Below, one piece after another: positions 1-64,000 of a stretch of DNA of 64,000 nucleotides. The translations under genes and the position numbers were made by a program. The first letter of the stretch is position 1, and every line of letters begins with the position of its first letter. The notes beneath the pieces are model-generated. The model had not been told where the DNA came from, made no database searches, and saw only the letters and a list, made by a program, of their open reading frames with translations. The stretch covers positions 1,432,001 to 1,496,000 of the forward strand of contig NZ_RWJI01000001.1 of NCBI RefSeq assembly GCF_003933235.1, written 5' to 3'. The DNA is from Sphingorhabdus wooponensis (GTDB lineage: Bacteria; Pseudomonadota; Alphaproteobacteria; Sphingomonadales; Sphingomonadaceae).

Positions 1-121
1 GACACTGGCGCACCAAATGGCAACACAGCTTTTAAAAACGCTCATGAAATGCTCCCCTTGAATCAGATATGGGAACGCCCCGAATGTTCAATTGGTTCCA
101 GCTATATCATAGCAAAGCGGT

Positions 122-598
122 TTAGAGCATGTATTTCATTTTAATCCGCTGGCTGACTGCAGCAGCATCAATGGCAAAAGCGGCGGCTTTGAACTTCGGC
201 GGTCCAGCGACAATCGCGGGGTTGCGCGAAAAACCGAAGCCTTCTTTGGGAATGAAGATTGCCATGTCCATTTTGTCATTGCCATTTTCATCATGGACAA
301 CGGCTATCGCATAAGTGCCTTGAGCTAGGCCACGGAAGGAAACTTGCGCAGAGTCGCGCGCCGGAAGTGTAGCGCGAAAGCTTTTCGGATCTTTGCTGCA
401 ATCTGGGAAAAAGCGGGGATTTGCGGTTACGCAGACCAGAACATTGCCCTTCATACTCCGCAGGCCAGAAATATTGACCTCAAGCGTTGCGGGAGATGCC
501 GTTGCCGCCGCAGCAGCGCTAGCGAGGGCGGCGGTGCCAATCGCCAAACCCAAGATCCGTGCCGCATATTTTGTCCCAAAACCTGAAATATAAACCAT
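122..598 (-). CDS. DUF2141 domain protein, exported
   Basis: A 158-residue protein with an N-terminal hydrophobic signal-like segment ending in an Ala-rich stretch, followed by a DUF2141 domain that includes VHDENGNDKMD and a C-terminal PKEGFGFSRN region. Family members are small secreted beta-sandwich proteins of unknown role. I chose the ATG at 598, preceded by GGGGA about 8 nt upstream; an ATG at 619 is also in frame. Either start lies inside the end of the upstream sterol-desaturase-type gene in another frame (80 or 101 bp overlap), so the two are probably co-transcribed and translationally linked. Family call is confident; function unknown. Confidence 0.8.
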   Translation of the reverse strand: MVYISGFGTKYAARILGLAIGTAALASAAAAATASPATLEVNISGLRSMKGNVLVCVTANPRFFPDCSKDPKSFRATLPARDSAQVSFRGLAQGTYAIAVVHDENGNDKMDMAIFIPKEGFGFSRNPAIVAGPPKFKAAAFAIDAAAVSQRIKMKYML

Positions 599-1253
599 AA
601 TTTCCCCGATATGCCTCATGGTGTTTTTGATGATGCGTTGCGGTTATGAGCCAACGCCCCATCCTTCCATTAACGATGAACTTGGGAAAACATTCCCACC
701 CCATATGGTTGGTCACGCCCATAATTGTCATGATTGCTAGCACAATGCCCAATGCCCCGACATGAATAGGAATAACGAAAACCAGAACGGGTATGACGAA
801 AGCACCCGATAAGGCCTCCCACGGATGAAACGACATGGCTGCCCATGCGGTGGGTGGGCGGCTTTCATGGTGAACGGCATGTGCCGCCTTGAACCAAAAA
901 GGACGGTGCATAAGGCGGTGCGTCCAATAAAACCAAGTGTCGTGCACAAATAAATAGAGCAAAACCGACAAAGGCACATACCAAAAAGGAAATGCGCCGA
1001 CATCGGTGTAAATTTGCGTCCAGCCTAAATTGTCCCAGCCCCAAGCCACAATGCCCGCAGGAATACCATAGATTGCGGCACTGGCGAGGCTCCAGCCGAT
1101 TTCGCGCTTAATTTGATTATCAAGACCAATATATAGCCCGGGCTCGCGGAATTTGGTCGCCCAAGCAAACGCCCCGCTGACAAGCAGATAGCGGGCTCCC
1201 ACAATCAACGTCATCGCCGCAGCGGACACAATCAAGACAAGCAAGCTATTCAC
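519..1253 (-). CDS. Sterol desaturase / fatty acid hydroxylase family membrane protein
   Basis: A 244-residue integral membrane protein with the histidine clusters of the di-iron fatty acid hydroxylase superfamily: H104/H112/H116, HAVHH at 125-129, and THHQKHH at 206-212. Several hydrophobic segments surround them (about 1-25, 55-75, 90-105, 150-180). Members oxidise sterols, fatty acids or carotenoids at the membrane. The carotenoid operon starts 1.3 kb away on the other strand, so a carotenoid ring hydroxylase role is conceivable, but the protein is longer than typical CrtZ and the substrate cannot be read from sequence. Its 3' end overlaps the DUF2141 gene. Confidence 0.82.
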   Translation of the reverse strand: MNSLLVLIVSAAAMTLIVGARYLLVSGAFAWATKFREPGLYIGLDNQIKREIGWSLASAAIYGIPAGIVAWGWDNLGWTQIYTDVGAFPFWYVPLSVLLYLFVHDTWFYWTHRLMHRPFWFKAAHAVHHESRPPTAWAAMSFHPWEALSGAFVIPVLVFVIPIHVGALGIVLAIMTIMGVTNHMGWECFPKFIVNGRMGRWLITATHHQKHHEAYRGNYGLYFRFWDKICGTDLGFGDWHRRPR

Positions 1254-1276
1254 ATTATGACCTAAAATCTTAGCAA

Positions 1277-2335
1277 TTACCTTAGCAAATTGCGGGTTTT
1301 GAACGCTTTCGGCCCCGATATAGTGATCACATCACCGTCATGCATTACAGATATTGGTCCGTCATAATTATCCGCGGCCTTACCGAGCAGCGCAAATTCG
1401 AGCGGCTTCGGGACGGATGGCACAATATGCGTGAAGGCGAGCATGCCCACATCAGCCGATGTGGCAACATCGGCGGCCAGCTCGGGGCTGATATGGTAGT
1501 TTTGTATGTCATCAAAAATCTTGGCGCGGTTTGTCATGCCGGCCTTTTGTGCACTGTTGGCGAGGGCGCCGACGATGCGCGGGGAAAGCAACTCGCTTAC
1601 CAACAGGTCCGATCCCTTGGCCGCTGCCGCAAGTTTCGGGGTAAATGCGGTGTCGCCAGTAATGGTGACGCTTTTGCCTTTATAATCGACGCGATAGCCA
1701 AATGCAGGGGAGATGGGTTCATGGTCTACGGCAAACGCAGTGATACGAACGCCGTTGGTGTTGTAAACTATCCCCGGCTCGATAGCCGCGCCTGTCATGC
1801 CAAAACCCGATAGCGGCACAACGGCTTCGCCATGATGCCCAACGCGATAGGTGGAATCAATGCGATAGGCGGCATTCAAGCCTTCGGTAATTTCGGTGAC
1901 GCCATTGGGGCCGGATACCTTCAACGGCGTTTTGGCGCTCGTCCCAGCCCAGCGTTGCAAGGTAAATGGACCAAGCCCTTCAAAATGGTCGCTGTGCAAA
2001 TGCGTCAGCCACACGCCTTGCACTTTATCCAGCGGCATGCCCATCAGGGACAATGTTTCGCCGGATCCTTCCCCCATATCGAACACGAACAACTGGCCAT
2101 TGGCGATGACCACAGTGCAAGCGGCGGCGCGATCGCGGCTTGGCAAGGGGGATCCCGTGCCACAGAAACCAACATGCAATTGGTCAGCGGGTAAATCCGC
2201 CATGACATTGCGCGCCATGGCGCCATCTGCGGCGCGACTAATTAGCGCCATCGCGATTGTGTCGCGCTGCGTATAAGACACTGCACCCACAAGCCCAACC
2301 AATCCAAGCGCCACCAAAAGCCATTTTTTCCGCAT
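1277..2335 (-). CDS. MBL-fold metallo-hydrolase (RNase Z/arylsulfatase-like), membrane-anchored or exported
   Basis: With the start at 2335 (MRKKW..., GGGGG 7 nt upstream) the product is 352 residues. An N-terminal hydrophobic segment (about 5-22) suggests a signal peptide or anchor. The metal-binding THLHSDH motif lies at about 111-117, with later ligands in TGDTAF and the C-terminal FTHIVP region. The layout resembles the RNase Z/arylsulfatase-type branch of the metallo-beta-lactamase fold. The exported form argues against tRNA processing and for hydrolysis of a small periplasmic substrate. ATGs at 2341 and 2371 are alternative starts. Substrate unknown. Confidence 0.8.
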   Translation of the reverse strand: MRKKWLLVALGLVGLVGAVSYTQRDTIAMALISRAADGAMARNVMADLPADQLHVGFCGTGSPLPSRDRAAACTVVIANGQLFVFDMGEGSGETLSLMGMPLDKVQGVWLTHLHSDHFEGLGPFTLQRWAGTSAKTPLKVSGPNGVTEITEGLNAAYRIDSTYRVGHHGEAVVPLSGFGMTGAAIEPGIVYNTNGVRITAFAVDHEPISPAFGYRVDYKGKSVTITGDTAFTPKLAAAAKGSDLLVSELLSPRIVGALANSAQKAGMTNRAKIFDDIQNYHISPELAADVATSADVGMLAFTHIVPSVPKPLEFALLGKAADNYDGPISVMHDGDVITISGPKAFKTRNLLR

Positions 2336-2522
2336 GTGCATTCCCCCAATAGGCAGCCGCTTTGACTGCAAACTATGCTCCCAGTTCTACCCGTCTTGCG
2401 CGTGAATAGCATGTAGAAAATAATGCGCCATGCCGCCGCTGGTTAAACGGACGGATTAGAAAGCTGTGCATTACGATGGCACGCCCCTTTCCCTTGCAAA
2501 ATGCCTGCGCTAGGGCGGTGGA

Positions 2523-3689
2523 GTGACTCTCAAAAACATCAAATGCGACGTTGCCATTGTTGGTGGCGGTCTTGCTGGGGGGCTAATCGCGCTGGCACTC
2601 GCCAAGTTGCGCCCAGAGTTACATGTTGTTCTCATCGAACAAGGCCAAAGCTTTGGCGGCAATCATATCTGGAGCTATTTTGCGAGCGACATTTTGCCCG
2701 AGCATCGTTGGCTGACCGCGCCTTTGGTCACCTATGGCTGGTCGGGTTATGACGTGCATTTTCCGGCGCACAGCCGGTCGCTGGATAACATTTATTACAG
2801 CATCGAATCCGAACATTTTGATCGGGTCTTGCGCAAGGAACTTCCGGCATCATCCCTCATGCTTGGCCGTGAAGTGAGGGCCGTATCCCCACGCCTCGTG
2901 GTGCTCGACGGCGCACAGCGGATTAATGCGGGCGGTGTTATTGATGCGCGCGGCGCTGGCGATCTCCACCATCTCGACTGCGGCTGGCAAAAATTTACAG
3001 GGCAGTTGATGCAATTGTCCGAGCCGCACAACCTCACCAAGCCTATTGTCATGGACGCCACGGTGGACCAACATGATGGCTATCGTTTCGTGTACGTCCT
3101 GCCCTTTGGCATGGACAAGCTGTTCATCGAAGACACATATTATAGCGACAAGCCGCATCATGACCCGCGCATTTTGCGGCAACGGCTCGCGGCCTATGCC
3201 GACGAAAAAGGCTGGCAAGTCGAAACGATCCTGCGCGAGGAAAATGGCGTTTTGCCAGTGGTCATGGGCGGCGATCTCGACAGCTATTGGAATAGCGGCA
3301 GTGGTCGGACCGCCAAGGCCGGGGCGCGCGGTGCCTTTTTCCAACCCGTTACCAGCTACTCCCTGCCCGATGCCGTGCGCAACGCGATTTTCATTGCCGA
3401 ACAGCCGGACCTAGACGGTGACAAGCTCAACCTCGCGCTGCGGCAACGGGCTGAAAAACATTGGCGCAAGGGCACATTCTTCCGCATGCTAAACCGCATG
3501 CTCTTCCGCGGCGCGGATGGTGCGGACCGCTACAAGATTTTGGAACGCTTCTACCGGCTTCAACCCGATTTGATCGAACGCTTTTACGCTGGAAATACGA
3601 CGGTCGGCGATATGGTGCGCATCCTCTCCGGAAAGCCACCCATTCCCATAGGACGGGCACTAAAAGCGATCTGGAGCAAAAAAGGGTGA
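2523..3689 (+). CDS. crtY: Lycopene beta-cyclase CrtY
   Basis: A 388-residue flavoprotein-type cyclase that converts lycopene to beta-carotene. The N-terminus has a Rossmann motif (AIVGGGLAGG, about residues 11-20) and the family region GNHIWSYF; the C-terminal half contains FFQPVTSYSLPDAV and FFRMLNRMLFRGA, both characteristic of bacterial CrtY. Start is GTG at 2523 after a GGCGGTGGA stretch. First gene of the carotenoid operon. The 151 bp upstream should hold the promoter, but I see no clear -35/-10 pair. Its stop overlaps the crtI GTG start (GTGA). Confidence 0.95.
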   Translation: MTLKNIKCDVAIVGGGLAGGLIALALAKLRPELHVVLIEQGQSFGGNHIWSYFASDILPEHRWLTAPLVTYGWSGYDVHFPAHSRSLDNIYYSIESEHFDRVLRKELPASSLMLGREVRAVSPRLVVLDGAQRINAGGVIDARGAGDLHHLDCGWQKFTGQLMQLSEPHNLTKPIVMDATVDQHDGYRFVYVLPFGMDKLFIEDTYYSDKPHHDPRILRQRLAAYADEKGWQVETILREENGVLPVVMGGDLDSYWNSGSGRTAKAGARGAFFQPVTSYSLPDAVRNAIFIAEQPDLDGDKLNLALRQRAEKHWRKGTFFRMLNRMLFRGADGADRYKILERFYRLQPDLIERFYAGNTTVGDMVRILSGKPPIPIGRALKAIWSKKG

Positions 3690-5173
3690 CCAAGACAGCC
3701 GCCATCATCGGTGCCGGCTTCGGTGGCCTTGCACTCGCCATCCGTCTGCAGTCCGCCGGCATATCGACCACAATCGTCGAAGCGCGGGACAAGACCGGCG
3801 GCCGCGCTTATTATTGGGAGAAGGATGGCTTCACCTTTGATGGTGGCCCCACCGTGATTACGGACCCGCCTTGCCTAGAAGAATTATGGGCGCTGTCCGG
3901 TCATAAAATGGCGGACGACATCGAATTGATGCCGGTATTCCCCTTTTACCGCCTCAACTGGCCAGATGGCACGAATTTCGATTATTCCAACGATGCGCCG
4001 GGCTTGAAATCAGAGATTGAGAAATTGAACCCCGCAGATGTCGAGGGCTATCGCAAGTTCCTCGAATATTCGAAGGGTGTATATAAGCAGGGCTATCAAA
4101 AGCTTGGTTCGGTTGCCTTTCTGGACTTTGCCTCCATGATAAAGGCTGCGCCTGCATTGATGAAATATCAGGCGTGGCGCTCAGTCTATTCGATTGTCTC
4201 ATCTTACGTCAAAGATGAAAAATTGCGCGAAGCGCTGTCGTTTCACACATTGCTCGTTGGCGGTAATCCTATGAGCACCAGCGCCATTTATGCGCTTATC
4301 CACACCATCGAAAAAGAAGGCGGTGTCTGGTGTGCCAAGGGCGGAACAAACCGCCTCGTCAATGCCATGGTGACGCATTTCGAAAGGCTTGGCGGGACCG
4401 TTCGTTTGAACGATGCTGTCGCAGAAATTGAAACACGCGGTGACAAGGTCATAGGCTTGCGAACAAAATCCGGTTGGCGCATGGATTGCGACATGGTGGC
4501 ATCAAATGGCGATGTGATGCACACATATAAAGACCTGCTGACCAATAATAAGCGCGGCGAACGGGCAAGTAATGCCTTGCGCCGTAAAAGCTGGTCGCCG
4601 TCTTTGTTCGTACTGCATTTGGGTATCAAGGGCACATGGCCGGGTATCCCGCACCATATGATATTGTTTGGCCCGCGCTATAAGGGGCTGTTAGACGATA
4701 TCTTCAATCATGGTGTCGTGCCAAAGGACTTCTCGCTTTATTTGCATCACCCGACCATCACCGACCCAAGCCTTGCGCCCGAAGGTTGCTCAACCTTTTA
4801 CGTACTCGCGCCCGTCGCCCATTTGGGCAAAGCGCCGCATGATTGGGATGGCGATGTGGGTGAGGCAATGAAGGAACGGATATTGGACGAGCTGGAACGC
4901 CGCTTAATCCCCGATATCCGCAGCCGCATCATGACTCAGTTCCATTATACGCCCGCCGATTTTAGCCGTGACTTGTCCGCCCATTTGGGCAGCGCGTTCA
5001 GCCTTGAACCTGTATTGTGGCAATCGGCCTATATGCGCGCGCACAACCGTGATGACGCGATTTCAAACCTATATTTTGTCGGCGCAGGTACGCATCCCGG
5101 CGCGGGCATTCCCGGTGTTGTGGGAAGCGCAAAAGCAACGGCGACATTAATGCTAAAGGACGCACATATATGA
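3686..5173 (+). CDS. crtI: Phytoene desaturase CrtI
   Basis: A 495-residue FAD-dependent desaturase producing lycopene from phytoene. Visible marks are the dinucleotide-binding IIGAGFGGLALA at 7-18, GGRAYYWEKDGFTFDGGPTV shortly after, and the C-terminal family signature FVGAGTHPGAGIPGV. The open frame extends upstream into crtY, but the true start is almost certainly the GTG at 3686. It gives the standard N-terminus, overlaps the crtY stop by 4 bp, and has GGAG about 10 nt upstream. The stop overlaps the next ATG by 4 bp, so crtY, crtI and the LOG-family gene are translationally coupled. Confidence 0.96.
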   Translation: MTKTAAIIGAGFGGLALAIRLQSAGISTTIVEARDKTGGRAYYWEKDGFTFDGGPTVITDPPCLEELWALSGHKMADDIELMPVFPFYRLNWPDGTNFDYSNDAPGLKSEIEKLNPADVEGYRKFLEYSKGVYKQGYQKLGSVAFLDFASMIKAAPALMKYQAWRSVYSIVSSYVKDEKLREALSFHTLLVGGNPMSTSAIYALIHTIEKEGGVWCAKGGTNRLVNAMVTHFERLGGTVRLNDAVAEIETRGDKVIGLRTKSGWRMDCDMVASNGDVMHTYKDLLTNNKRGERASNALRRKSWSPSLFVLHLGIKGTWPGIPHHMILFGPRYKGLLDDIFNHGVVPKDFSLYLHHPTITDPSLAPEGCSTFYVLAPVAHLGKAPHDWDGDVGEAMKERILDELERRLIPDIRSRIMTQFHYTPADFSRDLSAHLGSAFSLEPVLWQSAYMRAHNRDDAISNLYFVGAGTHPGAGIPGVVGSAKATATLMLKDAHI

Positions 5174-5751
5174 AACGTCTTGCCGTGTATTGCGGGTCAG
5201 CGACGCCCGAAAACTCCATATATATCGATGTCGCCCGCGAAGTCGGTCGGGCCTTGGCCAACCGCGGCATTGGCGTTGTCTATGGCGGCGGACGGCTGGG
5301 CCTGATGGGCGCAGTGGCCGATAGCGCGCTAGAAGCAGGCGGCGACGTGATTGGCATTATTCCAGAGGCGTTGGTTGGCGCAGAAGTCGCGCACAAGGGC
5401 TGTACCGAATTGCATGTGGTATCTGGCATGCACGAGCGGAAGCAACGTTTCACCGACTTGTCCGACGGCTTTATCACTATACCCGGCGGCGTCGGCACAA
5501 TGGATGAATTGTGGGAGGCCATTAGCTGGTCGCAGCTTGGCTATCACCAAAAACCCGTTGGCCTGTTGAACGCCGCAGGCTTTTACGACCAGTTGATTGC
5601 GTTTAACCAGAATATGATCGACGTTGGTTTCATTCGGCCACAACATGCCGGGATTATGCTTGTCGATGATAATCTGGATGGCTTGTTGGACAAAATGGCG
5701 ACTTATGTGCCGCACAAAACGATTTTTCAGATGAAGGCAGACGATTTGTGA
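5170..5751 (+). CDS. LOG-family (TIGR00730) phosphoribohydrolase-like protein
   Basis: A 193-residue Rossmann-fold protein with the two family signatures: GGGRLGLMG at 39-47 and PGGVGTMDE at 105-113. Characterised homologues cleave cytokinin riboside 5'-monophosphates or other nucleoside monophosphates to base and ribose 5-phosphate. Here the gene is embedded in the carotenoid operon between crtI (4-bp overlap) and crtB (28-bp gap). Nothing in the known carotenoid pathway needs this activity, so its placement may be regulatory, metabolic or accidental. Both catalytic motifs are intact, so it is probably an active enzyme. Confidence 0.9.
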   Translation: MKRLAVYCGSATPENSIYIDVAREVGRALANRGIGVVYGGGRLGLMGAVADSALEAGGDVIGIIPEALVGAEVAHKGCTELHVVSGMHERKQRFTDLSDGFITIPGGVGTMDELWEAISWSQLGYHQKPVGLLNAAGFYDQLIAFNQNMIDVGFIRPQHAGIMLVDDNLDGLLDKMATYVPHKTIFQMKADDL

Positions 5752-5779
5752 CGTCCCTCCCGCAAGCGGACGGGGGATA

Positions 5780-6703
5780 ATGGACCGTCCCGCACTCGTT
5801 GCCTTTGCGCAAGAAAGCATCTCGCGCGGGTCGAAATCTTTTCGTTTCGCCAGCCGCCTGTTTGACCGGACGACGCGCGAACGGGTGTGGCTGCTATATG
5901 CATGGTGCCGCAAATGTGACGATATGGCCGATGGCCAAGACCATGGCGGCGCGATGGAGGCGGTCACGGACCCCAAGGCACGGTTGCAGGCGATACGCGA
6001 ATTGACCGCAATGGCACTCGCCGGAACACCCACAAGTGAGCCAGCCTTTGACTGCTTGGGCGTAGTGGCGCGGGAATGCGGCCTTACGCCACGCATGGCA
6101 GAGGATGTGATTGAAGGCTTTGCCCTCGACGCCGCCGACTGGCACCCCCGCCGCGAAAGTGACCTGTATCAATATTGCTACCATGTCGCAGGGGCGGTCG
6201 GCGTGATGATGGCGGTCGTTATGGGCGTATCCGCAGATGATGACGCCACGCTCGACCGGGCCTGCGACCTTGGTCTTGCCTTTCAACTTGCCAATATCGC
6301 GCGCGACATTGCGGAGGATGACGCGGCGGGCCGTTGCTATTTGCCCGATGATTGGCTCGCCATGCTCGATATCGGGCCCGGCGAACATATGAAGCCGCAT
6401 AACCGCAAAAAACTCGCGCTGATGGGCCGCTGGCTTGCCGATGAGGCGGAACAATATGAGGCATCGGCGCGCGTCGGCGCAGCAGCATTGTCCTTACGTG
6501 CTCGCTGGGCGGTCTTATCTGCCGCCGGCATATACGGCGAAATCGCCCGCAAGGTCCGTGCGTCCGGTGCGCATGCTTGGGACCAACGGATTTTCACTAG
6601 CCGACCAGAAAAGTTTCGATGGGTCCGCAAGGCGTTGATCGACGCGATCGCTAATAATCCCCGCGCTATGGACCGCGACACCTTATGGACGCGGCCTAAC
6701 TAA
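5780..6703 (+). CDS. crtB: Phytoene synthase CrtB
   Basis: A 307-residue squalene/phytoene synthase that condenses two geranylgeranyl diphosphates to phytoene. The two aspartate-rich motifs are present: DDMAD at 47-51 and DIAED at 176-180 within NIARDIAEDDAAGRCYLP. Length is normal for the family. Last gene of the operon that begins at crtY. Its stop codon overlaps by 4 bp the end of the convergent phosphatase-family gene, leaving no room for a separate terminator. Confidence 0.95.
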   Translation: MDRPALVAFAQESISRGSKSFRFASRLFDRTTRERVWLLYAWCRKCDDMADGQDHGGAMEAVTDPKARLQAIRELTAMALAGTPTSEPAFDCLGVVARECGLTPRMAEDVIEGFALDAADWHPRRESDLYQYCYHVAGAVGVMMAVVMGVSADDDATLDRACDLGLAFQLANIARDIAEDDAAGRCYLPDDWLAMLDIGPGEHMKPHNRKKLALMGRWLADEAEQYEASARVGAAALSLRARWAVLSAAGIYGEIARKVRASGAHAWDQRIFTSRPEKFRWVRKALIDAIANNPRAMDRDTLWTRPN

Positions 6704-7494
6704 GCGAGCAGTTGCGCCGCCCTTCCCGACAAGCGTTCTACCGCCGCGTCATGAATTCCCGGCGCGCAGCAGATAAGACCAAAATCCAAAGGCTTGCGTT
6801 TATTATAACGTATAGGCTGCCCCAACGCATCGGTAACGACCCCGCCTGCTTCCTGCGCCACCAAATGCGCCGCCGCGATGTCCCATTCATGGCCCCATCG
6901 CAACGTGGCAACTAGATCCGCGCGATCGCAAGCAACCATCGTCATCCGCATGGCAATGCTATTGGGTTTGGTCACCGTCACCAAATCCGCATCCAATTTT
7001 GGCAAATCATCCGCAGGCACGCGTGATCCGGAGAAGTCTAAACGTGTGCTGCCCATAAGCCGCTCTCCATTGCACGTCACGCCTTCCTTGTGCGCTGCCA
7101 CCCAGATTTTGTCTTGCGCCGGCGCTGCCATCACGGCGAAAATTGGCAGGCCATCGGCCACTAACGCCACCGATACGCACCATCCGCTACGCCCGCGGAC
7201 ATAATCGCGGGTACCGTCAATGGGGTCGACCAGCCATAACAGACGCGCGTCCAGCCGCGATGGGTCATCCACAGTTTCTTCCGATAACCACGCGGCCTCA
7301 GGCAAAATGGCGCGCAACCGTGTGGTGAGAAAGGCGTCCACTGCCATATCAATATCGCTGACCGGATTATTCTTGCTCTTTTCCCACACCTTCGTGTCGG
7401 CCGCCGCACCCGCGCGCCAACTGGCAAAGGCCAATGCCGCAGCCTCTTGCGTGGCAGCTACAACGGCAGCGCGGTCAAGCTGCCGTTCAGGCAC
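6700..7494 (-). CDS. Inositol monophosphatase family protein (CysQ-like 3'(2'),5'-bisphosphate nucleotidase)
   Basis: A 264-residue magnesium-dependent phosphatase. The metal-binding SEE at 71-73, DPIDGT at 90-95 and the C-terminal WDIAAAHLVAQEAGG define the inositol monophosphatase superfamily. The version of these motifs resembles CysQ enzymes that remove the 3' phosphate from adenosine 3',5'-bisphosphate, but an inositol monophosphatase or histidinol phosphatase cannot be excluded. Its 5' end overlaps the PmbA gene by 8 bp, so the two form an operon. Confidence 0.85.
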   Translation of the reverse strand: MPERQLDRAAVVAATQEAAALAFASWRAGAAADTKVWEKSKNNPVSDIDMAVDAFLTTRLRAILPEAAWLSEETVDDPSRLDARLLWLVDPIDGTRDYVRGRSGWCVSVALVADGLPIFAVMAAPAQDKIWVAAHKEGVTCNGERLMGSTRLDFSGSRVPADDLPKLDADLVTVTKPNSIAMRMTMVACDRADLVATLRWGHEWDIAAAHLVAQEAGGVVTDALGQPIRYNKRKPLDFGLICCAPGIHDAAVERLSGRAAQLLA

Positions 7495-8833
7495 CTGCGA
7501 TCATCATGCCGTCGATACGCAATGTCGGCACGTTCATGCTGCGGGTGAATTCCAGGTCATTGGCAGCAGTCATGGCTGCAAACATGTCCTTCAAATTGCC
7601 AGCAATGGTGAATTCACTGACGGGTCCAGCAATTTCACCGTTGAGGATCAAGAAACCCGCGGCACCGCGGCTATAATCGCCAGTGACCGGGTTCACACCT
7701 TGCCCTGCAAGCTCATGAATATACACGCCATGTTTAATATCGGCGATCAGATCCGCGACGCTGACGCTGCCCCCCTCCAAATGCACATTGGATGGGCTGA
7801 CGCCGGGTGCACCGCTGATCCCGCGACTGGCGTGCCCCGTGGGTTCCAGCCCCAATTGCCGCGCCGACGCGCTTTCCATCAACCATCCGGTCAAAACGCC
7901 CTTTTCAATGATTGAACGGCGCGCCGTGGGTAGGCCTTCTCCGTCAAAGGCGCGTGAACCAAGGCCGCGCATCCGGTGCGGGTCATCGACAATCGAAATG
8001 CTGCTGTCGAACAATTGCGCGCCTAGCGATTCCAGCAAGAAGCTCGTTTTGCGTGCGATGGCCGAACCGCTAATACCGCCCAGCAAATGGCCAACGAAAG
8101 AACTGCCAACACGTGGGTCAAACACTACGGGCATCTGCCCACTTTTGACTGTGCCGGGGTTCAACCGTTTGACCGCGCGCTCGCCTGCGCGCATGCCGAT
8201 GCTGGCTGGGCTGTCGAGGTCGGCGAAATGCCGCGTGGACCGCCATTCATAGTCGCGTTCCTTGGCGTCGCCGTCTCCCGACAGCACGCTGGCCGATATG
8301 CCATAGCCCGAACCAGATTTGACGCCCGCAAAGCCATGGCTGGTGGCCAATGCAAAAATACTGCGTCCGGCACTGGCGCCTGCGCCTTCGCTATTGGTGA
8401 CGCCTGGCACCGCGCGCGCCGCGTCTTCGCATTCCAATGCCGCCGCACGCAGCAAAGCTGGGTCGGGGTCCAGACCATCATCACCGTCAAAGTTGGGAAT
8501 AGCGCCCGTCAGCAAACGATCTTGCGGCGCAAGGCCGGCATATTGGTCCTCAGGCGCTTCTTTCGCCATATCAATGGCGCGAGTGACGAGCCCTGCAAGA
8601 ATGTCAGGGTTCATGTTGGAAGATGAAATCGTGGCGGAGCGTTGGCCCACAAAAACACGCAGACCGATATCTTCGCCTTCGGATCGGGCCACATCTTCCA
8701 ACTGGCCAAGCCGGACTTGCACCTCCGTTGAGGCATCGCAGACATAGACGGCGTCCGCCGCGTCGGCGCCTGCCTTCATAGCTTGGGAAACGAGATTTTG
8801 CGCGCGATCAAGCGCGTGTTGTGGTGTCAGCAT
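7487..8833 (-). CDS. pmbA: PmbA/TldD-family metalloprotease subunit
   Basis: A 448-residue member of the modulator-of-gyrase family. TldD/PmbA(TldE) proteins form a protease complex that acts on modified peptides and toxin antidotes. Family features are the N-terminal ADAADAVYV segment, the central RVGSSFVGHLLGGISGSAIARKTSF region and the conserved C-terminal GAAGFLILNGEI. I see no HExxxH motif, which fits the non-catalytic PmbA/TldE partner rather than TldD. No tldD-like gene lies nearby, as is usual. Operon with the downstream phosphatase. Confidence 0.9.
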   Translation of the reverse strand: MLTPQHALDRAQNLVSQAMKAGADAADAVYVCDASTEVQVRLGQLEDVARSEGEDIGLRVFVGQRSATISSSNMNPDILAGLVTRAIDMAKEAPEDQYAGLAPQDRLLTGAIPNFDGDDGLDPDPALLRAAALECEDAARAVPGVTNSEGAGASAGRSIFALATSHGFAGVKSGSGYGISASVLSGDGDAKERDYEWRSTRHFADLDSPASIGMRAGERAVKRLNPGTVKSGQMPVVFDPRVGSSFVGHLLGGISGSAIARKTSFLLESLGAQLFDSSISIVDDPHRMRGLGSRAFDGEGLPTARRSIIEKGVLTGWLMESASARQLGLEPTGHASRGISGAPGVSPSNVHLEGGSVSVADLIADIKHGVYIHELAGQGVNPVTGDYSRGAAGFLILNGEIAGPVSEFTIAGNLKDMFAAMTAANDLEFTRSMNVPTLRIDGMMIAGA

Positions 8834-8879
8834 GATTCCCGCTTAGGCGCGGGCCGTTACAGCGTCAATCAAGCGGCCT

Positions 8880-9227
8880 TCAAAAAACCGTGAATAGCAC
8901 CGCCAACACAGCTGGAATGGCAATCGCGGCGCTCCACAATTTCAACCGATCGGCGACATATTGCGTTTCCAGTCCGCCCTCTGCACCAGCACTCGCACTA
9001 AGCGCCTGCCAACGCCGCTCTAAATTTCGGCAAAGCGGAATGACAGCAGCAACAAAAAGGACCAAGACAAAATAAGGAAAAATAGACGTGCCGCTCGATT
9101 CAATTGTCGGCGTCACCACAAATATCAGCATTAATGTGTACACAACCAGCGCGAGTGCGACATGGTCAGACATGCGTTTGGAATAGCTCTTATACGCGCG
9201 CAAAGGCGCCTCTTGGGCTTTTGCCAT
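8880..9227 (-). CDS. Hypothetical membrane protein
   Basis: A 115-residue protein with about three hydrophobic segments (near 23-40, 48-64 and 94-115) and a charged ERRW loop between the second and third. The GAGAGAG stretch before the ATG can serve as ribosome binding site. I do not recognise the family. It lies 46 bp upstream of pmbA on the same strand and could share its transcript. No catalytic motif is visible. Confidence 0.7.
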   Translation of the reverse strand: MAKAQEAPLRAYKSYSKRMSDHVALALVVYTLMLIFVVTPTIESSGTSIFPYFVLVLFVAAVIPLCRNLERRWQALSASAGAEGGLETQYVADRLKLWSAAIAIPAVLAVLFTVF

Positions 9228-9298
9228 TTTTCTCTCTCCTCTTCCCTGTCACAAGACTGTCACTTTATGGAAAAGGTTTCAAGCAAATTTGGCAGTGG

Positions 9299-9937
9299 CT
9301 AGGGGAGCCCGAGAATCTTATGGTTCTGAAGGGATAAGCGCCATTTTGGCCGTTCCATGACAAAGCGCGTGGCCTCTGCGACATTGGCCGCATTTACACC
9401 TAAGTCGCCTGCATCCATCGGCTGAATAAGGAAATGGGCAAATTGCCATTGCTCCATGGCGTCAATGTTACTGGCGGGTTGCGGCCACACCAATTTCAAC
9501 TCATCGCCACGGCGGTGGATGACGTCTGATCCCGCCTTGGGGCTGATGCAGACCCAATCAATACCCGGATGCACCTCTATCGTGCCGTTGCTTTCAATCG
9601 CGATCTGGAACGCTTGGGCATGCAGCGCGTCGACGATTGCGTCGTCCACTTGCAACATGGGTTCGCCGCCCGTGATCACGACATAGCGATTTTCAGTGCC
9701 ATCGCCCCACAATGCGGCGACCTTGGCAGCTAATGCCTCGGCATCATAGCGCCCGCCATTTTCGCCATCCATGCCGACAAAATCGGTATCGCAAAATTGG
9801 CAAATGGCACTGGCGCGATCTTCCTCTCGCCCCGTCCACAAATTGCAGCCGGAAAAGCGCAAGAATACCGCGCGGCGGCCCGCATGCACGCCCTCCCCCT
9901 GCAAGGTCAGGAAAATCTCTTTAACCGCGTAGCTCAT
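9299..9937 (-). CDS. queE: 7-carboxy-7-deazaguanine synthase QueE
   Basis: A 212-residue radical SAM enzyme that rearranges 6-carboxytetrahydropterin to 7-carboxy-7-deazaguanine, the queuosine/7-deazaguanine core. The cluster cysteines C31, C46 and C49 are spaced CX14CX2C rather than the usual CX3CX2C, a variant known in a subgroup of proteobacterial QueE enzymes. The N-terminus FLTLQGEG and the later VITGGEPMLQ are standard for the family. The ATG overlaps the queC stop by 4 bp. Confidence 0.94.
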   Translation of the reverse strand: MSYAVKEIFLTLQGEGVHAGRRAVFLRFSGCNLWTGREEDRASAICQFCDTDFVGMDGENGGRYDAEALAAKVAALWGDGTENRYVVITGGEPMLQVDDAIVDALHAQAFQIAIESNGTIEVHPGIDWVCISPKAGSDVIHRRGDELKLVWPQPASNIDAMEQWQFAHFLIQPMDAGDLGVNAANVAEATRFVMERPKWRLSLQNHKILGLP

Positions 9938-10617
9938 GCGTAAATCGTCGGATCAAGCAGGCCCGCATCGGCAAAGCCCTTCGCGCGCAGGCGGCAAGCA
10001 TCGCATTGGCCGCAAGCCTTGTGGTCGGGACTTGGGTCATAACAGGACCAGCTCATCCCGGCATCCAGGCCAAGCCGTGCGGCCTCGCGCGCAATGTCGG
10101 CCTTGCTCATGTCCAGCAACGGCGTGTGGATTGTGAAAGAATCGCCCTCCACGCCTGCTTTGGTCGCGAGATTGGCTGTCGCCTCAAACGCGCGGATGAA
10201 TTCAGGGCGGCAATCGGGGTAACCGGAATAATCGAGCGCATTAACGCCGATCCAAAGGTCGCGGGCATCGCGCGCTTCGGCAAGGCCAAGACATAAAGAC
10301 AGGAATATCGTGTTACGCGCAGGCACATAGGTCACCGGAATTGCACCGGACTCGACGCCCTGCTTGGGCACATCAATATCCGCCGTCAGCGCCGACCCGC
10401 CAAAGCGCGTCAGGTCTAACGGTAAGACGATATGCTCCTTCGCCCCCAAATGCATGGCAATGCGCGCAGCGCTGTCCAGCTCGACACGGTGACGCTGATT
10501 ATAGTCAATGGTCAACGCAATCAGGTCATAGCCCGCCTCTCGTGCCAATCCGGCAACGACCATGGAATCAAGACCGCCGGACAAAAGGACGATTGCGGAT
10601 GTATTCTGTATGCTCAT
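9934..10617 (-). CDS. queC: 7-cyano-7-deazaguanine synthase QueC
   Basis: A 227-residue ATP-dependent enzyme converting the QueE product to preQ0. The PP-loop SGGLDS lies at 13-18, and the C-terminal zinc site is visible in SWSCYDPSPDHKACGQCDACR. Start is the ATG at 10617 after GGGGGCGGC; ATGs further upstream at 10641 and 10647 are in frame but lack a good ribosome site. The first 25 codons and 49 bp upstream are duplicated at 18574-18696 beyond the sulfatase block. This copy has an intact PP-loop and is the functional one. It is translationally coupled to queE. Confidence 0.95.
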   Translation of the reverse strand: MSIQNTSAIVLLSGGLDSMVVAGLAREAGYDLIALTIDYNQRHRVELDSAARIAMHLGAKEHIVLPLDLTRFGGSALTADIDVPKQGVESGAIPVTYVPARNTIFLSLCLGLAEARDARDLWIGVNALDYSGYPDCRPEFIRAFEATANLATKAGVEGDSFTIHTPLLDMSKADIAREAARLGLDAGMSWSCYDPSPDHKACGQCDACRLRAKGFADAGLLDPTIYA

Positions 10618-10666
10618 GCCGCCCCCATAGCCGTTCGACATGGGCAAAGTCGAGACTGCGTTATTG
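10544..10666. repeat. Direct repeat copy 1: queC 5' end and leader
   Basis: 123 bp covering the queC leader and first 25 codons. It aligns without gaps to 18574-18696 at a constant offset of 8030 bp; I count 15 mismatches (about 88% identity). The outer 28 bp (10639-10666) are identical in both copies. Similarity stops abruptly at both ends. The two copies are in the same orientation and bracket the sulfatase/dehalogenase block. Confidence 0.9.
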
Positions 10667-10739
10667 GAGTGGTTTAAGGGCTATGCACACCACATCCGTG
10701 CCCGCAGTGGTGACATCTATTAGGCTATGCCTTACGTGA

Positions 10740-12368
10740 TCAGTTGGCCCAATAGACATATTCCTGATCCTTCTTCCATGCTGCATTCAGCGGAACGTCA
10801 ATCCGGATCGCGCCTTCGAGCAGGCCGGGCCATAATGGCTTGGGAAGTCTAGCATTTTGTGCTTCAATCAACGCGCGCAGTTCCGCTACGCGCGCTGGTT
10901 CCTTAGAAGCTAAATTGAATCGTTCCGTAGGATCGGTGGCGAGGTTGAACAGCCACACCTTGTCGGGACGTTTGGAAATTTGCAATTTCCAGTCGCCCGC
11001 GCGGACAACCCGGTAATGCCCCGAACGCCAGAAGGTAATGTCGCGTTTTGGCCCAGCGCCAAGTAGGTTGAAGCTGTCCATCTTGCGATCACTGGGTATG
11101 TTAGCGCCCGTTGCTGCTGCAATCGTTGCAAACATATCCAGATGCTGCGCCACATCATTGCGTACCGTCCCCGGCGCGATTTTACCCGGCCAGCGCATCA
11201 GCATCGGCACCCGAATGCCGCCTTCAAAGAAAGTGCCTTTATACCCACGATAGGGCGTATTATGGTCCTTTATGCCTGTGTACCATGCGCCGCCATTGTC
11301 ACTGGTAAAGATAACGAGTGTATTCTCTTCAAGTCCGGTGTCCTTCAGTTTTTGCAGCACATCACCAATCCGCCGGTCAAGTTGGCGCATCATCGCGCCA
11401 TAGACGCGCTGGGTATGATCCTTAATCTGCGGCAGGGCGTCATAATCCGATTTCAGTGCCTGCAACGGCGTATGTGGCGCATTATATGCGAGATACATGA
11501 AGAAGGGACGGTTCTTATTTGCCTCAATCGCGGCCAATGCATTGTCGGTAAAATAGTCCGTCAGATGGCCCTTGGGACGAAAACGCTGACTGTCCCCCCA
11601 ATAGACGGCATATGGCAGATTTGCCCATAAAAAGCGGTCGATCGGATCCCATGGCAGCTTTGCGTTAACGACCTGCGGGTCATCTTCGGCCATGAACAAA
11701 TCCCCGCCGGAACGCATGCCAAGACTTTCGTCAAAACCCTGTGACGTTGGCCGCAATGGCTTGGCTTCACCCAGATGCCATTTGCCGATGTGGATATTAT
11801 GATAACCCTTGGCTTTCAAGACCTCGGGCAACATGATTTCTGCATTGGGTACCCCCATGTCAGGATAAGCGGGCAGGTCTTGGTTCAGCTCTTCATGATA
11901 GATGGGCGGATAAGGTGAATTGCCGCCGCTATGCGCCAGATTCGAAGCAAAAGCAGCTGGAACTGCGGTGAATTCAAACCCAAATCGTGTCGGATAACGC
12001 CCGGTCATCAACGCCGCGCGCGAAGGCGAGCATGTTGCATTGGCGGCATAGCCATTGGCAAAGCTGACACCCTGTTTGGCTATAGAATCGATATTGGGAG
12101 TCGGCACCGCTCCACCAGATACCCCGCCGCCGTACAGCGAAATGTCGTTCATCCCCAGATCATCAGCGACAATCAGGATGACATTGGTTGGACGTTTGCC
12201 TGAGGGCGCTACCGCCGGACCCTGCGCCCATGCAATGGGACGGTTTTCGGCAATGGGTTCTCGCCACTCGCCAATGATGCCGGGCAGATAGATTTTATAC
12301 TTCTGAAAACCCAAATAGCCTGCCCCGATGAAGAGCGCCAATGCTCCAATCCATATCCATTTTTTCAT
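10740..12368 (-). CDS. Formylglycine-type sulfatase (first of two)
   Basis: A 542-residue type I sulfatase with an N-terminal hydrophobic segment (about 4-18) acting as signal or anchor. Metal ligands DD at 69-70, and the active-site C113-S-P-S-R with following ALMTGRYPTR, match the formylglycine sulfatase signature, so C113 should be oxidised to formylglycine by the FGE encoded at 14869. The C-terminal half has TSDNGGAWYTG and the GYKGTFFEGGIRVPM signature. Start chosen at 12368 (GGAGA upstream), overlapping the preceding stop by 4 bp; the open frame runs further upstream. Substrate unknown. Confidence 0.93.
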   Translation of the reverse strand: MKKWIWIGALALFIGAGYLGFQKYKIYLPGIIGEWREPIAENRPIAWAQGPAVAPSGKRPTNVILIVADDLGMNDISLYGGGVSGGAVPTPNIDSIAKQGVSFANGYAANATCSPSRAALMTGRYPTRFGFEFTAVPAAFASNLAHSGGNSPYPPIYHEELNQDLPAYPDMGVPNAEIMLPEVLKAKGYHNIHIGKWHLGEAKPLRPTSQGFDESLGMRSGGDLFMAEDDPQVVNAKLPWDPIDRFLWANLPYAVYWGDSQRFRPKGHLTDYFTDNALAAIEANKNRPFFMYLAYNAPHTPLQALKSDYDALPQIKDHTQRVYGAMMRQLDRRIGDVLQKLKDTGLEENTLVIFTSDNGGAWYTGIKDHNTPYRGYKGTFFEGGIRVPMLMRWPGKIAPGTVRNDVAQHLDMFATIAAATGANIPSDRKMDSFNLLGAGPKRDITFWRSGHYRVVRAGDWKLQISKRPDKVWLFNLATDPTERFNLASKEPARVAELRALIEAQNARLPKPLWPGLLEGAIRIDVPLNAAWKKDQEYVYWAN

Positions 12369-12829
12369 GCAGAAATCTCCGGCTCGGTTAAACGTGATCG
12401 CTGCAGGGATAGCCATAGAAATAGCAAAATCACAGGTAACGAAACTAGGCTGGCATAATGTTCGGGCGGGTGATGACCGCTGATAGGTGCATGTTTTATC
12501 CAACCAGACCAGCTGAGCAACAGACGTTCTATGAAAGACACAAAAAGAAACAGCGGCACCAGCGCACGGTAGCGCATAGCCACCACTAGGGTAACTATGC
12601 CATGCGCAATCTGTGTCGCACCGGCCCAGGCAAACAGGCCAAAAATCAATGTTGGATTATGGCTAAGGTCCAAACCTGCAATCACACCAGCCCCCCCATC
12701 GGGCATGAAACTGTGGATCATCCCCGGCACAATCCAGAGGACACCGTAAAAAGCCAGAAACCAAGCTGCACCAGGTGAACCCCGATATTGGTCATTTGTG
12801 CTCAGTGGCAGGAAAGCGCGCATCTCCAA
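12365..12829 (-). CDS. Hypothetical multi-pass membrane protein
   Basis: A 154-residue protein with roughly four transmembrane helices (about 19-37, 60-85, 88-105 and 128-145). I do not recognise its family. It is coupled to the sulfatase by an ATGA overlap and lies 18 bp after the DUF423-like gene, so it belongs to the operon 14128 to 10740. It may help export or anchor, or be unrelated to the sulfatase; the sequence does not say. Confidence 0.7.
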   Translation of the reverse strand: MEMRAFLPLSTNDQYRGSPGAAWFLAFYGVLWIVPGMIHSFMPDGGAGVIAGLDLSHNPTLIFGLFAWAGATQIAHGIVTLVVAMRYRALVPLFLFVSFIERLLLSWSGWIKHAPISGHHPPEHYASLVSLPVILLFLWLSLQRSRLTEPEISA

Positions 12830-12847
12830 TGTTTTCCCAATCTCGAT

Positions 12848-13243
12848 TTACGTATCGATATTCCGCCCAGCCGCAAATATAATCATCCAGCCACTTGCCA
12901 TTATGACCGTTGCAATAGCCGTCAACCAGTTGGCTTCTTTCCAAAACCCTGCGGCTGCTATAAATTGAAGCAACGCGAACAGTGCCGATCCGCCGAGAAG
13001 AAAGGCCGGAGCGTGGCGCGCGTCATGTGCGCCAACATTCATAAATGTGGCACAGGCAATGCTGGCCATGCTGTGCATGAACTGAACTTGGGCGCCAAGC
13101 CGGACAATGGATGAGGTATCTTCCGCCAAATGTGCGGAGAGAATTAGTGCAACGACAGATGCGAGCGCGTTGACAGTGGCAAGCCGCATCCATAGCCGCC
13201 GGTTCCAGCACGTTTCTGGCGGCGACTGTCGCGCGGGCTTCAT
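12848..13243 (-). CDS. DUF423-like small membrane protein
   Basis: With the start at 13243 (overlapping the upstream stop by 4 bp) the product is 131 residues. It carries four hydrophobic segments and the pattern AHLAE...QVQFMHSMA...LLGGSALF, which resembles the DUF423/YgdD family of small membrane proteins. The open frame extends further upstream, but that part overlaps the preceding gene and reads like noise. Function unknown. Confidence 0.65.
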   Translation of the reverse strand: MKPARQSPPETCWNRRLWMRLATVNALASVVALILSAHLAEDTSSIVRLGAQVQFMHSMASIACATFMNVGAHDARHAPAFLLGGSALFALLQFIAAAGFWKEANWLTAIATVIMASGWMIIFAAGRNIDT

Positions 13244-13872
13244 GCGCGGTACGTCAACCAAAGGATGTGTGCCAGCGCCGCAAGCAGCGCCAGCAACAAT
13301 GCCACGGTGACCCGTGGGCTGACATAAAAGGACACCACACGCTGGGTTGGGAAAGAAAAAGTTGCCAGCGTACCGAGCAGCTTGTCTGGATGGCCTTCCA
13401 TAAAAATAGGGTCCATCACCAGCTTCATCATATCGCGCCGACTGCGGTAGCGCATCAGGCCAAAGATCGTCCAATCGGGATCAGCATCGGTGTTCCAAGC
13501 ATCAATATAGCCACCGACCTTGCGTCCAACCATACCGGGATGGCCCCCATTGCGAAATAGCACCGGCATGAAGCGTTTCGAATAACGCTTCAGTAGATCA
13601 AAGCCTTGAACCATTTGCCCCGTTTTGGGATCCTCAACCTGCTCCATCTGCGCTTTGACCAAATTGAGCATGACAAACTCGCGGCCGTCATCGGCTTCAA
13701 GGAACGCACGCATAACTTGCGAGCTATTTCCTGTGCCCTCAAAACGACCCGCCACCTGAGCCAGAAACGCATCAATCTCTGCAGGTTTTAATGGGCCGGA
13801 CCAATTATCATACCAGAACCGAAATGCACCATAAGCGATCAGCGCCGTGCCCCATATCATCCATAATGCCAT
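13240..13872 (-). CDS. Membrane-anchored dimeric alpha/beta-barrel protein (DUF1330/EthD-like)
   Basis: A 210-residue protein from the ATG at 13872. Hydrophobic helices lie at both ends (about 2-17 and 188-206), with a soluble middle containing FVMLNLVKA and WTIFGLMRYRSRRDMMKLV, a pattern seen in small ferredoxin-like alpha/beta-barrel families such as DUF1330. The longer open frame reaching 14109 overlaps the Cys-rich gene and is not needed. No catalytic residues can be named. Member of the sulfatase operon by spacing (4-bp gap before, 4-bp overlap after). Confidence 0.65.
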   Translation of the reverse strand: MALWMIWGTALIAYGAFRFWYDNWSGPLKPAEIDAFLAQVAGRFEGTGNSSQVMRAFLEADDGREFVMLNLVKAQMEQVEDPKTGQMVQGFDLLKRYSKRFMPVLFRNGGHPGMVGRKVGGYIDAWNTDADPDWTIFGLMRYRSRRDMMKLVMDPIFMEGHPDKLLGTLATFSFPTQRVVSFYVSPRVTVALLLALLAALAHILWLTYRA

Positions 13873-13876
13873 GTCT

Positions 13877-14128
13877 CTAACTACCTGCCTTCTTGGCGCG
13901 CTCAGCATCGCGCCGCGCCTTTGCTGCCGCTTGACAGGCAGGCGACGTTTTTTGGATATTTTTGATGAGGCAGGCGCGGACATTTTCCCGGCTAAAGCTT
14001 GCCAATTCCGCGGCGCAATATTTACGGATATCTGGCATGCACGCCGTGCGGACACTGTCCTGTGCCAATAACGGTGCGGCAGAAAATAGGAGGCCAGACA
14101 CCGCCACAATACATAATGCTTTAACCAT
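13877..14128 (-). CDS. Small exported Cys-containing protein
   Basis: 83 residues: a clear signal peptide ending near LLAQD (about 22), then a mature part with cysteines at 30, 38, 53 and 64 in the order CMPDIRKYC...CLIKNIQKTSPAC. The pattern resembles single cysteine-rich GLG1-type repeats found in exported alphaproteobacterial proteins, probably with two disulfides. First gene of the leftward operon, immediately downstream of the palindrome at 14162-14192, so probably controlled through it. Confidence 0.7.
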   Translation of the reverse strand: MVKALCIVAVSGLLFSAAPLLAQDSVRTACMPDIRKYCAAELASFSRENVRACLIKNIQKTSPACQAAAKARRDAERAKKAGS

Positions 14129-14161
14129 TTTTAGCTTTATCCTTTTTGAACAACGCTGCCT

Positions 14162-14192
14162 AATATTATGGCATTAATTGTGCCATAATATT
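14162..14192. promoter_or_regulatory. Perfect 12-bp-arm palindrome, probable TetR operator
   Basis: Two 12-bp arms (AATATTATGGCA and its exact reverse complement) separated by 7 bp. It sits in the 84-bp gap between the divergent Cys-rich gene and the tetR gene, the usual position for an operator controlling both directions. Assignment to the neighbouring TetR protein is inference from position. Confidence 0.7.
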
Positions 14193-14212
14193 TTTGCAAT
14201 CGCTTTTGTCGC

Positions 14213-14869
14213 TTGCGCCAGCGTCTTTTTGCCGCAAAACATAACAGCATGACCAGCGCATCGCACAAAATGACGTCAACCGTGAAAACGCCTTTGGCCG
14301 ATGGCCGACGCGAACGCAGCCGGTCTAGTCGCTCAAAGATAGTCGCTGCTATGGTAGAACTGGTCGGTAAAGGCGATGTCGCGCCGAGTGCTGCGCGTGT
14401 TGCGGATGTCGCAGGCGTAGGGCTACGCTCGGTATTTCGACACTTTGACGATATGGACGAGCTTTACCGCGAAATGGGAGAGGTGATTGAGGCGCAAGTA
14501 ATGCCCATCATCCTTGAACCGCCCATAGGCGCCAATTGGAAGGAAAAGCTGTTCGACATCGCTGACCGGCGCGCCAAAGTTTTCGAGACCATTCTGCCTT
14601 ATCGAATTTCAGCCAATCTCAAACGCTTCCAGTCGTCCTATTTGATGCAAGACTATCGCCGGATGTTGCGGCTCGAATGCGACACAATCGAGGTGCATTT
14701 GCCCATGGCGGTAAAAGCCGATGTGGTGGGAACCCGTGGTCTCAATGTCATATTGAGTTTCCAAACATGGAGACTTCTAAGACATGATCAGGAACTGCCT
14801 TTTGAGGACGCCAAGGCTGTCGTGCGGCGTTTGCTCAGCGATGCCATATCGAGCATGGCGGAGGATTGA
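14213..14869 (+). CDS. TetR/AcrR family transcriptional regulator
   Basis: Up to 218 residues; ATGs at 14249 and 14270 are alternative starts, and none has a strong ribosome site. The helix-turn-helix spans about residues 40-85, with AARVADVAGVGLRSVFRHFDDMDELY as the recognition region. The C-terminal ligand domain is family-typical in length. It is divergent from the sulfatase operon across a perfect palindrome and overlaps the FGE gene by one base, so it probably represses both until an inducer (perhaps a substrate of this block) is present. Confidence 0.85.
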   Translation: MRQRLFAAKHNSMTSASHKMTSTVKTPLADGRRERSRSSRSKIVAAMVELVGKGDVAPSAARVADVAGVGLRSVFRHFDDMDELYREMGEVIEAQVMPIILEPPIGANWKEKLFDIADRRAKVFETILPYRISANLKRFQSSYLMQDYRRMLRLECDTIEVHLPMAVKADVVGTRGLNVILSFQTWRLLRHDQELPFEDAKAVVRRLLSDAISSMAED

Positions 14870-15780
14870 TGCAACGCTTTGGGTTTGTTCTCGGCTTAAT
14901 GCTGCTGCCTGGGTGCAGCGATGCACCCAAGTCGACCGATAAAATCTGCACTGGTCTGTCAGGCAATGATATGGTCTGGGTGCCCGGCGGCAGCTTCGTG
15001 ATGGGTGACGATCCGCATTACCCTGAGGAAGGCCCGCCGCAGACAGTCACGGTCAAAGGGTTCTGGATTGACGCCCATGAAGTGACCAACGCCGAATTCG
15101 CAGCCTTTGTAAAGGCGACTGGTTACAAGACCATAGCGGAACGTAATCCTCCCAAGCTGCCCGACGCGCCGCCAGACATGCTGGTTCCGGGCTCTGCTGT
15201 GTTCAATGTCCCGTCGGACGCAGACCCACGTTGGTGGCGCTGGGTGCCGGGCGCACATTGGCGGCACCCGTCAGGATTGCAGGAGAGCATCGTCGGGCGA
15301 GATCACGAACCTGTCGTCCAGATCGCCTATCAGGATGCAGAGGCCTATGCGAAATGGGTAGGGAAAGAATTGCCAAGCGAGGTACAGTGGGAATATGCCG
15401 CACGCGGCGGCGCGACGGCTCTGCCGGAGCCGATTGATGCACAGGGCCGACCACAAGCAAATTATTATCAAGGTGTCTTCCCGGTCAAAAACCTGAATAG
15501 CGATGGTTATATCGGTCGCGCGCCTGTGGGCTGTTTCCAACCAAACGGATTTGGTTTGTATGATATGATCGGTAATGTGTGGGAATGGACGAGCGCCAGC
15601 GGATTGCGCCCCGACGCTAGCGAACCGGTTAAAGTCATAAAAGGCGGATCCTATCTCTGCGCCGCCAATTATTGCGCACGTTATCGCCCCGCCGCACGTC
15701 AGTTTCAGGAACGCGGGCTCGGGACCGATCATATCGGGTTTAGGCTTATTGATACGAAGAAGGTGGGACCAGCTTCTTGA
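14869..15780 (+). CDS. Formylglycine-generating enzyme family protein, predicted lipoprotein
   Basis: A 303-residue protein that would oxidise the active-site cysteine of sulfatases to formylglycine. The N-terminus is a short hydrophobic signal ending LLPGC with C16 as lipidation site. The fold is FGE-sulfatase: MVWVPGGSFVMGDD, WVGKELPSEVQWEYAARGG and GNVWEWTS. The two copper-binding catalytic cysteines are present as C264 and C269 in SYLCAANYCARYR, which separates a true FGE from catalytically dead relatives. ATG at 14869 preceded by GGAGG; coupled to tetR. Lies between two sulfatase genes. Confidence 0.92.
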   Translation: MQRFGFVLGLMLLPGCSDAPKSTDKICTGLSGNDMVWVPGGSFVMGDDPHYPEEGPPQTVTVKGFWIDAHEVTNAEFAAFVKATGYKTIAERNPPKLPDAPPDMLVPGSAVFNVPSDADPRWWRWVPGAHWRHPSGLQESIVGRDHEPVVQIAYQDAEAYAKWVGKELPSEVQWEYAARGGATALPEPIDAQGRPQANYYQGVFPVKNLNSDGYIGRAPVGCFQPNGFGLYDMIGNVWEWTSASGLRPDASEPVKVIKGGSYLCAANYCARYRPAARQFQERGLGTDHIGFRLIDTKKVGPAS

Positions 15781-15782
15781 CC

Positions 15783-15820
15783 TGTCATTCATAATATGAC
15801 ACTTAAAGTGTCAATATAAT
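15783..15820 (+). promoter_or_regulatory. Promoter with overlapping palindromic operator
   Basis: TGACACTT-A-AAGTGTCA (15797-15813) is a perfect 8-bp-arm palindrome. It overlaps a second inverted repeat TGTCAT-N7-ATGACA (15783-15801). A consensus -10 TATAAT follows at 15815-15820, then AAAGGGG before the dehalogenase ATG. A repressor bound here would block the promoter. The sequence differs from the palindrome at 14162, so a different regulator is likely. Confidence 0.65.
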
Positions 15821-15840
15821 TTAACTAAAGGGGTAAAGCT

Positions 15841-16731
15841 ATGAAAGTCCTTCGCACGCCCGATAGCGCCTTTGCCAATATCCACGATTTTCCTTTTGCG
15901 CCAAATTATCTGGAAATTGCTGATCCGTCAGATGGCACACCATTGCGCGTGCATTATGTGGATGAAGGGCCGCGCGATGCGCCAGTGGTGTTGATGATGC
16001 ATGGCGAGCCAAGCTGGAGCTACCTCTATCGCCACATGATTGGCCCAGTAGTAGCGGCAGGCTTTCGCGTGATCGCGCCGGACCTTATTGGCTTTGGCAA
16101 ATCGGACAAGCCAACCAAAAAAACCGACTATAGCTATGCCCGCCATGTGGGCTGGATGCGGCAGTGGATTGAAGCGCTCGACTTGAATAACATGACCCTC
16201 GTGTGTCAGGATTGGGGATCGCTGATCGGCCTGCGCCTTGTCGCGGACATGCCGGATCGCTTTGCCAGCGTCGTTTTGTCCAATGGCGGCTTGCCAGAAG
16301 GCGGTCCTGCACCCCGCGCCTTTGCCATTTGGCGTGCCTTTTCTAAATGGAGCCCATTCTTCCCGATCGGCAGAATCGTCAACGCTGGGGCAAAGCGCGC
16401 GCTCAGCGCTGATGAAATTGCCGCTTATGACGCGCCGTTCCCTGACAGCCGATATAAAGCCGGTGCCCGGATATTCCCGACCTTTGTTCCATTTGAGAAT
16501 AATGTCGCGATCCCCGATCAGAAGCGCGCCTGGCAAGTGTTTGAGAAATGGGACAAGCCGTTTTTATGCTGCTTCAGCGATGGTGATCCCGTGACACGCG
16601 GCGGCGAAAGCAGGTTCATCGGCCGCGTTCCTGGCACTGAGGGTCAGCCGCATTGCACGTTGAAAGGCGGCCACTTCATTCAGGAAAATGATCCGCAAGG
16701 CTTCGTCGACTGCATTCTAAAAATATTATAG
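15841..16731 (+). CDS. Haloalkane dehalogenase (subfamily I-like)
   Basis: A 296-residue alpha/beta hydrolase that hydrolyses carbon-halogen bonds. Visible: HGEPSWSYLYR at 54-64 (E56 and the tryptophans place it with DhlA-type enzymes), nucleophile D124 in VCQDWGS, probable acid D249 in FSDGDP, and catalytic H278 in KGGHFIQEN. W125 next to the nucleophile is the usual halide-binding residue. The cap domain has normal length. It has its own promoter with operator just upstream. Activity on a halogenated substrate is a family-level prediction. Confidence 0.9.
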   Translation: MKVLRTPDSAFANIHDFPFAPNYLEIADPSDGTPLRVHYVDEGPRDAPVVLMMHGEPSWSYLYRHMIGPVVAAGFRVIAPDLIGFGKSDKPTKKTDYSYARHVGWMRQWIEALDLNNMTLVCQDWGSLIGLRLVADMPDRFASVVLSNGGLPEGGPAPRAFAIWRAFSKWSPFFPIGRIVNAGAKRALSADEIAAYDAPFPDSRYKAGARIFPTFVPFENNVAIPDQKRAWQVFEKWDKPFLCCFSDGDPVTRGGESRFIGRVPGTEGQPHCTLKGGHFIQENDPQGFVDCILKIL

Positions 16732-16752
16732 ATGTGACGATGTTGCGAGCCG

Positions 16753-18540
16753 TCAGGATGGCCGCCGTCTGCGCCACCAGATCATTGTTGCTATAACCAT
16801 CACCAACAGCAATCCCGCAGGCCACAAAGCGAGGAGCCGTGGTATCAGCAAATTGCGCAAGGCGTTGGCGAAAATCTGTTTGGGCGCGGTGTAACCCTCT
16901 GGCATCGGCAGCACGTTATTGGCTTTTGCAAATGCGGCATAATCCCTTTGCATGGCAGCAAAACGTTGCGGGTCGGAACCCGACAGATCATTGCTCTCGC
17001 CGGGGTCAGCAGTGATGTTGTAAAGCCGCCAGCGGCCATCTCCGTAGGGCGGCAGGTTTTTAACAAGCTTGTAATCGCCTTTGAACAACACCGCATTGCC
17101 GGACAATTCATATCCTAAAGGCTTATCTGCCGAATGGACCGACGATGCAGCCCCGGTGAGCATGGGTGATAAGTCCATCCCAATCATGGGCTCGACGCGG
17201 CGCCCGGCAAAACTGCCTTGCTGCGGCGTAAACCCGGCAAGCTTCAGCAACGTCAGCGACAAATCGGTGACATGGGCGAAACCTTTTGCAACACTGCCAG
17301 CCTTAAGCGCAGGGTTGCCTGGCCAGGTTATAATCATCGGAACACGCAAGCCACCTTCGCTCGCGGTAAACTTATATCCACGCAGCGGCGAAACCGATGC
17401 ACTCGCAAACCCTGCACCTTGGGCGGTCAGCGAACCTGGGCGCCCCTGTTGGCCGATATTTTGATCATATAGCTGGTTAGCGTTCCAGCGTGTGAATGCA
17501 CCCATGTTCATGGGATCAGTGGCTTCGGCACCATTGTCAGACAGAAACACGAAGATGGTATTTTCATATACGCCGATGGCTTTTAGATGCGCGACCAATC
17601 GGCCGATTTCCCGATCCATAGCTGTGCCCATAGCTGCATAAGCCGCCATCGCACCGGCGCGTTGTTGGCGCTGCTGTGCCGACAATTTTGACCAATCACC
17701 ACTGCTGTTCATGGTAACCGTCCGAACGTCTGCCGGCATCACGCCTTTAGCGATCGCAGCGGTGCGGCGTTCCTTGCGCAAAACCGTCCAACCCGCGTTG
17801 TAGCGCCCCGCATAAGCCTCAATGTCAGCATCGCGTGCCTGCACCGGAATATGGTTGGCGATGAAATTGACCGATGCCAGAAATGGCTTTCCGCTGGCCT
17901 TGCCGCTGCCGATATAGCTGATCATCCTGTCGACAATCAGGGTTGATGAGTAGAAGCGCTTGGGCAGTTTTACAGGCTTTCCATCCTCACTCCACGCGGT
18001 CTTATCATAAATCAGCAGATTGGGTTTATCTTCAAAATTATCTGCACCCGATTGCGCGAGCGCGAACGCCCGATCATAGCCGCGCGCTGTTGGCAGGGTA
18101 TCGGGCGTGTACCCCAGATGCCATTTCCCCGTCAGATAGGTGCGGTATCCACCCATGCGTAGCTGGTCAGCAATGGTAACCACGCGATTGTTCAGTTGCG
18201 CTTCATAGCCGGGCTTGCCCAAATGCTCCGATGGGATTGTCTCTGGCATATTGCCCAGACCCGCGCGGTGGTTGATGACGCCTGTTTGCAGCATTGCCCG
18301 CGTTGGCGAACAGGATCCAGCCACATGGAAGTTTGAAAAGCGCACGCCCTTGGCGGCAAGCGCGTCGATATGCGGTGTCGCAATTTCGCCGCCAAAGGCC
18401 CCCACATCCGTAAAGCCCCAGTCATCGGCAAGGAGTATAACAATATTGGGACGCTTCACTGGCACTGCCTGCGCGCCCAGCGTATTCGGGCTGAGCAACG
18501 CCAGCGCCATCAATAAGGTTGCCGCCCTCTTCAGCTTCAT
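16753..18540 (-). CDS. Formylglycine-type sulfatase (second), C-terminally membrane-anchored
   Basis: A 595-residue type I sulfatase. A signal peptide ends near LGAQA (25); metal ligands DD are at 39-40; the formylglycine site is C77-S-P-T-R81. The C-terminus has a hydrophobic helix (about 570-588) followed by WWRRRRPS, so the enzyme is probably held in the inner membrane facing the periplasm. It is not closely similar to the other sulfatase here. Its ATG overlaps by 4 bp the stop of a 36-codon remnant of queC, which supplies the upstream leader. Convergent with the dehalogenase. Confidence 0.93.
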   Translation of the reverse strand: MKLKRAATLLMALALLSPNTLGAQAVPVKRPNIVILLADDWGFTDVGAFGGEIATPHIDALAAKGVRFSNFHVAGSCSPTRAMLQTGVINHRAGLGNMPETIPSEHLGKPGYEAQLNNRVVTIADQLRMGGYRTYLTGKWHLGYTPDTLPTARGYDRAFALAQSGADNFEDKPNLLIYDKTAWSEDGKPVKLPKRFYSSTLIVDRMISYIGSGKASGKPFLASVNFIANHIPVQARDADIEAYAGRYNAGWTVLRKERRTAAIAKGVMPADVRTVTMNSSGDWSKLSAQQRQQRAGAMAAYAAMGTAMDREIGRLVAHLKAIGVYENTIFVFLSDNGAEATDPMNMGAFTRWNANQLYDQNIGQQGRPGSLTAQGAGFASASVSPLRGYKFTASEGGLRVPMIITWPGNPALKAGSVAKGFAHVTDLSLTLLKLAGFTPQQGSFAGRRVEPMIGMDLSPMLTGAASSVHSADKPLGYELSGNAVLFKGDYKLVKNLPPYGDGRWRLYNITADPGESNDLSGSDPQRFAAMQRDYAAFAKANNVLPMPEGYTAPKQIFANALRNLLIPRLLALWPAGLLLVMVIATMIWWRRRRPS

Positions 18541-18647
18541 CGGTTCAGCATAGCGTCAAGACGCCCCGTCTGCGCCAATCCGGCAACGACCATATTATCA
18601 AGACCATCCGACAAAAGGACGATTGCCGATATATTCTGAATACTCAT
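18537..18647 (-). pseudogene. Truncated queC, now a 36-codon leader ORF
   Basis: Reading from the ATG at 18647 gives MSIQNISAIVLLSDGLDNMV..., identical to QueC over the first 25 residues except T6I, G14D and S18N. Two of the changes destroy the PP-loop (SGGLDS to SDGLDN). After residue 25 the frame diverges and stops at 18537-18539, overlapping the ATG of sulfatase two. It cannot be a functional QueC, but its ribosome site and frame could couple translation into the sulfatase. Confidence 0.88.
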
Positions 18648-18696
18648 ACCACCCACATAGCCTTTCGGCATGGGCAAAGTCGAGACTGCGTTATTG
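18574..18696. repeat. Direct repeat copy 2: queC 5' end and leader
   Basis: Gap-free counterpart of 10544-10666 with about 15 mismatches, nearly all within the coding part; 18669-18696 is identical to 10639-10666. It marks the right edge of the accessory block, next to the 3' end of tRNA-Arg. Confidence 0.9.
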
Positions 18697-18757
18697 ATAG
18701 TGTGAAAACAACCACGAACACCGAAAGCGGTGCTTGGGCTTAGCGAGGAGAGGAAAG

Positions 18758-18834
18758 TGGTGCACCCGGAGCGATTCGAACGCCCGGCCCTCAGATTCGT
18801 AGTCTGATGCTCTATCCAGCTGAGCTACGGGTGC
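18758..18834 (-). tRNA. tRNA-Arg (anticodon ACG)
   Basis: 77 nt on the minus strand including an encoded CCA. Acceptor stem GCACCCG pairs with CGGGTGC; the D-loop has AGCTCAGCTGGATAGAGC, the anticodon loop CTACGAA gives ACG, and the T-arm has GTTCGAATC. The 3' end faces the accessory block, the usual orientation for islands beside tRNA genes. A weak CACCG-AAAG-CGGTG hairpin follows at 18719-18732. Confidence 0.97.
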
Positions 18835-18878
18835 ACTGGAGCGCCGCTATTAGGGACGGCGGCAAAGTTGTGCAAGAC

Positions 18879-19412
18879 CTAATTTGACGTTTGAACCTGC
18901 TTGCACGTCGATTTCCGGCGGATTGCATCTATGGCTGGAAATTCAGCTGGATTGGCAAGCAATATCCGGATCAAAGCGATCCCTTTATCATATTGCAGCA
19001 TGACCGGTTGATAGCCTTGCAGTGCAGTCTGCCCTGCTTTGATCAACGCAAGACGGGCGGGCGCGCCTTTGGTATCGCGGTCGCTGCGGACAGCCGCGAC
19101 ATCGGTGCGGGCGTCAAATATGCTGACAGACCAATAATGACCGGCCACTGGCGCCACGTCGACCAGCACAGGGCCCTTTGACACGTCAAAAACGCAGGCG
19201 GCATAAGCAAGGTCAGGGCTGGGCCGGACAATAGTTTGATTGTCGGCCGTGGTCATAGGCGAAAAGGCGAATTGATTGACAGGACCGCGGTCGCCAATTT
19301 TCTTCAACGCCGCATACATCAACGCATAAGGTGTTGCCAGCAATGTCGCTTGATACGCACCCAAAGCGACAAGGCCGCCCGCAACTATCGGAAATAACCA
19401 GCGCCGCATCAT
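18879..19412 (-). CDS. DUF1254 domain protein
   Basis: 177 residues from the ATG at 19412 (AAGGA upstream; ATGs at 19418 and 19409 are also possible). An N-terminal membrane helix is followed by a DUF1254-type beta domain with LVDVAPVAGHYWSVSIFDARTD. The gene overlaps the upstream DUF1214 gene by 4 bp. In many proteins DUF1254 and DUF1214 are domains of one chain; here they are separate, both membrane-anchored, and presumably act together. Biochemical role unknown. Confidence 0.8.
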   Translation of the reverse strand: MMRRWLFPIVAGGLVALGAYQATLLATPYALMYAALKKIGDRGPVNQFAFSPMTTADNQTIVRPSPDLAYAACVFDVSKGPVLVDVAPVAGHYWSVSIFDARTDVAAVRSDRDTKGAPARLALIKAGQTALQGYQPVMLQYDKGIALIRILLANPAEFPAIDAIRRKSTCKQVQTSN

Positions 19413-19984
19413 GCACATCCTTTACGGTCAATAATCGGGAGCTGCGCCTTTTCCGGGTTTTTGATGATATCCGCCGCCGGATGATAAAGACGCAAGGTCA
19501 GGTCGAAAGCATCGACCGACCCTGTTGGCAACCAACTGCCCGATTGCGCATCTGGTGACACAGTGAAGTACCAGCGTCCCTGAGCATCGGTGGATACGGC
19601 GCTGGCCGGGATGGACCAACGGTTGGCGGCGTTTTTCACAAGCCAGCCTTCGCCTTCATATAAAGTGATGCTCCACCAGCGGCCATCCAGCGTTCCGCCG
19701 CGCACATCATAGGAGCAGCGGCCGTCTAGCTTGCGGCCATCGCTGTCGCGGGTGGCAGTAAAATACATCGCCTCTTTGGCGGGTAATGCCAGTAGGCCCG
19801 ACAAGGCGACTTTGGCGCGGGTGAGCGCACTTGCATCTAATGTGCCGAAGCTTTTTCCTGTCTCCCACGGTCCGTTGGGGACGACGCCATCGCTCAATCC
19901 ACCACGTACCTGTTGCACTGCAAAGGCGGTTCCACCAACAAGCCCGAGTACCATAAAAATGGCGTATCTTTGCCAAGCCTTCAT
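19409..19984 (-). CDS. DUF1214 domain protein
   Basis: 191 residues from the ATG at 19984 with GGAGAGG just upstream. An N-terminal hydrophobic segment (about 7-22) is followed by a DUF1214 domain containing GGTLDGRWWSITLY and WYFTVSPD. Paired and coupled with the DUF1254 gene. It begins 38 bp after the ppdK stop on the same strand, so could be read from the ppdK transcript. Confidence 0.82.
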   Translation of the reverse strand: MKAWQRYAIFMVLGLVGGTAFAVQQVRGGLSDGVVPNGPWETGKSFGTLDASALTRAKVALSGLLALPAKEAMYFTATRDSDGRKLDGRCSYDVRGGTLDGRWWSITLYEGEGWLVKNAANRWSIPASAVSTDAQGRWYFTVSPDAQSGSWLPTGSVDAFDLTLRLYHPAADIIKNPEKAQLPIIDRKGCA

Positions 19985-20021
19985 AATCCCTCTCCTCAAG
20001 ATCGAATGCTAGCTGGTTACC

Positions 20022-22682
20022 TTACCTGTTGGCAAGTGCCGCCTGGGCTGCCGCAAGCCGTGCGATAGGCACGCGATAGGGCGAGGCGCTGACATAATCG
20101 AGACCTACCTTTTCGCAGAAAGTGATCGATGCGGGGTCGCCACCATGTTCGCCGCAAATGCCAAGCTTAATCTCCGGACGCGTTGCGCGGCCCTTATTGG
20201 CGGCGATCTCGATCAATTGGCCAACGCCTTCGACATCCAGGCTGACGAAAGGATCGCGGGCGTAAATGCCCTTATCGACATAATGCGTCAGAAAACGTGC
20301 GGCATCATCGCGGCTGACGCCCAAGGTGGTTTGCGTCAGGTCATTGGTGCCAAAGCTGAAGAAGCTGCTGACTTCGGCAATTTCATCGGCCATCAATGCC
20401 GCGCGTGGTAGCTCGATCATGGTGCCAACAAGATATTCAATCCGCTTACCCTGTTCGGCAAAAACGGCTTCTGCGGCCTTGTCTACCACATCCTTCATCA
20501 ATTCCAGTTCGCGGCGTGTGCCGACGAGCGGGATCATGATTTCGGGCACGGGCGCAACCGCAAGGCTGCACGCCGCCTCAAAAATCGCGCGCGCCTGCAT
20601 CTCGTAAATTTCGGGATATGTCACGCCCAAGCGGCATCCGCGATGGCCCAGCATAGGGTTGAATTCATGCAGTTCGGATGCGCGTTGTTTCAACACCTCA
20701 ACGCCCACACCCGCGGCTGCCGCAACCTCGGCAAATTCGCTTTCCTGATGCGGCAGGAATTCATGCAAAGGCGGGTCCAACAAGCGAATGGTCACGGGAA
20801 GGCCCGCCATCACTTCGAAAATCGCAGCAAAATCCTTGCGCTGTTCAGGCAGCAATTTGTCGAGCGCAACCCGTCGGCCCTTTTCATCATCCGCAAGGAT
20901 CATCTGGCGCACCGCGGTGATGCGCGCGGCGTCAAAGAACATATGCTCCGTCCGGCAAAGACCAATGCCCTCCGCACCGAAATCGCGTGCGGTTTGCGCA
21001 TCGGACGGGGTTTCGGCATTGGCACGGACCTTCATCCGGCGGCCCGCATCGGCCCAGACCATCAATGTGCCAAAATCGCCCACCAATTCGGGCTGAATTG
21101 TCGGCACTTCGCCCGCCATCACTTCGCCGGTCGAACCATCCAATGTGATGGTGTCGCCTTCTTTGAGCGTACGTCCAGTGATGCGTAAAACTTTGGCAGT
21201 AGCATCGATTTGCAGGCTGCCCGCGCCCGATACGCAAGGGCGGCCCATGCCACGCGCAACAACGGCAGCATGGCTGGTCATTCCGCCGCGCGCGGTCAAT
21301 ATGCCCTTGGCGGCGTGCATGCCGTGAATATCCTCAGGGCTGGTTTCGATACGGACCAATATCACCGCCTTGCCCAATTCGTTGAAGCGTTCGGCGGTAT
21401 CGGCATCGAACACGATCTCCCCCGATGCCGCGCCCGGTGACGCTGGCAGGCCAGAGGTCAGCACATCGCGCGGCGCTTGCGGATCCAGCGTCGGGTGCAA
21501 CAACTGGTCCAGCGCCATCGGATCAATGCGCAAAACGGCTTCATCTGTCGTGATCATGCCAGCTTGCGCCATATCGACGGCGATTTTCAAAGCGGCCTTG
21601 GCGGTGCGCTTGCCCGAACGGGTTTGCAGCATCCACAATTTCTCCCGCTCAACAGTGAATTCAATATCCTGCATATCGCGATAATGCGTTTCCAGAATGT
21701 CGAACACGCGCGCCAGCTCGGCATATACCTGCGGCATCGCTTCTTCCATAGACAGCGGCTTTGCGCCGGCGCGTTCCCGGGCGGCTTTCGTGAGATATTG
21801 TGGCGTGCGGATACCTGCAACAACATCCTCACCCTGCGCATTGATCAGATATTCGCCATAATACGCATTTTCGCCCGTTGCTGGGTCACGGGTGAAGGCA
21901 ACGCCCGTCGCCGATGTTTCGCCCATATTGCCAAAGACCATCGCCTGCACATTGACCGCAGTGCCCCAGTCACCCGGGATATTGTTCAGGCGGCGATAGA
22001 CCTTTGCTCGGTCGGATTCCCATGATCCAAACACCGCGCCAACCGCGCCCCATAATTGGTCATGCACATCTTGCGGAAATGGCTTACCCCATTCGGCAGC
22101 CACAAGGCGCTTATACTCGGCAACCAAAGCCTTCAAATCATCAGCGGACAATTCGGTATCGAGGTAGAAACCCCGATCTTCCTTCGCGATTTCCAACGCC
22201 TCTTCAAACGCGCCATGATCCAGTTCCAACACCACATCGGCATACATTTGAATGAAACGGCGATAGCTGTCCCACGCGAAGCGCGCATCCCCCGACGAAG
22301 CGGCAAGGCCTTCGACCGTCTGGTCATTCAGCCCCAAGTTCAACACCGTATCCATCATCCCCGGCATCGACACCCGCGCGCCCGAACGCACTGACACCAG
22401 CAACGGATTAGCCGGATCGCCAAAGGATTTGCCCGTTACCTGCTCAATATGCGCGAGGCCATTGGCGACTTCGGCCCGAACGCTGTCGGGGAAGCTTTGG
22501 CCATTGGCGTAATAGGCGGTGCACATTTCGGTCGTGATGGTGAAGCCGGGGGGAACAGGCAGGCCAATCGACGCCATGCCATCCAAATTCGCGCCCTTGC
22601 CGCCCAAGATGTTTTTATTGCCGCGAACGGTTTCGTCACCATCCGAAACACCACCACCGAACCGATATACGTACTGGGTCAT
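20022..22682 (-). CDS. ppdK: Pyruvate, phosphate dikinase
   Basis: 886 residues, normal for the enzyme that interconverts pyruvate, ATP and Pi with PEP, AMP and PPi. Domain order is the N-terminal nucleotide-binding domain (KNILGGKGANLDGM; later RSGARVSMPGMMDTVLNLG), the swivelling phosphohistidine domain with GGMTSHAAVVARGMG carrying the catalytic histidine, and the C-terminal PEP/pyruvate barrel with GICGEHGGDP. No regulatory-protein gene for it is nearby. It probably feeds gluconeogenesis from pyruvate. Confidence 0.97.
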   Translation of the reverse strand: MTQYVYRFGGGVSDGDETVRGNKNILGGKGANLDGMASIGLPVPPGFTITTEMCTAYYANGQSFPDSVRAEVANGLAHIEQVTGKSFGDPANPLLVSVRSGARVSMPGMMDTVLNLGLNDQTVEGLAASSGDARFAWDSYRRFIQMYADVVLELDHGAFEEALEIAKEDRGFYLDTELSADDLKALVAEYKRLVAAEWGKPFPQDVHDQLWGAVGAVFGSWESDRAKVYRRLNNIPGDWGTAVNVQAMVFGNMGETSATGVAFTRDPATGENAYYGEYLINAQGEDVVAGIRTPQYLTKAARERAGAKPLSMEEAMPQVYAELARVFDILETHYRDMQDIEFTVEREKLWMLQTRSGKRTAKAALKIAVDMAQAGMITTDEAVLRIDPMALDQLLHPTLDPQAPRDVLTSGLPASPGAASGEIVFDADTAERFNELGKAVILVRIETSPEDIHGMHAAKGILTARGGMTSHAAVVARGMGRPCVSGAGSLQIDATAKVLRITGRTLKEGDTITLDGSTGEVMAGEVPTIQPELVGDFGTLMVWADAGRRMKVRANAETPSDAQTARDFGAEGIGLCRTEHMFFDAARITAVRQMILADDEKGRRVALDKLLPEQRKDFAAIFEVMAGLPVTIRLLDPPLHEFLPHQESEFAEVAAAAGVGVEVLKQRASELHEFNPMLGHRGCRLGVTYPEIYEMQARAIFEAACSLAVAPVPEIMIPLVGTRRELELMKDVVDKAAEAVFAEQGKRIEYLVGTMIELPRAALMADEIAEVSSFFSFGTNDLTQTTLGVSRDDAARFLTHYVDKGIYARDPFVSLDVEGVGQLIEIAANKGRATRPEIKLGICGEHGGDPASITFCEKVGLDYVSASPYRVPIARLAAAQAALANR

Positions 22683-22765
22683 CCCGCAGCCATCCCTTTT
22701 GCTTGGCTTTATTGCTTGCCCGCCGTTGTGCAGTGCAGCGCATGGGAGTCAAGTCTGGAGGACGG

Positions 22766-23293
22766 TTATTTTCCGGATTTGTTGGCGAATAACATGAAGC
22801 GCGCCAAGGGCAGCTTGAACGATAGCAGATACAAGACATGGAGCATAACGAGCGCAATCGCCAGATTTGCGAGATATTCATGCGCTTCTTCGGTAATTTC
22901 GCTGGCTTCGTCTTCGCGGCGCTCGCGCCCATTTTCGTCTGAGAGGGAAAAGGAACTAAGCGCGCTGGGCTGCAACGCGCGCCCCTTGTCCATCATGATA
23001 CCCGAGCCCGTGGCACCAATCACCGAAAGGGCGATTCCCGCCAGAAGGACTTGGCTAATGGCCGGATGGGTCATGATACCTTTTAGGTGCAAATCCTTGA
23101 ACGAGGGGTGGAAACGTGCAAGCCCTAATTGCGGCGCGCCGCTCAAGGCCCAAATCAGCCGGAATAATATGAGGGCAGCCACGCCATAACCAAGCCAAGC
23201 GTGAACAAGGCCCATTTCCGCCGAAAAATAAGCGGCCAATACGGTCAGCGCGAGGACGCTATGAAAAATACGGATCCGGTGCATGACGGCCAT
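22766..23293 (-). CDS. Cytochrome b561-type membrane protein
   Basis: A 175-residue four-helix membrane protein with histidines positioned to bind haem: H5 and H11 in the first helix region, and H137/H151 towards the end. An acidic and basic loop (about 118-135) separates helices three and four. It fits the bacterial cytochrome b561/Ni-Fe hydrogenase b-type family that passes electrons between the quinone pool and periplasmic partners. No c-type cytochrome partner is adjacent. Confidence 0.78.
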   Translation of the reverse strand: MAVMHRIRIFHSVLALTVLAAYFSAEMGLVHAWLGYGVAALILFRLIWALSGAPQLGLARFHPSFKDLHLKGIMTHPAISQVLLAGIALSVIGATGSGIMMDKGRALQPSALSSFSLSDENGRERREDEASEITEEAHEYLANLAIALVMLHVLYLLSFKLPLARFMLFANKSGK

Positions 23294-23371
23294 TGGATGT
23301 TCCTTTGATCAGGAAACAACCCAAACGCCCATTCGGCCCCGCCAGCAATGATGTAAATCAATCGCCGTCAT

Positions 23372-23387
23372 GCTGAACATGTTCAGC
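23372..23387. repeat. 16-bp perfect palindrome, REP-like
   Basis: GCTGAACATGTTCAGC in the 107-bp gap between the b561 gene and glyS. The sequence resembles intergenic palindromes of the GCTGAACTTGTTTCAGC type common in sphingomonads. A degenerate half of the same type (CCCTGAACTTGTTTG) appears at about 37506-37520 after ychF. It may serve as a weak terminator or be a repeat relic. Confidence 0.5.
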
Positions 23388-23400
23388 GTGCCGTCCGCTC

Positions 23401-25434
23401 CTATCCCTCAATCTTCGAAAAGTCTGCCACTTGAGTTACCGCATCGCGGAACCGCGCAAGTAGGCCCAAACGAAACGCCCGTTTGGCCGGATCCGGATCA
23501 TTGACCATAACGCCTTCAAAAAAGGCATCAATAGGCGCGCGTAAAGTCGCCAATGCCGCCATCGCGCCTTCGAAATCTTCGATGGACAAGGCGGCAGCGG
23601 CTTTGGGCTCCGCCGCGTCTAGCGCGGTGCGAAGGGCAAGCTCTTCCGTCACCAAGTCAGCCGGCGCAGGTGCACCTGCATCAACGCCTTCGGCCTGCTT
23701 CAATATATTCGCCGCACGTTTATAGGCCGCCAATAGGTTCGCGCCCTCGGCGGTCGTGACATAGGCCTGCAACGCCTTCACCCGCGCTAGCAGCCGGACA
23801 AGATCGTCCTCGCCACCAAGGCTAAACACCGCGTCGATGAGATCGTGTCGGACGCCCGCCTCGCGTTGCTGGACTTTGAGGCGGTCGATTAAAAATTCCT
23901 CAAGCGTATCGAAGCTGGCGCATGCGCCGCTTGCAACAAGCATTTCCTTCAATGAACAGCGTAAATCGTTTTGAAGTAGCAAAGATAAGAACCCAATCGC
24001 TGCGCGACGTAACGCAAACGGATCCTTCGAACCCGTGGGCGGCATTCCGGCCGCAAAAAACTGCGCCAGCGTATCCAACTTATCCGCCAAACTCACAGCC
24101 ACCGTCACCGGAGCATTGGGGACATCATCCCCCTGCCCAACCGGCTTATAATGGTCGCGGATGGCGTCGGCGACGGCGTCGCTCTCGCCTTGTGCGCGGG
24201 CGTAATAGCCGCCCATGATGCCTTGCAATTCGGGGAATTCACCGACCATGCCGGTGACGAGATCCGCCTTGCACAAACGCGCCGCGCGTTCGGCGGCATC
24301 GGCAGTCGCGCCCTTGACGATACCCTCTTCCGCCAACCAACGTGCCAGCTTCGCCACACGTTCAACTTTGTCGGCAACGCTGCCCAATTTTTCATGGAAT
24401 GTGATCTGTGCCAATTTCTGCGCTTGGCTATCCAGCGCGACCTTTAGGTCCTGTTCCCAGAAGAATTTTGCATCAGACAATCGCGCGGCTAGGACCTTTT
24501 CATTGCCTGCAACAATCGCTGCTCCGCCGTCATGCGCGTCAATATTCGCGGTGCAGACAAAAGCGTTGGCGAGCTTGCCCGTGCTATCATGGCAGACAAA
24601 ATATTTCTGGTTCACGCGCGCGGTCAGTTGAATGACCTCTTGCGGCACGTCCAGAAATGCGGCGTCGAAGCGGCCAAGCATCGGTACAGGCCATTCGGTC
24701 AGGCCCGCATTTTCAATGACCAAACCTTCATCTTCCACCAAGGTCAGGCCAGCAGCCTGCGCCGCCGCCTTTGCACCGTCACGGATGATACGGCAGCGTT
24801 CGGAAAAATGGACGAGGACATGGGCCGCGCGCAGCTTTTCGATATAATCCCCTGCATTGCCGATGGTAATAGCGCCGCTGTGATGGAAGCGATGACCCAT
24901 CGTCTCCGCGCCGCTCACAATGCCGTCAATTTCGCAATGCACCACCGCATCGCCGAGCAAAGCTACAATGCCCTGCAATGGGCGCACCCAGCGCAGGCTT
25001 TCGGTCGAAACCGATGCTGCGCCCCAGCGTTGCGATTTCGGCCATGGGAAGGCGCGGATGATCGCGGGGATAGCCTCTGCCAAAACATCGGCCGTCTGAC
25101 GCCCTGCCTTTTCAACTACCGCATAATAGACACCATCGCGTTCGACCAACTGGTCTTGCGACAGGCCAGCTTTACGCAGAAAGCCTTCCATCGCCTGCGG
25201 CGGCGCACCGACCTTTGGCCCTTTCGTCTCTTCAGACACAGCCTCAGTCGCCAACGGCAAGCCAGTCGCGATCAACGCAAGACGGCGCGGCGTAGCAAAA
25301 ACTTCGACCGACGCCGCAGAAAGCCCAGCCTTGGTCAACGCATCGTTAAACAGACGGGCCAAGTCTTCCTTGGCCTTCACTTGCATCCGCGCGGGAATTT
25401 CTTCGGAGCGCAATTCAAGCAGGAAGTCGGTCAT
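23401..25434 (-). CDS. glyS: Glycyl-tRNA synthetase beta subunit
   Basis: 677 residues, of normal length, starting LLELRSEEIPARMQ as expected for the beta chain of the alpha2-beta2 enzyme. The C-terminal part holds the HD-like and anticodon-binding-like domains. The ATG overlaps by 4 bp the stop of an inserted DUF559 gene instead of following glyQ directly, so expression of this essential subunit depends on read-through of the insert. Confidence 0.97.
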   Translation of the reverse strand: MTDFLLELRSEEIPARMQVKAKEDLARLFNDALTKAGLSAASVEVFATPRRLALIATGLPLATEAVSEETKGPKVGAPPQAMEGFLRKAGLSQDQLVERDGVYYAVVEKAGRQTADVLAEAIPAIIRAFPWPKSQRWGAASVSTESLRWVRPLQGIVALLGDAVVHCEIDGIVSGAETMGHRFHHSGAITIGNAGDYIEKLRAAHVLVHFSERCRIIRDGAKAAAQAAGLTLVEDEGLVIENAGLTEWPVPMLGRFDAAFLDVPQEVIQLTARVNQKYFVCHDSTGKLANAFVCTANIDAHDGGAAIVAGNEKVLAARLSDAKFFWEQDLKVALDSQAQKLAQITFHEKLGSVADKVERVAKLARWLAEEGIVKGATADAAERAARLCKADLVTGMVGEFPELQGIMGGYYARAQGESDAVADAIRDHYKPVGQGDDVPNAPVTVAVSLADKLDTLAQFFAAGMPPTGSKDPFALRRAAIGFLSLLLQNDLRCSLKEMLVASGACASFDTLEEFLIDRLKVQQREAGVRHDLIDAVFSLGGEDDLVRLLARVKALQAYVTTAEGANLLAAYKRAANILKQAEGVDAGAPAPADLVTEELALRTALDAAEPKAAAALSIEDFEGAMAALATLRAPIDAFFEGVMVNDPDPAKRAFRLGLLARFRDAVTQVADFSKIEG

Positions 25435-25904
25435 ACTAAATCCTCCCCGCTTGCGGGGAGGGGGACCGTGCTTGCACGGTGGAGGGGGCTATTAGTCCAA
25501 GCGCAAATGGTTTGTAGCACAGTGTCCAAATCTTTTAGCACATCAACGGCAGCAATCCGAAGAACCTTATATCCAGCCGCCTGCATCATCGCATTACGGG
25601 CATCATCACGCTGAGGTCGATCTCCTCGATCATGCGCCTCGCCATCAATTTCGATCACCAGCTTGGCCGCAGCGCAATAAAAATCTGCAACATAGGCCCC
25701 GATGGGATGTTGCCGTCGGAATTTCACGCCGATCTTGTTGGTACGGACTTTTTCCCACAATAGAACCTCTGGTAACGTCATTTTGCGGCGCAGCTTGCGC
25801 GCGTTGTAAACGACCGGGCGCTGTAGGGTCTGCAAGCCCCCTCCACCACGCTTCGCGCGGTCCCCCTCCCCGTTCCGGGGAGGATTTTGCGTGGACGCCA
25901 TCAT
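25431..25904 (-). CDS. DUF559 (Vsr/PD-(D/E)XK-like) endonuclease-domain protein
   Basis: 157 residues from the ATG at 25904. The core (about 33-135) has [37 protein letters not shown] and [10 protein letters not shown], the conserved D..E.D pattern of the DUF559/Vsr-like restriction-endonuclease fold. The first ~20 and last ~19 residues ([36 protein letters not shown]) are encoded by the inverted repeats listed separately. It overlaps both glyQ (ATGA) and glyS (ATGA). Probably an inserted cassette; whether it cuts DNA is untested. Confidence 0.85.
25438..25490. repeat. Inverted hairpin repeat, glyS side of DUF559 cassette
   Basis: 53 bp containing two hairpins: CTCCCCGC-TT-GCGGGGAG at 25443-25460 and ACCGTGC-TT-GCACGGT at 25465-25480. 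It matches the reverse complement of 25835-25887 along its whole length apart from the hairpin loops. It encodes the C-terminal tail of the DUF559 protein. Confidence 0.88.
25835..25887. repeat. Inverted hairpin repeat, glyQ side of DUF559 cassette
   Basis: 53-bp inverted partner of 25438-25490, with hairpins CCTCCCCG-TTC-CGGGGAGG and ACCACGC-TTC-GCGCGGT (imperfect). Differences from its partner sit mostly in loops and are compensated in stems, which suggests the folded form matters. It encodes the N-terminal tail of the DUF559 protein. Confidence 0.88.
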
Positions 25905-26788
25905 ACTGCCCATCCGTTCTTTTCCATCCATGCCTGGCAACTGCCTTTGGCAAGGTCGCGGACGCGGCCCATATAGCTTGCGCGTTCCTGCACAGAAATA
26001 ACGCCGCGCGCTTGCAATATGTTGAAGATATGGCTGGCCTTAATTGCTTGCTCATAAGCGGGAATGGGCAAAGCATGTTGCAAGCAGCTTTCGCATTCTG
26101 CCGTCGCTTTTTTGAAGGCATCAAACAACATGTCGGTGTCGGCAATTTCGAAATGATAGGTGCTCATCTGCCGTTCGTTTTCGCGGAATATATCGCCATA
26201 GGTCACCGCCGGACGATCCGCCGTTGCGTTGTTATAGACGAGGTCGAAAATGCTGTCCTTGTTCTGGATATACATCGCCAGACGTTCCAGACCATAAGTC
26301 AGCTCGCCCGAAACAGGTTTGCAATCAAAGCCGCCCATTTGCTGAAAATAGGTGAACTGCGTCACCTCCATGCCGTCGCACCAGATTTCCCAGCCAAGGC
26401 CCCATGCGCCCAGCGTTGGGCTTTCCCAGTCATCTTCCACAAAGCGGATGTCGTGAAGCAAAGGGTCAATTCCAATCGCCTTTAACGAACCGAGATACAG
26501 CTCCTGCAAATTTGGCGGACTTGGTTTCAGGATGACTTGATATTGATAATAAGCGCCCAGCCGATTGGGGTTTTCGCCATAACGGCCATCGGTAGGCCGG
26601 CGCGATGGCTGCACAAAGGCCGCGTTCCATGGGTCAGGCCCCAGCGCGCGCAGGGTCGTGGCGGTGTGGAACGTACCCGCACCCATTTCCATGTCATAAG
26701 GCTGCAATATCGCACAACCCTGCTTGCCCCAATAATCATGAAGCGTGAGGATCAGATCCTGAAAACTAAGTGGAGCAATGTCAGACAT
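25901..26788 (-). CDS. glyQ: Glycyl-tRNA synthetase alpha subunit
   Basis: 295 residues from the ATG at 26788, giving the usual N-terminus ([20 protein letters not shown]). A GTG at 26854 would add 22 residues not typical of the family. Class II motifs are recognisable: [38 protein letters not shown] and [10 protein letters not shown]. Forms the alpha2-beta2 enzyme with glyS, from which it is separated by the DUF559 cassette. Confidence 0.96.
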
Positions 26789-26881
26789 GGCCAGCCATTG
26801 GCGGAGAAGCGGCGCTAAATCAAGGTTCTGAATAAACGCATGGGTTTTTGTCACTGGTGCATAGCATTATGTAAGGTGTTG

Positions 26882-26940
26882 TTGACATTTTTAGCGAATC
26901 AAATTAGTAAGGTGTCCATGACACAAAGACACCGACACCT
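26882..26940 (+). promoter_or_regulatory. Promoter and multi-half-site operator of the XRE gene
   Basis: TTGACA at 26882-26887 is followed after 17 bp by TAGTAA (26905-26910), a plausible promoter. Immediately after come clustered half-sites: GTGTC-CAT-GACAC (26912-26924), and the outer AGGTGT at 26910-26915 matching ACACCT at 26935-26940, with another GACACC between. The cluster ends 3 bp before the ATG, so a bound repressor would block both initiation and translation. Autoregulation by the XRE protein is inferred. Confidence 0.6.
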
Positions 26941-26943
26941 GAC

Positions 26944-27156
26944 ATGAAAAATCAGCTCAAAGTGCTGCGTGCGATGCGCAACTGGAGCCAGGCCGATTTG
27001 GGCGAACATCTCGATGTCTCGCGCCAAGCGGTCAATGCCATCGAGACCGGCAAATATGACCCCTCGCTGCCACTGGCGTTCAAGATTTCACGGCTGTTTG
27101 ATTTGCCGATCGAACAGATTTTTGATGACGAATTTGAAGGAGGGAACGATGTTTAA
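26944..27156 (+). CDS. XRE-family helix-turn-helix regulator
   Basis: A 70-residue protein consisting almost only of a Cro/C1-type helix-turn-helix (about 4-58: LKVLRAMRNWSQADLGEHLDVSRQAVNAIETG). Short stand-alone proteins of this type often control a neighbouring membrane protein gene. Its end overlaps the next gene by 8 bp with an AAGGAGG site inside it. The upstream operator repeats suggest autorepression. Confidence 0.88.
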   Translation: MKNQLKVLRAMRNWSQADLGEHLDVSRQAVNAIETGKYDPSLPLAFKISRLFDLPIEQIFDDEFEGGNDV

Positions 27157-27799
27157 CGCGGATGAAGATGCTGGCAGCAACGGCAAACGCATATTGTGGA
27201 TGTCATTGTGCGGCTTTGGCATAATCATGCTCTTAGGCGCCATCACGGGATTCCTGTCTGCACATATGGAGGAAGGCAGCGGCCCGCTAAATTTAGCTGG
27301 CTATGCTATTTTAGCGGCGTTCATATGCGTCACCCTAGCGCTTGCATTCGCCATATGGAGATTGTTTCGCCAAATGAAGCGCAGCGATCAAAAAGTGCCG
27401 CAACGTGAAAAAATCTACAATCGTTTCTTAATTGGCAGCTTTATATTTGGCGGTGTCACCGGCCTCATCCTCGCTCTGACAGGCAGTTTTGACGAAACAG
27501 AAGCCGGTCTGATTTCCAATGATGCCATGTCACCCATGCTCGCGATCATCCTTTCGGTCGCTCTCGGCGTCATTGTCCCTGCCATCACTTTCTACTGGCA
27601 TAAAAATCTTGTCGATGAACAAGAAGAGGCCGCCTATCGCTTTGGCGCGCTCATCGCGATGTATGCCTTTTGGTTCATCGCACCCGTCTGGTGGTTTCTA
27701 TGGCGCGGAGGCATCCTGCCCGCGATAGACGGCATAGCATTGTATTTTATAACAATATTTGTTGCCCTAATTGTCTGGTTCTGGAAAAAATATCTCTAA
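27149..27799 (+). CDS. Multi-pass membrane protein coupled to XRE regulator
   Basis: 216 residues from the ATG at 27149 (AAGGAGG at about 27137-27143), not the longer upstream frame that overlaps the regulator. Six or so hydrophobic segments (about 18-38, 50-72, 92-112, 127-147, 165-185, 195-212). I do not recognise a named family. The tight 8-bp overlap makes regulator and membrane protein one unit; it may be a sensing or stress module. Confidence 0.75.
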   Translation: MFNADEDAGSNGKRILWMSLCGFGIIMLLGAITGFLSAHMEEGSGPLNLAGYAILAAFICVTLALAFAIWRLFRQMKRSDQKVPQREKIYNRFLIGSFIFGGVTGLILALTGSFDETEAGLISNDAMSPMLAIILSVALGVIVPAITFYWHKNLVDEQEEAAYRFGALIAMYAFWFIAPVWWFLWRGGILPAIDGIALYFITIFVALIVWFWKKYL

Positions 27800-27855
27800 C
27801 GACCGGTCCAAGTTCGTCGAAATAGTTTCCTATCTTTCGTTCATGGAGAATAACA

Positions 27856-28806
27856 ATGCGTATTACTTTGAAGTCCTTAATGGCTGCCACCGCGACATGC
27901 GCATTGGCATGGGCAGCCCCCGTCGCGGCACAAAACACACCAACTGAGGCACCGGCATCGGTGGAGGCGCTTGACCCCGTCAAGGCACCGCCCGCCGTCA
28001 AGGATGTCGATCCCGCCTTGTGGGTCATCAAAGACGCCGACACCACCATTTATCTGTTCGGAAGTGTCCATATCTTAAAGCCAGGTCTTGGCTGGTTTGA
28101 TGATGGCGTAAAGACCGCTTTTGACCGTTCGGACCAATTGGTGCTGGAACTGGTCGAGCCGCCCGCAGCAGAGGCTCAAGCCTTGTTTGGGAAGTTTGCG
28201 ATGGATCAGCAGGGCAAGACATTGCGTTCCAAAATGAATGATGCGGACCGCGCAGTGTATGACGCAGCCATGGGCAAACTTGGTATTCCAGTGCCCGCTT
28301 TAGACCCATTCGAACCATGGGCTGCGGGAATGACACTATCACTGCTCGCAATGCAGAAATCCGGTTTTGATCCCAATAGCGGCGTTGAGAAACAACTGAC
28401 CGCGGCGGCGAAGCTCAGCAACAAGCCTATCGCCGGACTTGAAACCATGGAGTTCCAACTTGGCGTATTTGATACGCTGCCAGAGGCCGAGCAAATCGCA
28501 TTTTTGATCGAAACAGCAAAAATGATTGATGATGTGAACAGCACTATGGACAAGATGGTTGCCATGTGGGGAGCGGCCGAAACCGAGAGCCTTGCGCAAC
28601 TTATGAATGAAGGGATGACCAGCCGGACATTATATGATGCCCTGCTGACCAAGCGGAATGCCAATTGGGCAAAATGGATTTCGGCCAAGATGGATAAGCC
28701 GGGCGTGACATTCATCGCCGTTGGCGCAGGGCATCTGGCTGGCCCAACAAGCGTCCAAGCTTTGCTTCCGGCCTATGGCCTCACTGCAACACGGGTGGCC
28801 TATTAA
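27856..28806 (+). CDS. TraB/GumN family exported protein
   Basis: 316 residues with a signal peptide ending at about AAPVAAQ (26). The TraB/GumN family marks are DADTTIYLFGSVHILKPG near the start and FIAVGAGHLAGPTSV near the end, carrying the conserved histidines thought to bind metal in this Tiki-like hydrolase fold; E in LVLELVEPP and the LETMEFQ segment also match. Predicted periplasmic peptidase-like protein; substrate unknown. Confidence 0.87.
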   Translation: MRITLKSLMAATATCALAWAAPVAAQNTPTEAPASVEALDPVKAPPAVKDVDPALWVIKDADTTIYLFGSVHILKPGLGWFDDGVKTAFDRSDQLVLELVEPPAAEAQALFGKFAMDQQGKTLRSKMNDADRAVYDAAMGKLGIPVPALDPFEPWAAGMTLSLLAMQKSGFDPNSGVEKQLTAAAKLSNKPIAGLETMEFQLGVFDTLPEAEQIAFLIETAKMIDDVNSTMDKMVAMWGAAETESLAQLMNEGMTSRTLYDALLTKRNANWAKWISAKMDKPGVTFIAVGAGHLAGPTSVQALLPAYGLTATRVAY

Positions 28807-28829
28807 GCTTTGATGTGTAAATACGGGAA

Positions 28830-28857
28830 GGTCGGGCCAAGAACGCCCGGCCTTTTT
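28830..28857 (+). terminator. Rho-independent terminator after the TraB/GumN gene
   Basis: GGTCGGGC / GCCCGGCC stem (one G-T pair) with a 7-nt loop, followed by five T residues. It lies 23 bp after the stop codon and 20 bp before the next start, so it separates the two genes. Confidence 0.85.
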
Positions 28858-28876
28858 CGTTTTGTGCAGGGTCGAT

Positions 28877-29605
28877 ATGGGAAAAATACAAATGGGCGAT
28901 CCTGCTATGGCCGGAATAAAACAAGGGCCTTTTCCTGCGTTGCTGCCGACCTTCGGTTTCATACTGTTATACTTCGCCCTGCAAGGGGTAAGCACGGCCG
29001 TCATCATCGCCGCGACGCAAGGCGCATCGACCGCGCCAGAGCCTATTTCGATTATCTGGGGACTGCTTGCATCCGCCGTGATTCAATTGTCGCTAATGGG
29101 ACTATATCTGCGCAAAGACGCGCGGGCGGCGGCATTGGGCCTGCATGATTTTGGTAAGGTCCCGCTGCACAAGGCAAGCGGGCTCGCTATCTTGTTGGTG
29201 GCCGCCGCCATGGCATTCAATTTTGTCTATACGACTTACGTTATTCCGGGCGTAGACATGCAAGCGGACATGGCAAAAATCCTAGCGGGCATAGAGCGGA
29301 CGCCGTTGAACATGGCGGCCATGTTCTTCGCCATCGCAATCGCTGCGCCAGTGGTGGAGGAGCTTCTGTTTCGCGGTTTTTTGCAAAATGCGCTGGCGAA
29401 ATATGTGCCGATTTGGGGTGCTATCTTTTTGTCATCATTCCTGTTCGCCTTGGTGCACGGCCAACCTTATGCGATCCCCGGCCTCATGTCGTTGAGCATT
29501 GCCTTTGGCTATCTCTACCACCGCACAGGGTCACTGCGCACCAACATCATTTTGCACATGGCGAACAACGTATTCGCAATATTGGTATCGCAAGTTCTGA
29601 ATTAA
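28877..29605 (+). CDS. CPBP-family intramembrane metalloprotease
   Basis: 242 residues from the ATG at 28877 (AGGG upstream); a TTG at 28862 is in frame. About seven hydrophobic segments. The CPBP/CAAX protease motifs are EELLFRGFLQ, FALVHG and HMANNVFA. Relatives process prenylated or peptide substrates in the membrane or protect against bacteriocins. Its stop overlaps the convergent S66 gene by 4 bp. Confidence 0.88.
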   Translation: MGKIQMGDPAMAGIKQGPFPALLPTFGFILLYFALQGVSTAVIIAATQGASTAPEPISIIWGLLASAVIQLSLMGLYLRKDARAAALGLHDFGKVPLHKASGLAILLVAAAMAFNFVYTTYVIPGVDMQADMAKILAGIERTPLNMAAMFFAIAIAAPVVEELLFRGFLQNALAKYVPIWGAIFLSSFLFALVHGQPYAIPGLMSLSIAFGYLYHRTGSLRTNIILHMANNVFAILVSQVLN

Positions 29606-30654
29606 ACGACGACGGGTTCCAGCAAGCGCAGCGTTCCAGCATCAGCATCGATTTCCGCCATGCCGCCGACAGGCAACGTGAATTGGTCGGTGATATGCCC
29701 GAAAAACGCGCCTTGATAGGCTGGAATACCCAAGCCGCCCAGATGTTGCGTCAACACGTCGTTCAACGTGAATGCACCATAGCTGGTGCCCTTGTTCACG
29801 CAATCTGTGCATTGCCCAAACACGACGCCTTTCAGGTTCTTCAGCACGCCCGCCTGCCCCAATTGCGTGAGCATACGGTCAATGCGATATTCCGCCTCAT
29901 CCACATCTTCGATGAACAGGATCGCACCGTCGAAACTGGGTAGATAAGGCGTGCCGACCAGCGCGGTCAGCACCGTCAGGTTTCCGCCGAGCAACTTGCC
30001 CTGCGCCTTGCCATTGCCTGTGCCCAATACGCGCGTGCGCCAGCGGCGCTGCGCCATCCGGTCTTCGTCACCAACGGGATTGGTAAACAAGGGCGTCCCT
30101 GCATCAAACGCAATCTCGCGATATATGTCCCATGACGCCTTGCCCCATGCGCTGCCCGCGTTTGGACCATGCAAGGTCACAAATCCGCCTTTGGCCGCAA
30201 TCGCCATATGCAAGGCAGTGATGTCGCTGAAACCCGTCAATAATTTGGGGTTGGCGCGAATGATGTTCCAGTCAAGATACGGCAAAAGCCGCGCGCTGCC
30301 CCACCCGCCACGCACAGCAAAAATGGCTTTCACATCTGGATCCGCAAACATGGCGTTAATGTCCGCCGCACGGTCCTTATCTTGGCCAGCCAGATAGCCA
30401 TAGCGGTTCAACAAATGAACCGCGCGCTTGGGTTTTAGGCCCATGGCGACAATCGCTTCTTCGACCAGCTGAATTTGAAATGGGTCGTCGCTGGCCGACG
30501 CGGGTTCAATCAAGCCGACGGTATCGCCGACACGCAACCGTGAAGGTTTCCGCGCGGCCTTAGCTGCAGGCACGCCTGCGGCCAAAAGCGGCGGGGCCGA
30601 CAGCATAGCCGCCAGCCCCGCCATAATCTGACGCCGAGTTGCATTGATATCCAT
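29602..30654 (-). CDS. S66-family LD-carboxypeptidase-like protein, Tat-type signal
   Basis: 350 residues from the ATG at 30654. The N-terminus has a twin-arginine-like ATRRQIMAGL followed by a hydrophobic stretch, so export is likely. The S66 fold is recognisable by VGLIEPAS, AVRGGWGSARLLPYLDW and GFSDIT with the nucleophilic serine; Glu and His partners lie later (FIEDVDEAEYRIDR, and FGHITDQ). Family members are cytoplasmic LD-carboxypeptidases of peptidoglycan recycling or MccF-like self-immunity enzymes. An exported one, 17 bp behind a TonB receptor, is unusual. Confidence 0.87.
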   Translation of the reverse strand: MDINATRRQIMAGLAAMLSAPPLLAAGVPAAKAARKPSRLRVGDTVGLIEPASASDDPFQIQLVEEAIVAMGLKPKRAVHLLNRYGYLAGQDKDRAADINAMFADPDVKAIFAVRGGWGSARLLPYLDWNIIRANPKLLTGFSDITALHMAIAAKGGFVTLHGPNAGSAWGKASWDIYREIAFDAGTPLFTNPVGDEDRMAQRRWRTRVLGTGNGKAQGKLLGGNLTVLTALVGTPYLPSFDGAILFIEDVDEAEYRIDRMLTQLGQAGVLKNLKGVVFGQCTDCVNKGTSYGAFTLNDVLTQHLGGLGIPAYQGAFFGHITDQFTLPVGGMAEIDADAGTLRLLEPVVV

Positions 30655-30671
30655 ACCCGGCACGCCTTTTC

Positions 30672-33600
30672 TTAGAACTTAGCTTCGATCGACAATGTGA
30701 ACGACCGTCCACGTGGGTCAGCCACACGTGGTTCCCAGCTGGAACCCGAACCCGTGTTGCTGTCATACGTGATTGCAAATGGCGGATCTGTGTCGAACAC
30801 GTTACGCACACCTGCGGTCAAGCGCAGCTTATCGTTCATGTCCATAGCCGCGGACAGATTGTAGGTGACATAGGCTTTTACCCGCGCATTATAGTCTGGA
30901 CGACTGGCAGACGCCGGAAGCGCGTTGTTCTTATATCCGTTGCGATAGATTTGCGAGAAGCTGAACAGCATGTCATCGACGGCATAGTTGATGAATGCGC
31001 TATGTTTCCATTTCAAGCCCAGGTCGCCAGCATAGGTGAACACGCCGATCAAGCTTGAACCAAATGGCGCAGACGGCAAGAATTTCTCCCGCTTCTTAAC
31101 AAGATATGTTCCATCAAGTCCAGCCGTAAGTACACCACCCAATGCATCAATACCGCCGCGCAGCGCGACTTCTAGCCCTTGCGTACGACGCGAACCGATA
31201 TTGTCCTGCCGTAAATCCAACTGCGTAATCACGCCGCCCGTCCGTATTACACGGTCAGGAAAGTAGGATTGGTTCGCCAATAATTGGGCGATGGTCAGCG
31301 CACCGATGGTATTATCCACGGCGATAGACCAGAAATCGACCGATGCGCTAAACTGTGGTGCAGGCGTAAACACAATACCTGCCGAATATTGCTCGGATGT
31401 TTCAGGCCCCAGATTAACATTACCACCGCTCAGTGACGTTGGCGTGATCGCACCGCAACCTGCCGTAACGTTCACAACACCACCCACTGGGCATGTGCTT
31501 GGGTCGGTCAGGTTGTTTCCTGGATTAGGAGATTCGGTGACGCCGTTAAAGATTTGGTTAAATGCAGGGACACGGAAACCTGTGTTATAGGACGCCCGCA
31601 GCAGCACCCAGTCAAATGGCGAAAATTTTGCGGTTAACTTTGGATTAACTGTTGATCCGAAGCCCGTATAATCGTCGAGCCGAACAGCACCGGTGAGCTC
31701 AAGGCTCTCCAACACTGGCACCGACATCTCGGCATAGACCGCCTTTACATTGCGATTTTTCGGCGTGAGCGCGTTCACATTGTCGAATGCCACGTTAAAA
31801 ATTTCTGCCTGCCCTGCTACTGCAGCAGCAGAACCGTTGAAGCTGTAGGTTTCACGGCGGTAATCCGCGCCAAGCGCGACTTGCACTGGACCAGCAGGCA
31901 AATCAAACAAGGAACCGGAAACCGAGGCGTCAAATTGCTTCACCTCATATTGACCGCCATATAATGTTGTACCTTCCGCCGAAATAGCTTCAAGTCCAGC
32001 TAGCGCCGCATCCGATTGGGTCACCGAGAAGGGGTTAAGAATACCGCTATTCAACAAGCCAATTATGCCCGGACGCGATGCGCCTGGTGCAGTGGGCGCA
32101 CGTGGATCAATGCCGCCGCTAACGGCCCCAGCGACACCCGAAGCAGTTGCGTTGGCTGCTGAACGGAATATACCCGCATAATGGTACCCCGTACCGAGCA
32201 CGGACGATGCTTCGCTTTTTGCGTAAGAACCACCTGCGCGGTAATCCCATGTTCCACCAAGCGGACCTTCGGCCGTAAGTGCGCCACGGATTGTTTTGGT
32301 GTTTGTGACATATTCGCGATTGCCACCAGGGATATTGCGCCAGCGATAGGCAATAGGTTTGCCGTAATTGCCAACGGTATCAACCGTCCGGTCACCCACC
32401 GCGCCTACCGCAGGGAATGTTCCGGCAATGGCGTCATACACGCTGTTATAGGTTGCCGCGGTAGTCGCGTTCAACGGATAATACAGCGGCATAGTTGTCG
32501 CGTTGATCGAATATTGGTTGTTTGAAAACCGCTTCTTCGAATCCGCATCGGAACCCGTTATTTCTGCTGCCAAGCGATGGTCACCCAAAGCCAGCGTAGC
32601 CTTCCCATAAAAGGTCAGTGTTTGCAACGGCTGCTGAAGCACCGCGGCACGGCCTGTGTCCCATGAACAAGCAAATTTTGCACCCGGCACTGACCAGAGC
32701 ACTTCGTCATATGCCATACCGCCATTGACGGAATCGCAGCCCGCGCCGCCTGGCAAATCAAGCGGGTTGATGCCGCCATCAGCGCGCGTTGTTGTTCCTG
32801 GGATGAGCAATCCGGGCAGGTAGAAGTTTGCGGAGCTATTGGTGGTCCCGCCAAGTAACGAACCATTGGGTGCGAATAAGCTATTTGTGTTGGCTGGGAA
32901 TGCAGTCGCAATAGGCGTGCCACGGGTATCCACCGAAAGGCCACGATTGGGTTGGTTGCCGTTCACAAAATCGCGATCTTGGCCAAGCAAGGCAGAATTC
33001 CAGCTTTTGCTCACCGCGCCCATAATGTTGAAGCCTTGGGTACTCAGGTCACCATAGCCAGCTGTCCCCGAAAGGCGGTAAATGGCGCTGTCATTACGTT
33101 GCGTAATGTCTGTGAAGCCGTTGAGCACCACACCTTGAAAATTCGATTTCGTGATAAAGTTGATAACGCCGCCAATCGCATCGGTGCCATAAATGGCGGA
33201 CGCGCCATCTTTCAGTACTTCAACACGCTCTAGTGCCGCAAACGGAACCTGGTTAACGTCAACAGCGCCGCCGGTCAGGCCATGCGCCGCCACCCGGCGA
33301 CCATTGAGTAAGACCAGTGTCGCGGCAGCACCCTGCCCACGCAGGTTCGCGGCGGACAGTCCGTTCGTACCGCGTTGCGCGCCTGTTGTTACGTCACTAT
33401 TCGATGCCAAATTGTCCGCACCATTCCCGTTGGTGGAAAGAAATGAAATCAACTGCTCTGGGCCATTGATGCCTTCACGAGACAAATCAGACGGAGTAAT
33501 AACCTGCAATGGTGCAGCGCTTTTCGTCGGGTCTTGTTTGATACGCGATCCGGTAACTATAATGGCAGTGCCTTCATCTTCAGCCGTTTCCGCAGAGGCA

Positions 33601-33680
33601 GGTGGCGACGTATCTTGCGCAAAGGCTGGCGCAGTCAGACATGTGGCCAACAACAATATCGCAGTTTTTGAAGTTTTCAT
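30672..33680 (-). CDS. TonB-dependent receptor
   Basis: 1002 residues with a signal peptide ending at AFAQD. The plug domain begins GTAIIVTGSRI and includes LLNGRRVAAHG and GAAIYGTDAIGGVINFIT; the beta-barrel ends in the typical C-terminal aromatic ...FTLSIEAKF. Large TonB receptors of this kind take up siderophores, peptides or glycans across the outer membrane. An AAGGGGAATTTTT site precedes the ATG. The S66 peptidase follows in the same operon, hinting at a peptide-like ligand. Confidence 0.95.
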   Translation of the reverse strand: MKTSKTAILLLATCLTAPAFAQDTSPPASAETAEDEGTAIIVTGSRIKQDPTKSAAPLQVITPSDLSREGINGPEQLISFLSTNGNGADNLASNSDVTTGAQRGTNGLSAANLRGQGAAATLVLLNGRRVAAHGLTGGAVDVNQVPFAALERVEVLKDGASAIYGTDAIGGVINFITKSNFQGVVLNGFTDITQRNDSAIYRLSGTAGYGDLSTQGFNIMGAVSKSWNSALLGQDRDFVNGNQPNRGLSVDTRGTPIATAFPANTNSLFAPNGSLLGGTTNSSANFYLPGLLIPGTTTRADGGINPLDLPGGAGCDSVNGGMAYDEVLWSVPGAKFACSWDTGRAAVLQQPLQTLTFYGKATLALGDHRLAAEITGSDADSKKRFSNNQYSINATTMPLYYPLNATTAATYNSVYDAIAGTFPAVGAVGDRTVDTVGNYGKPIAYRWRNIPGGNREYVTNTKTIRGALTAEGPLGGTWDYRAGGSYAKSEASSVLGTGYHYAGIFRSAANATASGVAGAVSGGIDPRAPTAPGASRPGIIGLLNSGILNPFSVTQSDAALAGLEAISAEGTTLYGGQYEVKQFDASVSGSLFDLPAGPVQVALGADYRRETYSFNGSAAAVAGQAEIFNVAFDNVNALTPKNRNVKAVYAEMSVPVLESLELTGAVRLDDYTGFGSTVNPKLTAKFSPFDWVLLRASYNTGFRVPAFNQIFNGVTESPNPGNNLTDPSTCPVGGVVNVTAGCGAITPTSLSGGNVNLGPETSEQYSAGIVFTPAPQFSASVDFWSIAVDNTIGALTIAQLLANQSYFPDRVIRTGGVITQLDLRQDNIGSRRTQGLEVALRGGIDALGGVLTAGLDGTYLVKKREKFLPSAPFGSSLIGVFTYAGDLGLKWKHSAFINYAVDDMLFSFSQIYRNGYKNNALPASASRPDYNARVKAYVTYNLSAAMDMNDKLRLTAGVRNVFDTDPPFAITYDSNTGSGSSWEPRVADPRGRSFTLSIEAKF

Positions 33681-33867
33681 AAAAATTCCCCTTCTCGTTT
33701 CAGCTCGCCCCCGAGCCTTTTATGGGCGACACGCTATTCTGGCCAATCGAGCAATGCAACTGACTTTGCACCCAATACACAAAGAAACTGTATTAGGCTC
33801 CACCTTATTCAACGCTTTGTCTACTTGGCGGGTTGAAAATTGGCCGCATGAGGCGCAAAGGAAATTT

Positions 33868-34305
33868 ATGCTGTCTCAAAAAACCCGCTATGCCATCCGC
33901 GCCATGCAGCATCTTGCCGATCATTATGGCAAAGGCCCCGTTCAGCTCGGCGATATTGCTGAAGCGCAAAAAATTCCGCCTAAATTTCTGACGGTTATTT
34001 TATCCGAGCTATCCCGTTCCGGCTTAGTAGCGTCGCAGCGCGGCAAAGACGGTGGCTATTGGCTTGGCGTTTCGCCGATTGACATCAGCTATGGCGACCT
34101 CATCCGTATCATGCGGGGCTCACTGGCCTTGGTTCCTTGCGCCAGCCGCTATGCCCATGAAAAGTGCAAAAATTGCGTCGAGGAAGAAAATTGCCGCACA
34201 CGCGCGCTCATGCTTCAGGTGCGCGACAAAACCGCCAATCTGCTCGACAGCATCAACCTGACCGATATCGTCCACGCCGACATTTACCTGCAGGCGGCGG
34301 AATAA
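33868..34305 (+). CDS. Rrf2-family transcriptional regulator
   Basis: 145 residues from the ATG at 33868 (AAAGGAAA upstream). A winged helix N-terminus (MLSQKTRYAIRAMQHLADH; IPPKFLTVILSELSRSGLVAS) is characteristic of Rrf2. Four cysteines follow, PC-x9-C-x2-C-x5-C at about residues 91-110, more than the three of IscR or NsrR, so cluster or thiol sensing is likely. The TauE/SafE exporter gene follows on the same strand, suggesting control by sulfur compounds. Confidence 0.88.
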   Translation: MLSQKTRYAIRAMQHLADHYGKGPVQLGDIAEAQKIPPKFLTVILSELSRSGLVASQRGKDGGYWLGVSPIDISYGDLIRIMRGSLALVPCASRYAHEKCKNCVEEENCRTRALMLQVRDKTANLLDSINLTDIVHADIYLQAAE

Positions 34306-34448
34306 GCTTTTGAACAGCATTAGCTTTTGTTGCTGCTAAACCACTCCTTTGGGCCAGCCAATAAAATACAAAGGTGCATGTACGTTGCTAATCAACTATG
34401 GTCGCATGGTGCCTGAGCATTATTGGAACCTGTCAGTGCGAGATTTGG

Positions 34449-35225
34449 ATGATTGAATATATTGCCAATGTCGACTGGATGTCGGTTGCGCCTTATATCG
34501 CTGTTGGCTTTGCCGCGCAGCTGGTTGATGGGGCGTTGGGCATGGCCTTTGGCGTGATTTGCAGCACTTTGCTGGTCAGCGTCATGGGCGTCGCACCCGC
34601 CCGCGCTTCAGCTGGCGTCCATTTTGTCGAGATGTTTACGACGGGCGCGTCTGGTATTAGCCATGTTCTGCACAAGAATATCGATTGGAAATTGTTCGCC
34701 CGCATCGCCATTCCCGGCGTCATTGGTGGCTGCACCGGCGCCTATCTGCTGGCGAGCATCCACACCGAGGCTGCACGCCCTTTTGTGATGGGATATTTGA
34801 CGCTCATCGGTTTCTACCTTCTGTATAAAGCGTGGGGTTTCTCGCACGAGCATAAGCCACGCGATCCCAAGGTCACCATGCCACTTGGCCTCATCGGCGG
34901 CTTTTTGGACGCCTCTGGTGGTGGCGGCTGGGGACCAGTAGTTACGTCCAACCTTCTGATACAAGGGGCAGACCCACGCAAAACCATCGGAACGGTCAAC
35001 ACGGCGGAGTTTTTCCTGACGGTTGCGGTGTCGATGACTTTCATTCTGACTATCGGCTTAGAGGCCTTTACCGTGGTCACGGGCGGCCTGCTGATCGGCG
35101 GTTTGCTCGCCGCGCCCTTTGGGGCAATTGTCGCCAAGCGTATTCATCCGCGCATATTGCTGTTCGCCGTCAGCATCGTCCTGATCGCAACAAGCCTATT
35201 CAGCCTCTACAAAGCGCTGGCGTAA
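34449..35225 (+). CDS. TauE/SafE (TSUP) family anion exporter
   Basis: 258 residues from the ATG at 34449; an in-frame start at 34398 would add 17 residues of poor character. The two halves of the TSUP fold each have helices with conserved GxxxGGxxG-like turns (LVDGALGMAFGV; GFLDASGGGGWGPVV). Eight or so membrane helices. Family members move sulfite, sulfoacetate, taurine or related anions. Next to an Rrf2 regulator. Confidence 0.88.
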   Translation: MIEYIANVDWMSVAPYIAVGFAAQLVDGALGMAFGVICSTLLVSVMGVAPARASAGVHFVEMFTTGASGISHVLHKNIDWKLFARIAIPGVIGGCTGAYLLASIHTEAARPFVMGYLTLIGFYLLYKAWGFSHEHKPRDPKVTMPLGLIGGFLDASGGGGWGPVVTSNLLIQGADPRKTIGTVNTAEFFLTVAVSMTFILTIGLEAFTVVTGGLLIGGLLAAPFGAIVAKRIHPRILLFAVSIVLIATSLFSLYKALA

Positions 35226-35334
35226 CGCGCCAATAAGCTTGCCTTTCATGGGCAATCCGCATATATGCGCGCGCTTGCCGTGCATGGTCATCCCTGGAGG
35301 CGTGGCGGCAAGGTAACTTTTTTGGAGAATCAAC

Positions 35335-35640
35335 ATGAGCGATCAGCTGACATTGTCGGCAGAGACGCGCGATAAGGCAGGCAAGGGAGCCTCCCGCGAA
35401 TTGCGTCGTCAAAACCGAGTGCCCGCCGTCATTTACGGCAACAAACAAGAACCCGAACTTATCCACGTTGAGGAAAAGGCGCTCATCAAATTGTTGATGA
35501 CTGGCCAATTTTTTGACAGCGTCGTCGAGATCGAACTTGGTGGCAAAAAACAGATCACAGTTCCAAAGGATGTTGCATTTCATCCTGTCAGCGATCGTCC
35601 AATACATGTTGACTTCCTGCGCACCGTTAAGGGCGCGTAA
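35335..35640 (+). CDS. rplY: 50S ribosomal protein L25
   Basis: 101 residues: [28 protein letters not shown] at the start and [11 protein letters not shown]-type ending ([14 protein letters not shown]) are the L25 domain that binds 5S rRNA. Alphaproteobacterial L25 is usually the long CTC form of about 200 residues with a second beta domain; here the frame stops right after the L25 domain. I see no downstream frame resembling the missing domain, so it looks like a genuine short form. GGAG site 8 nt upstream. Confidence 0.93.
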
Positions 35641-35665
35641 GTCGAAGGCTAAGCTTACATTTATT

Positions 35666-35694
35666 TCCGGGGCTGGGTTTCGGCTCGCCCCGGA
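35666..35694. other. GC-rich hairpin between rplY and pth
   Basis: TCCGGGGC / GCCCCGGA, an 8-bp perfect stem with a 13-nt loop, 26 bp after the rplY stop and 24 bp before the pth start. There is no T-run, so it is not a standard terminator; it may modulate read-through into pth or mRNA stability. Confidence 0.5.
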
Positions 35695-35717
35695 TATTCC
35701 CACGAGGGACTAGCGCG

Positions 35718-36290
35718 ATGCAATTATGGGTAGGTCTCGGTAATCCAGGCGCCACCTATGCGATGCACCGGCACAATATCGGTTTCATGGCGATTGACGC
35801 GCTGGCCGAAATTCACGACCTGCCGCTACCTGCCAAAAAATTTCTTGGTTGGGTGCAGGAATTCCGGATTGGTTCGGAAAAAATCATCCTTCTCAAACCC
35901 GCGACGTTCATGAACGAAAGCGGCCGCAGCGTACGCGCAGCGATGGATTTCTATAAGCTTGAGCCCAAGGACGTGACGGTCTTCTACGACGAGCTCGACC
36001 TTGCGCCTTTCAAGGTGAAGGTCAAAACAGGCGGCGGCGCGGCGGGCCATAATGGCATCCGTTCAATAACCGACCATATCGGCGCAGAATTCCGCCGTGT
36101 CCGTTTGGGCATTGGTCATCCGGGCAATAAAGACCGTGTCACCGGCTATGTTCTGGGTAATTTTCACAAGAGCGAGATTGACGATCTGGCCGATTTACTG
36201 GGCGCTGTGTCGGCAGAGGCCGAATGGCTGGCCAAGGGCGATGACGTTCGCTTCATGAACGACGTCGCGGTGCGGTTGCAGCAGGATTAA
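35718..36290 (+). CDS. pth: Peptidyl-tRNA hydrolase
   Basis: 190 residues, normal length, recycling peptidyl-tRNAs released from stalled ribosomes. Signature residues: WVGLGNPGATYAMHRHNIGF with catalytic His near residue 19-21, KPATFMNESG, and GGGAAGHNGIRSI with FRRVRLGIG. Usual rplY-pth-ychF order. A GAGGGAC site precedes the ATG. Confidence 0.97.
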   Translation: MQLWVGLGNPGATYAMHRHNIGFMAIDALAEIHDLPLPAKKFLGWVQEFRIGSEKIILLKPATFMNESGRSVRAAMDFYKLEPKDVTVFYDELDLAPFKVKVKTGGGAAGHNGIRSITDHIGAEFRRVRLGIGHPGNKDRVTGYVLGNFHKSEIDDLADLLGAVSAEAEWLAKGDDVRFMNDVAVRLQQD

Positions 36291-36382
36291 CGCCGTTTAG
36301 CGATGGGTGCACCATCGCATTGGATGGACTTGCTGCCGAACCTCGCCTAGGGCCGCTTCATATTATTTTTGACGAGGACATT

Positions 36383-37483
36383 ATGGGTTTCAAATGCGGT
36401 ATTGTGGGCCTTCCCAATGTGGGCAAGTCCACCCTGTTCAATGCGTTGACCGAGACAGCAGCGGCGCAAGCGGCCAACTATCCGTTCTGCACGATTGAAC
36501 CCAATATCGGCAATGTCGCCGTCCCTGATCCGCGCCTGCAAACCATCGCCAAAATCGGCGGCAGTCAGAAGATTATCGAAACGCAATTGGGCTTTGTCGA
36601 TATTGCGGGCCTTGTGCGCGGTGCGTCCAAGGGTGAAGGCCTTGGCAACCAGTTCCTCGGCAACATCCGCGAAGTGGACGCGATTGTCCACGTTTTGCGC
36701 TGTTTCGAAGATGACGACATCCAGCATGTCGACAATAAGATCGACCCGATTTCCGATGCGGAGACCGTAGAGACCGAACTGATGCTGTCCGACTTGGAAA
36801 GCCTTGAAAAGCGGGTTCCCAACCTCATCAAAAAGGGCACGCAGGGCGACAAGGAAGCGAAAATCAGCGCACTTGTTTTGGGCCGTGCGCTCGACCTACT
36901 GCGCGACGGTAAGCCCGCGCGCCTGACCAAACGCGACGATGCCGAAGAAGAACGCCATTTCCAAATGGCGCAGCTTTTGACAGCGAAACCTGTTCTCTAC
37001 GTCTGCAATGTTGAAGAGGCGAGCGCCGCCAATGGCAATGCTTTGTCCGCACGCGTTTTTGAAAAAGCCAAGGCCGAAGGCGCAGAAGCCGTTGTCGTTT
37101 CCGCCGCGATTGAGGCCGAAATTTCCACCATGCCCGCCGATGACCGCGAAGTGTTCCTCGAAGACCTGGGCCTATCCGAAACCGGCCTCGCGCGTGTCAT
37201 CCGCGCAGGATACGAATTGCTCGACCTCATCACCTTCTTCACCGTCGGCCCAAAAGAAGCACGGGCATGGACCGTAACCAAAGGCGCAACCGCACCTAAT
37301 GCGGCAGGGGCAATCCACAGCGATTTCGAAAAAGGCTTCATCCGCGCCGAAACCATGGCCTATGACGATTATGTCCAGTATAACGGCGAAGCCGGCGCGA
37401 AAGAAGCGGGCAAATGGCGCTCAGAAGGCAAAGAATATCTCGTCAAAGACGGCGATATCATGCTGTTTCGATTTAATGTTTGA
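36383..37483 (+). CDS. ychF: Redox/ribosome-associated GTPase YchF
   Basis: 366 residues from the ATG at 36383 (GGACATT upstream); the open frame begins 63 bp earlier. G1 motif GLPNVGKST, G3 region DIAGLVRGA, the modified NxxE in place of NKxD (CNVEE), and a C-terminal TGS domain define YchF/OLA1. The Obg-like ATPase/GTPase acts on ribosomes and stress response. Same strand and cluster as pth. Confidence 0.97.
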   Translation: MGFKCGIVGLPNVGKSTLFNALTETAAAQAANYPFCTIEPNIGNVAVPDPRLQTIAKIGGSQKIIETQLGFVDIAGLVRGASKGEGLGNQFLGNIREVDAIVHVLRCFEDDDIQHVDNKIDPISDAETVETELMLSDLESLEKRVPNLIKKGTQGDKEAKISALVLGRALDLLRDGKPARLTKRDDAEEERHFQMAQLLTAKPVLYVCNVEEASAANGNALSARVFEKAKAEGAEAVVVSAAIEAEISTMPADDREVFLEDLGLSETGLARVIRAGYELLDLITFFTVGPKEARAWTVTKGATAPNAAGAIHSDFEKGFIRAETMAYDDYVQYNGEAGAKEAGKWRSEGKEYLVKDGDIMLFRFNV

Positions 37484-37580
37484 GGTGGAACCCTACCCGT
37501 CGTCACCCTGAACTTGTTTGTACTCTGCACGCCTTCGGTTGCAGGGTCTGGCCGCGGCGCCTAAGTCTTACGCCGCACGC

Positions 37581-40614
<3,034 letters not shown>

Positions 40615-40626
40615 GGCGAGGTTAGG

Positions 40627-41529
40627 ATGGCGCCGCCGCCACATCGGCGCCCCGGATTTTCCCGGAAGGCGCAATATGGCCTGTTCGTGACCTATGTGGT
40701 TGCGATTGCAGGAACGATAGTCGCTGCGCTGCTTCTGACAATTTCGGTGGTCGATCCGACTGGATTTTCTGCGCTGCGCACCTTTGGCTCAGAAGTCACG
40801 GCTCCCGCCGCACGGGTGCTCAATAATGCGCGGCAATCTTCCCAAAAGATAACACACACTGTTTCAGCCTATATCGACGCCGCATCGAAAAATGTAACGC
40901 TCGAAAAAGAACTAAAGGCAAGCCGCAGCGCCTTAATCGAGGCGCAGGCCTTGCGTGTCGAAAATGCCCGGCTGCGCAGCTTACTCAAAATAGCGGATGA
41001 GGATGCACAGCAAGTGGCCGTTGGTCGCCTGATCAGTTCCACAGCATCAAGCACACGGCGGGTCGCCACTTTATCCATCGGACGAAACTTCGGCGTTGAA
41101 CGCGCACAACCTGTGCGTGGGCCAGCCGGACTTATTGGCCGCGTCATAGAAACAGGGCCAACAACCGCGCGGGTGCTGTTGGTGACGGACAGCGAAAATC
41201 TGGTACCCGTCATGCGCGCGAGCGACGGTCTTCCGGCATTTTCCGCAGGCCTTGGCAATGGGCTGGTCCTAATCAAGCCGTTAAACTTGGGCGAAAGCCC
41301 TTTCAAGGTCGGAGACATCATCGTCACATCAGGCAATGGCGGGTTATATAGCGCAAATATCCCCTTTGCACGGGTCATCCGCAAGACGAGCGAAGGTGCG
41401 CTTGGTCTCCCCTTTGCCGATCCCGCTAACAGCCCATATGCCATTGTGATGAAACCTTATTTGGGTGCAGCGAGAGCCGCACAGCAAGCGATTGCTCCAG
41501 ATGGCGAAACTAAAGAGATCGCGGAGTGA
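40627..41529 (+). CDS. mreC: Rod-shape-determining protein MreC
   Basis: 300 residues: one N-terminal membrane helix (about 18-40), a coiled-coil (about 75-115, LEKELKASRSALIEAQALRVENARLRSLL) and the periplasmic beta domain with GPAGLIGRVIETGPTTARVLLVTD. It follows mreB by 12 bp and overlaps mreD by 4 bp (GTGA). Links MreB to the cell-wall synthases. Confidence 0.97.
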   Translation: MAPPPHRRPGFSRKAQYGLFVTYVVAIAGTIVAALLLTISVVDPTGFSALRTFGSEVTAPAARVLNNARQSSQKITHTVSAYIDAASKNVTLEKELKASRSALIEAQALRVENARLRSLLKIADEDAQQVAVGRLISSTASSTRRVATLSIGRNFGVERAQPVRGPAGLIGRVIETGPTTARVLLVTDSENLVPVMRASDGLPAFSAGLGNGLVLIKPLNLGESPFKVGDIIVTSGNGGLYSANIPFARVIRKTSEGALGLPFADPANSPYAIVMKPYLGAARAAQQAIAPDGETKEIAE

Positions 41530-42080
41530 AAATTCCGGTCAGCGCCATTCGCCTGCCGACACGGCCAGGACGGGAATATGCAAGTCGTTTTGACCGTGAA
41601 CAATCGCTGCTCAAAATGTTGACGATACCAATTGCCTCGGTGATTTTGGCATCAATGGTGACCAGCCTACCGATTTTTAGCGCCGGACCGCTTTTGCCGC
41701 CATTCGGATTGCTGATGTTTTTAAGCTGGCGACTGATGCGCCCTGGATTATTGCCTATATGGTCAGGCGTCCCATTCGGATTGATGGATGATCTATTCAG
41801 CGGCCAACCTTTTGGTAGCGCTGGCCTTCTCTGGTCCCTCGCAATGCTCATTGTCGAGATTATCGATTCACGGGCGATATGGCGCGATTATCTGCAGGAT
41901 TGGTTGATCGCGGCCTTACTCATCGCGGCAGTGCTGCTGGGTGGTTGGTGGATTGCCGGCCTCGCCCACGCCGCCCCCAATCCGATGGTTTTATTACCAC
42001 AAATCACCTTGTCCATATTGCTATATCCGCTCGTCGTGCGAATATGTGCGCGGCTCGACAGCTGGCGATTGGCAACATGA
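41526..42080 (+). CDS. mreD: Rod-shape-determining protein MreD
   Basis: 184 residues beginning with GTG inside the mreC stop. About five membrane helices, with PIFSAGPLLPPFGLLMFLSW and GLMDDLFSGQPFG typical of MreD. Its stop overlaps the mrdA ATG by 4 bp. Small scaffold subunit of the elongasome. Confidence 0.94.
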   Translation: MKIPVSAIRLPTRPGREYASRFDREQSLLKMLTIPIASVILASMVTSLPIFSAGPLLPPFGLLMFLSWRLMRPGLLPIWSGVPFGLMDDLFSGQPFGSAGLLWSLAMLIVEIIDSRAIWRDYLQDWLIAALLIAAVLLGGWWIAGLAHAAPNPMVLLPQITLSILLYPLVVRICARLDSWRLAT

Positions 42081-43984
42081 AAGTCGAAAAGCAGGTAACA
42101 TCCGGACAACTTGACTTCACCTTTACACGCCGCGCCGCGTTTGTGGGTGGCGTGCAAGCCGCGATTGGCCTGACTGTTGCCGCCCGCATGTCCTATATCG
42201 CGGTGGCCGATAATGAAAAATATAAGCTTTTGGCCGAAAGCAACCGAGTTAATCTGACCATCATCCCACCGCGCAGGGGGTGGTTCATTGACCGATTTGG
42301 TAAGCCCATTGCCACGAACCGCGCAGATTTTCGTGTTGATATCATTCCCGACCGGTTGGCAAAAAAGGATGAGACTATTCAAACGCTGGCCGAATTGCTG
42401 GCGCTTTCAACAGATGATGTCGATCGCATCCATCGCGAGTTGAAAAATGCACAGGGGTTTCAACCGGTGCAAGTCGCCGATGGCTTGGATTATGACAAAT
42501 TCGCAGCGGTCAGCGTGCGCTTACCAGATCTACCCGGCGTCAGCCCACGCCAAGGCTATTCGCGCTTCTACCCCAGCGGCGCGGCGGTCGGGCATCTAAT
42601 TGGCTATGTGGGCACGGTGTCGGCAGAGGAATATCAGAAGAACAAAAATCCACTGCTGATTACGCCGGGGTTCAAGGTTGGCAAGGATGGCCTCGAAAAA
42701 ACGCTGGAGGACAGGTTACAGGGCGAACCGGGCGCCAAGCGTACCGAAGTCACCGCGCGCGGCAAGATCGTGCGGGAACTGACCACACGGCCCGACACGC
42801 CTGGCAAGCCCGTCCAACTGACCATTGATATTGATCTGCACAATTACGCTGCAAGGCGGCTCGGCCTAGAATCGGGATCCGTGGTCGTGTTCGATTGCCT
42901 TACGGGTGACATTATCACCATGGCATCCATGCCCTGTTACGACCCCAACAGCTTTTCCGACGGCATTGGCCGTGTGGAATGGAAAATGCTGAACAGCGAC
43001 GACCATATCCCCATGCTGAACAAGGCGCTTCAGGGACTTTATCCCCCGGGCTCTACGTTGAAACCCATGGCTGGGCTTGCCATGATGCGCCACGGCATCG
43101 ATCCTGAAGAAACGGTAACCTGCAATGGCGGGTACCGATTGGGCAATCGCGTTTTCAGATGTCTTGGGCGGCATGGTCCAGTCAACATGACCACCGCGAT
43201 CATGAAAAGCTGCAATACGTATTTCTATGCGATGGGGCGCCGTATTGGTTTTGACAATATCGCGCCTGTGGCGCGCGAGCTTGGATTGGGGCAGGAATTT
43301 ACCCTGCCCTTCCCGTCACAACGTTACGGCACTGTACCCGACAGCGCATGGAAAATGCGCAAATATGACCAGAAATGGACCGAGTCCGACACACTTAACG
43401 CCGTCATTGGTCAGGGTTACATCATCGCCAGTCCCTTCCAACTGGGCCTTATGGCAGCGCGTATTGCCTCTGGTTTGAACATTCAGCCAGAAATTCTGAT
43501 GGGCAAACGCGCGGTGCCTAAACCTTTATCCTTTCCCAAAGCGCATCTCGACGTCGTGCGTGAAGGCATGAACTTAGTCGTAAACGGCGACGGAACTGCG
43601 GTACGCAGTAGGCTAATGCTCGAAAATATCGCCATGGCGGGGAAAACCGGTACCGCGCAGGTGCGCCGTATTGCGGGTGCGCAACGTGGCCAATCCGGCG
43701 AATGGAAATATCGCGATCATGGCCTGTTCGTATGCTTCGCGCCGGTGGATCAACCGCGTTATGGCGCCGCAGTGGTCATCGAACACGGCATGGGCGGCGC
43801 GCGCGCGGCGGCGCCTATCGCCAAGGATGTGCTGACCTTCCTCTACGACCGTGAACAGGCCATGGCGTCGCTGGAGGCGCTGGAGGCTGGCTGGGGCGGC
43901 AATATTGAACAACGTATGGCGGCCAAATATGCTGCTTATCAGGGGCAATCAGCGCCGCCGCCTCCATTGGATCCCACAGCATGA
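42077..43984 (+). CDS. mrdA: Penicillin-binding protein 2 (peptidoglycan transpeptidase)
   Basis: 635 residues from the ATG at 42077. A single N-terminal helix, a PBP dimerisation domain (IPPRRGWFIDRFGKPIATN) and the transpeptidase domain with GSTLKP (active-site Ser), SCN and KTGTAQ motifs. Cross-links peptidoglycan during elongation with RodA, whose gene overlaps its stop by 4 bp. Confidence 0.97.
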   Translation: MKVEKQVTSGQLDFTFTRRAAFVGGVQAAIGLTVAARMSYIAVADNEKYKLLAESNRVNLTIIPPRRGWFIDRFGKPIATNRADFRVDIIPDRLAKKDETIQTLAELLALSTDDVDRIHRELKNAQGFQPVQVADGLDYDKFAAVSVRLPDLPGVSPRQGYSRFYPSGAAVGHLIGYVGTVSAEEYQKNKNPLLITPGFKVGKDGLEKTLEDRLQGEPGAKRTEVTARGKIVRELTTRPDTPGKPVQLTIDIDLHNYAARRLGLESGSVVVFDCLTGDIITMASMPCYDPNSFSDGIGRVEWKMLNSDDHIPMLNKALQGLYPPGSTLKPMAGLAMMRHGIDPEETVTCNGGYRLGNRVFRCLGRHGPVNMTTAIMKSCNTYFYAMGRRIGFDNIAPVARELGLGQEFTLPFPSQRYGTVPDSAWKMRKYDQKWTESDTLNAVIGQGYIIASPFQLGLMAARIASGLNIQPEILMGKRAVPKPLSFPKAHLDVVREGMNLVVNGDGTAVRSRLMLENIAMAGKTGTAQVRRIAGAQRGQSGEWKYRDHGLFVCFAPVDQPRYGAAVVIEHGMGGARAAAPIAKDVLTFLYDREQAMASLEALEAGWGGNIEQRMAAKYAAYQGQSAPPPPLDPTA

Positions 43985-45093
43985 ACCGCATCGTTCCTGC
44001 CCCTATCGCCGCATTGCCTTGGCGCGTCATTTTTATCTTGATGGCGTTGGTGAGCTTTGGCGCTGCCGTGCTCTATTCGGCTGCAGGCGGCCATTTTGAC
44101 CCATGGGCGGGCAAGCATATCCTCCGCTTTTTCGTTCTTCTAGGCATGATCATCATCATGTCGCGGATGAAGCTGGAATTTTGGAAATCCATCACTTTCC
44201 CGCTTTATCTGCTCTTGCTGTTGATGCTGGTGGCCGTGGAATTGTTGGGCTTCATCGGCGGCGGTAGTCAGCGCTGGATCAACTTGGGTATCATCACGTT
44301 GCAACCATCCGAACTGATGAAACCCGTGATGGTTCTGGCCGCAGCGTGGTTTTTCGACCGGCTTCCACCCAACCGCATATATGGCCTTGATGCCATTTGG
44401 CCCTTGGGTGCATTGTTGCTGCTGCCAAGCGTATTGGTGATTATCCAACCTGATTTTGACGCTGCTATTGCTTATGCCTTTGGCTTGGGCGTGGTGGGCT
44501 TTATGGCCGGATTGCCGCTGATCTATTTTTGGGGCGCGGGTGCGGCCGTCGCCATATTTGCCCCCTTGGTCTATTTCTTTGGCCTCAAACCCTATCAGCA
44601 AGACCGCGTGCTCATTTTCCTCAACCCCGAAAATGATCCTTTGGGCGCTGGCTATCATATTACCCAGTCGAAAATCGCCATTGGTTCAGGTGGTATATTT
44701 GGCAAAGGCTTTGGCAATGGCACACAAAGCCATTTGGATTATCTGCCCGAAGGCCACACCGACTTTGTCTTTGCCACCATGGCCGAAGAATGGGGCATTG
44801 TTGGCGGCTTTTTCATTCTGTTTCTCTATTTTCTGCTCATGCGCTGGGGCTTGACCGTCGCGATGGAGAGCAAAACCCGTTATGGTCAATTGGTGGCCGC
44901 TGGCCTGACCTGCACCATTTTCTTTTACATTATGATCAACCTGTTGATGGTTGTGGGACTCGCGCCTGTGGCTGGTATACCTTTGCCCTTTGTCAGTCAT
45001 GGCGGGTCATCCATGCTGACCATGATGCTATGCGTAGGGATTATCATGTCCATCGAACGCCACCCCGGCGCAAAGCGGGGCCAATTCCAATAA
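43981..45093 (+). CDS. rodA: Peptidoglycan glycosyltransferase RodA (SEDS family)
   Basis: 370 residues with about ten membrane helices. SEDS motifs: INLGIITLQPSELMK, QPDFDAAI with the conserved Asp, QSKIAIGSGGIFGKGFGNGTQ, and the C-terminal PLPFVSHGGSSML. Last gene of the mre operon, coupled to mrdA. Confidence 0.97.
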   Translation: MNRIVPAPIAALPWRVIFILMALVSFGAAVLYSAAGGHFDPWAGKHILRFFVLLGMIIIMSRMKLEFWKSITFPLYLLLLLMLVAVELLGFIGGGSQRWINLGIITLQPSELMKPVMVLAAAWFFDRLPPNRIYGLDAIWPLGALLLLPSVLVIIQPDFDAAIAYAFGLGVVGFMAGLPLIYFWGAGAAVAIFAPLVYFFGLKPYQQDRVLIFLNPENDPLGAGYHITQSKIAIGSGGIFGKGFGNGTQSHLDYLPEGHTDFVFATMAEEWGIVGGFFILFLYFLLMRWGLTVAMESKTRYGQLVAAGLTCTIFFYIMINLLMVVGLAPVAGIPLPFVSHGGSSMLTMMLCVGIIMSIERHPGAKRGQFQ

Positions 45094-45181
45094 ATCGGGC
45101 AAGGCCTGCTTGACAAAGTAAGCTAAACCCATCAAAGGCGGCGCTCCAAACGGGAGTGCGCATCTGGCCATCCCGAAATGG

Positions 45182-45257
<76 letters not shown>

Positions 45258-45295
45258 TTACTTTCCGATCGCACCGAATAGGCATGTATGTCAGC

Positions 45296-46513
45296 CTAAG
45301 CGTGTTTCTCAAACCTGAGCCCTGCATGCGCCTGAAGCCGTGCGATTAACATATCGCCTAAAATCGTTGCTGGCGTCCAAAAGCCGCCCGGAACCGAGTC
45401 AGGCACGTCTTTGGCAAGGCAAGCAGCTGCTTGGGAGAGCATTTTGGCGGTTGAACCATAGCCCGGATCACGGTCTCCCGTGACGCGGCATTGAATAGTC
45501 TCACCTCGTGCAGTTGAACCGAAGAAAACAATATCAAACATGCCCTCATGTTGGGCTTTCTCGCTTGGCCCCTCGCCAGGTTTCGGCAAGACAAAAGTTT
45601 CGAGCAGCCAGCGGATCGGCGGCACAGCCAGGCCCAACATGAGGGCATTCACGCCCCAATGCGCCGCTTTAGCCTTCCGCTTGCCGGAGCTCCCTTGGCC
45701 CGTCACGACGGCTTCCTCATACTTAAAATCAACACCGTAGCTGTTATGGCTCAAAGCGTTGGACCGATGCACGACCCGCGTGTTGATACCCGCCATGATA
45801 AATGGCGCAATCCAGCCGCCAGCGACCGTATCATAGGCAATCTTCACCTCCGGCTGCGTGACCGAGAATTGATGGTTCTGCGGACAAAGGCTATAAGGGT
45901 CTTGAAGTTCGCGGCGCAAATCAGCGTCGCTCACGGCTTCCTTCACCATGTTAATCATGCTGGCGATGGTGCCGCCGGACGCCCCGCCCTTCATGCTAAC
46001 CACCCGCATGTCAATCCGCGCACATGTCTGGCCGAATTGTTCCAATGCGTTACGTTGTAGGAAGTGCACACCCAGATCGGACGGGATGCTGTCAAAGCCA
46101 CAACAATGGACGATCCGAGCGCCGCTTTTGATTGCATCGGCTTCATGCCGCAATTGCATTTTGCGTATCCACTGGGGCTCGCCCGTTAGATCGCAATAAT
46201 GGGTCCCTGTTGTGGCGCATACCTTGACCAATATGTCACCATATAGCGCATAGGGACCGACCGTAGACATGACGACACTGGTCTGGGCACAGATTTTCCG
46301 CAAGGCATCTTCGTCCGCCGCATCCGCAACGATGATCTCAACGCCTGACAATCCAATCGCATCGCTGACATTTTGTAGCTTGCTATGTGAGCGACCTGCG
46401 ATGGCCCAGCGGATGGATCCATCTGCAAACTGCGCATGCATATAACGCGTTATGATCTGGCCGACAAAGCTGGTGGCCCCATATACAATGATATCAAATT
46501 TTTTATCGGCCAT
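45296..46513 (-). CDS. Saccharopine dehydrogenase-like / trans-acting enoyl reductase family protein
   Basis: 405 residues from the ATG at 46513 (GTGGGGATAAA upstream). An N-terminal Rossmann fold has VYGATSFVGQIITRYM (about 8-23) and AIAGRSHSKL; GPYALYGDILVKVCATTGTHYCDLTGE matches the saccharopine-dehydrogenase-like and mycobacterial trans-acting enoyl reductase families. True lysine-pathway function is unlikely; a membrane-lipid or polyketide reductase role is possible. Stand-alone gene. Confidence 0.83.
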   Translation of the reverse strand: MADKKFDIIVYGATSFVGQIITRYMHAQFADGSIRWAIAGRSHSKLQNVSDAIGLSGVEIIVADAADEDALRKICAQTSVVMSTVGPYALYGDILVKVCATTGTHYCDLTGEPQWIRKMQLRHEADAIKSGARIVHCCGFDSIPSDLGVHFLQRNALEQFGQTCARIDMRVVSMKGGASGGTIASMINMVKEAVSDADLRRELQDPYSLCPQNHQFSVTQPEVKIAYDTVAGGWIAPFIMAGINTRVVHRSNALSHNSYGVDFKYEEAVVTGQGSSGKRKAKAAHWGVNALMLGLAVPPIRWLLETFVLPKPGEGPSEKAQHEGMFDIVFFGSTARGETIQCRVTGDRDPGYGSTAKMLSQAAACLAKDVPDSVPGGFWTPATILGDMLIARLQAHAGLRFEKHA

Positions 46514-46725
46514 TTTATCCCCACCGCGCAATGAAACTTAGAATAACTGTCCATCATCGATAAATTGGCGTTGATGGCTGATCATATCGATGAAGCATGG
46601 CCTCATCCATTCCTTTCACGTTAGGCGGTGGGCATGCCATGTTGCAAGTGTCCAAGTTCAACCTCGCGCAGACTGCGAACCCATAGATAATCTCTCCCTG
46701 TCGCTGCAGTGCCAGACATGTTAAT

Positions 46726-47631
46726 GTGACCTTGATGACCGACACAGTTTTAATTCTTGATGGCGGCACGGGCCGGGAGCTTGCGCGGCGTGGTGCGCCC
46801 TTTCGCCAGCCCGAATGGTCGGCGCTGGCGCTGATGGAAGCCCCGCAGTTCGTTAGTACAGTCCACCGCGCTTATGTCGATGCTGGTGCGGACGTCATAA
46901 CCACCAATTCATATGCGCTTGTGCCCTTTCATATCGGCGCGGAGCGCTTTGCGCGCGAAGGTGCTTCGCTTGCGGCGCGCGCGGGGCAATTGGCGCGCGA
47001 TGTGGCGGATGCATCGCCGCAAGCTGTGCGCGTCGCCGGTTCGCTGCCGCCTGTTTGTGGTTCCTACCGCCCGGATCTTGTTGACCTTGATCGCGCCCGT
47101 CCAATTCTGGAAGTCCTGATCGGCGCACTCGCTCCAAATGTTGACCATTGGCTTGCCGAAACACTGTCGTCATTGGCCGAGGCCCGCTTATGTGCCACGC
47201 TCACCGCCCCGACGGATAAAGCATTATGGCTTTCCTTCACATTGGAGGACGAGGCTGCCACGGACGCCCCCGCCCTGCGCTCCGGCGAGAGCGTGACCGA
47301 GGCCGCTCGCCTTGCGCAAGAGGTCGGCGCGGCAGCCCTTCTGTTCAATTGCAGCCAACCTGAAGTAATGGAAGCCGCCGTCCAAGTTGCGCAGGCGCAA
47401 CTGGGGGCGGATAGCGCGATCCGCATCGGCGTGTATGCCAATGCCTTTCCACCCATGGCCGCTGATGCAGAAGCGAATTCGGGGCTCAGCCCGATCCGCG
47501 CGGACTTAACGCCCGAAGGCTATAAACGCTTTGCGGCCTCTTGGCACGCAGCGGGGGCCTCCATATTGGGCGGCTGTTGCGGGATTTGCCCTGAGCATAT
47601 CGCGGCGCTGCGCGCAGGCGTGACGGATTAG
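46726..47631 (+). CDS. Homocysteine S-methyltransferase family protein
   Basis: 301 residues from a GTG at 46726; an ATG at 46735 is equally plausible. The zinc-binding cysteines are present: FNCSQPE in the middle and GGCCGICPEHI near the end, with LDGGTGRELARRG and TNSYA at the start. Enzymes of this family transfer a methyl group from S-methylmethionine or similar donors to homocysteine (or selenocysteine). Convergent, overlapping by 4 bp, with the VOC gene. Confidence 0.9.
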   Translation: MTLMTDTVLILDGGTGRELARRGAPFRQPEWSALALMEAPQFVSTVHRAYVDAGADVITTNSYALVPFHIGAERFAREGASLAARAGQLARDVADASPQAVRVAGSLPPVCGSYRPDLVDLDRARPILEVLIGALAPNVDHWLAETLSSLAEARLCATLTAPTDKALWLSFTLEDEAATDAPALRSGESVTEAARLAQEVGAAALLFNCSQPEVMEAAVQVAQAQLGADSAIRIGVYANAFPPMAADAEANSGLSPIRADLTPEGYKRFAASWHAAGASILGGCCGICPEHIAALRAGVTD

Positions 47632-48179
47632 GACAATTTGTCCGGATCAGTATGCAGCCAATCAGCATGGCGCGGCGCTTTTTTAGTCGCGCTCCATTCC
47701 TGCAGCATCAACGGCGCGACGCGTTTTAATTCGGCATATTGTTCCGCAGTGCCAATGTTGCAGGCAAGCTCCAACCTATGCCCATTGGGATCAAAGAAAT
47801 AGATCGACCGGAATATGCCGTGAAAGGTCGGACCAACGACATCTATGCCTTGCGCCTCAATATGCGCCTTGGCGGTTAACAAAGCATCAATATCCGCAAC
47901 TTCAAACGCGATATGTTGCACCCAGGCCGGGGTATTGGGATCTTTGCCCATTTCCGGCTGGTTCGGCAGTTCGAAAAAGGCAAGGACATTGCCGCCGCCG
48001 CAATCCAAGAAAATATGCATATAGGGGTCATATTCGCCCGTGGATGGCACATAATCCTCGGCAAAGGCGGTGGTGAATTCCATACCCAAAACCCGCGCAT
48101 ACCAATCCGCCGTCGCCTTGGCGTCCTTGCACCGATAGGCGACGTGATGAATACGGTTCAGCGTGATAGGCGCGGTCAT
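47628..48179 (-). CDS. VOC-family (glyoxalase/dioxygenase fold) protein
   Basis: 183 residues with the paired beta-alpha-beta-beta-beta motif: [28 protein letters not shown] at the start and [32 protein letters not shown] later. Metal ligands would be the His near 11 (HHVAYRC), His in VQHIAFEV and Glu in RLELA. Coupled by ATGA to the HPPD gene, so it probably acts in tyrosine/aromatic breakdown, but the exact reaction is unknown. Confidence 0.85.
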
Positions 48180-49264
48180 GCCGCGGGCTCCGTTACCGTC
48201 AACGCGCCGCGTTCAATCTGGTCGCGCTCGATGCTTTTGAACAAAGCAGTGAAGTTGCCTTCACCAAAGCCTTCGTCTTTTTTGCGCTGAATGAATTCGA
48301 AGAACACAGGGCCGATCATGGTTTGCGAGAATATCTGCAGCAACAAACGTGGATCGCCATCTTGCGTCGAACCATCGAGCAAAATACCACGCGATTGCAG
48401 TTCTTCAACCGGCTCGCCATGGCCGGGCAAGCGTTCTTCAAGCATGTCATAATAAGCCTTGGGCGGTGGCGGCGCGAAGGGCGTGCCCAGCGCCTTTAAC
48501 CGATCCCAGCAAGCTGGCAAGTCATCACAAGAAAAGGCGATATGTTGAATGCCTTCGCCATTATAGGCACGCAGATATTCCTCAATCTGTCCGCCGCCGC
48601 CGCTGCCTTCTTCATTCAAGGGAATGCGGATTTTGCCGTCCGGCGCGGTCATCGCGCGACTGGTGAGGCCGGTATATTCGCCCTTAATGTCGAAATAGCG
48701 AATTTCGCGGAAGTTGAAGACGCGTTCGTAAAAACGGCTCCAATGCGCCATGCGTCCGCCATAGACATTGTGCGTAAGGTGATCGATGATCTTGAACCCC
48801 GCACCCACCGGATTGCGGTCCACACCGGGCAGATAGTCGAAATCAATGTCATAAATCGACAGTGCATCGCCGTAACGATCCACAAGGTAAATCATCGCGC
48901 CACCAATGCCGCGAATGGCGGGTAAACGCAGCTCCATCGGCCCAGTGCGCGTTTCAACGGGTTCCGCGCCACGCGCAATCGCTTCGTCATAGGCTAGGCG
49001 CGCGTTCTTGACGCGGAACGCCATGCCACATGCCGATGGGCCATGTTCTGCCGCGAAATAGGCCGCAGGGCTTTTGGGTTCGTAATTGGCGATCAGGTTG
49101 ATCTCGCCTTGCCGCCACAGGTCGACATCCTTTGACCGATGCCGCGCGATGCGGCTGAAACCCATGCGTTCAAACACGGGCTCCAGCAGGCCTTTTTCCG
49201 GCGCGGAAAATTCGATGAATTCGAACCCATCGAGTCCCAACGGGTTTTCGAACAAATCGGCCAT
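48176..49264 (-). CDS. hppD: 4-hydroxyphenylpyruvate dioxygenase
   Basis: 362 residues from the ATG at 49264 (GCAGGAG upstream). Two VOC domains with the catalytic iron ligands expected in [31 protein letters not shown] and [10 protein letters not shown], the last two being diagnostic for HPPD. Converts 4-hydroxyphenylpyruvate to homogentisate. First gene of a two-gene unit with the VOC protein. No homogentisate dioxygenase is present in the window. Confidence 0.93.
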
Positions 49265-49340
49265 ATACGCTCCTGCAAAATTGGTTACATTTGAAACCAA
49301 TTTACGTCATTGCGGATCGCGCGTCAATGTGCCTGACGGT

Positions 49341-49609
49341 TTAGGGTCAGGACCACTTAAATCCACCTTCGCGGCGTCAAAATGGCAAAGATATCGAAGG
49401 AAAATGTCCGCCGCAGGCAGTCAATCTGCCTGCAAGGGCGTTTCCCTTTGAGATCGAAGCCATTTTGACGTCCGCAGGATTTGACCCATTTTGCCCAGGA
49501 CGTCTTTGGCAAGCTTGGACTTAGAACCACTAAGCCCGGCGCTTGCCGCATAGCCATGAGCAAAATGGCCTCAAACCGCGAAGGTGGATTTAAGTGGTCC
49601 TGACCCTAA
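49341..49609. mobile_element. MITE-like element with 34-bp perfect terminal inverted repeats
   Basis: Most of the 460-bp gap between hppD and rpmH. The 34-bp ends 49341-49374 and 49576-49609 are exact inverted copies. Inside are a second inverted pair, CGTCAAAATGGC at 49375-49386 and GCCATTTTGACG at 49459-49470, and a hairpin GCAGGCAG-TCAAT-CTGCCTGC at 49413-49433. An open frame on the minus strand (49357-49563, 68 codons) has no recognisable domain. I see no clear target-site duplication. It is a non-autonomous element or structured repeat by its shape; no transposase is present. Confidence 0.75.
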
Positions 49610-49724
49610 CCCGTGTTGACTTTTCGCCATGCTGACCGTAACGGCCACTGCAACAGAAAAGGTCGCTGGGAAGATTCGGCGACTATTTTCATTTCAAGAC
49701 GCAAAAAATTTAAGGATTATAGTC

Positions 49725-49859
49725 ATGAAGCGCACTTTTCAGCCGAGCAATCTCGTGCGTGCCCGTCGCCACGGTTTTCGTCTTCGCATGTCAACCGCTG
49801 CTGGCCGCAACATCCTGAACGCACGTCGCGCACGCGGCCGCAAGAAGCTCTCGGCTTAA
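49725..49859 (+). CDS. rpmH: 50S ribosomal protein L34
   Basis: 44 residues, [19 protein letters not shown]... with the Arg/Lys-rich C-terminus usual for L34. ATG at 49725; the frame is open further upstream, but only this start gives the family N-terminus. Followed by rnpA after 23 bp. Confidence 0.98.
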
Positions 49860-49882
49860 TCACCGAGCAGGCGAACCGCGAC

Positions 49883-50218
49883 ATGCGCGGTTACAGCGTT
49901 ATCACAAAAAGGTCAGATTTTCTGGCTGCCAACCGGGGGAAGCGATATGCAACTCCCGGTTTTGTTTTGCTTGTGAAAGACAGGCAGGATGAAAGCGCCG
50001 ATATCCGGCTGGGCATTACCATCACTAAAAAAGTCGGCAACGCCGTCGTTCGCAACCGCATGCGCCGCCGCTTTCGCGCGCTCGCGCAGGAAATGCTCGC
50101 ACACAATGGCAAGGCAGGCGCAGATCATATTCTGATTGGCCGCGATAGTGGGATTGAACGGGACTTTGCCGCATTGCGCGCAGACATGACCAAGGCGTTG
50201 GGAAAGTTATGCGGCTGA
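49883..50218 (+). CDS. rnpA: Ribonuclease P protein component
   Basis: 111 residues with the RNR signature VVRNRMRRRFR (about 54-65) and the N-terminal ITKRSDFL. It assists the catalytic RNA of RNase P in 5' processing of tRNAs. The open frame begins inside rpmH, as is often the case; the ATG at 49883 is the standard start. Confidence 0.95.
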   Translation: MRGYSVITKRSDFLAANRGKRYATPGFVLLVKDRQDESADIRLGITITKKVGNAVVRNRMRRRFRALAQEMLAHNGKAGADHILIGRDSGIERDFAALRADMTKALGKLCG

Positions 50219-50267
50219 TGACCAATAACCCAAATCCGCTCCTTCAACGTGCGACGGCGAGGATGAC

Positions 50268-50480
50268 ATGATTGCAAAGCTTTTCATCCTTGTCGCACGG
50301 GCCTGGCAGATCGGTCCATCGCGCATTTTACCGCCGACATGTAGATATAGCCCAAGCTGTTCGGCTTATGCGATTACGGCGCTACAAAAATATGGCGCAA
50401 TTAAGGGTGGCTGGCTGGCCATCAAACGGCTATTGCGCTGCCAACCATGGGGTGGGCACGGATATGATCCCGTGCCATGA
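50268..50480 (+). CDS. yidD: Membrane protein insertion efficiency factor YidD
   Basis: 70 residues with the whole family pattern: [22 protein letters not shown] and [14 protein letters not shown]. Three conserved cysteines are present. GAGG upstream of the ATG. Between rnpA and yidC as in most bacteria. Confidence 0.96.
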
Positions 50481-50514
50481 AGCTCCATTTACGGATTAAC
50501 GGGGAATTTTAGAC

Positions 50515-52284
50515 GTGGACGATAAACGCAACCTGATATTTGCAGTATTGCTGACGGGCCTCATCCTGTTCGGTTGGCCCTATGTTGCCAGCTATTTCTT
50601 CCCCACGCCGGCGCCCGTGACCAGCACAGCAGCATCCACCGCAAGCCCCGCAGGCGCGGCGACGTCTGATGTGTCTGTTGAAGCCGCACCCGCCAAGGTT
50701 CAGGCCGTTCCAATCGGCACTGCCCTGCAATCTTCGGCACGCGTGCTTGTCGAAACACCCAAGCTGAAAGGCTCAATCAATCTTGAGGGCGCGAAAATCG
50801 ACGACCTTGTGTTGCTCACCCACCGTACGGAACTTGCCAAGGATTCGGCGCCAGTTCGCCTGTTTGCACCATCTGGCACCAAAAACGCTTATTTCGCACG
50901 CTTTGGCTGGGCCGGCACGGGCATCACTGCCCCAGATGACAAGACCGTATGGACACCCAGCGGCACTAAGCTGACGCCATCCACGCCTGTGACCTTGAGC
51001 TGGACCAATGCCCAAAGTCAGAAGTTTGAAATTGCACTGTCGATTGACGATAATTTCATGATTACGGCAAAGCAGCGCTTCATCAATAATAATACGGCGC
51101 CTGTCGAAATCGCCAATTTCGCGTTGCTTAGCCGCACCGGCAAGCCCGCAGACGCGACATCGGGTGGCTCTATATTCACGCATATTCACATCGGTCCGAT
51201 GGGCGTTTTTGATGACCAGCCCAATTATGATTGGGGCTATGTCGATGTGGAAGAAAATAAGGGTGAAGCATCATTCACCAGCACAGGCGGCTGGTTGGGC
51301 TTTACCGATAAATATTGGCTAGGCGCGCTGATTCCAGATCAGAAAACGCCAGTCTCGGCAAAATTCCGCGCGAGCGGCGATGTCTATCAAGCACAAGTCA
51401 TCCCAACGCGTTATAACAGCGTTGCCGCTGGCGCTGCATATGACAGCAGCTCACGTTTGTTTGCGGGCGCCAAAGAAATGGCCGTCCTCAACGCCTATTC
51501 CCAAGATTTGGGTATTCCATATCTGGACTATGCCATTGACTGGGGTTGGTTCTGGTTCATCGCCATTCCCTTCTTCTGGATCCTCCATTGGCTATTTGGC
51601 GTATTCGGTAACTTTGGCGTTGCCATCATTGGTCTAACCATCATTGTCCGCTTGGTCATGTATCCCGTCGCGCAAAAGCAATTTGCGTCTATGGCGCAGA
51701 TGCGTGCGGTGCAGCCGAAGCTCAAGGCACTGCAAGAACGCTGGAAAGACGATAAGCCGCGTCTGCAGCAAGAAATGATGCAGCTATATAAAGAAGAAAA
51801 AGTGAACCCGCTCGCGGGCTGCCTTCCCATATTGCTGCAAATTCCGATTTTCTTCGCGCTGTATAAAATTCTGCTGCTGTCGATTGAAATGCGTCACCAG
51901 CCCTTCGTCTTATGGTTGAAGGATTTGTCCGCACCCGACCCGTTGACGCCCATCAACCTGTTTGGATTGCTGCCATTCGATCCGCCATCTTTCATCGCCA
52001 TTGGCATATTGCCAATCTTGTTGGGCGTGACGATGTGGTTGATGCAGCGCCTGAACCCGCAACCTATGGACGAAGTGCAAAAGCAGGTCTTTGCAGTCAT
52101 GCCATGGTTCCTGATGTTCATCATGGCCCCCTTTGCCGCTGGTCTTCAGCTCTATTGGGTGATGTCCAACCTCGTGTCGATTGCCCAGCAAAAGTGGCTT
52201 TATTCACGCCATCCCATTTTGCGCGAGCAAATGGCCCGTGAAGCCCAAGAAAAGGCGCAGGCGAAAGCGAATGCCAAGGCGTGA
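50515..52284 (+). CDS. yidC: Membrane protein insertase YidC
   Basis: 589 residues from a GTG at 50515. N-terminal helix, a large periplasmic domain rich in Ala/Pro at its start (about 30-65), and the C-terminal insertase core with WFWFIAIPFFWILHWLFG, EEKVNPLAGCLPILLQIPIFFALYK and MPWFLMFIMAPFAAGLQLYWVMSN. Its stop overlaps engB by 4 bp (GTGA). Confidence 0.97.
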   Translation: MDDKRNLIFAVLLTGLILFGWPYVASYFFPTPAPVTSTAASTASPAGAATSDVSVEAAPAKVQAVPIGTALQSSARVLVETPKLKGSINLEGAKIDDLVLLTHRTELAKDSAPVRLFAPSGTKNAYFARFGWAGTGITAPDDKTVWTPSGTKLTPSTPVTLSWTNAQSQKFEIALSIDDNFMITAKQRFINNNTAPVEIANFALLSRTGKPADATSGGSIFTHIHIGPMGVFDDQPNYDWGYVDVEENKGEASFTSTGGWLGFTDKYWLGALIPDQKTPVSAKFRASGDVYQAQVIPTRYNSVAAGAAYDSSSRLFAGAKEMAVLNAYSQDLGIPYLDYAIDWGWFWFIAIPFFWILHWLFGVFGNFGVAIIGLTIIVRLVMYPVAQKQFASMAQMRAVQPKLKALQERWKDDKPRLQQEMMQLYKEEKVNPLAGCLPILLQIPIFFALYKILLLSIEMRHQPFVLWLKDLSAPDPLTPINLFGLLPFDPPSFIAIGILPILLGVTMWLMQRLNPQPMDEVQKQVFAVMPWFLMFIMAPFAAGLQLYWVMSNLVSIAQQKWLYSRHPILREQMAREAQEKAQAKANAKA

Positions 52285-52901
52285 CCGAAACGACGACTAA
52301 AATCTTTTCAGGGCCCATAAGCTTCCTGAAATCCGCGCCAAAGCTTGAATTTCTGCCCGAACCAACGGTGCCGGAAATCGCGTTTGCGGGTCGGTCAAAT
52401 GTCGGCAAGTCGAGCCTGATCAATGCGCTCGTCAACCGCAACAATCTGGCGCGCGCGTCGAATACGCCGGGTCGCACACAAGAATTGAACTTCTTTGATG
52501 TGGGCGATCCTGCGGTATTTCGTATCGTTGATATGCCCGGCTATGGCTATGCCAAAGCACCGATCAAAACCGTGCAGCAATGGCGCTATCTGATTAATGA
52601 TTATCTGCGGGGGCGCGTGGTGTTGAAGCGCGTGTTCGTCCTGATCGATAGCCGCCATGGCATTAAAGAGGTTGATCATGACATCATGTCGATGCTCGAT
52701 AGCGCCGCAATCAGCTATCGCATCGTGCTTACCAAGACCGACAAGATTAAGGCCAGCGACTTGGCCGCGGTTGAAACCGACACTATGGCAAAGCTGCGCA
52801 AGCATGTGGCGGCTTATCCGGACTTGTCGGTGACCTCCGCCGAAAAACGCGGCGGGATTGAAGACCTGCGCGCGGCGGTATTGGAAGCTGTGGCCTCGTA
52901 A
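52281..52901 (+). CDS. engB: Ribosome biogenesis GTPase EngB (YihA/YsxC)
   Basis: 206 residues starting with GTG within the yidC stop. G1 GRSNVGKSSL, G3 DMPGYGYA, G4 TKTDK and G5-like TSAEKRGG are all intact. It assists 50S subunit assembly. Last gene of the rpmH-rnpA-yidD-yidC-engB cluster. Confidence 0.96.
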   Translation: MTETTTKIFSGPISFLKSAPKLEFLPEPTVPEIAFAGRSNVGKSSLINALVNRNNLARASNTPGRTQELNFFDVGDPAVFRIVDMPGYGYAKAPIKTVQQWRYLINDYLRGRVVLKRVFVLIDSRHGIKEVDHDIMSMLDSAAISYRIVLTKTDKIKASDLAAVETDTMAKLRKHVAAYPDLSVTSAEKRGGIEDLRAAVLEAVAS

Positions 52902-52966
52902 ATACTCCAGTGGCTTTGCGCCTCTGCCTCTCGACAGAAAAGCAAATAACGGCCATGTAAGGTCGC

Positions 52967-53635
52967 ATGACCTTGAAACTCATCATTGGAAACAAAGCCT
53001 ATTCAAGCTGGTCGCTGCGCGGCTGGCTCGCGGCGAAACAATCTGGCCTGCATTTTGAAGAGGTCATCGTCCCTTTATATGGAACGGACTGGGATCGACG
53101 CAAACATGAGGCTGACATTGCGCCATCGTCGGGTAAGGTCCCGATCTTGTGGGACGGAGAGGCCGTCGTCTGGGACAGCATGGCGATCATCGATTATCTT
53201 GCCGACAAGGTCGGGCGTGACCGTTTTTGGCCCAAGGACCCGGTGGCGCGCGGCATGGCACGTTCCATGGCGGCGGAAATGCATTCAGGCTATTTATCCT
53301 TGCGCCGCGAATGCCCGATGAACACACGCAGAACCGATAAAGACCTAACATTTTCCGAAGAAACCCAGGCCGACGCAATTCGCATATTGCAAAACTGGGC
53401 AGAGGCACGATCGCGCTTTGGCAAGGAAGGGCCATATCTGTTCGGCACGTTCAGCGCAGCAGATATTATGCTCGCCCCCGTGGTGTCGCGCTTTGTGACC
53501 TATGGTTTCACCCTGCCGGGCTTTGCCCAAGCCTATGCCGACGCCATAATGATGCATCCATGGATGGAACAATGGTACGCCGCCGCTGCCGAAGAGCCGT
53601 GGACGATAGAACGCTTCGAGAGCGCTTTTACTTGA
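52967..53635 (+). CDS. Glutathione S-transferase family protein
   Basis: 222 residues: thioredoxin-like N-terminal domain (MTLKLIIGNKAYSSWSLRGWLA; SGKVPILWDGEAVVWDSMAIIDYLAD, with the cis-Pro in VPIL and the glutathione-binding DS) and an all-alpha C-terminal domain. Serine in SSWS is the probable catalytic residue. Specific substrate unknown. Convergent overlap of 8 bp with the cupin gene. Confidence 0.9.
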   Translation: MTLKLIIGNKAYSSWSLRGWLAAKQSGLHFEEVIVPLYGTDWDRRKHEADIAPSSGKVPILWDGEAVVWDSMAIIDYLADKVGRDRFWPKDPVARGMARSMAAEMHSGYLSLRRECPMNTRRTDKDLTFSEETQADAIRILQNWAEARSRFGKEGPYLFGTFSAADIMLAPVVSRFVTYGFTLPGFAQAYADAIMMHPWMEQWYAAAAEEPWTIERFESAFT

Positions 53636-54092
53636 TACGCTTCGTCGGGTAAGGCGTGCCGTCTTTGTGGAAATAGCCTTCGTCTCCGAACGTCATATCG
53701 ATATCGGCATAAACGCCGCCCGCCCCGCGATCACCAGCGCCGATAGCAACAAAAACACAGTCTTGGCCGCTTCGGTTAATGAGATGATGTCCGTTAGGCA
53801 CCCCAGCCGCCCACGCGGCGACGTCGCCTGCACGCAACATTGTCTCGCCGCCGTCTTCGACCAGCACAGCCTCACCGGACAAAATGATGACCAGCTCATC
53901 CTCTTTATGATGCCAATGCCGGTGCGAAGACCATCCACCCGGCTTCAGCACCACATGGCTCGCGCCTATCTGAGTTAGGCCCGCTGCGGGCGCGAGCCTG
54001 CGCCACCAACGACCTTCGACTTCAGCGTTATAAGGCTCGGGATAACCCGTATCGTTGCATTGCGCGATTGCCTCTATGTCTAACTTCGGCAT
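53628..54092 (-). CDS. Cupin-domain protein
   Basis: 154 residues with a single cupin barrel: metal-binding HWHHKEDELVIILSGE (about 58-74) and PNGHHLINRS (about 98-107). Most cupins of this type bind a transition metal and act as enzymes or sugar/stress sensors; the precise role is not apparent. Follows aroC by 9 bp on the same strand. Confidence 0.85.
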   Translation of the reverse strand: MPKLDIEAIAQCNDTGYPEPYNAEVEGRWWRRLAPAAGLTQIGASHVVLKPGGWSSHRHWHHKEDELVIILSGEAVLVEDGGETMLRAGDVAAWAAGVPNGHHLINRSGQDCVFVAIGAGDRGAGGVYADIDMTFGDEGYFHKDGTPYPTKRIK

Positions 54093-54101
54093 CGCGAACG
54101 C

Positions 54102-55178
54102 CTACCCGCATTGTGCGCGGTGCAACAGCTTCTGATCCGCCAGAACCAGCGCCATCATCGCCGCGACCACGGGTGTGCCCCGGATACCTACGCAAGGGTC
54201 GTGGCGGCCTTTGGTGACGATGTCCGTTGCGTCGCCATCACGGGTGACGGTTTCAACGGGCGTGAGGATGGACGATGTCGGTTTGAACGCGACGCGCACC
54301 AAAATAGGCTGCCCTGTCGAAATACCGCCCGCAATGCCACCTGCATTATTCGCAAGAAATTCGGGATGGTTGGACCCTGCACTGGCGGGCCGCATCCGGT
54401 CGGCATTTTCCTCACCACGCAAACGCGCTGCGCCAAAGCCTGCGCCAATTTCAACGCCCTTTACCGCGTTGATGCTCATCATCGCTGACGCCAGCTCACT
54501 GTCCAGCTTGGCATAAAGCGGCGCGCCCCAGCCGGGGGGAACGCCTGTGGCAACGCATTCGATCACCGCGCCGAGCGAGGAACCAGCCTTGCGTGCTTCG
54601 TCGACCAATTTTTCCCAACGCCCCGCAGCCGCTTCATCGGGGCAGAAAAACGGGTTTTTATCAATTTGTGATGCTTCAAAATTATCGCGATTAATCGCAT
54701 CGCCACCGATTTCGGCAACATAAGCGATAATTTCGACATCGGGAATGACAGCGCGTGCGACTGCGCCAGCCGCGACGCGTGCGGCGGTTTCACGGGCGCT
54801 GGATCGGCCGCCGCCGCGATAATCGCGAAAGCCATATTTGGCATCATAGCTGTAATCAGCGTGGCCAGGACGATAGGCCTTGGCGACCTCTGAATAGTCC
54901 TTAGATCGTTGATCCACATTTTCAATCATCAGCGAAATCGGCGTTCCGGTGGTGCGGCCTTCAAACACGCCGGACAATATCCGCACGGCATCGGGTTCCT
55001 GCCGCTGGGTGGTGAAACGCGACGTGCCGGGACGGCGCTGGTCCAGAAATGGCTGGATATCGGCTTCGGACAACGCGAGGCCGGGAGGGCAGCCATCGAC
55101 CAACGCACCCAGCGCTGGGCCATGCGATTCGCCCCATGTCGAAAAACGGAACACGCGGCCAAAGGTATTAAAGCTCAT
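54102..55178 (-). CDS. aroC: Chorismate synthase
   Basis: 358 residues, normal length. FMN-dependent enzyme forming chorismate from EPSP. Family signatures: [27 protein letters not shown] at the N-terminus, then [30 protein letters not shown], and [17 protein letters not shown] near the end. Single gene; fabI precedes it by 49 bp. Confidence 0.97.
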
Positions 55179-55227
55179 TTGCTGTTTCCGTTTTCTTCAA
55201 TTGTCCCGAACGCTCGCCCTGCGAACA

Positions 55228-56055
55228 TCAGAGCGTGCTGATATCAGGAGCATCCTCCTGCTTCATGCCGACAGTATGATATCCTGCATCAACATGGTGG
55301 GTTTCGCCGGTCACCCCTGCTGCGAGATCGGACAGGAAATAGAGCGCCGAAGAACCCACATCATCAATCGTCACATTACGACGCAGCGGGGTGTTCAGCT
55401 CATTCCATTTCAAAATGTAACGGAAATCGCCAATGCCCGATGCCGCCAGCGTCTTGATAGGGCCAGCCGAAATCGCGTTGACGCGAATGCCCTGCGGCCC
55501 CACGTCATTGGCGAGATATTTGACTGATGTTTCCAGCGCTGCCTTTGCCACGCCCATGACGTTATAATGCGGCATAACCTTTTCCGCGCCATAATAGCTC
55601 AATGTCAGCATGGACCCGCCGCCTTCGCCCGTTTCAGGGTCGAGCGGCTTCATCATCGCAGCAGCGCGCTTGGCGACAGCGGTAAAGCTGTAGACGCTGA
55701 CATTCATGGTCAACAAAAAGTCTTCCAAACCAACGTCATAATATTTGCCGCGCAACGCCTCTTTATTGGTGAAGCCAATCGCGTGCACAACGAAGTCGAT
55801 GGTTGGCCATTTATCCGCCAGCGTTTCAAACGCGCGGTCGAGATTGGCCATGTCGGCCACGTCACAGTCGATCAGGAAATCACAACCCAGTTGCGCCGCC
55901 AATGGCCGCACCCGCTTTTCCATGACTTCGCCCTGATAGCTGAAGGCCAATTCGGCACCTTCGGCATGCAAGCGCTTTGCGATACCCCATGCGAGCGACT
56001 TATCATTGGCAAGCCCCATAATCAGCCCGCGTTTACCAGCCATCAATCCGGTCAT
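55228..56055 (-). CDS. fabI: Enoyl-ACP reductase FabI
   Basis: 275 residues; ATG at 56043 (residue 5) is also possible. A Rossmann fold with GLANDKSLAWGIAKRLHAEGAELAFSYQG and the catalytic Y-x6-K arrangement in SYYGAEKVMPHYNVMGVAKAALE. Final step of fatty-acid elongation and target of triclosan. Seven bp downstream of the YihY-family gene. Confidence 0.95.
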   Translation of the reverse strand: MTGLMAGKRGLIMGLANDKSLAWGIAKRLHAEGAELAFSYQGEVMEKRVRPLAAQLGCDFLIDCDVADMANLDRAFETLADKWPTIDFVVHAIGFTNKEALRGKYYDVGLEDFLLTMNVSVYSFTAVAKRAAAMMKPLDPETGEGGGSMLTLSYYGAEKVMPHYNVMGVAKAALETSVKYLANDVGPQGIRVNAISAGPIKTLAASGIGDFRYILKWNELNTPLRRNVTIDDVGSSALYFLSDLAAGVTGETHHVDAGYHTVGMKQEDAPDISTL

Positions 56056-56062
56056 ATTATCC

Positions 56063-57025
56063 TCATTCGTCCGCTATATGTGCTTTGACTTGCCTTAGTC
56101 CATTTTCATGGGCGTTGGCCAGCGCCGCGTTCAACTGCGCCCCTGTTACCAAGCCAAGGCCGATTAGGTAAAAGAAAATCAGCGCCAACATCACGCCGGC
56201 CAGACTGCCATAAGCCAGATCATAATTGCTCACACTGGATAGGAACCTAGGCAGCAACGCGGTTAACCCAAGCCACCAAATGCTCACAAAGGCGGGGCCG
56301 GGCCATTTTGGAAAATCCGAAGAGCGATATTTGGACGGCGTGAGCCCTGCAAAAATAACGTAAATCGCAACAAACAGTGTCACAAAGGGAATGATGCGGC
56401 CCCACGCAAAATAGCTCGCCACCGTCTGCGCGGTGGGGATGTAGCGATACACCAGATCCTCCGCCGCGGTGACCATGACTTGCGCGGAAAAAGCGCCCAT
56501 CGCCAGAACAACCGACGCGATAATCGCGCCCAAAGAGCCCAACCGATAATGCCAGAAGGCGCGGCTAGGCGTTGCACCATAAGCGCGATGCAAAACGTCA
56601 CGGAAGGTTTCGATAAGACTTGCCGCCGTCCACAGGCTAACCCCAGCGCTCAGCCATAATAACGGACCCGACCGCGCGGTCATGGCGGACTGGATAGGTC
56701 CTTGAAGGGCGCTGGCCACGCTGGGCGGCACCGTTTTGAAAAATGCTTCGATTAACGCGAGGCCAGATTCGGTTTGGCCAAAAGCCCCCGCGATTGCCGC
56801 CGCGACGACACAAAAGGCGAATAAGGATAGCAAGGACAGATAGGCGAAATTGCCCGCATGAATGAACCCGTCGCTATACACGCCGACGCCAACGCGCTTA
56901 ACCACTTCAACGACCTGACCTGGAAGGCCAAGCCGCGCAAACCATGTCGCTTCGCTTTCATTGGGGTGCGTTGTCGCCGGAAGATGCGCGCGCGCCTCCG
57001 GTGACAGAGGCGAAATTTCAGACAC
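56063..57025 (-). CDS. YihY/BrkB family membrane protein
   Basis: 320 residues with six membrane helices in the order typical of YihY (first near 55-80, last near 275-300), and TPSRAFWHYRLGSLGAIIASV in the middle. Formerly described as ribonuclease BN; transport or virulence roles have been proposed. Overlaps the DnaJ-like gene by 8 bp. Confidence 0.88.
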   Translation of the reverse strand: MSEISPLSPEARAHLPATTHPNESEATWFARLGLPGQVVEVVKRVGVGVYSDGFIHAGNFAYLSLLSLFAFCVVAAAIAGAFGQTESGLALIEAFFKTVPPSVASALQGPIQSAMTARSGPLLWLSAGVSLWTAASLIETFRDVLHRAYGATPSRAFWHYRLGSLGAIIASVVLAMGAFSAQVMVTAAEDLVYRYIPTAQTVASYFAWGRIIPFVTLFVAIYVIFAGLTPSKYRSSDFPKWPGPAFVSIWWLGLTALLPRFLSSVSNYDLAYGSLAGVMLALIFFYLIGLGLVTGAQLNAALANAHENGLRQVKAHIADE

Positions 57026-57944
57026 CTATATTCTCCCGGACGGAGCTGTCCGAGAGAATATCACTTATCCGCGCCAGCTCTGCTGGGTCTGTCGGCAAAT
57101 GGATCATCAACGTCACAAGCTGATCACCCCGAACACCTGTCTTGGCGGTAAAACCGCGTCCTTTGATGCGCAGAACAGCACCCGAATTGGTGCGCGGCGG
57201 AACGGTGAGCATGACAGCGCCATCAACCGTCGGCACCTTGACCTTGCCGCCTGACACTGCCTCTTTCAATGAAATGGGTAAATCGATGCGAATATTGTCG
57301 CCATCCCGCACCAAATCCGGATGCCTGCCAATTTTTAGCGTTACCATCGCGTCGCCATGACCACCGGGGCCGGGTTGCCCCTTGCCGGGAATACGGATTT
57401 GCTGTCCCGCAACTATGCCAGCAGGCAGTTTGAATTCCACCGTCTTGCCATCGCCCAGCATGATGCGTTGCGGCGCAAGCGTGGCGGCGTCCGTAAACGA
57501 CACCAGATGCGTATAAGCAATATTCGCGCCTTTGGGCGGCGGTGCGTGCTGCGAACGTGGGCCAGGGCCGCCACCGGGGCGTCCAACACCACCGCCGCCA
57601 AACAGGCCATCAAATATATCGCCCAGGTCAATGCCACCATTGCCGAAATCAAAATTACCGCCCGCCGGGCCACCTTGGCTATAGCCGCCGCCGCCGCCAA
57701 AAGGATTGCCGGCAAAGCGCGGCTGTCCATTTTCGTCAATCTCGCCGCGATCATATTGACCGCGTTTTTTGGGGTCCGACAATAGATCATAGGCCTGCGT
57801 CACTTCGCTAAACCTATCCGACGCCTTCGGATTGTCCTTGTTCTTGTCGGGGTGCAATTCCTTCGCCAGCTTTCGATAAGCAAGCTTGATCGCTTTGTCG
57901 TCCGCGCCCTTGGACACACCTAATATGGAATAAGGATCTGCCAT
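57018..57944 (-). CDS. DnaJ/CbpA-type co-chaperone
   Basis: 308 residues: N-terminal J domain with HPD in YRKLAKELHPDKNKDNP, a Gly-rich linker (about 80-135), then two beta-barrel client domains (PAGIVAGQQIRIPGKGQPGPGGHGD; TVDGAVMLTVPPRTNSGAVLRIKGRG). No zinc-finger cysteines, so CbpA-like rather than DnaJ proper. Works with DnaK. Confidence 0.93.
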   Translation of the reverse strand: MADPYSILGVSKGADDKAIKLAYRKLAKELHPDKNKDNPKASDRFSEVTQAYDLLSDPKKRGQYDRGEIDENGQPRFAGNPFGGGGGYSQGGPAGGNFDFGNGGIDLGDIFDGLFGGGGVGRPGGGPGPRSQHAPPPKGANIAYTHLVSFTDAATLAPQRIMLGDGKTVEFKLPAGIVAGQQIRIPGKGQPGPGGHGDAMVTLKIGRHPDLVRDGDNIRIDLPISLKEAVSGGKVKVPTVDGAVMLTVPPRTNSGAVLRIKGRGFTAKTGVRGDQLVTLMIHLPTDPAELARISDILSDSSVRENIGV

Positions 57945-57998
57945 TCTTGTCCCTGTTACTCTGCTACCCGTCTTAGATTGGTATTACAGCGCCCCGAG

Positions 57999-58466
57999 TC
58001 AACTTGGGAGCACGGCATTTTCGGGTTTTTCACCCGCTAATTGACGTAGCAGAAGATAGAGCAGTAAGCCAATTGGCCCAGCCATCAGGGTAAAAAACAA
58101 TATCGGGATTTGAAACCAGCGGGATATTTTATGCGCATCCGCGTTACGCGCAATCCAGATACCGACAAACAGGTCAAAAGCCAAATAATGTATCCAGCCA
58201 ATCGTTGCACCGCCGGGCGAGTCAAACAGCGCCATCACGCCTGCCAAAGTCGTAAAATCCGCAGGCGGTCGTCCGGTTGGTCCACCATCTGAAATGACCC
58301 CTGCCATCAACGGGATGATGAGGCCCGCATAGAGACATGCGAGCAAGACCACCCCTGCGAAAAAGACCAATGGAACAACGCGCGCGCGTTTCGGCGCAAA
58401 CGCCAAAATCACCCAACCAAGCAAAGCCCACACATTGGCTAACCCAAATATCATGTCCCAGTTCAT
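57999..58466 (-). CDS. ABA4-like (DUF4281) membrane protein
   Basis: 155 residues with four membrane helices. The family pattern is visible in NVWALLGWVILAFAP, GWIHYLAFDLFVGIWI and FTLMAGPIGLLLYLLLR. The plant relative ABA4 is needed for neoxanthin formation; bacterial members have no established role. The host makes carotenoids, but this gene is 51 kb from the crt operon. Confidence 0.82.
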   Translation of the reverse strand: MNWDMIFGLANVWALLGWVILAFAPKRARVVPLVFFAGVVLLACLYAGLIIPLMAGVISDGGPTGRPPADFTTLAGVMALFDSPGGATIGWIHYLAFDLFVGIWIARNADAHKISRWFQIPILFFTLMAGPIGLLLYLLLRQLAGEKPENAVLPS

Positions 58467-58517
58467 TTTATCGTCTAGCCCCTTTTAACCCGCATCAGTC
58501 TAGCCTATCGGTGGATT

Positions 58518-59114
58518 ATGGAAAGACCTGATCCCTTTAGCCTGTTCGACACATGGTTTGCCGAAGCGCGGGCGAGCGAAATAAATGACTCCAATGCCGT
58601 GGCATTGGCGACGACGGGCGCTGATGGGCAACCTTCGGTGCGGATGGTGCTGTTGAAAGGCCATGGCCGCGACCTTGGCACACATGGCGGATTTATATTC
58701 TACACCAATTTTGAAAGCCGCAAGGCAACGCAATTGTTCGACAATAAAAATGTCGCTTTGCTGTTTCATTGGAAATCGCTGCGCCGACAAATCCGGATTG
58801 AGGGCGCCGCCAGTCCGGTCGATGATGCGACTGCGGATGGCTATTTCGCGACGCGCTCGCGCAATTCGCAACTTGGCGCTTGGGCGTCCGACCAGTCACG
58901 CCCGCTTGCCGACCGCGCGACTTTTGAAGCTCGTTTCGCCGAAATAGAGGCACGTTTTGAAGGTCAGGATGTCCCACGCCCGCCGCATTGGTCAGGATGG
59001 ATGGTCAGCCCCAAGCGGATCGAATTTTGGCAAGACCGTGAATTCCGCCTGCACGAACGCTGGCTGTATGAACGCGACGGCGAAGGTTGGACAACCGGCA
59101 TGCTATACCCATGA
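58518..59114 (+). CDS. pdxH: Pyridoxamine 5'-phosphate oxidase
   Basis: 198 residues. FMN-dependent enzyme producing pyridoxal 5'-phosphate. Signature segments are [44 protein letters not shown] and [24 protein letters not shown]. The C-terminal substrate site ends MLYP rather than the usual RLNP, a minor variation. Next gene starts 10 bp later. Confidence 0.95.
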
Positions 59115-59124
59115 CTTTACAAGG

Positions 59125-60078
59125 ATGAGCCTCGCGCACAACCACCATCATCATGCACATGGTGACCTGACCAACCGCGCCGCGATTGCCAGCGTGACGA
59201 TGGCCTTGTTCCTGCTCGCACTGAAGATTTTTGCTGCCGCCGAAACGGGCTCCGTTGCCTTATTGGCCTCCTTGGCGGACACGGGCTTTGACGTTCTGGC
59301 ATCGGTGCTGACATTATTCAGCGTCCGTTATGCCGCGATGCCCGCCGATGATGACCACCGGTTCGGCCATGGCAAGGCAGAGGCGCTGTCTGCATTGTTT
59401 CAAGTCGTGTTGATTACTGTATCGGCCATATTGATCGCATGGCGCGCTATCGTGCGCTTGGGCGCACAGGAACAGACCGCGCATCCCGAATATGGCATTG
59501 GCGTTTCGGTCATTGCCATATGCGCCACCGTGGGCTTGCTGGCCTATCAACGGTACGTCGTCCGCAAAACCGGTTCGGTAGCTATTCAGGCGGACCATGT
59601 GCATTATCAAAGCGACTTACTGCTCAACATGGCCGTAATCGTCGCAATCATACTCGATACTATGTTGAATGTACGGGGAGCTGATCCCTTATTCGGGATT
59701 GCGATTGCCTTATGGTTATCATGGGGCGCCTATCGCGCAGCGCGGATAGCTTTGGACCAATTGCTGGACCGCGAATGGCCGGAGGAAAAAAGGCAGCGTT
59801 TCATTGAAGTCGCGCTGCGTCATCCGGAATTGCGCGGCATCCATGACATGCGCACCCGTTCCAGCGGCGCGCATGATTTTTGCCAATTCCATGTTTGGGT
59901 TGACCCGAATATGACTGTCGCGGCAGCCCATGATATCATGGATGAGGTGGAACAAGCGTTGATGGATGCATTTCCCGGCGTCGAAGTCCTGATTCACCCT
60001 GACCCCGAAGGCCATAAGGATGAGACGGGCTATATCCCGTCCGATACGATTGAGCATAACGAGAGAGCCAATGACTGA
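59125..60078 (+). CDS. Cation diffusion facilitator (CDF) transporter
   Basis: 317 residues from the ATG at 59125, after a His-rich N-terminus (NHHHHAHGD). Six membrane helices; the metal site motif DTGFDV in helix 2 and HVHYQSD in helix 5 are of the CDF type for Zn, Fe or Mn efflux. The C-terminal cytoplasmic domain has VHPD-like FHVWVDPNM. The AAGG stretch lies too near the ATG to be a normal ribosome site. Overlaps the PhzF gene by 8 bp. Confidence 0.9.
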   Translation: MSLAHNHHHHAHGDLTNRAAIASVTMALFLLALKIFAAAETGSVALLASLADTGFDVLASVLTLFSVRYAAMPADDDHRFGHGKAEALSALFQVVLITVSAILIAWRAIVRLGAQEQTAHPEYGIGVSVIAICATVGLLAYQRYVVRKTGSVAIQADHVHYQSDLLLNMAVIVAIILDTMLNVRGADPLFGIAIALWLSWGAYRAARIALDQLLDREWPEEKRQRFIEVALRHPELRGIHDMRTRSSGAHDFCQFHVWVDPNMTVAAAHDIMDEVEQALMDAFPGVEVLIHPDPEGHKDETGYIPSDTIEHNERAND

Positions 60079-60868
60079 GCTGCCTTATTACCATGTAGAC
60101 GCCTTTGCAGATCGCCCCTTCACCGGCAATCAAGCCGCGGTAATGCCGCTGACGAAATGGTTGGATGACGCCGTGCTGCAGGCGATTGCGGAAGAAAATA
60201 ATTTCGCCGAAACCGCCTTTTATGTGCCCGATGCAACAGGCGCGGCGGATTATGAACTGCGCTGGTTTACGCCTGCTGTAGAAATTCGCTTGTGTGGCCA
60301 TGCGACATTGGCGAGCGGGCATATCATATTGAGCCAAAATCCCACGATGGATCGCGTCACATTGCGCACCCGTAAGGCTGGCATATTAGAAGTCCGCCGC
60401 GAAGGTGATGCCTATGCCGTGGCCCTCCCCGCCATTCCGACTGAGGAAGTCGACAATCCGAAGATGATGGCCGCCATGGGTGGCACGCCTTTGGCGATGC
60501 GTAGCAACCCCGACAGCTATAATATGTTTGTCTATGCAACAGCCGCAGAAATTCTTGCGCTCAAGCCCGATATGAAGGCTTTGGCGGCGTTAGGCGATGA
60601 CAGCTTTACGGCCACTGCACGCGGCGACAAAACCGATATCGTCAGCCGCGTATTCGTGCCCGGTGCTGGCGTAGATGAAGACAGCGTCACCGGCAGCGCC
60701 CATGCCGTCATCGCGCCTTATTGGGCCAACATGCTGGGTCGCAACAGCTTCACCGCCTATCAAGCATCGGCGCGCGGCGGATATTTGGGCTGCCAATTAG
60801 ACGGCGACAGAGTTTGGTTGTCAGGCCATTGTTTTACGGTAGTAAAGGGAATGTTCAGCTTGCGCTGA
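60071..60868 (+). CDS. PhzF-family isomerase/epimerase-like protein
   Basis: 265 residues from the ATG at 60071 (GAGAGAG upstream). Two-domain diaminopimelate-epimerase-like fold; the catalytic Glu of PhzF is visible in EENNFAETAFY, with FTPAVEIRLCGHATLA and DEDSVTGSAHAVIAPYW later. The pathway is unknown in most bacteria, and no phenazine genes are present here. Confidence 0.9.
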   Translation: MTELPYYHVDAFADRPFTGNQAAVMPLTKWLDDAVLQAIAEENNFAETAFYVPDATGAADYELRWFTPAVEIRLCGHATLASGHIILSQNPTMDRVTLRTRKAGILEVRREGDAYAVALPAIPTEEVDNPKMMAAMGGTPLAMRSNPDSYNMFVYATAAEILALKPDMKALAALGDDSFTATARGDKTDIVSRVFVPGAGVDEDSVTGSAHAVIAPYWANMLGRNSFTAYQASARGGYLGCQLDGDRVWLSGHCFTVVKGMFSLR

Positions 60869-60903
60869 TCATCAACGACGTTTCAAAGTTTAAAGGATCA
60901 TTC

Positions 60904-61173
60904 ATGCTGAAGTCATTCGCCGTCTTGTCGGCACTCCTGCTCGCACCCGCCGTCATGGCGCAAGACGCACCACCGCCCCCGCCAAGTGGCGGCGTGCCAC
61001 AGCCAGAGCAGATATTTGCGTTTCTTGATGCCAATAAGGACGGCTTCATTGCCAAGGATGAGGCGCAAGGCCCATTGGTTCAATATTTCGCGAATATTGA
61101 TACGGACAAGGATGACAAAATTTCCATGGCCGAATTGAAAACCGCGATGGACGCGATGCGTCCGCCAGAGTGA
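60904..61173 (+). CDS. Exported EF-hand protein
   Basis: 89 residues from the ATG at 60904 (AAAGGA upstream): a signal peptide ending at VMAQD (about 20), a Pro-rich linker, and two EF-hand loops, DANKDGFIAKDE (about 43-54) and DTDKDDKISMAE (about 69-80). Probably binds calcium in the periplasm. Followed by a strong terminator. Confidence 0.85.
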   Translation: MLKSFAVLSALLLAPAVMAQDAPPPPPSGGVPQPEQIFAFLDANKDGFIAKDEAQGPLVQYFANIDTDKDDKISMAELKTAMDAMRPPE

Positions 61174-61213
61174 ACACAAGGCGGTAGTAACTAATCACTG
61201 CCGATTACTAAAC

Positions 61214-61253
61214 AAAAACGCGCGGGAAGCCAAATGGCCGCCCGCGCGTTTTT
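61214..61253. terminator. Bidirectional rho-independent terminator
   Basis: AAAAACGCGCGGG paired with CCCGCGCGTTTTT (13-bp perfect stem, 14-nt loop). A-tract and T-tract on the two sides let it stop transcripts from both the EF-hand gene and the convergent ppi gene. Confidence 0.93.
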
Positions 61254-61270
61254 AATTGCGTTTTTGCTTA

Positions 61271-61720
61271 TTACGCTACTGTCGCCTTGCGGATAACACC
61301 GGGGTTCGCAGGCGGCTCACCCTTTGGCAAAGCGTCAACATGCTCCATGCCGCTAATCACTTGGCCCCAGACTGTGTACTGGCGATCCAAAAATGTGGCA
61401 TCGTCAAAGCAGATGAAAAACTGGCTATTGGCAGTGTTCGGATCATTGGTGCGCGCCATCGAGCAAACGCCGCGCACATGGGGCTCCGCGTTAAATTCTT
61501 GCTTCAAATTTGGCTTGGACGAACCGCCCATGCCAGTGCCATTGGGGCAACCGCCCTGCGCCATAAAGCCTGGAATGACGCGGTGAAACTTCACGCCGTC
61601 GTAAAAGCCTTCGCTCGCCAGCTCCGTAATGCGGGCGACATGATTTGGCGCCAGATCGGGACGTAGCTTGATAACAACGTCGCCGCTGTCGAGCGAAAGG
61701 GTAAGTGTTTCATCGGCCAT
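61271..61720 (-). CDS. Cyclophilin-type peptidyl-prolyl isomerase
   Basis: 149 residues with the cyclophilin core: FYDGVKFHRVIPGFMAQGGCPNGTGMGG and FNAEPHVRGVCSMART..NTANSQFFICFDD. The catalytic Arg (in FHRV) is intact. No signal peptide, so cytoplasmic PpiB type. Ends convergently with the EF-hand gene at the shared terminator. Confidence 0.95.
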   Translation of the reverse strand: MADETLTLSLDSGDVVIKLRPDLAPNHVARITELASEGFYDGVKFHRVIPGFMAQGGCPNGTGMGGSSKPNLKQEFNAEPHVRGVCSMARTNDPNTANSQFFICFDDATFLDRQYTVWGQVISGMEHVDALPKGEPPANPGVIRKATVA

Positions 61721-61876
61721 ATTGCTATTCCTTCAGGCTTTAAAAATGGATGACGGCTGCCCTAGGGGATGCATCGCACGGGTGCAAAGCCAAAATCATT
61801 GCATTTTGACGCCGCCTGCTTAGGAGGGGCGAATTCTTAGTATAACGTCTTAGATTGAAAAACGGGAGGCCCGCAG

Positions 61877-63286
61877 TTGACCAGCGACATCGCCAACCCG
61901 AATAGTATTGATCTCGAAATCGTGGAAACGCTGGACGAAGACAATCGGCTGACGCGCGACTATGTCGACCGCGTTCTCGATGCTGTCGACGAAGGCGATT
62001 TGGACGAAGTCTACCGGCTTGTTGAACCGCTGCACGAAGCCGACATTGCTGACCTTCTCGAATTGACGCCATCCGAACGGCGCGGCTTACTCGCAATCAG
62101 CCTGGGCGATCTTATGAGCGCCGAGGTGCTGGCCGAGGTCAATGATTATGTCCGCGAAGACATTATCGATGCCCTCCCCGCATCTCAAGTTGCGGGGCTT
62201 GCCGGACAGCTCGACACCGATGACGCGGTCGCGATTATCGAGGATATGGAGGAAGAAGACCAGCAAGCCATTTTGGCCGAGCTGGACCCCGAAGACCGCG
62301 CCGTCATTGAAGATGCTTTGTCGTACCCCGACGAATCCGCTGGACGTATCATGCAGCGCGAATTGGTCGCGGTGCCGGAACATATGACCGTCGGGCAGCT
62401 CATCGATTATCTGCGCGATCACCAAGAGCTGACCACAGAATTCTGGGAAGTTTTTGTCGTCGATCCGCAGCATAAGCCCGTTGGCACATGCAAATTGAGC
62501 TGGATTATGCGCAGCCAGCGCAAGGTTCCCGTCAGCGAAATTATGAAGCATGAACAGACGCTCATCCCGGTCGATATGGATCAGGAAGAGGTTGCCTTAC
62601 GCTTCCAGAAATATGCGCTGATCTCCGCCGCCGTTGTGGATGGAGCAGGACGGTTGGTAGGCGTCATCACTGCCGATGACATCGTCCATATTATTCAGGA
62701 AGAAGCCGACGAGGATATCTTACGGCTGTCGGGCGCCGGCGAAGGTGACATTAACGAGCCGATTTCGGACAGCTATAAAGCGCGCGTGCGTTGGCTGATT
62801 GCCAATTTGGGCACGGCTATGGTCGCAAGCTTCATCATTGCCCAATTTGGCGCGGCGATTGAAACGATGGTCGCACTCGCGGTTCTCATGCCCATCGTCG
62901 CGTCCATAGGTGGCAATGCAGGGACGCAGACATTGGCCGTGACGGTGCGCGCGCTGGCGACCAATCAGTTGACCCAATCCAACACCATGCGTTCAATTTG
63001 GCGTGAAATACGGGTCGCTTTGCTCATCGGCGCAACAATCGCGGTGATTGCGGGTCTCGGCGCTGGCTTGATTTTCGAAAATTGGCGGCTCGCGAGCGTC
63101 ATTGCGGTGGCGATATTGTGCAACATTTCGCTCGCGGGATTGTCCGGCGTTGCCATTCCGGTGCTGCTGGACCGCTTGGATCAAGACCCCGCAGTTTCAA
63201 GCTCCATCTTCGTGACCATGATTACCGATTCGATGGGTTTTCTCATCTTTCTGGGCCTCGCGGTCTTTAGTGGCCTTGCTGGTTAG
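61877..63286 (+). CDS. mgtE: Magnesium transporter MgtE
   Basis: 469 residues from a TTG at 61877 preceded by GGGAGG. Order: N-terminal magnesium-sensing superhelix, a pair of CBS domains (about 145-270, SYPDESAGRIMQRELVAV; VGVITADDIV), a connecting helix, and five membrane helices with NLGTAMVASFIIAQFG, PIVASIGGNAGTQTLAV and GLSGVAIPVLLDRLDQDPAVSSSIFVTMITDSMGF, the MgtE pore signature. Confidence 0.96.
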   Translation: MTSDIANPNSIDLEIVETLDEDNRLTRDYVDRVLDAVDEGDLDEVYRLVEPLHEADIADLLELTPSERRGLLAISLGDLMSAEVLAEVNDYVREDIIDALPASQVAGLAGQLDTDDAVAIIEDMEEEDQQAILAELDPEDRAVIEDALSYPDESAGRIMQRELVAVPEHMTVGQLIDYLRDHQELTTEFWEVFVVDPQHKPVGTCKLSWIMRSQRKVPVSEIMKHEQTLIPVDMDQEEVALRFQKYALISAAVVDGAGRLVGVITADDIVHIIQEEADEDILRLSGAGEGDINEPISDSYKARVRWLIANLGTAMVASFIIAQFGAAIETMVALAVLMPIVASIGGNAGTQTLAVTVRALATNQLTQSNTMRSIWREIRVALLIGATIAVIAGLGAGLIFENWRLASVIAVAILCNISLAGLSGVAIPVLLDRLDQDPAVSSSIFVTMITDSMGFLIFLGLAVFSGLAG

Positions 63287-63310
63287 CCGCACGGTTCCCA
63301 AATAAATCCC

Positions 63311-63715
63311 ATGCCATTGAACATGACCAAAATCGCCTTTGGCGCGGAAAGCCCGCAGCATTTGCGCGAGCGGCTTGCGGCTTATGCCCAAGACGGCGAA
63401 GTCCGCTTAACCACGCGGTATTTGCCCAAGCGCGTTGCAGAAATGGCGGGTGGTTCGCTCTATTGGATTCACACGCATACAATCATCGGCAGAAGCCCGA
63501 TCATCGGCTTCATGGAAAATGGCGCAGGTCGGCATTGGATCCGTATTCGACCCCAGCTCATCGCCGTCCGCTCCACCCCCAAGCGCGCGCATCAGGGCTG
63601 GCGCTATCTCGAAGAAGCCAACGCCCCGCCCGATCTCGACTCGGTCGAAACCGACGGCCGCGACGAAATGTCGCCGAAGATGCTCAATGAGCTGATGAAA
63701 ATGGGTTTGGTTTAA
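63311..63715 (+). CDS. DUF1489 family protein
   Basis: 134 residues, beginning MPLNMTKIAFGAESPQHL and containing GGSLYWIHTHTIIGRSPIIGF and HQGWRYLEEANAPPDL, which match the alphaproteobacterial DUF1489 family. Function unknown. Convergent with and overlapping by 4 bp the DsbA-family gene. Confidence 0.85.
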   Translation: MPLNMTKIAFGAESPQHLRERLAAYAQDGEVRLTTRYLPKRVAEMAGGSLYWIHTHTIIGRSPIIGFMENGAGRHWIRIRPQLIAVRSTPKRAHQGWRYLEEANAPPDLDSVETDGRDEMSPKMLNELMKMGLV

Positions 63716-64000
63716 GCAGCCGCGCGCTTCGTCAGCACCTTGTTAATCACATCGGCAAAGGTCTCAGCGCTTTGGGCGCCGGGGACCATATATTTTTGAT
63801 CGAAGATGATTGCCGGAACGCCGGTGATATTTTGGTCAGTCCAATGCGCCATTTCCGCCCGCACACTGGCAGTAAGCGCGGCATCGTTAATCCATGCCAA
63901 GGCCACGGCGCGGTCCATGCCTTGCGCAGCGGAAATGTCGCACAAGACGTCAACATCGCTCACATCACGGCGGTCCTGAAAATAGGCCGTGAAAAGCGCC
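63712..64000 (-). CDS. DsbA-family (FrnE-like) oxidoreductase, 5' end cut by window
   Basis: The last ~96 codons of a protein whose start lies beyond 64000; the frame continues past the ATG at 63963 as ALFTAYFQDRRDVSDVDVL, typical of FrnE-like DsbA proteins. The cis-Pro loop is visible as TGVPAIIF with the C-terminal helix VPGAQSAETFADVI. The CxxC end is outside the window. Probably cytoplasmic, as for FrnE. Confidence 0.85.
   Translation of the reverse strand, partial: ALFTAYFQDRRDVSDVDVLCDISAAQGMDRAVALAWINDAALTASVRAEMAHWTDQNITGVPAIIFDQKYMVPGAQSAETFADVINKVLTKRAAA

Follow-up and report, generated by a model that had tools for sequence, protein, structure and literature searches.

A DUF559 gene with palindromic ends lies between glyQ and glyS

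The DNA under study is a stretch of 64,000 nucleotides of the Sphingorhabdus wooponensis genome (contig NZ_RWJI01000001.1, positions 1,432,001 to 1,496,000), referred to here as the window, in which a small nuclease gene of the DUF559 family, carrying an inverted arm at each end, separates the two genes for glycyl-tRNA synthetase (Table 1). The 4-bp overlaps of the DUF559 gene with both neighbors, described in an initial annotation of this DNA, were confirmed, and since ATGA flanks the cassette on both sides, neither glyQ nor glyS is damaged. A direct repeat surrounds the insert; it measures 7 bp in the window and, by eye, roughly 3 to 7 bp in relatives, and it is partly required for the stop and start codons anyway. 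A target-site duplication is not claimed, as the three sites examined (glyQ-glyS, sucD-sucA, and the cassette site of genome G217, the latter two described below) gave no fixed length.

Table 1. Features of the glyQ-DUF559-glyS locus (window positions)
Feature	Position	Strand	Remarks
DUF559 (Vsr-like, PD-(D/E)XK type) nuclease gene, 157 aa	25431..25904	-	PF04480, E=1.5e-31
DUF559 domain core	25500..25808	-	Genome search match at C1:1457500-1457808
Arm, 5' end of DUF559 gene	25835..25887	-	AAATCCTCCCC..GGGGAGG hairpin, GGACC, inner hairpin, GGAGGGGG
Inverted arm, 3' end of DUF559 gene	25438..25490	+	Anatomy as 5' arm
ATGA, DUF559 start/glyQ stop overlap	25901..25904	-	
ATGA, glyS start/DUF559 stop overlap	25431..25434	-	
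AGTATGA, upstream copy of 7-bp direct repeat around insert	25901..25907	-	Putative target duplication, by reading
AGTATGA, downstream copy of 7-bp direct repeat	25431..25437	-	By reading
glyQ, glycyl-tRNA synthetase alpha, intact host gene	25901..26854	-	Pfam, 2.4e-143
glyS, glycyl-tRNA synthetase beta, intact host gene	23401..25434	-	Pfam, 2.4e-187

The encoded protein scored 108.9 bits against PF04480, thus passing the curated cut-off of 20.6, and matched PDB entry 3hrl (E=5.1e-14). Alignments of 68 and 63 rows gave as invariant residues R39, E46, W50, Q65, D74, F75, E85, D87, H91, D100, R103, and R116; judging from this conservation, the acidic and histidine residues, D74, E85, D87, and H91 among them, likely form an active site that is intact in the window's protein. 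Matches to the protein were rare in phage records (2 of 50,697) and in plasmid records (39 of 72,556, some of which are whole chromosomes). We rejected a role as a defense system, the PADLOC matches being weak and partial (best, 2.4e-5). A DUF559 protein of Caulobacter has been interpreted as a mismatch-repair nuclease (PMC12907096), a role which need not be mutually exclusive with one in mobility. In one locus (L123), the frame of a type I HsdM methylase continues into DUF559, which may represent a restriction fusion rather than a cassette.

The arms seem to be preserved as DNA structures

Both arms of the window proved to be 53 nt long and aligned with each other from end to end, each forming two tandem hairpins, as had been proposed. 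DNA folding predicted the two hairpins in each arm on either strand, with z scores of -2.7 to -4.0. It had further been proposed that all differences between the arms lie in loops or are compensated; this held for both loops and largely for the inner stem, where one G.T wobble is left. Because the loops differ, a repeat search split the pair into two pieces, of 18 nt (94%) and 13 nt (100%).

Pairing was then compared across the 48 arms that matched a strict arm pattern, which came from 30 of 101 loci. Their inner hairpin occurred in 34 different sequences, with 91% of the pairs kept (86% Watson-Crick and 5% G.T), compared to 70% when halves from different arms were combined. Neither arm of the window contains a stop codon in any of the six frames, and both are therefore readable as protein tails. 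The same was true of 39 of the 48 arms, versus 33% of shuffled sequences and 14% of random pieces. Relative to the gene, left arms were read in all three frames (15, 4, and 4 cases), while one frame dominated among right arms (22 of 25). Taken together, the compensated pairing, the variable frame of the left arms, and the lack of stop codons indicate that the arms are preserved as DNA structure and that the encoded peptide is seemingly incidental.

History of the glyQ-glyS site

The glyQ-glyS junctions of relatives, which the initial annotation had proposed to compare, turned out to include both empty sites and remnants. Among the 30 junctions read, only that of the window carries the gene, 7 hold short remnants, 2 hold other repeats, and 20 are without an insert. 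The seven remnants all start at the same place, six with AATCCTCCCC and one with a diverged sequence, and 13 of the 20 insert-free junctions consist of nothing but the 4-bp stop/start overlap (10 ATGA and 3 GTGA). DUF559 was found at glyQ-glyS in eight further loci (L025, L032 to L037, and L045, the last of which begins inside the cassette). The combination named in advance as speaking against a mobile unit, namely, all relatives filled at this site and the repeats absent elsewhere, was thus not what we found.

In a tree of glyQ and glyS, the states were interleaved, a remnant standing beside an empty site in two well-supported pairs (L070/L071, support of 100, and L073/L072, support of 98) and the filled window standing beside an empty locus (L067) on a weak fork (47). 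In the DUF559 tree, the copies located at glyQ-glyS clustered without forming one clade (3 changes, with 0 of 500 shuffles as low). Because the DUF559 copies cluster while filled, remnant, and empty states interleave, an old insertion followed by repeated loss, sometimes clean, is the likelier reading and fits better than a recent insertion, which we rejected as the likelier one on the same grounds. The pattern may alternatively reflect an exchange of alleles among species or several insertions at the same base. The suggestion that loss of the cassette would be costly was not borne out: since close relatives differ in state and 20 of the 30 junctions have no insert, loss looks frequent, and some of it clean.

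Other palindromes were seen at the same place. At six glyQ-glyS junctions (L066, L073, L085, L087, L088, and L090), the hairpin remnant of the first palindrome family seems to enclose a member of a second one (GTCACCCTGAAC..GTTCAGCATGACG). Among L065 to L094, the glyS genes of several relatives carry in-frame inserts at residues about 377 and 591, seemingly of several unrelated palindrome families; by eye, the family of the DUF559 arms is present in L082, L084, and L087 and other families are present in other relatives. Because several unrelated families seem to fill the same two positions of glyS, coding palindromes seem to be a wider habit of genomes in the window's genus.

Inverted repeats bracket many, though not all, DUF559 genes

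We next looked for inverted repeats within 200 nt upstream and 200 nt downstream of the DUF559 core in 60 loci (64 loci minus L002, a duplicate of L001, and minus L022, L024, and L045, which lie at contig ends), other positions within the same loci serving as controls. At a score of at least 16, flanking inverted repeats were present in 47 of the 60 loci versus 4 of 1443 control positions, and at a score of at least 14, in 53 of 60 versus 26 of 1443. The window's own pair, with a score of 15.8, falls under the first threshold and over the second. A second set of 30 phylum-wide loci, a nonrandom sample returned for top matches, gave 12 of 30 versus 3 of 416 controls at a score of at least 16, so that 13 of 60 loci in the first set and 18 of 30 in the second remained below that threshold. 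Among loci from a plasmid collection, an inverted pair spanned the gene in 4 of 8 (L098, L099, L101, and L102) and was absent from L095, L096, L097, and L100. These three counts show that inverted repeats at DUF559 genes are common but not universal. Arms similar to those of the window, for which a survey of DUF559 genes had been suggested, are hence present in DUF559 loci elsewhere, and the positives include loci assigned to Planctomycetota (L058 and L063) and Moraniibacteriota (L061).

The cassette also occurs in and between other genes. In several Sphingomonas, it lies between two transhydrogenase alpha genes (identified by Pfam for L098 and by resemblance for the others). In L051, it is located in frame inside valyl-tRNA synthetase (ValRS), within an open frame of 1196 aa whose alignment to Thermus ValRS breaks at residue 473 and restarts at residue 476; L052 shows the same gene order up to the contig end. 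Another in-frame copy lies in an asparagine synthetase-like gene (L120:1-2772, minus strand) and interrupts the glutaminase domain of its product, which aligns to residues 1 to 90 and 94 to 213 of 7ylz on either side of the cassette and has a further in-frame repeat-like block, devoid of nuclease, downstream. In L113, the open frame continues from DUF559 into MurB. In the inserts scanned with Pfam, no intein or intron domain was found, the matches being confined to nuclease domains of the DUF559 type, and the cassette was found at several sites, which is not the pattern of a single homing site.

Copies of the palindromes without the gene

The window's genome contains one DUF559 gene. The pattern CCTCYCCN{2,20}GGRGAGG matched that genome in six places, corresponding to the two arms of the cassette, the two halves of a gene-free pair, a single arm, and a simple hairpin. 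The gene-free pair, an inverted pair of 126 nt located between two genes identified by eye as sucD and sucA, provides the one copy elsewhere in the genome of the hairpin pair without the gene that the initial annotation had called for. It occupies the same position in several relatives and is absent from others (e.g., L218, L219, and L221).

In other genomes, 19 of 20 stretches, a rate that is biased since they were chosen mostly as neighboring hits, were inverted palindrome pairs spaced 91 to 172 nt start to start, too close to hold the gene; by visual inspection, most of the 19 carry an inner hairpin. In the remaining stretch (L153), the gap is as large as a DUF559 gene. The cassette of genome G217 has arms of about 100 bp each, identical at 100 of 101 positions, and a second gene-bearing copy, 86% alike, lies nearby. 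The G217 arms match gene-free copies in both orientations, and the arm-like copies among the matches listed in G217, G215, and G361 were 87 to 98% alike. At the orthologous site, the flanks lie 10 to 641 nt apart in all 27 other loci read, six of the small inserts containing gene-free palindromes, while about 1.4 kb is present in the nearest relative, G361.

Genomes with DUF559 are rich in palindromes

Among 61 relatives, of which G004, G041, and G049, with weak or partial DUF559 hits, were treated as lacking the gene, the median number of palindromes was 28 in the 31 genomes with DUF559 versus 2 in the 30 genomes without it (P = 1.2e-8), and the difference persisted after subtraction of four hits per DUF559 gene (P = 0.00046). 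When the comparison was restricted to the genus of the window, it was significant before the four-hit subtraction (P = 0.0011) but not after it (P = 0.19), while the corrected value for the other genera was 5.8e-5.

We then extended the comparison to 299 genomes of the window's phylum, counting as palindrome rich those with an excess of 15 or more over a reversed-pattern control and as strong DUF559 hits those with an E value of <1e-20; the 30 weak hits (E of 1e-20 to 1e-3) were pooled with genomes lacking DUF559. By this measure, 71 of the 86 genomes with a strong hit were palindrome rich, compared to 10 of the 213 others (odds ratio of 96; Fisher P = 2.5e-42), and permuting the labels within the 15 families holding both states gave a P value of 5e-5. 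The exceptions were 10 palindrome-rich genomes without a strong hit, two of which have weak hits, and 9 genomes with a strong hit and 6 or fewer palindromes, including the genome of the window. Five palindrome-rich genomes without a DUF559 hit (G031, G193, G260, G114, and G218) perhaps harbor a diverged enzyme or else lost DUF559. The RAYT/IS200 domain Y1_Tnp, scored as present at any hit with an E value of ≤0.001, a threshold different from that used for DUF559, showed no positive link in the 299 genomes (palindrome rich in 33 of 150 with the domain versus 48 of 149 without it) and had no match in the window's genome. Overall, since the DUF559 family goes with many repeat copies in about 300 genomes, these data suggest that the DUF559 nuclease is the enzyme that spreads the palindromes.

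A DUF559 gene beside a triplex repeat of Escherichia coli

BoxC, PIT, and triplex repeats have been known since the 1990s, and we know of no mover for them. By eye, the window's arms resemble their plan, a pyrimidine-loop-purine stem with an adjacent third-strand purine tract, but in the window's arms, an extra hairpin separates the stem from that tract. One E. coli copy, TMECO no. 9, is placed at 1,351,239 to 1,351,204 of MG1655 (Table 1 of PMC4666352), which in NC_000913 is 167 bp past the end of ycjD (1,351,407 to 1,351,760), a DUF559 gene. A decayed partner hairpin contains the last codons of ycjD (SPSP), and partner arms are present in the E. coli locus L095. The exact TMECO consensus matched the E. 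coli K-12 stretch once, and the arms of the window appear to deviate from it. The sections of that 2015 survey available to us state that no mobility activities were ever found near TMECO and make no mention of DUF559 or ycjD (PMC4666352). In a literature search that covered a minority of subscription papers and no bioRxiv preprints, none of the titles and abstract openings among the matches listed links DUF559 to such repeats. At least 80% of a sapF-ycjD-fabI query was found in one place in 3333 of 5426 E. coli genomes, and one genome below 80% has other neighbors around fabI. The ycjD-fabI gap of E. coli K-12 (L234) holds, by eye, a stretch resembling a second copy of the 3' part of ycjD, which looks like what is left of an older DUF559 copy.

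Discussion

The reading we favor, and hold to be probable, is that the cassette represents a copy, equipped with a gene, of a family of mobile palindromes. This family would be organized like REP/RAYT systems, but its mobility enzyme would probably be an unrelated nuclease. The initial proposal of a mobile or selfish unit is supported by the gene-free pair, by the empty and remnant sites, and by the similar arms at other DUF559 genes, and its analogy to REP elements fits the genome-level statistics. The DUF559 nuclease would recognize the folded ends of the cassette, as hairpins or intrastrand triplexes, most likely when they are single stranded at replication forks, and by cutting or nicking them, it would cause its own cassette and, in trans, the gene-free pairs to be copied or moved. 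Because the arms are free of stop codons and ATGA stands on both sides, glyQ would keep its stop and glyS its start, and DUF559 would be translated within the operon. The overlap could be restored later if the insert is cleanly deleted by way of the short direct repeats.

Other explanations have to account for the same observations. DUF559 might instead be a Vsr-type mismatch-repair or housekeeping nuclease, the palindromes gathering around it because its gene occupies tolerant operon gaps or because the enzyme repairs or tolerates hairpins, allowing palindromes to persist. The accumulation of other palindrome families at glyQ-glyS and inside glyS would agree with this, but a tolerance factor needs neither bracketing repeats, which were found in 47 of 60 loci, nor a position inside ValRS, and the gene-free copies of similar anatomy also argue against such a role, which we consider unlikely. 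Another, unrecognized enzyme could also move the palindromes, with DUF559 carried as cargo between two copies, as in a composite transposon. The G217 arms, each long and matching gene-free copies in both orientations, would suit such an arrangement, as would the repeat-rich genomes without a strong DUF559 hit. However, it is hard to explain why the same cargo should be present in 71 of 81 palindrome-rich genomes, with so high an odds ratio, and Y1 transposases show no positive link, making this origin improbable in our view. That the cassette is simply an ordinary, domesticated gene of the operon, with hairpins that control the translation of glyQ-glyS or the decay of the mRNA, seems very improbable: its apparent age at this site and overlaps suggestive of translational coupling are in line with domestication, but 20 of 30 junctions lack the insert and keep both genes, and left arms are used in all three reading frames.

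A mobile palindrome family with its own nuclease gene can be compared to several known systems. In systems that combine REP elements or REPINs with RAYT transposases, short palindromes are scattered in inverted pairs and also flank a nuclease gene. The DUF559 cassette shares the dispersed inverted pairs and the bracketed partner gene, but its enzyme is of the PD-(D/E)XK/Vsr-like type and not a Y1 HUH enzyme, so that it does not qualify as a RAYT partner. Rickettsia palindromic elements insert in frame into protein genes, and to our knowledge, they have no associated nuclease gene. Compared by description, they resemble DUF559 cassettes in their in-frame palindromes. Like Vsr-like (EDxHD) and PD-(D/E)XK homing endonucleases (see the abstract of PMC6083498), the cassette places a small nuclease gene in essential genes without evident harm. 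It differs from them by its hairpin arms, its gene-free copies, and its many sites instead of one homing site.

On a broader scale, we tentatively propose, with somewhat more doubt than confidence, that DUF559 proteins may be the missing mobility enzymes of BoxC/intrastrand-triplex palindromes across bacteria. They would then define a class of mobile elements with a Vsr-like nuclease whose substrates are the hairpin or triplex ends. Since these ends are free of stop codons, the elements could settle within genes as in-frame inserts or at overlaps in operons as protein tails, with YcjD of E. coli as the laboratory example. Given the odds ratio of 96 and an E. coli K-12 member beside a listed TMECO copy, the question is testable in a laboratory strain. 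DUF559 is listed in Pfam as a domain of unknown function; if the proposal is true, the family would be assigned a role, and the recurrent GEGD/GGGG-rich tails of DUF559 proteins, as well as some in-frame insertions in enzymes, would be explained.
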